Assembly: GCA_024635815.1 (NCBI GenBank)
Contig: JAGXIG010000111.1
Span: 1-27,233, forward strand
Reading direction: 5' to 3'
Origin: Salegentibacter sp.
Lineage (GTDB): Bacteria > Bacteroidota > Bacteroidia > Flavobacteriales > Flavobacteriaceae
Length of the DNA stretch: 27,233 bases
A model generated the notes under the pieces. That model did no database searches, was not told the DNA's origin, and saw only the letters and a list, made by a program, of their open reading frames with translations. Below, piece by piece: positions 1 to 27,233 of the stretch; within the stretch, counting starts at the first letter, position 1; each line of letters opens with the position of its first letter. The translations under genes were made by a program, and so were the position numbers.

Positions 1-2346
1 CGCCTGCATTATGATTTACGCCTGGAAATGGAGGGCGTGTTAAAGAGCTGGGCCGTTCCTAAAGGCCCCTCAATGAATCCAAAAGATAAACGCCTGGCTA
101 TTGAAACCGAAGATCATCCCGTGAAATATTTGCATTTTGAAGGCACCATTCCCAAAGGAAATTACGGCGCCGGGGAAATGCAAATCTGGGATAAAGGGAC
201 TTTTAAAGCTGCTTCGAAGAGCAAAGATAATCTTGTAGAACAATGGGAGGATGGCAACCTGAAAATCATATTTGACGGAAACAAAATTAAAGGGGAATTC
301 GCGGTGGTAAAAACCAATCGTGGCGATAAACAAAACCAGTGGTTACTCATAAAAAAGAAAGACGATTTTTCTACCGATTTAGATTATGACGCCGAGGTTT
401 TTGCCGAAAAACCTGCCAAAAATAAAGAAGGTGAAAAACCTGAAGGAAAGGTCAGGAAAATAAAGCCTTCAGAGTTTATAAAACCGATGCTGGCAACCTC
501 CAGTAAGAAAATCTTTAATGACCCCGATTGGATTTATGAATTAAAATGGGATGGTTATCGCGCCCTGGCAAATATTGAAGATGGCAAGGTAGATCTCTAT
601 TCCCGCAACGGAATTTCCTTTAATTCTAAGTTTTCAAAACTGGTTAAGGATTTAGAACAGGTCGAACATGATGTGATTTTAGATGGCGAAATTGTGGTTT
701 TGAATAAAGAGGGAATACCGCAGTTTCAGGCTTTGCAAAATTATGATGAAAATACGCCGGGCGCACTGCGTTACTATGTTTTTGATATGCTTTTTCTTAA
801 CGGCCACTCTATGCTGGATTTGCCACTTTTGGAACGTAAAAGTTTAATTCCTGAAGTTTTGGAAGATTTAGAATTAGTACAATATTGCGATCATATTGAA
901 GGAATGGGCACTGCGTTCTATAAAAAAGCGATAGACCTGGGATTGGAAGGCGTTATCGCAAAAAAGGCCGATGGTACTTATTCTCCGGGGTACCGAACTG
1001 ATAAATGGCTTAAAATTAAAGATGAAAACAGTCGGGAAGTGCTTATTTGCGGATACACCACTTCAGAGGGTGCGATTTTTGGTTCTTTAATTATGGGAGC
1101 TTATGAAGGGGAAGATTTAAAATATATAGGTAATTGCGGCACCGGTTTTTCTAATGATGAGCAGAAAGAATTGCTGAAAAAGTTCAAAAGAAGGGAACGA
1201 AAAACATCTCCTTTTTCAGAAAAAATCAATTTAAAGGGGAGGGAACCGGTTTGGATGCGCCCCGATTTGATTGCTGAGGTGAAATATTCAGAAATCACGA
1301 AAACCGGAAAATTGAGGCATCCTGTTTTTAAAGCATTACGGGAAGATAAAGAACCGAAAGAAATCTCAGCAGAAGAAGTTATTGAAAATAAAACTTCCGA
1401 AGAAAGGAAAACTAAAAAATCAGGTTCAAAAAGGAAGTCGGGAGAAAGCCTGGAAATTGACGGTATAGAAGTTCCGTTTACCAATCTGGATAAAATGTAC
1501 TGGCCGGATTCAGGCTTTAGGAAATACGATTTAATAGATTATTACATCCAGGTTTCAGAAGTGATGTTGCCCTATTTAAAAGATCGTCCGCAGAATTTAC
1601 ATCGGCATCCCAACGGCATAAAAAAGCAGGGGTTTTATCAAAAAGACAACGAGGGGAATTTACCCGATTGGGTAGCAACCACCGAAATTTATTCAGAATC
1701 TTCAGAAAAAGATATTGAATATTTGCTTTGCCAGAATGAAGCGACGCTTTTGTATATGGCCAATTTAGGTTGTATAGAGATTAACCCCTGGAATTCCCGG
1801 GTTAAAAGTCTTGATTTTCCAGATTATACGGTGATAGATTTAGATCCTTCAGATAAAAACACTTTTGAAGAAGTAATTGAGGTGGCTCAGGCTGCAAAAG
1901 AAGTTCTGGATTTAGCTAAAGTAAATGGTTATTGTAAAACTTCAGGCTCCAGCGGATTTCATATTTATATTCCGCTTGGCGGAAATTACTCTTATGATGA
2001 AGCTCGTGATTTCACCAAATTGTTGTGTTATTATATCGCTGATAAGGTTCCAAAAATAACCAGTATGGATCGTGCGAAGAAAAAAAGAACGGATAAAATT
2101 TACCTGGATTATTTGCAAAACCGAAGAGGACAAACTTTGGCTTCAGCTTATTGCGCCAGGCCAAAGCCCGGGGCGCCGGTTTCCGCTCCACTCGAATGGA
2201 AAGAAGTAAAAAGCGGGCTTAAGATTTTAGATTTCACAATAAAAAATATGCCGCAAAGAATTCAGAAAAAAGGTGATCTGTTTACAAAAGTACTGGAGGA
2301 GGGGATTGATATGGAAGAAGTAATGCAAAACCTTGAATCTTCCTAA
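1..2346 (+). CDS. ligD: ATP-dependent DNA ligase LigD (5' end outside window)
   Basis: This is a multidomain repair enzyme for Ku-dependent non-homologous end joining. The frame is open from base 1 and already lies inside the 3'-phosphoesterase domain (HYDLRLE, then SWAVPKGPS), so the true start is upstream and the Met at base 28 is not the start. Counting visible residues, the phosphoesterase domain covers about 1-115. The ATP-ligase core begins near 155 with the nucleophile Lys182 in KWDG and a later EGVIAKK motif. After a Lys/Glu-rich linker, the primase/polymerase domain covers about 480-770, with the metal-binding pair Asp613/Asp615 in DLDP and a SGSSGFHIYIPL motif. The order PE-ligase-polymerase is known in some lineages and differs from the mycobacterial order. 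A ku gene would be expected nearby but is not in the window. The stop is TAA at 2344, and no clear terminator follows. Confidence 0.97.
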   Translation, partial: RLHYDLRLEMEGVLKSWAVPKGPSMNPKDKRLAIETEDHPVKYLHFEGTIPKGNYGAGEMQIWDKGTFKAASKSKDNLVEQWEDGNLKIIFDGNKIKGEFAVVKTNRGDKQNQWLLIKKKDDFSTDLDYDAEVFAEKPAKNKEGEKPEGKVRKIKPSEFIKPMLATSSKKIFNDPDWIYELKWDGYRALANIEDGKVDLYSRNGISFNSKFSKLVKDLEQVEHDVILDGEIVVLNKEGIPQFQALQNYDENTPGALRYYVFDMLFLNGHSMLDLPLLERKSLIPEVLEDLELVQYCDHIEGMGTAFYKKAIDLGLEGVIAKKADGTYSPGYRTDKWLKIKDENSREVLICGYTTSEGAIFGSLIMGAYEGEDLKYIGNCGTGFSNDEQKELLKKFKRRERKTSPFSEKINLKGREPVWMRPDLIAEVKYSEITKTGKLRHPVFKALREDKEPKEISAEEVIENKTSEERKTKKSGSKRKSGESLEIDGIEVPFTNLDKMYWPDSGFRKYDLIDYYIQVSEVMLPYLKDRPQNLHRHPNGIKKQGFYQKDNEGNLPDWVATTEIYSESSEKDIEYLLCQNEATLLYMANLGCIEINPWNSRVKSLDFPDYTVIDLDPSDKNTFEEVIEVAQAAKEVLDLAKVNGYCKTSGSSGFHIYIPLGGNYSYDEARDFTKLLCYYIADKVPKITSMDRAKKKRTDKIYLDYLQNRRGQTLASAYCARPKPGAPVSAPLEWKEVKSGLKILDFTIKNMPQRIQKKGDLFTKVLEEGIDMEEVMQNLESS

Positions 2347-2409
2347 AGTTTAATTAAAAGCAGGACGGGGCTTCAGCAGAATTTTTAACTTGACACAAAG
2401 TGCAAATTA

Positions 2410-3444
2410 ATGAAGAAAAGATTACGTAAACTTGCCGGCAGGTACAAATTTATAGAACAGGTCCTTATTACGCCTTATCGAAGTTACGGTACACATTCTC
2501 ACCTTTATATACTTGGACGTGTGTTGGATAATGAACCACTAAAAATAACCAAAGGTGCCAATATTTTTAAAACGATAAAAACCACTTATAAGCAATTTGA
2601 TACCTTTGAAATTCCAGAAGCGCAAATTGATTTAAGGCTGCCTGGAAAGGTTCACGCCACCACAGAAAGCGGTGAGGAAGGTTTCTTTTTGTTTGATGAT
2701 ATTATAGATGAAAACCTGGCAGAACATGCCGATGAGGAAGGTTGGTTGGAATACGAATTGTACTACAAAGGCCCGCTTGGCAAAAAGACAGAATTGTTGG
2801 AAGACCCATTTAAAGGAGATTTTTTAATTCCTGATCCTACAGCAGAATATGGCGTAATCAGTGATATAGACGATACCATTTTGCATACTGGTGTAACCTC
2901 CTTTTTAAAACTTCGATTGCTTAAGAATTCCTTGCTTACCAATGCTTATAATCGAATTCCATTAAAAGGCGCGGCTGAGTTCTACCAGAAACTTCATATG
3001 GGTAGGGATAACACACCTAATAATCCTATTTTTTATTTGAGTAATAGTCCGTGGAATTTGTATGAATACCTGAAATTGTTTTTGGACCATAATGGATTCC
3101 CAAAAGGACCAATTTTGCTCCGTAAATTCAGGACGCCTTTTGATGGAAGTTTAAAACCTGAAAAACCACATAAACAAAAAGAGATAGCCAATATTCTTAA
3201 GACTTATCCTCATATGAATTTTATTCTGATAGGTGATAGCGGCGAGCATGATGCCTCAATTTATACCGATATAGCTGCACAATATCCAAATAGAATCCTG
3301 GCGATTTATCTTAGAAGTGTAAAGCATAAAAAACAAATGAGTCGCGTGCGAAGTATTATAGATAATTTTGAAACCACTCCTGTATTAATGGTTGAAACAT
3401 CGCAAGAAGCTGTAGAACACGCGAAAGAACATGGTTTTATTTAA
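2410..3444 (+). CDS. App1-like phosphatidate phosphatase domain protein (DUF2183)
   Basis: This is a HAD-fold phosphatase of the App1/DUF2183 family, whose yeast founder dephosphorylates phosphatidic acid. The visible HAD motifs are DxDxT (Asp152-Ile-Asp154-Asp-Thr156, in VISDIDDTILHTG), the motif II segment YLSNSPWNLYEYL, a lysine-containing KPHKQKEI segment and the acidic GDSGEHD motif. The N-terminal 140 residues form the family's typical beta-rich leader region. No signal peptide or membrane segment is seen, so the protein is probably cytoplasmic. The gene lies 63 bases after ligD on the same strand and converges on the next gene with 11 bases between stops. The substrate in bacteria is not established; a lipid phosphate is the best guess. 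Confidence 0.88.
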   Translation: MKKRLRKLAGRYKFIEQVLITPYRSYGTHSHLYILGRVLDNEPLKITKGANIFKTIKTTYKQFDTFEIPEAQIDLRLPGKVHATTESGEEGFFLFDDIIDENLAEHADEEGWLEYELYYKGPLGKKTELLEDPFKGDFLIPDPTAEYGVISDIDDTILHTGVTSFLKLRLLKNSLLTNAYNRIPLKGAAEFYQKLHMGRDNTPNNPIFYLSNSPWNLYEYLKLFLDHNGFPKGPILLRKFRTPFDGSLKPEKPHKQKEIANILKTYPHMNFILIGDSGEHDASIYTDIAAQYPNRILAIYLRSVKHKKQMSRVRSIIDNFETTPVLMVETSQEAVEHAKEHGFI

Positions 3445-3455
3445 CAATCATATTT

Positions 3456-4121
3456 TTAATCATCAATACTCTGTCCCACGGCAGTTCTCTTACTGGTAGG
3501 CGCTTTTCTTGGCATTGTTCTAAAAATGTGGTCCCAGAGTGGTGAAGAAACACCGAAAGCTCTGTCTGACTCACGATAGTGGTGAATGCTATGATGATGC
3601 CATAGAGTTTTCAGGAAATTATTGGGTACTTTAAAAGCGTGAACCGAATAATGAACCGCCAGATAAACGGCATATCCTATTAAAAATCCGGCCAGGAATC
3701 CAAACACATAATCGCCTAAAACAGCCCGATATATAATAAAAAGTACGCTTGCGATTATCAAACTCAAAACCGGAGGCATCGCTAAACGGGATTTATCCTT
3801 CGGATAGTCATGGTGAACACCATGCATCGTGTAAGAGATTTTCTTTTTACGCTCGCTGGTTGCCGGGATATGGTACAAATATCGGTGCATAATATATTCC
3901 ACAAAAGTGAAAAAGAATAGTCCCACCACAAATAAATAAACCATCATTGGGGCTTCAAAACCTTTTTCAATAATTCCGTAGTAAATTAAAGCTGCTGCGA
4001 TTAATCCAAAAATAATTAACGGAAGGGAAATATGTGTATGCGTAAGCTTTTCCAAAATTGGATTATCAAACAGCTTTGGAGAACCCTTATGTTTTGGCCG
4101 TTTAAGTTTTGTTGATTCCAT
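3456..4121 (-). CDS. Fatty acid hydroxylase / sterol desaturase family membrane protein
   Basis: This is a 221-residue integral membrane di-iron oxygenase candidate. The histidine clusters that bind the di-iron site in this superfamily are all present in order: HRYLYH, HGVHH, HYSVH and HHHSIHH, with a last WDHIF histidine near the C-terminus. They are interleaved with hydrophobic segments around residues 35-55, 60-80 and 120-160. The closest well-known group is the fatty acid 2-hydroxylase (FA2H/Scs7) branch. A role in 2-hydroxylation of sphingolipid or other acyl chains would fit Bacteroidetes lipids but is inference. The gene starts 12 bases after the stop of the deoxynucleoside kinase gene, so the two are probably one transcript. 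The start is ATG; the Lys-rich N-terminus has no signal peptide. Confidence 0.87.
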   Translation of the reverse strand: MESTKLKRPKHKGSPKLFDNPILEKLTHTHISLPLIIFGLIAAALIYYGIIEKGFEAPMMVYLFVVGLFFFTFVEYIMHRYLYHIPATSERKKKISYTMHGVHHDYPKDKSRLAMPPVLSLIIASVLFIIYRAVLGDYVFGFLAGFLIGYAVYLAVHYSVHAFKVPNNFLKTLWHHHSIHHYRESDRAFGVSSPLWDHIFRTMPRKAPTSKRTAVGQSIDD

Positions 4122-4133
4122 ATTCCATTAATT

Positions 4134-4748
4134 TTAAAACAAACCGTGAATCTCGGCATCAATGCGGTTTATAATATCTCCAAGATCTTCTGGATTATCT
4201 ACAAAATTAATATTATCTACATCAATTATCAACAAATTTCCTTTGTTATAATTATGTACCCAGGCCTCATATCTTTCATTTAACCGACTTAAATAATCTA
4301 TAGAAATAGAATTTTCGTAATCACGGCCTCGTTTATGTATTTGCGAAACCAGGTTTGGTATACTGCTTCTTAAGTAAATAAGAAGATCGGGTCCCTGTAC
4401 TACACTTTCCATTAGATCAAAAAGCGAACTGTAATTCTTAAAATCGCGATTGGTCATTAACCCCATGGCGTGAAGGTTGGGCGCAAAAATATGCGCATCT
4501 TCATAGATGGTCCTGTCCTGGATAATTTTTTTTCCGCTTTCGCGAATTTGTAGGATTTGCCTGAAACGGCTGTTTAAAAAATAAATTTGAAGGTTAAAAG
4601 ACCAACGCTCCATTTTATTATAAAAATCTTCGAGATAGGGGTTTTCTAATACATCTTCGTATTGCGCTTCCCAGTTGTAATGTTTTGCCAATAATTTAGT
4701 AAGCGTGGTTTTACCTGCTCCTATATTGCCTGCAATCGCTACGTGCAT
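4134..4748 (-). CDS. Deoxynucleoside kinase family protein
   Basis: This 204-residue kinase should phosphorylate deoxynucleosides (salvage). The P-loop GNIGAGKTTL occupies residues 7-16. A YEDVLENPYLEDFY segment follows, and then DRTIYEDAHIFA, the equivalent of the catalytic (D/E)R(S) motif of the dNK/dGK/dCK family. A lid-like RGRDYE segment lies near residue 140. The length is normal for bacterial members. Substrate preference (dA/dG versus dC/dT) cannot be read from the sequence. It is the first gene of a likely two-gene minus-strand transcript with the hydroxylase-family gene. The ATG start at 4748 places the P-loop directly at the N-terminus, as is usual for the family. Confidence 0.9.
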   Translation of the reverse strand: MHVAIAGNIGAGKTTLTKLLAKHYNWEAQYEDVLENPYLEDFYNKMERWSFNLQIYFLNSRFRQILQIRESGKKIIQDRTIYEDAHIFAPNLHAMGLMTNRDFKNYSSLFDLMESVVQGPDLLIYLRSSIPNLVSQIHKRGRDYENSISIDYLSRLNERYEAWVHNYNKGNLLIIDVDNINFVDNPEDLGDIINRIDAEIHGLF

Positions 4749-4795
4749 AAATTCATTAAAATTAGATAGTTGTTAGGGCCACTTAAAAAAGCGGG

Positions 4796-4837
4796 GGTGT
4801 AAAGATACAAGAATTACAACAGCCTGAATTTTACACC
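4796..4837. repeat. 8-bp inverted repeat in kinase upstream region
   Basis: GGTGTAAA at 4796-4803 is repeated as TTTACACC at 4830-4837. On the minus strand the pair lies just upstream of the deoxynucleoside kinase gene, and a TATCTTTA sequence resembling the Bacteroidetes -7 element overlaps the left arm (4800-4807). It could be an operator or a leader hairpin. No well-spaced -33 element was found, so the promoter assignment is weak. Confidence 0.35.
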
Positions 4838-4927
4838 TTGTCAAATTAGTCATAAAACTTGAAAAGCTAAAGCTTTTGACTCTTTATCTCCTTAGAATTG
4901 ATTAACTTAAAGGTAGAATTAAAGCTT

Positions 4928-5821
4928 ATGAAATCGCTGTTAAAATTTACTTTCATTATTTTTTTCTTCGGAATTTTCAATGGTTTTGCTCAGGAAAAAC
5001 AAAACGACCATCTTATGCTAAGCGAAAGTAAGTATGGTTTTGAAACTACTGTTTCAAGATTAGAATCACTGCTGAAGCAAAACAAGACACTTTCCCTTTT
5101 TACTAAAATTGAACATTCTAAAAATGCTGAAAAAGCAAATTTAGAACTCGCTGAAGCGAGCGTTTTAATATTTGGAAATCCCAGACAGGGAACTTTATTA
5201 ATGCAAAACGATCAACTGGCTGGCCTGGATCTTCCACTTAAAATGTTGATTTATGATGAAGATAATCAAATTAAAATAACCTATAACAGTATAAATTATC
5301 TAAAAAAAAGATATGAATTAAAAGAAGCGAAAAATCTTAATGAAATCAATAAAGGCTTAAGAAACATAGCTACCAAAGCATCAGGAAGCAGAGTGAAGAA
5401 ATCAGGCAAGTTTAAAATGAATAAACACCAGGGAATAATTTCAGAAATTAGCGAATTCGATTTTAATACTGCTTATGAAAGATTGATAACCGCAATTAAA
5501 GAAAATCCCAATCTTGAGATTTTTTCAGAAATCGATCATTTCAAAAATGCTGAAAAAGTAGATATGGGGTTGCGACCAACGCGACTTATCGTTTTTGGAA
5601 ACCCAAAAATTGGCACTCCTATTATGAAAGATAATGCAAAGATAGCTTTAGAATTTCCGCTTAAATTTTTGGTTTGGCGGGACGAGGCGGGTGTAGTAAA
5701 GATTTCTTATAACGATCCTGCGTTTTTGGCTAATAGATTTAATCTAACCAAAAATATTCCGCAGTTGGAAACTATGAAAAGCGCACTGGAGAATTTAAGT
5801 AAAAATGCAGCTAAATATTAG
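4928..5821 (+). CDS. Secreted protein with two DUF302 domains
   Basis: This is a 297-residue exported protein of unknown function. The ATG at 4928 is chosen over an in-frame TTG at 4898 because it gives a clean Sec signal peptide (MKSLLKF, a hydrophobic core, then FAQ at about residue 22). The mature part carries two DUF302 repeats, about residues 37-135 and 180-285, which align with each other: LSLFTKIEHSKNAEKA / LEIFSEIDHFKNAEKV, then FGNPRQGT / FGNPKIGT, then LPLKMLIY / FPLKFLVW, then a SYN-type end. It therefore arose by internal duplication. DUF302 proteins are small alpha/beta proteins without an assigned reaction. The stop codon overlaps the stop of the convergent AraC-type gene. Confidence 0.85.
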   Translation: MKSLLKFTFIIFFFGIFNGFAQEKQNDHLMLSESKYGFETTVSRLESLLKQNKTLSLFTKIEHSKNAEKANLELAEASVLIFGNPRQGTLLMQNDQLAGLDLPLKMLIYDEDNQIKITYNSINYLKKRYELKEAKNLNEINKGLRNIATKASGSRVKKSGKFKMNKHQGIISEISEFDFNTAYERLITAIKENPNLEIFSEIDHFKNAEKVDMGLRPTRLIVFGNPKIGTPIMKDNAKIALEFPLKFLVWRDEAGVVKISYNDPAFLANRFNLTKNIPQLETMKSALENLSKNAAKY

Positions 5822-6735
5822 GTGATATTGCCTTTTACCAGCTTTCTGTATTGATTTGGAGTTATCTTTTCAAAGCGTTTAAACTGTCGGTTAAAATAAC
5901 TGGTATTATTAAAACCGCTTTTATAAGCAATATCAGAAAATTTCCAGGCTGTTTTTTGAATCAGTTTTTTTGCAAATTTAATTCGTTCGCCGTTTAAATA
6001 ATCAATAGGCGTTTCGCCGAGTGTGTTTTTAAAACTTCGGTAGAAATTAGAAGTGCTCATACAGGCTTTATCGGCAAGTTTATCTACGTTAATATTTTCG
6101 GTAAGATGTTCCCGCATATATTTTACGATAAAAGCCATTCGGTTATTGTCAAAAAGCGTTTCATTATCTACAAGCATCACTTTTGCTTTGGTTTGAAGCA
6201 ACCTAATAATTAACTCCTTTACCATTAGATCCAGCAAAGCATCTTTTGCTTTACCATCTTCCAGGAACGTGCTAAAAATTCGATCTAAAACGAATTGCAC
6301 CTGCTGGTTGTTGGCTAAATGCACCGCGCTCGCATCAAAACTATGATTATCATTTTCAAAGTCAATTCTGGTATTCTCATTAAATACTTGAACGGTTTCC
6401 TTTATCTTATCGGGATCAATTCCCAGCGCCAGACATCGTGTTGGATTTTCAGAATTTGCCAGCGGAAAATCAATAACCATCTTTTTATCTGAAGGCAAAA
6501 CAACCGATTCTCCCGGGAAAAACTCGAAAGATTTCATTCCTTCCAAATGCATTATCTTCTTACCGGTAAGCATACTCGCTATAATAGGAAATCCAAATTG
6601 CAGATTTACCTTTTCTGCTACCTGCTGGGTTTCAAAAACATTTAATTCAGCATAATTGGCACTGTAAATTGTTCGGTTTTCAATTGAAGTATTCAGCTTC
6701 AGATTGCGATTATAGTTTGATAAATTGGTATTCAA
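5818..6735 (-). CDS. AraC-family transcriptional regulator
   Basis: This is a 305-residue regulator with a C-terminal pair of helix-turn-helix motifs (VDKLADKACMSTSNFYRSFKN and FSDIAYKSGFNNTSYFNRQFKR, ending PNQYRK), diagnostic of AraC/XylS proteins. The N-terminal half resembles the AraC_N type sensor domain found in regulators beside alcohol/aldehyde dehydrogenases. The gene is divergent from the aldehyde dehydrogenase/DUF779 pair with a 112-base gap, so it probably controls that pair. The only start that keeps the whole sensor domain is TTG at 6735: the frame is closed by a stop 12 bases further upstream and the next Met is about 54 codons inside. The end overlaps the DUF302 gene by four bases. 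Confidence 0.88.
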   Translation of the reverse strand: MNTNLSNYNRNLKLNTSIENRTIYSANYAELNVFETQQVAEKVNLQFGFPIIASMLTGKKIMHLEGMKSFEFFPGESVVLPSDKKMVIDFPLANSENPTRCLALGIDPDKIKETVQVFNENTRIDFENDNHSFDASAVHLANNQQVQFVLDRIFSTFLEDGKAKDALLDLMVKELIIRLLQTKAKVMLVDNETLFDNNRMAFIVKYMREHLTENINVDKLADKACMSTSNFYRSFKNTLGETPIDYLNGERIKFAKKLIQKTAWKFSDIAYKSGFNNTSYFNRQFKRFEKITPNQYRKLVKGNIT

Positions 6736-6847
6736 AGCTACTTTAATTTAGTAAGTTGATAGTAATGTAATACTTATTTGTAGAAAAGTTCAATTTTATG
6801 GTCTTAAAATTAGGGATATTAGGAATGTAAATTTAAAAAACATTTCT

Positions 6848-8347
6848 ATGAGCTATTCAGCACCAAAATTTAAAGAAAAATATGGCAATTTCATCAATGG
6901 GAAATTTCAGGATCCTATAGATGGAAAATATTTTGATAATCATTCGCCGGTAGATAATAAGCTTTTGGCCAAATACCCTCGTTCTAACGAGAAAGATGTA
7001 AATAGCGCGATTGAAGCTGCGAATAAGGCCAAACACGTGTGGGGAAACACTTCGGCTGCAGAGCGTGCGGGAATTCTACATAAAATAGCCGATGTCATCC
7101 AGGAAAATCTGGAAACTTTCGCCCAAATGGAAACAGCCGATAACGGGAAATCCATTCGTGAAACTATGAATGCCGATGTGCCCCTTGCAGCAGACCATTT
7201 TAGATATTTTGCTTCAGCAATTAGAGCCGAAGAAGGATCGGCCACAGAGCTGAACGAAAACACACTTTCTTTAATCATTAACGAGCCCCTTGGCGTTGTT
7301 GCGCAAATTATTCCATGGAATTTCCCATTATTAATGCTGGCCTGGAAAGTAGCGCCGGCTTTGGCTTCCGGTAACTGCGTGGTGTTAAAACCCGCGGAAC
7401 AAACTCCGGCTTCAGCAACATTTTTAGCGGAAAAAATAGCAGATATCTTACCGCCGGGAGTATTTAATGTTATCCACGGTTTTGGCCCTGAAGCAGGAAA
7501 ACCTTTGGCTTCGAGCCCAAATGTAGATAAAGTGGCCTTCACGGGAGAAACCACTACCGGGCAGTTAATTATGCAGTATGCTTCAAAAAACCTTCACCCT
7601 GTTACAATGGAACTGGGAGGGAAATCGCCCAATGTCTTCTTTAACAGTATTATGGATCACGACGATGCTTTCCTTGATAAATGTATTGAGGGGGCCGTGC
7701 TTTTCGCTTTTAATCAAGGGGAAGTTTGTACTGCGCCATCCCGTATTTTAATTCAGGAAGATATTTATGATGAGTTCATAAAACGCGTAATCGATCGAAC
7801 TGAAGCTATAAAAATGGGTAACCCGTTTGAAGAATCTACGATGATGGGTGCACAGGCTTCCAGCGATCAGCACCAGAAAATTTTGGAGTATATCAAAATA
7901 GGAAAAGATGAAGGTGCTGAGGTTTTAACCGGTGGAGCTGCTGCTAAACTGGACGGTGATATGGCTAACGGATTTTACATTCAGCCAACGATCCTGAAAG
8001 GCCACAATAAAATGCGCGTTTTCCAGGAAGAGATCTTTGGACCTGTAGTAGCGGTTTGTACTTTTAAAGATGAAGCCGAAGCAATTGAGATCGCCAACGA
8101 TACGATGTATGGTCTTGGTGCCGGGGTTTGGACACGAGATGCACATCAATTATATCAAATTCCCCGAGCGATAAAAGCCGGTAGGGTTTGGGTAAATTGC
8201 TATCACGATTATCCTGCACACGCGCCATTTGGAGGTTATAAGAAATCCGGTTTCGGGAGAGAGAATCACTTAATGATGCTGAATCACTACCGCCAAAGCA
8301 AAAATATGCTGATCTCTTATGATAAGAATAAACTTGGTTTCTTTTAG
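6848..8347 (+). CDS. NAD(P)-dependent aldehyde dehydrogenase
   Basis: This is a full-length (499 aa) cytoplasmic aldehyde dehydrogenase. The visible hallmarks are the oxyanion/cofactor segment IPWNFPLLM, the FTGETTTG loop, the general base Glu255 in MELGGKSP, the catalytic Cys294 in NQGEVCTAPSR, and EEIFGPV followed by PFGGYKKSGFGRE near the C-terminus. Similarity is to the ExaC/AldA acetaldehyde dehydrogenase branch, which is commonly found next to DUF779 as here (3 bases between stop and start). The exact aldehyde cannot be inferred. It is divergent from an AraC-family gene that likely regulates it. Confidence 0.95.
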   Translation: MSYSAPKFKEKYGNFINGKFQDPIDGKYFDNHSPVDNKLLAKYPRSNEKDVNSAIEAANKAKHVWGNTSAAERAGILHKIADVIQENLETFAQMETADNGKSIRETMNADVPLAADHFRYFASAIRAEEGSATELNENTLSLIINEPLGVVAQIIPWNFPLLMLAWKVAPALASGNCVVLKPAEQTPASATFLAEKIADILPPGVFNVIHGFGPEAGKPLASSPNVDKVAFTGETTTGQLIMQYASKNLHPVTMELGGKSPNVFFNSIMDHDDAFLDKCIEGAVLFAFNQGEVCTAPSRILIQEDIYDEFIKRVIDRTEAIKMGNPFEESTMMGAQASSDQHQKILEYIKIGKDEGAEVLTGGAAAKLDGDMANGFYIQPTILKGHNKMRVFQEEIFGPVVAVCTFKDEAEAIEIANDTMYGLGAGVWTRDAHQLYQIPRAIKAGRVWVNCYHDYPAHAPFGGYKKSGFGRENHLMMLNHYRQSKNMLISYDKNKLGFF

Positions 8348-8350
8348 AAT

Positions 8351-8710
8351 ATGGAATTTAAACGAGTAGAAATAACTCCTGAGGCAGATAAATTGCTGCA
8401 AGAACTCAAGCAGCAGCACGGCGAGGTGATCTTTCACCAAAGCGGCGGCTGTTGCGACGGGTCTTCCCCAATGTTGTTACCAAAGGAAGATTTCTATATA
8501 GACGATAATGATATTTTAATGGGTGAAGTTGGTGGCGTTAATTTTTACATGAGCCACGACCAGTTTGAATACTGGAAACATACCCATCTTACCGTGGATA
8601 TTATTAAGGGGAGGGGAGGCAGTTTTTCCCTCGATATTCCAACCGGTTACCGTTTTCTAATAAAATCAAGAATGCTTAATGATGAAGAAAACAAGAGTTT
8701 AAACCCTTAA
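8351..8710 (+). CDS. DUF779 family protein
   Basis: This is a 119-residue protein of the DUF779 family, recognised by HQSGGCCDGSSPM, the central MGEVGGVNFYMS segment and GGSFSLDIPTGYRFL. The conserved Cys pair plus a later His (KHTH) suggest metal or thiol chemistry, but no reaction is established. It follows the aldehyde dehydrogenase by three bases and is plainly co-transcribed with it. This pairing recurs in many bacteria and implies an accessory role in aldehyde or alcohol oxidation. A strong terminator follows within 15 bases. Confidence 0.92.
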   Translation: MEFKRVEITPEADKLLQELKQQHGEVIFHQSGGCCDGSSPMLLPKEDFYIDDNDILMGEVGGVNFYMSHDQFEYWKHTHLTVDIIKGRGGSFSLDIPTGYRFLIKSRMLNDEENKSLNP

Positions 8711-8724
8711 AATTTTTGTTTGAG

Positions 8725-8779
8725 AAAAGGCCTGGAAATCGAATATCACCCTAAATATTCAGGTTTTCGGGCCTTTTTT
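8725..8779 (+). terminator. Terminator of the aldehyde dehydrogenase-DUF779 operon
   Basis: A 16-bp stem is formed by 8725-8740 and 8762-8777, with three G-U pairs. AAAAGGCC is at the base, pairing into GGCCTTTT, and it is followed by further T residues. The loop is about 21 bases. The A-rich left arm also makes it a possible terminator for the convergent minus-strand gene. Confidence 0.8.
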
Positions 8780-8804
8780 ATTGCTTAATTCTGTTTCAGA
8801 ATAT

Positions 8805-9173
8805 TCAGTTAAGCCAATTATAGATTTCAGAAGAAGTATAACATTCTTCGCATTTAGAAAACATCCAGAGGCAATCTATAAAATCGGTAAGCATATGAAA
8901 AAGCAAACCGATGAATATCAATTTCAGTAGCTTATTTTTAATAAAAAGGAGACCCAAAAAATATGCGATGATAGCATAATGAGAATGTAAAGTGTGATAA
9001 CCAATTCCACAGCGCATCGGGTCAAATAATGGCTCAGCAAAAACGTGGTCCAGGTCTACTGCCATAGTAGCGAGTAAAATTAGCCAGTTCTTTTTCCAGT
9101 TCTTTTTATCGTAAAACCAGGCAATAGCGCCAATAGCTATAAAATGAAGAAAATAGTGGGTGAATGTTTGCAA
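8805..9173 (-). CDS. DUF6122-like small membrane protein
   Basis: This is a 122-residue membrane protein with about four hydrophobic segments (residues 5-20, 28-40, 66-80, 84-97). A polar HxxxHSH cluster (YHTLHSHYA), a VDLDHVFA segment with acidic residues plus His, and the pairing LFHMLTDFIDC resemble the conserved His/Asp residues of YdjM/DUF457-type inner-membrane hydrolase-like proteins. I assign it to the Bacteroidetes family DUF6122 from memory of this pattern. No function is known. The frame has no ATG in range: TTG at 9173 is used because a stop lies 10 bases further upstream. Three Cys near the C-terminus (CLWMFSKCEEC) are unusual. It probably shares a transcript with the DUF202 gene 67 bases upstream. 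Confidence 0.7.
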   Translation of the reverse strand: MQTFTHYFLHFIAIGAIAWFYDKKNWKKNWLILLATMAVDLDHVFAEPLFDPMRCGIGYHTLHSHYAIIAYFLGLLFIKNKLLKLIFIGLLFHMLTDFIDCLWMFSKCEECYTSSEIYNWLN

Positions 9174-9240
9174 TTGGAGTTGTTATGTTTTGAAGTTGTA
9201 GCGTAAAATTTAGATTAAGAGTAATGTTTTTCTGATTACC

Positions 9241-9585
9241 TTAAAAATTTTTGGGATCCTCCTCTTCTTCCTCGGCAGTAGATTCGACCTTTCCTTTCAG
9301 CAAATCCTTCATTTTATTCTTCAGAACTATAAACCGCCAGATGCCCACGGTGACAAAAAGCACAGAGAATACCAATGCGAGGTAACCAATGTAATGCATC
9401 TCCTCGTATTCCTTTAACTGAATTAACGCAAGACCACCCAGCAGAAAGTAAAGTGCCGCCTGAGTGTATGAGAGTAGCGTGCGTTCATTTGCAAGCTTCG
9501 TCCGCTCCAGCGCAAGGTGTTCGCGTATGATACTCTCATCTATTTTTCTGCCGGTAAAAAGCCTTCCGAATTTAACTCTCCTCAT
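9241..9585 (-). CDS. DUF202 family membrane protein
   Basis: This is a 114-residue protein with the DUF202 signature (HLALERTKLANERTLLSYTQAAL) followed by two transmembrane segments (about residues 42-60 and 68-88). It has a highly acidic C-terminal tail (TAEEEEEDP). DUF202 is a widespread small inner-membrane family (E. coli YidH/YidG) with no assigned biochemical role. The ATG start at 9585 gives the typical basic N-terminal stretch. It lies upstream of and in line with the DUF6122-like gene. Confidence 0.88.
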   Translation of the reverse strand: MRRVKFGRLFTGRKIDESIIREHLALERTKLANERTLLSYTQAALYFLLGGLALIQLKEYEEMHYIGYLALVFSVLFVTVGIWRFIVLKNKMKDLLKGKVESTAEEEEEDPKNF

Positions 9586-9652
9586 AAATATTATTTCCTT
9601 AACAGGTTTAAAGATAGTATTTAGTAGCCAAAAACTAAAAGTTTACAACCAG

Positions 9653-9705
9653 GGCGCTTAATACTTTGTCAAAGTCTCCTTAATCCACCTTGAACACTAA
9701 GCGCC
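9653..9705. repeat. Interrupted inverted repeat in 217-base intergenic gap
   Basis: GGCGCTTA at 9653-9660 is matched by TAAGCGCC at 9698-9705, and a small perfect hairpin (ACTTTG-T-CAAAGT, 9663-9675) lies inside. It sits between the start of the DUF202 gene and the 3' end of the amidohydrolase gene. It may act as a hairpin at the end of the amidohydrolase transcript, but no T-run follows on that strand. Nothing else is recognised in 9586-9802. Confidence 0.3.
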
Positions 9706-9802
9706 AAATCCCAATATCCAAACGCAAGTAGTATCCTCCGTCATTCAACACCACCAAAATATAGTATCGCTAGCAATGCACCCTCTAATGACAAAGCACT
9801 AA

Positions 9803-12800
9803 TTACTGGCAGGTGCAACCGGGAGCGGTAAAGCTCTGCGTACTTTCATGCCAGGGGAAAGCAGCATTATATTTATTGTCTTCCCAATAAAATTCGCCAC
9901 GTTCTTTTGGGTCGTTTCCAATTTCGTTCATTGTTTCAGCATCATATAGTCTACCGTTTACCATAGTATAGATTACAGATTCTGAATTGCGAATATCTTC
10001 CAGCGGATTTTCCTCTAAAACAATCAAATCGGCTAATTTTCCTTCTTCGAGGGAACCAATTTCGCTTCCCATTCCAATATACTCAGCACCGTTTATTGTA
10101 GCGGCCTGCAAGGCTTCCATATTCGTCATTCCGCCCATTTGCAGCAGCCAGAGTTCCCAATGAGCACCAAGTCCCTGTAATTGTCCGTGAGCACCAAGGT
10201 TGACTTTAACGCCGATATCAGAAAGTTCTTTTGCGGTTTCTGAAACCAAAATTGGTCCCTGCTCATATTCTTCATCAGGAAGGGTTTCTCTTCTTCGGGA
10301 ACGTGAATCTACGATCTGTCTCGGGGTGAAATTCAGCAAACGCTCATTTTCCCAAACTTTATCTTTGTCATAGAAATAATATTCACCGTTAATTCCGCCG
10401 TAATTTACTATCAGCGTAGGAGTATAACCTGTGTTGCTATTTCCCCAAAGTGTTTTTACATCCTTATAAACCGGGGCGATTGGGATGTTATGTTCTATCC
10501 CGGTATGCCCGTCAACAATCATATTCATATTGTGTAAAAAGGTGCTTCCACCTTCAGGAACTACATTCATTTCCAGTTCCTTTGCAGCCTGCATAATTTG
10601 CTGACGCTGTTCACGACGAGGCTGGTTGTAACTTTTTACCGAAGTTGCTCCAAAAGCTTTAGTTCTTCGTAGCGCAGATCTTGCATCGTCCAGGTTATTG
10701 ATCACCGCTTTAAAATCACCTTCAGCACCGTAAAGAATAATTCCTGTGGAATAAATTCTGGGTCCAACCATTTCACCGGCCTTTACCATTTCTGCCATGC
10801 TAAAAATGCTTTCGCTTAAAGCTGAAGGATCGTGTACAGTTGTTACCCCAAATGCCATGTTTGCATATAAAGGCCAGTGTTTATTAGGTGTTAAACCATA
10901 TCTAAATGCGCCAGTATGGGCGTGGGCATCAACAATTCCCGGCATTATGGTTTTTCCTTCAAGGTCATAAACTTTTGCATTGTTCGGAAGCTTTACTTCG
11001 GAAGCTTCGCCAATAGAAATAATCTTATTTTCTTCAATTACAATGCTTCCATTTTCGATTACTTTATCGCCCTCCATGGTGATCATTCTGGCGTTGGTAA
11101 ATGCGATTTTTCCTTCCGGAACATCGGTTTTTAACTGGAGCCCTATTTTTGTCCCTTTTTCAGTAATATCGGGAATAGAATCTGGTGAGTTTTTCAGAAA
11201 GGTAAAACGTTCTGAAACTTCATTTGTAAAATATTCGTCACCCAAAGTCCAGTGCACATTTTCGCTGTTGTTCGACCAATGCAGGTTCATCCCTGCGTCT
11301 TTGGTAATTTGAGTTACCGGGATGGTTTTGGTGTTATTGTCTAAATCCAAAGGTCGCCCGGTTAGGGTGAGCGGTGCCAGATATGCCTGGTGCAAATGAC
11401 TAAAAACTACCCATTTATTATCGGGGCTTGGCACTATACGGTTAGCGTGTTTAGAGTTGATATGGGTACGTTCGTCGTTTCCTGTTAGATCTATACTTTT
11501 TAAGCTTTTTTCCAGGCTGCCCATAAGTGCACCACCTGTTTGAAAGAAAATTCGGGAATCGTCTTTGCTATACATCGGGAAATCTCCCGAATTGTGGAGT
11601 TTCTTTTTATTTTCCCCGGAAGCACTTATCGTGTAAATTCCCGGTTCTTTACTAAAAGTTTGTCCCTGGTCGCTATTACCTCGTTCCTTTACAAAAACAA
11701 TTTGTTCCCCATCATTCGAGAAAGCAGGGTTTCTGTAAATTCCTTTTTCTGAAGTCAGTTTTTCAGGATTTCTGCCATTTAATCCAACTTTCATTAAAGC
11801 ACCCATTTCTGTATCATTCCAGGTCACATAAACAATTTCTTTTCCATCAGGGGAGAAAGCGGGTTCAAATTCGAAATCTTCAGTATTTGTAATTCGCTGA
11901 GGTTTTCCATTAGGTAAAGATTTTTTCCAAAGATGGCCTATAGCATTAAAAACAAGGGTTTTTCCGTTAGGTGAAGTCACCGCGTGGCGAATCACTTTCG
12001 GAATAAATTCTTCTGAAAACACTTCGTGTTCGCTGCGATGAGTTTCGGCAATTTCTATGGTATTTTTTATTTCAAACGGAATCACTTCCGCATTGTAATT
12101 TTCAATATTTACCTTGTTGATTTTTCCTTCGCTCCAGAATACAATTTCTTCTCCTGAAGGCATCCAGCTAAATCCGGGATAAACGCCAAAAATAGCCCAG
12201 GCTTCCTGCTGGTCTTTGCTCAGCTTATCGTAAACCGGCCATTCTTCCCCGGTTTCTAAATCGTGCATGTATAAAACCGATTTCGTTCTGATACGTTTTA
12301 TAAAAGCAAGTTTTTTCCCATCAGGTGAAACCTGTGGTCGTGCCGCGCCGCCGGGACCGCCGGTTATTGTTGTGTTTTCACCGGTTTCAAAATCATATCT
12401 TTTTATTACGTAAATCTGCTTATTTGGATCTTTATTGTACTGGAACATTCCGCCGGGGTACATATCTTCGCTGTAATAAAGGTAGCGTCCATCGGGAGAA
12501 ATGCTGGGTTCGTTTACATCCTGCTGATCGTTTTTGCGCTCGGTAAGTTGCAAACCTCCTTCGCCGCCAATATGGTACAACCACATTTCGCCGGCGCCCA
12601 AAGAACGGCCGGAAGTAAAGTGTTTTCTGGCAACGATCGCGTTTCCATCGGGTGTCCAAACTGCATTGTTAAGCAATCGAAAATCTTCTTTAGTAAGTTG
12701 CGTTGCATCTTTACCATCGGCGTTCATAATCCAGATATTGTCCCCACCACCGGCATCGCTGGTGAAAGATATTTTTGAACCATCGGGACTAAAACGGGGC

Positions 12801-13081
12801 TGGACTTCGTAAGCCATTCCGGTTCTAAGAATTTCAGCTTTCCCACCGCTTATCGGCATTTTATAAATATCACCTAAAAGGTCGAAAACAATGGTTTTTC
12901 CATCGGGAGAAACATCGAGGTTTATCCAGGTGCCTTCGTCGGTTCGCAAGGGAACTTCTTTAATATTCCAGTCGTCTGAATAAGGATCATTGACATCCCA
13001 TTTCTTTTCTTCTTTTTCTTGTGAAATCAGGTTTGGAGTGGCCAAAAGTATAAAGATGGCCGGGAGGAATTTTTTAAACAT
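9803..13081 (-). CDS. Exported TolB-propeller / amidohydrolase fusion protein
   Basis: This is a 1092-residue protein that begins with a Sec signal peptide (MFKKFLPAIFILLATPNLIS, cleavage near Gln21). Residues about 50-640 carry many WD40-like PD40/TolB propeller repeats, seen as repeated SPDGK or TPDGN motifs (VSPDGKTIVF, FSPDGSKISF, SPDGRYLYYS, SPDGKKLAFI, FSPDGKEIVYV). Residues about 645-1060 form an amidohydrolase domain: GKTIMPGIVDAHAHTG has the first metal-binding HxH, HTGIEH supplies a later His, and the end is a standard GSLEEGKLADLIVLEENP segment. It is probably periplasmic or lipid-associated and hydrolyses a peptide-like or cyclic amide substrate; the substrate is unknown. Proteins of this fusion class are common in Bacteroidetes. 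The extreme C-terminus (PGCTCQ) is an odd Cys-x-Cys tail. Confidence 0.9.
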   Translation of the reverse strand: MFKKFLPAIFILLATPNLISQEKEEKKWDVNDPYSDDWNIKEVPLRTDEGTWINLDVSPDGKTIVFDLLGDIYKMPISGGKAEILRTGMAYEVQPRFSPDGSKISFTSDAGGGDNIWIMNADGKDATQLTKEDFRLLNNAVWTPDGNAIVARKHFTSGRSLGAGEMWLYHIGGEGGLQLTERKNDQQDVNEPSISPDGRYLYYSEDMYPGGMFQYNKDPNKQIYVIKRYDFETGENTTITGGPGGAARPQVSPDGKKLAFIKRIRTKSVLYMHDLETGEEWPVYDKLSKDQQEAWAIFGVYPGFSWMPSGEEIVFWSEGKINKVNIENYNAEVIPFEIKNTIEIAETHRSEHEVFSEEFIPKVIRHAVTSPNGKTLVFNAIGHLWKKSLPNGKPQRITNTEDFEFEPAFSPDGKEIVYVTWNDTEMGALMKVGLNGRNPEKLTSEKGIYRNPAFSNDGEQIVFVKERGNSDQGQTFSKEPGIYTISASGENKKKLHNSGDFPMYSKDDSRIFFQTGGALMGSLEKSLKSIDLTGNDERTHINSKHANRIVPSPDNKWVVFSHLHQAYLAPLTLTGRPLDLDNNTKTIPVTQITKDAGMNLHWSNNSENVHWTLGDEYFTNEVSERFTFLKNSPDSIPDITEKGTKIGLQLKTDVPEGKIAFTNARMITMEGDKVIENGSIVIEENKIISIGEASEVKLPNNAKVYDLEGKTIMPGIVDAHAHTGAFRYGLTPNKHWPLYANMAFGVTTVHDPSALSESIFSMAEMVKAGEMVGPRIYSTGIILYGAEGDFKAVINNLDDARSALRRTKAFGATSVKSYNQPRREQRQQIMQAAKELEMNVVPEGGSTFLHNMNMIVDGHTGIEHNIPIAPVYKDVKTLWGNSNTGYTPTLIVNYGGINGEYYFYDKDKVWENERLLNFTPRQIVDSRSRRRETLPDEEYEQGPILVSETAKELSDIGVKVNLGAHGQLQGLGAHWELWLLQMGGMTNMEALQAATINGAEYIGMGSEIGSLEEGKLADLIVLEENPLEDIRNSESVIYTMVNGRLYDAETMNEIGNDPKERGEFYWEDNKYNAAFPWHESTQSFTAPGCTCQ

Positions 13082-13216
13082 AGTGTGGTTTTTTAACGAG
13101 GCTAAATATACTATGAAAAGCTTAAAAGCTCTAATTGGATTAGCTGATTTAAAATTTCGGTCTCATTATTTTGTATATCTCGCTAGAGACCTAAAGGGCT
13201 AAATTGAATTAAAAGT

Positions 13217-13270
13217 GTCACGTCGAGCGCAGTCAAGACGTTTTTGTTCGAGCCTTCGACTGCGCTCAGG
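13217..13270. repeat. REP-like palindromic intergenic repeat
   Basis: GAGCGCAGTC at 13225-13234 pairs with GACTGCGCTC at 13258-13267, with flanking GTGTCACGTC and AGGGAGA. I recognise this as the type of GC-rich palindromic repeat (TCGAGCGCAGTC...GACTGCGCTCA) scattered between genes in flavobacterial genomes. It lies in the 293-base gap between the divergent amidohydrolase and DinB-fold genes. Confidence 0.7.
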
Positions 13271-13302
13271 GAGATAAAAACTAATTTTAGGTTTTTAAAT
13301 GG

Positions 13303-13314
13303 ATAAGTACTTAT
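13303..13314. promoter_or_regulatory. Perfect 12-bp palindrome upstream of DinB-fold gene
   Basis: ATAAGTACTTAT is a perfect palindrome 25 bases upstream of a candidate -7 element (TAAGTTTG, 13339-13346). The position, around -40 of a putative promoter, fits an activator or repressor site. No matching -33 element is evident and the regulator is unknown. Confidence 0.35.
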
Positions 13315-13338
13315 TTTATCAAATTGAGTACTTTTAAG

Positions 13339-13346
13339 TAAGTTTG
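13339..13346 (+). promoter_or_regulatory. Candidate -7 element for DinB-fold gene
   Basis: TAAGTTTG matches the Bacteroidetes TAnnTTTG element and is 28 bases upstream of the ATG at 13375. The usual TTTG/TTG -33 element is not found at the expected distance, so the promoter would be weak or activator-dependent. Confidence 0.45.
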
Positions 13347-13374
13347 GTTTGAAATATCCCTGAAAATTATTGAA

Positions 13375-13887
13375 ATGAACAAACCTGAAGTCTGGTTAAG
13401 AGGAAAAGTAGCTGATGTTCCCGATTTACTGCAACCCGCCGCCCACGCTTTATTACAATCCCGGGAGGAAGTAGAAAAATACATGAATGATTTTCCTGAA
13501 GAATTATTGTGGGAAAAACCGGCAGGGCGGGCTTCGGTTGGATTTCATTTGCAACATTTAACCGGGGTGGTAGATAGAATGCTGACTTACGCAAAAGCCG
13601 AAAAATTATCTGAAACTCAATTTGAATATTTAAAAAATGAAGGAAAATCGAATGAAGAAATTTCCGTGGAATTCCTTGTAAATAATTTTCAGGAAAAAGT
13701 AGACGAGGCACTCAATTTTCTTAAAAATACTCCTGAAAATATCCTGACGAATTTTCGGCCGGTGGGAAGAAAAGAATTGCCTTCAACGGTAATCGGTTTG
13801 CTTTTTCACGCTGCAGAACATAGTCAGCGGCACGTTGGGCAACTTTTAGTGACGGTGAGTGTTTTAAAGGACTTAGATTCCCGATAA
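13375..13887 (+). CDS. DinB superfamily protein (DinB_2-like)
   Basis: This is a 170-residue all-helical protein of the DinB/YfiT fold. The three-His metal site of the family is visible: His in VGFHLQHLTGVVDRML, and the pair in LFHAAEHSQRHVGQLLVT near the C-terminus. Bacterial members act as metal-dependent thiol transferases or have unknown roles; the substrate cannot be assigned here. The ATG at 13375 is preceded by a candidate -7 element. The stop codon (13885-13887) lies inside a perfect hairpin that may end or stabilise the transcript. Confidence 0.85.
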   Translation: MNKPEVWLRGKVADVPDLLQPAAHALLQSREEVEKYMNDFPEELLWEKPAGRASVGFHLQHLTGVVDRMLTYAKAEKLSETQFEYLKNEGKSNEEISVEFLVNNFQEKVDEALNFLKNTPENILTNFRPVGRKELPSTVIGLLFHAAEHSQRHVGQLLVTVSVLKDLDSR

Positions 13888-13896
13888 ATATCGGGA
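13879..13896. repeat. Perfect hairpin over the DinB-fold gene stop codon
   Basis: TCCCGATA-AA-TATCGGGA is an 8-bp perfect stem with a two-base spacer that overlaps the last two codons and the stop. It is followed by TTCTGAAATAAATTCAG-like sequence, itself a short imperfect palindrome. These look like flavobacterial intergenic repeat units rather than a canonical terminator, since no T-run follows. Confidence 0.55.
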
Positions 13897-13951
13897 CAGG
13901 TTCTGAAATAAATTCAGGATGACGATAAAGAAAATTTTAAATAGTTCCCAC

Positions 13952-14030
13952 TTCCTGCAAGGTTTAGCAAACCTTGTAGGTTTTCTTATGTAAATGAATA
14001 CCTGTGAGGTATAAAAAAACCTCGCAGGAA
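13952..14030. repeat. Two tandem copies of a palindromic repeat between convergent genes
   Basis: The first hairpin pairs 13954-13965 with 13969-13980 (CCTGCAAGGTTT / AAACCTTGTAGG). The second pairs 14001-14010 with 14019-14028 (CCTGTGAGGT / ACCTCGCAGG). Each has one G-U pair. The outer edges also match each other as an inverted repeat (TTCCTGC at 13952, GCAGGAA at 14024), so the unit is duplicated. On the minus strand the second hairpin follows the dehydratase gene, so a terminator role is possible. Confidence 0.6.
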
Positions 14031-14046
14031 ATAGAATTTTAATAAT

Positions 14047-14985
14047 CTAAAAAGGCAAATTGCTTAAATCCACATTTCCGCCGGAAATAATAATTCCCAC
14101 TTTTTTACCTCGAAATTTCTCTTTTTCACGTAAAACCGCTGCAAAAGCAACCGCGCTGGAAGGTTCCACTACAATTTTCATTCGTTCCCAGATAAGTTTC
14201 ATAGCCGCGATGATATCATCTTCTTCCACTCTTATAATTTCTGAAACCTTATCTTTTATAATCGGGAAATTCTTATCGCCAAGATTGGTTTTTAGTCCGT
14301 CTGCAATGGTATTCGTGGTTTCATTGAATCCGATTTTTCCGCTTTTTAAAGAACGATAGGCATCGTCAACTTCAAATGGTTCGGCACCAATAGTTTTACA
14401 GTTTTCAGAAGAAAAATTTACGGCAAGTGCGGTTCCGGCAATAAGTCCGCCGCCGCCCACAGGAGTAATTATCAGATCCAGATCAGGAACATCTTCAAGC
14501 AGTTCTTTTGCTGCAGTTCCTTGACCGTAGATCACGTTAAGATCGTTAGAAGGATGTAAAAAAGTAGCACCGGTATCCTTTTGTATTTTTTTTGCAGCTG
14601 CTTCGCGTGCTTTTATATTGGGTTCACATTCGGTAATCTGGCCACCATAGGTTTTAACTGCATCTTTTTTCACTTGTGGGGCAGAAGAGGGCATAACGAT
14701 ATAAGCAGGAATTCCCAGGCTTTTTGCCGATAACGAAACCGCCTGGGCAAAATTACCCGAGGAATGAGTGACTACGCCTTTTGCACGTTCGTCAGCGCTT
14801 AGCGCCAAAATTGCTGCGGTTGCGCCACGCATTTTAAAAGCGCCCATTTTCTGAAAATTCTCACATTTAAAATAAACTTCGGTTTCGGCCATCGCGCTTA
14901 ATAAACGCGATTGCATTACCGGTGTGCGGTGAATATACGTGGCAATTTTTGAATGGAGTTTGGTAAATTCTTCTTTACTTATCAT
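14047..14985 (-). CDS. Threonine dehydratase / serine racemase family PLP enzyme
   Basis: This is a fold-type II PLP enzyme of 312 residues. The PLP-binding Lys lies in GAFKMRGA. The SSGNFAQA substrate loop, the glycine-rich phosphate cradle GGGGLIAG and the C-terminal SGGNVDLS motif are all intact. There is no C-terminal ACT regulatory domain, so it resembles catabolic threonine ammonia-lyase or serine racemase rather than biosynthetic IlvA. The reaction is Thr to 2-oxobutyrate and/or Ser deamination or racemisation. The ATG at 14985 is preferred; an in-frame TTG at 15000 would add five residues (TTG AAA TCA GTG ATA). It is the last gene of a minus-strand run that includes a universal stress protein and a hydroxyacid dehydrogenase. 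Confidence 0.9.
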   Translation of the reverse strand: MISKEEFTKLHSKIATYIHRTPVMQSRLLSAMAETEVYFKCENFQKMGAFKMRGATAAILALSADERAKGVVTHSSGNFAQAVSLSAKSLGIPAYIVMPSSAPQVKKDAVKTYGGQITECEPNIKAREAAAKKIQKDTGATFLHPSNDLNVIYGQGTAAKELLEDVPDLDLIITPVGGGGLIAGTALAVNFSSENCKTIGAEPFEVDDAYRSLKSGKIGFNETTNTIADGLKTNLGDKNFPIIKDKVSEIIRVEEDDIIAAMKLIWERMKIVVEPSSAVAFAAVLREKEKFRGKKVGIIISGGNVDLSNLPF

Positions 14986-15059
14986 TATCACTGATTTCAA
15001 CCCATAAAATTAAAGATTTTTCCTCAGTAAAAAATTTAAATTCAGTTTAGAAAAATCGC

Positions 15060-15512
15060 CTATTTTTCTTCATCAATAGGAACAGAAAGCACTGGAATTT
15101 CTGAATTTTTAAATAATTCTACCGAAACACTTTCCGCAAATAGATTGTAAAAGAAACTGTGCTTATGGGTGCCAACAATTAGAATATCAGCTTTTAGTTT
15201 TTTGGCTTCCTCAAGCACGGTTTCCACGGTAGAACCCTGAATTAAAAGGGCATCAGATTCTATATTTTTATCGATGAACATATCGCGGATTTGCTGCAAT
15301 TCTTTGTGCTCGGTTTTGAGTTCATCGGCACGCATATCGCGTATATATTGCGGTCCTGTTTGGTACCCTACAAAATCGGGATCTGGGGCGGCCACGTGGA
15401 CCACCCAGATTTTTGCCCCGAACTTTTCAGCAATACTTTCAGCGTAAGCCATAAGTTCTCCCACAGCATCGTTAAAATCTACCGCTACAAGAATATTTTT
15501 GAACGTTTTCAT
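15060..15512 (-). CDS. Universal stress protein (UspA family)
   Basis: This is a 150-residue single-domain Usp protein. The N-terminal FKNILVAVDFND carries the conserved Asp of the nucleotide pocket, and the core strand ADILIVGTHKHS precedes the usual phosphate-loop region. The ATP-binding consensus G-x2-G-x9-G-(S/T) is broken here: the sequence after VG is THKHSFFYNLFAESVS, with no second or third glycine. ATP binding is therefore doubtful, as in the non-nucleotide-binding branch. It lies 17 bases after the hydroxyacid dehydrogenase gene and is likely co-transcribed. Confidence 0.92.
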   Translation of the reverse strand: MKTFKNILVAVDFNDAVGELMAYAESIAEKFGAKIWVVHVAAPDPDFVGYQTGPQYIRDMRADELKTEHKELQQIRDMFIDKNIESDALLIQGSTVETVLEEAKKLKADILIVGTHKHSFFYNLFAESVSVELFKNSEIPVLSVPIDEEK

Positions 15513-15529
15513 ATGCTGAATTTTTTAAA

Positions 15530-16459
15530 TTAATATCCTCTATCGCGTTTAACCACGTTTTTAAGTTCTTCTTCGTCCTTCATTCTTTCATAATTCTCTA
15601 TAATTTGAGGAACCACAGAATTTGGGTGTGTAACACTGGCCACGTGAGGGGTAACCCTAATTTTAGGGTGTTTCCAAAAGGGGTGTTCGTCCCTAATAGG
15701 TTCTTCCCAAAAGACATCTAAGGCAGCACCGGAAAGATGGCCGTCGTCTACTTTGGCTAGTAAATCTTGTTCAACTAAATGTTGACCTCTGGCAACGTTA
15801 ATCACGTATGCGCCTTTAGGTAATTTTTCAAACAATTCTTTATTGAGAATATTTTCGGTTTCCGGAGTTAAGGGAAGCATATTTACCAAAATATCTGACT
15901 GCTCCAAAAATTCATCGAATTCATCTTCCCCGGCAAAACTCTCTACATCCTCAAATTTTTTTTTATGTTTTGAAAAACCAATAACCTGGAATCCGTTTTT
16001 CAATAAACATTTTGAAACACTTTGCCCAAGGTTACCTATTCCTAGAATACCAACTTTAACATCATTATTTCTGGTGTAAGGAATGGGTTCCCATGTCTCA
16101 TTTAGCTGACTTTCCCTGTAATGTAGCAAGTTTCTTTGATGCGCCAGAACCAGGCTCAGCACAAAAGTTCCCATATCTTCTGCCAGGCGATCGTCTACAA
16201 CTTTGGTTATTTTTATGTTTTCTGGAAGCTCAGCATCACTGGTAATATGGTCTACCCCGGCACCCATTGAGGCAATGACTTTTAGGTTTGGGTAATTCTG
16301 AAAAATCCCGCGGGGATGATTCCAGCTTAAGGCGAATTCTACCTCTTCCTTATCGTGGTCTTCGGGATATACATAAACATTTAAACCCGGATGTTGATTT
16401 TTTAAAGCTTCAACCCAATCTTTCGGGTCTTTACCCGGACTAACTACTAAAAATGACAT
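15530..16459 (-). CDS. D-isomer 2-hydroxyacid dehydrogenase (GhrA-like)
   Basis: This is a 309-residue NAD(P)H-dependent oxidoreductase similar to glyoxylate/hydroxypyruvate reductase A. The Rossmann motif GILGIGNLGQSV is near residue 138. The substrate/catalytic Arg lies in INVARG, the Glu segment in LDVFWEEP, and the catalytic His in VTPHVAS. The likely activity is reduction of glyoxylate, hydroxypyruvate or another 2-keto acid. The gene follows the acyl-CoA dehydrogenase by 30 bases and precedes the stress protein by 17, suggesting one transcript. The ATG start at 16459 gives a compact substrate-binding domain of normal length. Confidence 0.9.
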   Translation of the reverse strand: MSFLVVSPGKDPKDWVEALKNQHPGLNVYVYPEDHDKEEVEFALSWNHPRGIFQNYPNLKVIASMGAGVDHITSDAELPENIKITKVVDDRLAEDMGTFVLSLVLAHQRNLLHYRESQLNETWEPIPYTRNNDVKVGILGIGNLGQSVSKCLLKNGFQVIGFSKHKKKFEDVESFAGEDEFDEFLEQSDILVNMLPLTPETENILNKELFEKLPKGAYVINVARGQHLVEQDLLAKVDDGHLSGAALDVFWEEPIRDEHPFWKHPKIRVTPHVASVTHPNSVVPQIIENYERMKDEEELKNVVKRDRGY

Positions 16460-16489
16460 TCTATTTATTTTTTTTGAATGGTTAATATT

Positions 16490-17854
16490 TTAGCTCACAA
16501 AGGCACTGTACCCAGTAATGGCACGGCCTACAATGAGCGAATTTATTTCTTTTGTTCCTTCGTAACTATAAATGGCCTCGGCATCAGCTACAAAACGGGC
16601 AACATCATATTCAAGAAGAATACCGTTTCCGCCCATCACCTCACGGGCACGGCTCACTACATCCCTGGTGCGCATACTACAGAAAACTTTAGCTAAAGAG
16701 GCGTGTTCATCTGTAAGTAAGTCGGCATCCTGCATTTCAGAAAGTCTGAAAACTAAAGTTTGCATCGCGGTAAGGTTGGAGAGCATTTCTACCAAATGAT
16801 TTTGAATTAATTGGTAGGAGGCAATCGGTCTCCCAAATTGCTCCCTTTTTCTGGTATATTTTAGAGCGCTTTCATAAGCACCACGGGCACAGCCAACCGC
16901 CTGCCAGGCTACTCCCGCGCGGGTCATTCGAAGAACTTTTGCGGTATCTTTAAAAGAATCTGCTTTTTGCAACCTGTCACTTTCGGGCACTACACAGTCG
17001 GTTAGGGTAATAATGGCGTTTTGCACAATTCGCAAGGCCATTTTATCCTCCATTTTTTCTGCCGTATATCCCGGATTTCCTTTTCTTACAAGAAAGCCTT
17101 TAACCTGGTTGCTATCTTCGTCGCGAGCCCAAATAATAATCACGTCGGCAAAAGTGGCATTACCAATCCATTTTTTCTGTCCGTTTAAAATCCAGTTCTC
17201 GCCATCAAATTTGCACGTGGTTTCGAGACCACCAGCCACGCCAGAACCAACATTTGGTTCTGTAAGGCCAAAAGCACCAATAGCGTCCAGTTTTTGCATC
17301 CTCGGAAGCCATTCCTGCTTTTGATCTTCGCTTCCGCATAGGTAAATAGATCCCATGGCAAGTCCGCTATGCACACCGAAAAATGTTGAAATTGAAACAT
17401 CTACACGGGCAATTTCCTGTGCGATGATACCTTCCATTAAAAACGGAAGGTTAGGGCAGCCGTAACCTTCATAAGGCACGCCTGTAATATTTAATTTTTT
17501 GAATTTGTCTATGATTTCGTGCGGAAATTTAGCACGGTTCCAATGGTCGTTTACCAAAGGTCGAACTTCATCTTCCATAAAATTGCGCACATCCATTTGA
17601 AGTTGGCGTTGCTCATCGGTAAGTTTAAGGTCTAGATTGTAAAAATCGCCGGTAATGGGAGGAAGGTCACTTTGGCCTTTTTTACGTTTGGTTTTTAACA
17701 TTTTCATCAAACCTTTAAGTTGGCGCTCATCCAGCTGACCCAAACTTTTCATCGCTTCTGAAAGGTCTATTTGCTCATTTATTTTTGCTAGTTGATCCAT
17801 ATCAACCGACTTTAATAGGTTGATGGTGTTTTTTACTTTTCTAAAAACGGACAT
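16490..17854 (-). CDS. Acyl-CoA dehydrogenase, glutaryl-CoA dehydrogenase-like
   Basis: This is a 454-residue flavoprotein. The FAD/acyl signature FGLTEPNVGSGV and QKKWIGNATFADV lie mid-sequence, YTRKREQFGRPIASYQLIQ lies in the C-terminal helical domain, and the catalytic Glu is in IYSYEGTKEINSLIVGRAITG. The pattern around VAWQAVGCARGAYESAL and YEGT is typical of the glutaryl-CoA dehydrogenase/ACX4 branch. Decarboxylating activity cannot be confirmed by eye. Relative to typical members it has an extra N-terminal region of about 70 residues, rich in Lys, Leu and Met. It is the first gene of a minus-strand run and begins just after the metK terminator. Confidence 0.9.
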   Translation of the reverse strand: MSVFRKVKNTINLLKSVDMDQLAKINEQIDLSEAMKSLGQLDERQLKGLMKMLKTKRKKGQSDLPPITGDFYNLDLKLTDEQRQLQMDVRNFMEDEVRPLVNDHWNRAKFPHEIIDKFKKLNITGVPYEGYGCPNLPFLMEGIIAQEIARVDVSISTFFGVHSGLAMGSIYLCGSEDQKQEWLPRMQKLDAIGAFGLTEPNVGSGVAGGLETTCKFDGENWILNGQKKWIGNATFADVIIIWARDEDSNQVKGFLVRKGNPGYTAEKMEDKMALRIVQNAIITLTDCVVPESDRLQKADSFKDTAKVLRMTRAGVAWQAVGCARGAYESALKYTRKREQFGRPIASYQLIQNHLVEMLSNLTAMQTLVFRLSEMQDADLLTDEHASLAKVFCSMRTRDVVSRAREVMGGNGILLEYDVARFVADAEAIYSYEGTKEINSLIVGRAITGYSAFVS

Positions 17855-17932
17855 AAGGTGTTTGATTGGTGTAGTTCTAAAATTAGGAATTAAAACTGCG
17901 TACGGTTGTTAAAGCTTTCCGAAGAAAACGTC

Positions 17933-17963
17933 AAAAAAAATACCGCTGAATGCAGCGGTATTT
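17933..17963 (-). terminator. metK terminator
   Basis: An 11-bp perfect stem (17938-17948 with 17953-17963, four-base loop) is followed on the minus strand by a run of eight T residues. It is 25 bases past the metK stop codon and separates metK from the acyl-CoA dehydrogenase gene. Confidence 0.9.
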
Positions 17964-17987
17964 AAGTAATAATTATGGCTTAGAATT

Positions 17988-19244
17988 TTATAAATTAAAA
18001 GCTTTCTTTACCTTATCAACATAATCAAGTTTTTCCCAGGTAAACAGTTCAACTTCTTTCTTTACTTCTCCTGAATACGGACTTTTAAAAATCTTGGTAA
18101 TGGTTCTTGGTTCTTTCCCCATATGCCCGTATGCGGCAGTTTCACGATAAATAGGGTTTCTAAGTTTCAGTCGGTTTTCAATGGCCCAGGGTCGCATATC
18201 AAAAATTTCAGCAACTTTTTGAGCAATTTCACCATCCTTCATATCTACTTTAGAAGTTCCGTAAGTTTCCACTGAAATTGAAGTTGGTTTTACCACTCCA
18301 ATGGCGTAAGAAACCTGCACTAAAACTTCATCTGCTAGTCCGGCAGCAACCAGATTTTTCGCAACGTGCCTGGCAGCATAAGCCGCAGAACGGTCTACTT
18401 TACTAGGGTCTTTCCCAGAAAATGCTCCGCCGCCGTGAGCACCTTTACCACCGTAAGTATCTACGATTATTTTTCTTCCTGTAAGTCCGGCATCGCCGTG
18501 GGGGCCGCCAATTACGAATTTTCCGGTAGGGTTTATATGATAAGTAATATCATCGTTAAATAGTTTTTGAACATATTTCGGCAATTGCTCTTTTACCCTT
18601 GGAATAAGGATTTTAAGAATATCTTTCTTGATTTTTTTGAGCATTTCATCATCATTCTCGTCAAAATCGTCATGCTGAGTGGAAACCACAATAGCCACTA
18701 TTTTCTGAGGAACGTTATCATCGCTATATTCAATAGTAACCTGGCTTTTAGAATCTGGTCGCAGGTAAGGAATATCTTTTCCTTCGCGCCTTAATTTTGC
18801 CAGTTCAATAAGTATTTTGTGAGAAATATCTAATGCCAGGGGCATATAATTTTCGGTCTCATTGGTGGCATAACCAAACATCATTCCCTGGTCTCCGGCA
18901 CCCTGTTCTTCTTTATTAGTGCGATCTACACCCTGGTAAATTTCCTGGGATTGTTCGTGGATTAAAGAAATAACGCCGCAGGAATCCCCGCTAAATTTAT
19001 AAGCACCTTTTGTATAACCAATATCATTGATTACTTCACGGGCAATATTTTGCACGTCTAAATAGGTGTTGCTTCTAACCTCGCCGGCAAGAACAACCTG
19101 ACCGGTAGTGACCAAAGTTTCACATGCGACTTTGGAATCTTCATCAAATGCAAGGAAGTTATCAAGTAAAGTATCGCTAATCTGATCTGCGATTTTATCT
19201 GGGTGTCCTTCAGAAACACTTTCTGAAGTAAATAAATAAGCCAT
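17988..19244 (-). CDS. metK: S-adenosylmethionine synthetase
   Basis: MetK makes SAM from methionine and ATP in the cytoplasm. The 418-residue protein carries all family hallmarks: [14 protein letters not shown] at the N-terminus, [12 protein letters not shown], and the glycine-rich phosphate loop [14 protein letters not shown] followed by [18 protein letters not shown]. Its length is slightly above the usual 380-400 because of an insertion around residues 190-215 ([13 protein letters not shown]). The ATG start at 19244 places the substrate-binding motif near residue 13, as normal. The leader of about 140 bases contains a SAM-II-like riboswitch, so expression is probably repressed by its own product. 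It is divergent from the methionine operon whose precursor it consumes. Confidence 0.98.
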
Positions 19245-19305
19245 ATTTTTAAATTAGTTTAAAAAATACGGGTTGAATTTGACGGGAAAAGCTAAGGGAG
19301 TAGTG

Positions 19306-19379
19306 ATACTGCTTTAGCATTTTTCTTACACTTCTTAAAGTATAAAAGGGTTGCAATCAGTCAAATCCTTCCCTTTATT
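19306..19379 (-). promoter_or_regulatory. SAM-II-type riboswitch in the metK leader
   Basis: Read on the minus strand, stem P1 is AAAGGG (19371-19376) pairing with CCCTTT (19345-19350). It encloses a loop with GATTTGAC and ATTGCAA, the conserved L1 blocks of the SAM-II aptamer, with ATTGCAA abutting the 3' strand of P1 as in that family. The conserved GCTAAA follows at 19313-19318. Then CAGT (19309-19312) can pair with ACTG in L1 (19358-19361) to form the pseudoknot. Between P1 and GCTAAA lies an extra 8-bp hairpin (TTATACTT / AAGTGTAA), as in the long-loop variants. The aptamer starts within a few bases of the predicted transcription start. The identification rests on motif recall, not a covariance search. 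Confidence 0.75.
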
Positions 19380-19389
19380 AATTCGGATA

Positions 19390-19418
19390 CAAATGTATAA
19401 AAATAACTCAGACTCAAA
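19390..19418 (-). promoter_or_regulatory. metK promoter
   Basis: On the minus strand, TTTG (19415-19418), 17 bases, then TACATTTG (19390-19397) match the Bacteroidetes -33/-7 consensus. Transcription would start near 19384, directly ahead of the riboswitch. Confidence 0.75.
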
Positions 19419-19425
19419 CTTTCTT

Positions 19426-19448
19426 TAACCTACTTTTTCGTACTGTTG
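19426..19448. promoter_or_regulatory. Possible second copy of the Rrf2-region operator
   Basis: TAACCTACT followed by TTTTTCG and TACTGTT matches 15 of 23 positions of the palindrome at 25472-25494, including the first nine bases and the right-arm GTT. It lies just upstream of the metK -33 element. The right half is poor, so this is a weak call. The following stretch 19449-19620 is AT-rich and holds nothing I recognise. Confidence 0.3.
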
Positions 19449-19632
19449 AAATGTTTTAGAAATTAACTTTAAAATCGAAATATAGAGTTTTGATTTTATA
19501 AATCTGAAATAGAGCCTGTTAGGTTTTGTTTTCTATTAAAAAATAAATTATAAATAATTTTAAGGCGATTAAATTCTTGATTACTCAATTTTAACCGATA
19601 ATAATTTTTTTTCCATAAAAATGAAGCTTGGG

Positions 19633-19665
19633 TTTGGATATTAAAAATTTCTACCCTTATCTTTG
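19633..19665 (+). promoter_or_regulatory. Promoter of the methionine operon leader
   Basis: TTTG at 19633-19636 and TATCTTTG at 19658-19665, spaced by 21 bases, give a good Bacteroidetes promoter. The start would be near 19671, only about 15 bases before leader peptide 1. No other promoter of this quality was found between here and metY, so both leaders and the operon probably share this start. Confidence 0.75.
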
Positions 19666-19685
19666 TACCAAACAAAACAACGAAA

Positions 19686-19757
19686 ATGTACCAGGTAATT
19701 TGCAATATGATGCGTATGATGATGTGGAAAACTTCCGCAGCGCGCTCAATTGCTTAA
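19686..19757 (+). CDS. Methionine-rich leader peptide 1 (23 aa)
   Basis: This short reading frame runs from ATG at 19686 to TAA at 19755-19757 and starts about 15 bases after the predicted transcription start. Residues 7-15 read NMMRMMMWK: five of six consecutive residues are Met, with another Met at 1 and one Cys at 6. No Shine-Dalgarno sequence is seen, as usual for this phylum. The codons after the Met run (19737-19745, GCAGCG then CGC) repeat the descending arm of the terminator downstream and can pair with its ascending arm. A ribosome waiting for charged Met-tRNA at 19716-19724 would cover bases up to roughly 19737 and leave that segment free. A ribosome reaching the stop would mask it. 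I interpret it as a cis-acting attenuation peptide for the metY operon, not a functional protein. Confidence 0.8.
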   Translation: MYQVICNMMRMMMWKTSAARSIA

Positions 19758-19775
19758 TCCTGAAAAGATATAAAT

Positions 19776-19812
19776 TGCAAAAAGCCGCTGCCAATCGCAG
19801 CGGTTTTTTGCA
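19776..19812 (+). terminator. Attenuator hairpin 1
   Basis: The 16-bp stem pairs 19776-19791 with 19797-19812 (one G-U), has a CAATC loop and a six-T run in the descending arm. It is 18 bases after the leader 1 stop. The competing antiterminator pairs GCAGCG (19737-19742), plus GC after a one-base bulge (19744-19745), with 19784-19791 of the ascending arm. Confidence 0.85.
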
Positions 19813-19821
19813 TTTAAAGAG

Positions 19822-19846
19822 AGTCATTTCCGAGAAAGCGGAAATC
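19822..19846. repeat. Palindromic repeat copy A
   Basis: This is a hairpin of 7 bp (ATTTCCG 19826-19832 with CGGAAAT 19839-19845), flanked by GTC and CT. It is a diverged copy of the TCATTCCCACGAAGGTGGGAATCT-type unit found twice more nearby. Confidence 0.55.
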
Positions 19847-19870
19847 TAAGGTTAGATTGAAATTAAAAAT

Positions 19871-19895
19871 GAGATTCCCGCCTTCGTGGGAATGA
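19871..19895 (-). repeat. Palindromic repeat copy B (inverted)
   Basis: The hairpin pairs ATTCCCG (19874-19880) with TGGGAAT (19887-19893), including one G-U. Its reverse complement matches copy C at all but about two positions over some 25 bases. It lies 13 bases before leader peptide 2. Confidence 0.7.
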
Positions 19896-19908
19896 AAAAG
19901 AAAATATT

Positions 19909-20001
19909 ATGATTAAGGCAATAAATATTATGATGATGTGCACTATGATGATGTGTATGTGTATGCGACACATGAAATGCTATTGCCAAAACCGAATGTA
20001 A
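19909..20001 (+). CDS. Methionine/cysteine-rich leader peptide 2 (30 aa)
   Basis: This reading frame runs from ATG at 19909 to TAA at 19999-20001. Of 30 residues, 11 are Met and 5 are Cys; residues 8-19 read MMMCTMMMCMCM, followed by Met22, Cys24 and Cys26. Such composition is not expected from a functional protein and fits a leader that measures charged Met-tRNA, perhaps together with Cys-tRNA. Bases 19979-19989, encoding residues 24-27, can form an 11-bp helix (one G-U) with 20036-20046, the top of the ascending arm and the loop of the next terminator. Stalling in the Met run would free this segment; reaching the stop would hide it. No separate promoter is seen, so it is probably read through from attenuator 1. 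Confidence 0.82.
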   Translation: MIKAINIMMMCTMMMCMCMRHMKCYCQNRM

Positions 20002-20025
20002 CTTAGTTTGTTTAGAGTTCAATTT

Positions 20026-20066
20026 AAAGGTCCCCTTGGTAATAGCTACTTAAGGGGATTTTTTTT
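20026..20066 (+). terminator. Attenuator hairpin 2
   Basis: The stem pairs 20026-20039 with 20050-20063. The core is TCCCCTT (20031-20037) with AAGGGGA (20052-20058), extended at both ends through A-T and G-U pairs, and it runs directly into a T-run ending at 20066. It lies 24 bases after the leader 2 stop and 98 bases before metY. The competing antiterminator is 19979-19989 with 20036-20046. Confidence 0.88.
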
Positions 20067-20077
20067 ATTAAAACCAG

Positions 20078-20102
20078 TCATTCCCACGAAGGTGGGAATC
20101 TA
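20078..20102 (+). repeat. Palindromic repeat copy C
   Basis: ATTCCCA (20080-20086) pairs with TGGGAAT (20093-20099). It is the inverted partner of copy B, so the two bracket leader peptide 2 and attenuator 2. Units of this appearance (GTCATTCCCACGAAGG...) are common interspersed repeats in bacteria. Confidence 0.7.
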
Positions 20103-20164
20103 TCAAAAGCAAAATCAAGCTTCTAAAATTGAAGCAAAACAAAATTTTAAAAAAACTAGAAATT

Positions 20165-21457
20165 ATGAGTACTCAAAAATTTTCAACTAACGCATTACAC
20201 GCCGGTCACGATACTAAAGCTAACGGAGGAACAAGGGCGGTGCCAATTTACCAAACTACTTCTTATGTTTTCAATAATTCAGATCACGCTGCCAATTTAT
20301 TTTCCCTGGCAGAGCCTGGTTATATTTATACCCGTTTAAATAATCCTACTAACGATATTCTGGAACAACGCCTTGCAGCCCTGGAAGGCGGAATTGCCGC
20401 GGTTGTAACTGCTTCAGGCACGGCCGCAATTAATACCACGCTTTTAACGCTATTAAAAACCGGCGATCATATTGTGGCTTCCAGCAGCTTATACGGCGGT
20501 ACTTACAATCTCCTGAGTGTAACTTTACCGAGATTTGGAATTAACACCACTTTCGTAGATCCGGAGAATCCCGAGAATTTTAAAAAGGCAGCAAAAGAAA
20601 ACACTCGAGCGATTTTTGTGGAATCACTGGGGAACCCAAAATTGGATGTTTTAGACCTTAAAGCAATTTCCGCACAAGCTAAGGCGCTTAAAGTTCCATT
20701 TATAGTCGATAATACTGTAGCAACGCCTTCCTTACTAAAACCGATTGAATACGGGGCCGATATTGTAATAGAATCGCTTACCAAATACATAGGCGGTAAC
20801 GGCACTTCCCTGGGGGGCGCCATTATAGATGCTGGTAACTTTAACTGGGCCAATGGAAAATTCCCTGAATTCACCGAACCATCGCCGGGATACCACGGAC
20901 TTGTTTATCACGAAGCTTTAAAGGAAGCTGCCTTTATTGCAAAAGTTAGGATTGAAGGCCTTCGGGATCACGGTGCGGCCTTAAGTCCGTATAATGCATT
21001 TCAGATTATACAAGGTTTGGAAACCCTGGAAATTAGAATCAAACAGCATAGTGAAAATGCACTGGAACTCGCTAAATGGCTCGAGCAGCAGGAGGAAGTA
21101 AAATGGGTGAATTATCCTGGGCTTGAAAGCAGCAAGTATAATAAACTCGCCAAAGAATACCTTCCAAAAGGGCAAAGTGGTGTGGTTACTTTTGGAGTAG
21201 AAGGCGGCTTCGAATCGGCGAAAGTTGTGGCTGATGAAACAAAACTTTTCTCCCTGGTTGCCAATATTGGAGATACGAAGTCTTTGATTATTCATCCTGC
21301 AAGCACCACGCATCAGCAACTGGACGAAAAACAACAGGCTACCGCCGGAGTTACGCAAGACCTTATTCGTCTTTCGGTAGGTTTGGAAGCTGTAGAAGAT
21401 TTAAAAACAGATCTAAAAGAGGCTTTTGCTAAAATTCAGAAAAAAGCACTGGTATAA
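20165..21457 (+). CDS. metY: O-acetylhomoserine sulfhydrylase
   Basis: This PLP enzyme of the Cys/Met metabolism family makes homocysteine directly from O-acetylhomoserine and sulfide. Over 430 residues it shows YTRLNNPTNDILEQRLAALEGG, the TASGTAAI cofactor loop, VDNTVATP, the PLP Lys in ESLTKYIGGNG, and the C-terminal NIGDTKSLIIHPASTTH and QDLIRLSVGLE motifs. The extended segment around residues 220-250 (NFNWANGKFPEFTEPSPGYHG) is typical of the OAH sulfhydrylase branch rather than cystathionine synthases. The ATG at 20165 is chosen; an in-frame ATG at 20129 would add 12 Lys-rich residues not expected for the family. It is the first gene after two attenuators and the likely main target of their control. 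Confidence 0.95.
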   Translation: MSTQKFSTNALHAGHDTKANGGTRAVPIYQTTSYVFNNSDHAANLFSLAEPGYIYTRLNNPTNDILEQRLAALEGGIAAVVTASGTAAINTTLLTLLKTGDHIVASSSLYGGTYNLLSVTLPRFGINTTFVDPENPENFKKAAKENTRAIFVESLGNPKLDVLDLKAISAQAKALKVPFIVDNTVATPSLLKPIEYGADIVIESLTKYIGGNGTSLGGAIIDAGNFNWANGKFPEFTEPSPGYHGLVYHEALKEAAFIAKVRIEGLRDHGAALSPYNAFQIIQGLETLEIRIKQHSENALELAKWLEQQEEVKWVNYPGLESSKYNKLAKEYLPKGQSGVVTFGVEGGFESAKVVADETKLFSLVANIGDTKSLIIHPASTTHQQLDEKQQATAGVTQDLIRLSVGLEAVEDLKTDLKEAFAKIQKKALV

Positions 21458-21475
21458 TTTATTGTTGGTGGAAAG

Positions 21476-21516
21476 GCAAAGGAAAAAGCACCCAGGTTAA
21501 GTCTTTTTCCTTTTGC
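21476..21516 (+). terminator. Intercistronic hairpin between metY and metX
   Basis: GCAAAGGAAAAAG (21476-21488) pairs with the T-rich arm 21503-21516 through 13 bp with one bulged T. The descending arm contains TTTTT and TTTT but no T-run follows it. It may act as a partial terminator or an RNA-processing or stability element that sets the ratio of metY to the distal genes. Confidence 0.55.
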
Positions 21517-21542
21517 TCTTTCTAAATCGAAAAAAGAAAAAA

Positions 21543-22607
21543 ATGCTTCAGGAACTCTGTTTAAAAGATTTTGAAAATTCCGCGGGAACGGTTCAGGATA
21601 TTTATTTGAGCTTTCAGCAGTTTGGACAAAATTCCGAAACTGCGCCGGTGGTTTTAATAAATCATGCGCTTACCGGAAATTCCCAAATAACCGGGAAACT
21701 GGGCTGGTGGACCAAAATAGTAGGTCCTCAAAAATGCATTGATACCGATAAGTACAGTATTCTGGCCTTTAATATTCCTGGAAATGGTTTCAACGGAAAA
21801 AAGGAACATCTAATTGAAAATTACAAGGAATTTACGCTCCGGGATATTGCCAGGATTCAAGCTTTAGCGCTTCAGCAATTAAAAATCGAAAAACTTTTTG
21901 CTATAATTGGCGGTTCTATTGGAGGTGCCCTTGCCTGGGAACTGGCTGCTTTAAAACCTGGTTTAGCCGAAAATATCATTCCCATAGCCACAGATTATAA
22001 GGCAACAGATTGGGTGTTGGCAAATTGTAAAGTTCAGGAGCAAATTTTGAATAATTCCAAAGAGCCGGTGAAAGATGCGAGAATGCATGCAATGACCTTT
22101 TACAGAACGCCACAATCGCTAAGCAAAAAGTTTAACCGAACAAAAGAAGAGGTGAAGCCTTGTTATAAAGTGGAAGGCTGGTTGCAGTTTCACGGAGATA
22201 AACTCGAAGAGCGATTTCAATTAGCTTCTTATAAATTAATGAATCATTTGCTGACTACCATAGACATTAGTAAAGGCAGCGGTAATTACCTGGAAGCCGC
22301 AAAGCAAATAGAGGGAGATATTCATATTGTAACCGTAAATTCAGATTGGTTTTTCCTGGCCGATGAGAACTGGGATACTTATGTAAACCTTTCGCTTGTA
22401 AAAAATAATGTAAGCATACACGAAATAAGATCAATTCACGGGCACGATGCGTTTTTAATTGAAGCTTCGCAATTGTCCAGGTTTTTAAAACCGGTATTTG
22501 AGACCAACACTGAAGAAAATGAAACCAGCAAAATGCTGAAAGCAAAAAGTTTCAACAAACAGGCTAAGGAAGATAGGTCTGTTTCAAATTCCCAAATTTG
22601 GGGTTAA
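21543..22607 (+). CDS. metX: Homoserine O-acetyltransferase
   Basis: This 354-residue alpha/beta-hydrolase transfers acetyl from acetyl-CoA to homoserine, the committed step of methionine synthesis. Visible features are the oxyanion segment INHALTGNSQ, the nucleophile elbow GGSIGGALAWE with the catalytic Ser, VNSDWFFLADEN in the place of the catalytic Asp region, and the catalytic His in GHDAFLIE. Length and motif order are normal for MetX. The ATG at 21543 is used rather than an in-frame TTG at 21513, which lies inside the intercistronic hairpin. The next gene starts 11 bases after the stop, so metX and hom are tightly coupled. Confidence 0.94.
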   Translation: MLQELCLKDFENSAGTVQDIYLSFQQFGQNSETAPVVLINHALTGNSQITGKLGWWTKIVGPQKCIDTDKYSILAFNIPGNGFNGKKEHLIENYKEFTLRDIARIQALALQQLKIEKLFAIIGGSIGGALAWELAALKPGLAENIIPIATDYKATDWVLANCKVQEQILNNSKEPVKDARMHAMTFYRTPQSLSKKFNRTKEEVKPCYKVEGWLQFHGDKLEERFQLASYKLMNHLLTTIDISKGSGNYLEAAKQIEGDIHIVTVNSDWFFLADENWDTYVNLSLVKNNVSIHEIRSIHGHDAFLIEASQLSRFLKPVFETNTEENETSKMLKAKSFNKQAKEDRSVSNSQIWG

Positions 22608-22618
22608 AATATAAATTG

Positions 22619-23692
22619 ATGAAGAAAGTGAACATCATTTTGTTTGGAATTGGTAACGTAGGCAGTACTTTGATCCAGCAATTACTCGGTGCAAAAGAGC
22701 AGTGGGAAAAGCATTCCGGGGTTTCGGTAAGTATTCCTGTGATTGCCAATTCTAGCAAAGCTCTTTTTAATGCCGAAGGGATTTCTGAAAACTGGCAAAA
22801 AGATTTCAAAAAATCTGCTGAAAAGTACAAATTGGAAGATATCCTGGATTTTACAAAAGATAACGACCTGGAACATCTTATCGCGATAGATGCCACGGCG
22901 AGCAAGGAATTTGTGGATATTTATATTCGGCTAATTCAAAACGGCTTTAACCTGGTAGCGGCCAATAAAGTAGCTAATACACTTTCTGCCGATTTTTATA
23001 ACGAATTACGAAAAGAATTAGATTACCACGGAAAATATTTTCACTACGAAACCAATGTAGGTGCCGGTCTGCCAATTGTACAAACCGTGCAGGGCTTGCA
23101 CCAGGCGGGAGAAAAAGTCACTAAAATCAGGGGTGTTTTTTCCGGTTCGCTGAGTTTTATTTTCAATACTTTTTCTGAAAACAAAGAAAAGTTCTCTGAA
23201 GTTTTGCGAAAAGCTGGAAAATTGGGATATACAGAACCCGATGCCCGGGAAGATCTTTCAGGAAATGATGTTGGAAGAAAGTTATTAATCCTGGCGCGCG
23301 AGCTTCAGCTGGAAAAAGAATTTAAGGAAGTTAAAATTCAATCCTTAATTCCGGAGAAATTAAACGGACAAACTTCCGCGGAAGAATTTCAGCGGAGAAT
23401 AGGTGAGCTGGACGAAATATTTTTTAAGCATAAAAAAGAGCAAAATAAAGATCACGTACTAAGGTATATTGGAGAAATTGAAGTAGGAAGCGCCAACCTG
23501 GAGGCAAAACTTATTTCTGAACCTAAAAATAGCGCACTTGGACAAATTAAAGGCGCTGATAATATTTTTGAGATTTACACCGAGTCTTACGGCGACCAAC
23601 CGCTGGTTATTCAGGGTGCCGGGGCAGGAGCAGCGGTAACCGCTCGCGGTGTGGTTAGCGATGTGCTTAAATTATCGCAAAGACTAAATTAA
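22619..23692 (+). CDS. hom: Homoserine dehydrogenase (ThrA/MetL-type domain, standalone)
   Basis: It reduces aspartate semialdehyde to homoserine with NAD(P)H. The 357-residue protein has the Rossmann motif FGIGNVGSTLI, VAANKVANT, the SGSLSFIFNTF segment and GYTEPDAREDLSGNDVGRKLLILARE. The last two are much closer to the C-terminal domain of bifunctional ThrA/MetL of enterobacteria than to ordinary monofunctional Hom (usually NGTTNFIL). There is no N-terminal aspartokinase part and no C-terminal ACT domain, so feedback by threonine on this protein is not expected. The ATG at 22619 is preferred to a TTG at 22598 that overlaps metX. Its place between metX and metZ dedicates the homoserine to methionine. 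Confidence 0.93.
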   Translation: MKKVNIILFGIGNVGSTLIQQLLGAKEQWEKHSGVSVSIPVIANSSKALFNAEGISENWQKDFKKSAEKYKLEDILDFTKDNDLEHLIAIDATASKEFVDIYIRLIQNGFNLVAANKVANTLSADFYNELRKELDYHGKYFHYETNVGAGLPIVQTVQGLHQAGEKVTKIRGVFSGSLSFIFNTFSENKEKFSEVLRKAGKLGYTEPDAREDLSGNDVGRKLLILARELQLEKEFKEVKIQSLIPEKLNGQTSAEEFQRRIGELDEIFFKHKKEQNKDHVLRYIGEIEVGSANLEAKLISEPKNSALGQIKGADNIFEIYTESYGDQPLVIQGAGAGAAVTARGVVSDVLKLSQRLN

Positions 23693-23712
23693 AAACAACA
23701 AAACCAACAATT

Positions 23713-24876
23713 ATGCATTTTGAAACCGAAGCCATTAGAACACAAAACGAACGCACACAGTTCCAGGAGCATTCCACGCCTCTGTACTTAACGTCCAGTT
23801 ATGTTTTTGATGATGCCGAAGATATGAGAGCTTCATTTTCTGAAGAAAAAGAACGCAATATTTACAGCAGATTTACCAATCCTAACACTTCAGAATTTAC
23901 TGAAAAAATAGCCAAAATGGAAGGGGCAGAAGCAGGTTTTGCTTTTGCAACCGGAATGAGCGCAGTATTTTCAAGTTTAGCTGCACTTTTAAATAGTGGT
24001 GACCATATAATTTCGGCACGATCGGTTTTTGGTTCTACGCATAGTTTGTTTACCAAGTTTTTTCCAAAATGGAATATTTCGCATACTTATTTTAATGTGG
24101 ACGAAGTTGATAAAATTGAAAGTTTAATAAAGCCGGAAACTAAAATCATTTTTGCCGAAACCCCTACCAATCCCGGTGTAGATGTTTTGGATTTGGAAGT
24201 CTTAGGTGGAATTGCTAAAAAGCACAATCTTATTTTAATTATAGATAACTGCTTTGCTACGCCCTGGCTTCAGAATCCTATAAAATTTGGGGCGCATTTG
24301 GTAATTCATTCGGCTACAAAATTAATAGACGGGCAGGGCCGCGTCTTGGGCGGTGTAACAGTTGGAAATGCCGATCTTATTAGGGAAATCTACCTGTTCT
24401 CAAGGAATACGGGGCCGGCTTTGTCGCCGTTTAATGCCTGGGTGCTTTCTAAAAGTTTGGAAACGCTTGCAGTACGTTTGGATAAACATTGTGAAAACGC
24501 CGAAAAAGTAGCAGAATTTTTGGTAACTGAAGCCAATGCCGAAAATGTGAAGTACCCTTTTTTAAAGTCACACCCGCAGTACGAGATTGCCAAAAAGCAG
24601 ATGAAAAAAGGAGGGAATATCGTCTCATTTGAGATTAAGGGAGGCATTGAAGCTGGCAGGAAATTTATAGACGCCATAAAACTCTGTTCAAGATCGGCAA
24701 ATTTAGGAGATACCAGGAGCATTGTTACGCATCCTGCATCTACCACCCACAGCAAATTGAGTGAAGAAGACAGATTAGAAGCGGGGATAAAGCCCGGCTT
24801 GGTGAGGATTTCAGTAGGTTTGGAACACGTAGATGATGTGATAGATGATTTAAAACAGGCTTTAAAATCAATTTAG
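23713..24876 (+). CDS. metZ: MetZ-type O-succinyl/acetylhomoserine sulfhydrylase
   Basis: This is a second PLP enzyme of the Cys/Met metabolism family, 387 residues. Motifs are YSRFTNPNTSEFTEKIAKMEG, ATGMSAVFS, AETPTNPG, IDNCFATP, the PLP Lys in HSATKLIDGQGRVLGG, and NLGDTRSIVTHPASTTHSKL. The Lys context SATKLIDGQGR is the mark of the MetZ branch. It would make homocysteine from an acylated homoserine and sulfide, or act as cystathionine gamma-synthase; the exact substrate is not readable. MetX in the same operon makes O-acetylhomoserine, so that is the probable acyl donor here, overlapping in function with metY. It starts 20 bases after hom. Confidence 0.92.
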   Translation: MHFETEAIRTQNERTQFQEHSTPLYLTSSYVFDDAEDMRASFSEEKERNIYSRFTNPNTSEFTEKIAKMEGAEAGFAFATGMSAVFSSLAALLNSGDHIISARSVFGSTHSLFTKFFPKWNISHTYFNVDEVDKIESLIKPETKIIFAETPTNPGVDVLDLEVLGGIAKKHNLILIIDNCFATPWLQNPIKFGAHLVIHSATKLIDGQGRVLGGVTVGNADLIREIYLFSRNTGPALSPFNAWVLSKSLETLAVRLDKHCENAEKVAEFLVTEANAENVKYPFLKSHPQYEIAKKQMKKGGNIVSFEIKGGIEAGRKFIDAIKLCSRSANLGDTRSIVTHPASTTHSKLSEEDRLEAGIKPGLVRISVGLEHVDDVIDDLKQALKSI

Positions 24877-24971
24877 TAATGGTAGTTTCAGAAGCAACAG
24901 GGTTTTTTGATTTTTCCGTAGAGAGAGCAATAATAAATGCGAAAAAGTCAATAATTAAGTATATTCGCAAT

Positions 24972-25388
24972 ATGCTTTCAAAAAAGACCAAATACGGTAT
25001 TAAAGCCCTGGCGTTTATCGCCAAAAAGGGAGATAGAAAACCCGTACAAGCTTCAGAGATCTCAAAAAGTGAAAATATCTCGCAGAAATTCCTTGAAAGC
25101 ATACTTCTGGAATTGCGAAAATCGGGATTTTTAGGGTCTAAAAAAGGTAAAGGTGGTGGTTACTATTTAATTAAAGAACCTGAAGATATTCGAATGACTT
25201 CAGTAATTCGGGTTTTAGAGGGACCTATTGCGATGGTACCTTGTGTGAGTCTTAATTACTACGAAAAGTGTGACGACTGCCCCAGTGAAGAAGCCTGTTC
25301 AGTACATAGTTTAATGATTCAGGTTAGGGATAGTACCCTAAAGGTTCTGGGAGATAATACTTTAGCCGATATTTCTGCTAAGAAATAA
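24972..25388 (+). CDS. Rrf2-family regulator with four clustered cysteines
   Basis: This is a 138-residue winged-helix regulator. The N-terminal MLSKKTKYGIKALAFIAKKG, the recognition helix region ISQKFLESILLELRKSGFLGSKKG and the wing GKGGGYYL are diagnostic of Rrf2. The C-terminal part has Cys in PCVSLNYYEKCDDCPSEEAC (spacing C-x8-C-x2-C-x5-C), like the Fe-S-binding region of IscR/NsrR but with one extra Cys. Family members sense Fe-S status, NO or cysteine (CymR). Placement between methionine genes and a sulfate-reduction operon favours a sulfur role. The ATG at 24972 is chosen because the family always starts right before this motif; the longer frame from 24879 is not plausible. A weak -7-like TATATTCG lies just upstream. 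Confidence 0.9.
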   Translation: MLSKKTKYGIKALAFIAKKGDRKPVQASEISKSENISQKFLESILLELRKSGFLGSKKGKGGGYYLIKEPEDIRMTSVIRVLEGPIAMVPCVSLNYYEKCDDCPSEEACSVHSLMIQVRDSTLKVLGDNTLADISAKK

Positions 25389-25435
25389 GAATAAGAGAAA
25401 TAAATGTTAAATACTGAAATTTAGGCCATTAAAAA

Positions 25436-25466
25436 TTGGTCTGCTAAAAAAACAAAGTTACTTTTG
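25436..25466 (+). promoter_or_regulatory. Promoter of the DUF2061-cysH operon
   Basis: TTGG at 25436-25439 and TACTTTTG at 25459-25466, spaced by 19 bases, match the Bacteroidetes consensus. Transcription should start about 25472, inside the palindrome described next. Confidence 0.75.
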
Positions 25467-25471
25467 CTCTA

Positions 25472-25494
25472 TAACCTACTAATCCGATAGGTTA
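25472..25494. promoter_or_regulatory. Candidate Rrf2 operator
   Basis: This is an inverted repeat, TAACCTA (25472-25478) and TAGGTTA (25488-25494), with a 9-base spacer. It covers the predicted transcription start of the sulfate-reduction operon, so binding would block transcription. An Rrf2 gene ends 84 bases upstream. Arm length and spacing suit a homodimeric Rrf2 protein. The link between the two is inference. Confidence 0.55.
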
Positions 25495-25517
25495 ATAGAA
25501 TTTAAACAAGAAGCAGT

Positions 25518-25769
25518 ATGATACTGGATCAGGTAAAATCTAAAAGCACTTATAAAAAAGACAGTACTTCCGAGAAGCCCTTACGAAGTATTTTAAAAAC
25601 GGTGAGTTGGAGAATTGTAGGAACCATAGATACGATTGTTATATCCTGGGTTCTTACAGAAGAAATTGAAACCGCACTCGCAATCGGGTCGGTAGAATTG
25701 GTAACTAAGATGATCCTTTATTTTGGCCACGAGCGGCTTTGGAACATGATCAGTTTTGGAAAAGAATAA
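25518..25769 (+). CDS. DUF2061 small membrane protein
   Basis: This 83-residue protein is of the DUF2061 family, seen as RSILKTVSWRIVGTIDTIVISWVLT followed by GSVELVTKMILYFGHERLWNMISFG. Two hydrophobic segments (about residues 31-50 and 52-68) suggest insertion in the inner membrane. No activity is assigned to the family. It is the first gene of the operon with cysH (68 bases downstream), and family members recur beside sulfate-assimilation genes, so a role in sulfate or sulfite passage or membrane anchoring is possible but unproven. Confidence 0.88.
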   Translation: MILDQVKSKSTYKKDSTSEKPLRSILKTVSWRIVGTIDTIVISWVLTEEIETALAIGSVELVTKMILYFGHERLWNMISFGKE

Positions 25770-25837
25770 AATTGCGTTTTAGCAAAGTATATAAAGAATA
25801 GTATTAGGTCCTGAAACGGCCATAAAATTTGTAAAAG

Positions 25838-26467
25838 ATGAAACGGTACAGCGAAAATGAATTAAAGATCCTCAACCAGCAGTTTAAGGGAATTACGCCG
25901 GCTGAGATCGTACAATGGGTGATATCAAACTCGGCAAGGCCGGTGATTACCACCAATTTCAGACCTTATGAAGCTGCAATTTTGCACGCGGTTTCAGAGA
26001 TAGATCCGGTAATAAAAGTAATTTGGTGCGATACCGGTTACAATACGCCGCAAACTTATAAACACGCGAAACACGTGATAGACCAGTTATCGCTTAACGT
26101 TAAGCTTTACACACCAAAGCAAACCGCAGCTTATCGCGATGCGCTTTTTGGCGGAATCCCTGATATTAATAATCCGCAGCACGAAGAGTTCACTAAACAG
26201 GTGAAACTGGAACCTTTTCTGCGGGCAATGCGTCAGCAAAATCCAGATGTTTGGTTTACCAATCTTAGAAAGGGCCAAACAAGTTTTAGGGATAGTATAG
26301 ATGTTTTAAGCTACAGCAAAGACGGAATTTTAAAAGTGAGTCCGTTTTACCATTGGAGCGATGAAAAACTAGATGCTTATTTAGAGCAAAATGATCTGCC
26401 AAACGAGTTTAAATATTTTGACCCTACCAAAGTTCTGGAAAACCGTGAATGTGGTCTACACGCTTGA
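25838..26467 (+). CDS. cysH: Phosphoadenylylsulfate (PAPS) reductase
   Basis: This 209-residue enzyme reduces activated sulfate to sulfite using thioredoxin or a similar thiol. Motifs are ITTNFRPYEAAILH near the substrate site, VIWCDTGYNTPQTY, the NLRKGQT Arg segment, KVSPFYHW, and the catalytic Cys in the C-terminal RECGLHA. The two Cys-Cys pairs that bind a [4Fe-4S] cluster in APS reductases are absent, so PAPS is the likelier substrate. It is somewhat shorter than E. coli CysH. The stop is only nine bases before leader peptide 3, and the sulfite reductase gene follows in the same direction. Confidence 0.93.
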   Translation: MKRYSENELKILNQQFKGITPAEIVQWVISNSARPVITTNFRPYEAAILHAVSEIDPVIKVIWCDTGYNTPQTYKHAKHVIDQLSLNVKLYTPKQTAAYRDALFGGIPDINNPQHEEFTKQVKLEPFLRAMRQQNPDVWFTNLRKGQTSFRDSIDVLSYSKDGILKVSPFYHWSDEKLDAYLEQNDLPNEFKYFDPTKVLENRECGLHA

Positions 26468-26476
26468 TAAATTCAA

Positions 26477-26539
26477 ATGAAAAAAGAGCAAAAATATACT
26501 GTGATGTGCCGTTCACTAATGTGTATTACCTGCACTTAA
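26477..26539 (+). CDS. Cysteine/methionine leader peptide 3 (20 aa)
   Basis: This reading frame runs from ATG at 26477 to TAA at 26537-26539, starting nine bases after the cysH stop. Cys occurs at residues 11, 16 and 19 and Met at 1, 10 and 15; the pairs MC at 10-11 and 15-16 are notable. A strong terminator begins 23 bases after the stop. Bases 26533-26542, spanning the stop codon, can pair with 26571-26580 (nine of ten positions), which overlap the terminator's ascending arm and loop. A ribosome stalled at Cys11 would leave this segment open, while one at the stop would hide it. I read it as an internal attenuator that adjusts sulfite reductase expression to Cys (and Met) supply. It is less Cys-dense than leader 2 is Met-dense, so confidence is lower. 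Confidence 0.68.
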   Translation: MKKEQKYTVMCRSLMCITCT

Positions 26540-26562
26540 AAGAAGCTTTTTATAAAAATTAT

Positions 26563-26604
26563 AAAAGGTCCTTTTAAATGAAATATCAAAAAAAGGACTT
26601 TTTT
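26563..26604 (+). terminator. Attenuator hairpin 3
   Basis: The 13-bp stem pairs 26563-26575 with 26591-26603 (one G-U), with a 15-base loop. The descending arm is AAAAGGAC followed by six T residues. It lies between leader peptide 3 and the sulfite reductase ATG at 26649, so it must be bypassed for that gene to be expressed from the upstream promoter. Confidence 0.85.
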
Positions 26605-26648
26605 ATTAAATACCTGTTTTTCAGGTTTCAATTTAAAAATTATCGATA

Positions 26649-27233
26649 ATGCAAAGTTTTAGAACCGAAATAGAAAACCCAATTGTAGAGCAAGATATCC
26701 TTGATTTAGAAAAGAAAATCAGGTTGTTTCGTGAGGGAAAAGCAGATGAAGAGAAATTCCGAAGCCTGCGTTTAGCACGTGGGGTTTACGGGCAACGACA
26801 GGCAGGCGTACAAATGGTTCGAATAAAATTGCCGTTTGGAAAAGTAACTTCAGAACAGCTGCACAGAATAGCCGATGTTTCTGATGAATATTCCAAAGGC
26901 CGTTTGCATATCACAACGCGGCAGGATATCCAGATTCACCATGTGAGTTTAGACAGAACGCCGGAACTTTGGGCGCAGCTGGAAAGAGATGATATTACTT
27001 TGCGTGAAGCCTGCGGAAACACGGTAAGAAACGTAACTGCTTCCCCAACCGCGGGAATTGATGTAAACGAACCTTTTGATGTTTCTCCATACGCACACGG
27101 AACTTTCCAGTTTTTCCTTCGGAACCCAATTTGCCAGGAAATGGGAAGAAAATTTAAAATTTCTTTCTCTTCTTCAGATGAAGATACCGCGCTGAGTTAT
27201 ATTCATGATCTTGGATTCATCGCCAAGTTGAAA
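26649..27233 (+). CDS. cysI: Sulfite reductase hemoprotein-type protein (3' end outside window)
   Basis: The first 195 codons of a siroheme/[4Fe-4S] nitrite/sulfite reductase are present, open to the window end. Visible features are RLARGVYGQRQAGVQMVRIKLPFGKVT (ferredoxin-like half-domain), GRLHITTRQDIQIHHV, the siroheme-contacting motif common to the family, and REACGNTVRNVTASPTAG. The ATG at 26649 is the first start after attenuator 3. Nitrite and sulfite reductases share these motifs and the cluster cysteines lie outside the window. The sulfite role is inferred from cysH and the Cys-containing leader upstream. It should reduce sulfite to the sulfide used by MetY/MetZ. Confidence 0.88.
   Translation, partial: MQSFRTEIENPIVEQDILDLEKKIRLFREGKADEEKFRSLRLARGVYGQRQAGVQMVRIKLPFGKVTSEQLHRIADVSDEYSKGRLHITTRQDIQIHHVSLDRTPELWAQLERDDITLREACGNTVRNVTASPTAGIDVNEPFDVSPYAHGTFQFFLRNPICQEMGRKFKISFSSSDEDTALSYIHDLGFIAKLK

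Follow-up and report, generated by a model that had tools for sequence, protein, structure and literature searches.

Two putative leader-peptide attenuators with methionine and cysteine codons in series before the metY operon of Salegentibacter and related Flavobacteriaceae

In the 27,233-nt stretch of Salegentibacter sp. DNA that we analysed (hereafter the window; contig JAGXIG010000111.1), the metY-metX-hom operon is probably controlled by two ribosome-mediated transcription attenuators, which would lie in series between one promoter and the first gene (probability roughly 0.8). Each unit combines Met/Cys control codons, the would-be sensor, with an antiterminator strand located where the short reading frame ends and a putative intrinsic terminator. 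Ribosome-mediated attenuation of this operon would agree with three properties of the sequences compared here, i.e. conserved codons, a covarying antiterminator and terminator, and the spacing of leader 1.

Results

Two leader frames precede metY

The features of the region are listed in Table 1. Translation of leader 2 gives a peptide with 11 Met, including the start, and 5 Cys, which bears out what the first-pass annotation had reported for the 30-codon leader and its residues 8-19. With the local base composition and this frame as given, the probability of at least 10 Met in 29 codons is 3.4e-10 and that of at least 5 Cys is 1.1e-3, in line with the earlier claim that such a Met density is improbable by chance. 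The choice of this frame is a moot issue for these values because comparison shows leader 2 to be retained by 53 of the 80 metY loci from relatives. The 11-bp helix that had been drawn between residues 24-27 and the next hairpin is likewise present, with complementarity at 11 positions, one of which is a G-U pair. Together, terminator 2 and a covarying antiterminator uphold the view that leader 2 has an attenuator of its own. The proposal that this is the attenuator of the metY operon stands as regards its ribosome-mediated type and was incomplete, because leader 2 appears to be the second of two leader-peptide attenuators in series.

Table 1. Features of the metK-metY region and of the metY operon in the window
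Feature	Position	Strand	Details
metK	17988-19244	divergent from metY	TIGR01034
SAM-II riboswitch of divergent metK	19304-19380	-	RF01726, 61.2 bits
Bacteroidetes-type promoter match	19633-19665	+	TTTG 19633-19636, TATCTTTG 19658-19665
Leader peptide 1	19686-19757	+	encodes MYQVICNMMRMMMWKTSAARSIA
Leader 1 antiterminator strand	19737-19753	+	GCAGCG 19737-19742, TTGC 19750-19753
Terminator 1 (predicted)	19783-19809	+	hairpin 19783-19805, T-run 19804-19809
Leader peptide 2	19909-20001	+	encodes MIKAINIMMMCTMMMCMCMRHMKCYCQNRM, 30 aa
Leader 2 control codons, residues 8-19	19930-19965	+	8 Met and 3 Cys among 12
Leader 2 antiterminator strand within coding tail, residues 24-27	19979-19989	+	GCTATTGCCAA
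Partner of leader 2 antiterminator strand	20036-20046	+	TTGGTAATAGC; upper terminator 5' arm and loop
Terminator 2 (predicted)	20030-20066	+	hairpin 20030-20059, T-run 20059-20066 (8 T)
metY, O-acetylhomoserine aminocarboxypropyltransferase/cysteine synthase family	20165-21457	+	TIGR01326, 641.5 bits (cut-off 495.1)
metX-like homoserine O-acyltransferase	21543-22607	+	TIGR01392, 190.7 bits (below curated cut-off of 500)
Homoserine dehydrogenase (hom)	22619-23692	+	homoserine dehydrogenase part of PRK09436, 368.4 bits (below cut-off of this bifunctional enzyme model)

An intrinsic terminator is predicted between the leader and the first gene for both leaders. In leader 1, the GCAGCG and TTGC parts of the antiterminator strand have their partners at 19786-19791 and 19777-19780, respectively. 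A pattern that we take to be a promoter of the Bacteroidetes type lies 20 bp ahead of leader 1 and is the only match upstream of either leader in the window. The pattern occurs twice in the window, with 1.67 matches expected by chance, so its weight rests on position and recurrence. Indeed, 24 of the 43 leader-1 loci have the pattern, in strict (15 loci) or relaxed form, 18-22 bp upstream of leader 1, as does the window; in most Flavobacterium loci, no match to the pattern precedes leader 1. A -7 box was absent from the 75 bp ahead of leader 2, both in the window and in the 12 leader-2 loci inspected. With a promoter match only before leader 1 and no -7 box before leader 2, the two attenuators are apparently serial.

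The second match to the promoter pattern, at 19390-19418, precedes SAM-II/metK as a promoter-like sequence of its own. The metK-metY intergenic region would thus hold one SAM sensor and two peptide attenuators, which point apart. Farther downstream, an imperfect palindrome (AACCTACTAATCCGATAGGTT) at 25473-25493 directly follows an Rrf2-family regulator gene and lies ahead of a small ORF (25518-25769) and cysH; it is possibly the operator of a separate sulfate-assimilation unit. Inspection by eye and of the ORF list revealed no Cys attenuator before cysH (25380-25850).

The tail is conserved as RNA and the control zone as codons

As assessed in 44 and 49 leaders (the leader-2 rows of L020, L028, L076, L077, and L079 were omitted, since the tail pattern missed them), Met accounts for 29.1 and 31.9% and Cys for 11.3 and 12.1% of the control codons of leaders 1 and 2, respectively, vs 1.32 and 0.51% in long frames. 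These codons concentrate between -60 and -13 nt from the tail anchor in leader 2 (54 rows) and between -36 and -13 nt in leader 1; Met drops to 0-1% at -12 to -1. The distance from the last Met/Cys codon of leader 1 to the antiterminator strand is 15 nt in 34 of 44 rows and 14 nt in eight, which is approximately how far a ribosome reaches beyond its A site. In leader 2, the corresponding distance, measured to the anchor, is 13 nt in 23 of 54 rows and 19 nt in 22; codons 13 nt away (Met22 in the window) are too near to free the tail, and the codons upstream would therefore be the sensors.

The tail nucleotides are read in several frames. In leader 2, 49, two, and one rows use different frames and in two more the tail lies past the stop (four changes on the tree), and in leader 1 two frames are used by 36 and eight rows (two changes). 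The peptide ends YCQ, AIAK, and LLLPK, and likewise SAE and PQR, therefore encode the same RNA. On this comparison, the tail is kept as RNA and, upstream of it, Met and Cys are kept as codons. A short Met/Cys-rich frame, putatively translated, is thus conserved at the codon level, as befits an attenuator.

Antiterminators and terminators covary

The leader 2 elements number 54, 50 of which are distinct, and 45 were aligned (L002, L005, L006, L073, and L075 were omitted as near-duplicates). In these 45 rows, 91.5% of the antiterminator 2 cells are paired, vs at most 57.3% in slid registers. Four pairs are changed on both sides, which is equalled by 6 of 500 shuffles, and the covariation score is reached by none of 500 shuffles, all of which keep common descent. 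In the 26 rows with a GGTAAT loop, drawn from the 45 (20 rows) and from 10 held-out leader loci (6 rows), one pair is seen as C-G, G-C, A-U, and G-U, and the number of doubly changed pairs is matched by 77 of 500 shuffles. Terminator 2 is paired in 97.8% of cells (45 rows), with 6 of 10 pairs changed on both sides. Antiterminator 1 is paired in 94.0% of cells (44 rows), with 100% in the inner six pairs and 84.6% in the outer four, and displays a concerted change at three places of antiterminator and terminator (C-G-C in 24 rows, A-T-A in 16, and A-T-G in 4). Its covariation score is reached by none of 500 shuffles and its doubly changed pairs by 239 of 500, again in controls that leave relatedness in place.

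The duplex between tail and terminator arm in leader 2 has a mean energy of -13.4 kcal/mol with the locus's own arm, vs -4.9 kcal/mol with shuffled tails and -11.8 kcal/mol with the arms of other loci. The own duplex is more than 2 sd below that of shuffled tails in 53 of 54 rows, and is weaker than swapped pairings in 19 of 54, including 10 Flavobacterium-type rows (-11.0 vs -13.9 to -14.5). In a fixed register, 45 distinct rows are 72.9% paired vs a mean of 70.2 in 500 arm swaps, none of which reaches the former value; the doubly changed cells are reached by 1 of 500 swaps, the doubly changed pairs by 234, and the pair types by 369. The stretch between tail and terminator is variable in length and sequence.

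The leaders alternate with SAM riboswitches

A comparative look for Met-rich short frames before metY, as proposed in the first-pass annotation, was rewarding. We took the best 80 of 568 confirmed metY loci, a set that is biased to close relatives because it was chosen by protein similarity to MetY. Leader 1 with its terminator is present in 43 of these loci, leader 2 in 53, both in 41, and neither in 25; at least one leader is thus found in 55 of 80. The carriers belong to Salegentibacter, Christiangramia, Salinimicrobium, Mesonia, Flavobacterium, and other Flavobacteriaceae/Flavobacteriales, plus one contig labelled Bifidobacterium. This metagenome-assembled contig (L035, labelled Bifidobacterium breve) has the leaders and a MetY that groups with Flavobacterium, and is probably mis-binned. 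Leader 2 stands alone in 11 loci, with no leader-1 tail within 1400 bp (a twelfth such locus, L018, has just 170 bp of upstream sequence), and leader 1 stands alone in two (L049 and L062), so each attenuator unit can stand alone.

All 25 leaderless loci have a sense-strand SAM riboswitch right before metY (24 SAM-I and one SAM-II, in L056), and none of the 54 leader loci covered by the Rfam scan (L079 is outside it) has a SAM riboswitch before metY on its strand. In the window, neither RF00162 nor RF01726 is found on the + strand before metY, and the metY strand has no Rfam match at gathering score. The best non-SAM matches at a relaxed threshold, FtrB (28.4 bits) and Thr_leader (26.2 bits), are far below their gathering scores and were taken as chance. 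On the MetY tree, the leader/SAM label needs two changes (possibly one) vs 21.7 for shuffled labels, and none of 500 shuffles is as low. As judged from these loci, the putative leader pair occupies, in a clade of Flavobacteriaceae, the position before metY at which relatives carry the SAM riboswitch. Because of this shared position, ribosome stalling when sulfur amino acids are scarce probably takes the place of direct SAM sensing at metY.

SAM-I is found farther downstream of metY in 27 of the 54 leader loci scanned, including Flavobacterium and Mesonia. These clusters would have two sensing systems each. In L044, for example, SAM-I (8665-8772) is immediately before metX, and metY has the leaders.

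A model without the control codons finds further leaders

We searched for further elements using a covariance model of leader 2 that starts 10 nt upstream of the tail anchor, ends with the T-run, and excludes the control codons. Among 299 genomes from the family and 395 from the order, it matched (E <= 1e-4) at least 14 and at least 27, respectively; these are lower bounds because only 14 or 11 candidates were scored per genome. Thirty held-out loci (11 + 19) were left after exclusion of the source genome, of repeats, and of elements that matched training loci exactly; some are closely related to training rows or to one another. A Met/Cys-rich frame ends at the predicted place in 28 of them, including a weak leader in L143 with two Met and one Cys before the tail. 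No Met/Cys leader was found at the other two hits, L133 (the weakest, 48.4 bits) and L152 (before hom). The gene that follows in the 28 leader-bearing loci, with names that rest on N-termini, is metY in 25, metX in one (L131), hom in one (L143), and another gene in one (L149). The elements before hom (L143 and L152) and metX (L131) suggest that the leader module may have moved between sulfur genes.

Five genomes were also searched at E <= 1, with scores for up to 150 candidates in each; the metY element reaches 77.5-95.5 bits, and every other candidate stays at or below 38.3. The Met-rich leader pattern ATGATGNNNATGATG gave 60 rows in five related genomes; further Met/Cys leaders with other tails are possible among these matches.

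A proposed mechanism in which ribosome position selects the RNA structure

From this anatomy we infer a scheme of transcription, translation, stalling, termination, and signal identity. With Met-tRNA and Cys-tRNA both charged, the ribosome would proceed to the stop codon and cover the antiterminator strand, and the terminator would form. With Met-tRNA (very likely) or Cys-tRNA (probably) in short supply, the ribosome would stall on the upstream control codons, leaving the tail free to pair with the 5' side of the terminator before the 3' side is made, and metY-metX-hom would be transcribed. RNA polymerase would have both terminators to pass.

The predicted antiterminator helices overlap the 5' side of the terminators, so the two structures would be mutually exclusive. 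Under an assumed ribosome footprint, unit 2 folds into the terminator with the ribosome at the stop codon (-17.2 kcal/mol) and into the antiterminator with the tail free and no 3' arm (-18.2 kcal/mol); the corresponding values for unit 1 are -24.3 and -16.6 kcal/mol. In both units, the terminator is the minimum-energy fold of the full-length sequence (-20.3 kcal/mol for leader 2), so release must depend on kinetics, as it does for known attenuators. Four bases of the 5' arm, TTGG, are all that the antiterminator occupies in the Salegentibacter terminator; the CCCC/GGGG remnant could still pair, which makes this short overlap the weakest point of the anatomy. Folds of the leader stretches show only weak local pairing and, in an unsystematic look, no separate 1:2 pause hairpin was recognised.

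Which amino acids are sensed

The suggestion that a single peptide senses both sulfur amino acids, such that a shortage of either Met or Cys could release the metY operon, could be right in part. Met sensing by the leaders is very probable, and the proposal of Met codons as sensors is supported. Cys sensing is somewhat more probable than its absence. The stall-release zone does not extend to Cys24, Cys26, and Met30 of leader 2, which are encoded in the RNA tail or after it; a ribosome stalled at either of the two cysteines would cover the tail, so that only Cys11, Cys16, and Cys18 are candidate sensors, and Cys24 and Cys26 probably are not.

The chief competitor is an arrangement of two attenuators in which Met codons alone sense, Cys codons being side effects of a TG-rich sequence and of the tail RNA. 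In its favour, the control zones hold roughly 2.6 Met for each Cys, leader 1 closes its control zone with Met throughout (100% of 88 codons at -18 to -13), Cys24 and Cys26 belong to the tail RNA, the +1 frame has a Cys share of 14.0 and 14.5% in the two leaders, and both leaders of held-out locus L132 contain Met but no Cys ahead of the tail. On the other hand, Cys6 of leader 1 occurs in 27 of 39 rows as 16 TGC and 11 TGT, with six codon changes on the tree, and in most rows it stands between ATT and AAT rather than adjoining ATG. Met and Cys also exchange at the same positions, with 11 Met and 14 Cys among 28 rows at position 9 of leader 1 (two changes) and 4 Met and 12 Cys among 16 at position 11 of leader 2 (three changes), although ATG and TGT/TGC differ in all three bases. 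These column counts cover leaders of matching length only (39 rows for position 6 and 28 for position 9 of leader 1; 16 for leader 2). Two held-out leaders (L127 and L129) have CCC runs, and Cys is found before the tail in 8 of 9 held-out leader 1 and 9 of 10 held-out leader 2 sequences. A point against Cys sensing is that the Cys count is only in moderate excess over dinucleotide-preserving shuffles (124 vs 91 +- 7 for leader 2 and 70 vs 44 +- 6 for leader 1), none of 100 of which reaches it. Judging from codon usage in the alignments, Cys codons appear to be under selection in the releasing zone, and we regard sensing by Met alone as doubtful. The fullest statement, that two serial attenuators each read Met-tRNA or Cys-tRNA and displaced SAM-I once or twice in the Flavobacteriaceae, is in our estimate evenly balanced between true and false.

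Readings without attenuation fare much worse. A metabolite-binding RNA for SAM or methionine, i.e. a new riboswitch with a coincidental reading frame, would explain the conserved hairpins and a position identical to that of SAM-I in relatives. It is nevertheless very improbable, with no Rfam match on the metY strand at gathering scores, with in-frame Met/Cys codons as the conserved property upstream of the tail, and with a tail-terminator stretch that varies and offers little structure for a ligand pocket. Still less probable are small functional Met/Cys-rich proteins followed by ordinary terminators. Met and Cys do bind Cu and Zn, so metal binding would be one such function, and many of the leader peptides have 18-36 aa; against this, their C-terminal part shifts frame while the nucleotides stay, the peptides differ in length and start, the tail covaries with the terminator, and metY, metX, or hom comes next in 27 of 28 held-out leader loci. 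A chance ORF beside a terminator, or insertion of a repeat, has a negligible probability. What speaks for it is a REP-like palindromic repeat (GTCATTCCCACGAAGGTGGGAATCT and diverged forms), three copies of which lie at 19823-19847 (+), 19872-19896 (-), and 20077-20101 (+), the last two forming an inverted pair that flanks leader 2. There are three matches in the window vs 0.01 expected. The repeat core is present in only 2 of 80 metY loci and absent from the other 78, and leaders are conserved in 55 of 80, which refutes this explanation and led us to reject the repeats as the origin of the leader 2 structure. Two serial ribosome-mediated attenuators thus remain the preferred reading.

Discussion

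Classical leader-peptide attenuators are those of trp, his, thr, and ilvGMEDA in enterobacteria, some of which read several amino acids in one leader (Thr and Ile, or Ile, Leu, and Val). The metY leaders resemble them in having control codons of their own pathway and in a predicted choice between antiterminator and terminator set by ribosome position. They differ in that they would sense Met and probably Cys, have the antiterminator strand inside the coding tail, occur two in series and at a riboswitch position, and lack a recognised 1:2 pause hairpin. Methionine genes are a textbook case for SAM riboswitches, and SAM-I (S-box, RF00162), found at this position ahead of metY in relatives, binds SAM itself and works without translation, unlike the proposed action of the metY leaders.

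Among published systems, Salmonella mgtCBR carries attenuators at two short ORFs of a single leader mRNA, and these respond to ATP and proline (PMC3641672); that tandem reads two signals, whereas the metY tandem carries one Met/Cys code twice. For metNIQ of Streptomyces lividans, a Met leader named metL (MSTTSDRTPATEATTTPGARCMCRRMCAF) containing CMCRRMC has been proposed, and in the passages on it the authors remark on the lack of a typical Rho-independent terminator and point to methionines and threonines without mention of Cys (PMC8079986). It shares with the metY leaders Cys beside Met, and differs in belonging to another phylum and to a transport operon. Cys leader peptides with runs of Cys codons before a sulfur operon are described in Mycobacterium and other Actinobacteria; in the portion of that article devoted to them, no conserved terminator hairpin was found in Mycobacterium, no Met code is described, and no such leader was found before methionine operons, unlike for metY (PMC1262725).

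Closer to Salegentibacter, a transcriptome-based study of Flavobacterium psychrophilum, which belongs to the same family, mentions "strong clues" of leader-peptide attenuation before amino-acid operons, and metY is absent from its main text (Table S7 aside; PMC9723704). In B. thetaiotaomicron, candidate leader ORFs are reported, with no Met example in the text consulted (PMC7366714), and the word methionine is absent from the main text of PMC4833913. Switches between RNA sensing systems have been described for other genes, in an article with no word starting with bacteroid or flavobacter in its main text (PMC2965389). In the open-licence literature, we found no published description of the metY leader element, and only general statements on leader-peptide attenuation in the phylum Bacteroidetes.

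The metY leaders would provide an anatomically complete example of a peptide attenuator responsive to Met, and a system in which to ask why bacteria serialise two attenuators of identical code. Because these Met/Cys leaders stand where relatives have a SAM riboswitch, sensing of a metabolite and of tRNA charging can be compared on the same gene in related genera. If the metY leaders are indeed dual sensors, the signal at metY would have changed from the end product SAM to tRNA charging, and the divergent metK, served by the same intergenic region, would have kept its SAM-II riboswitch.
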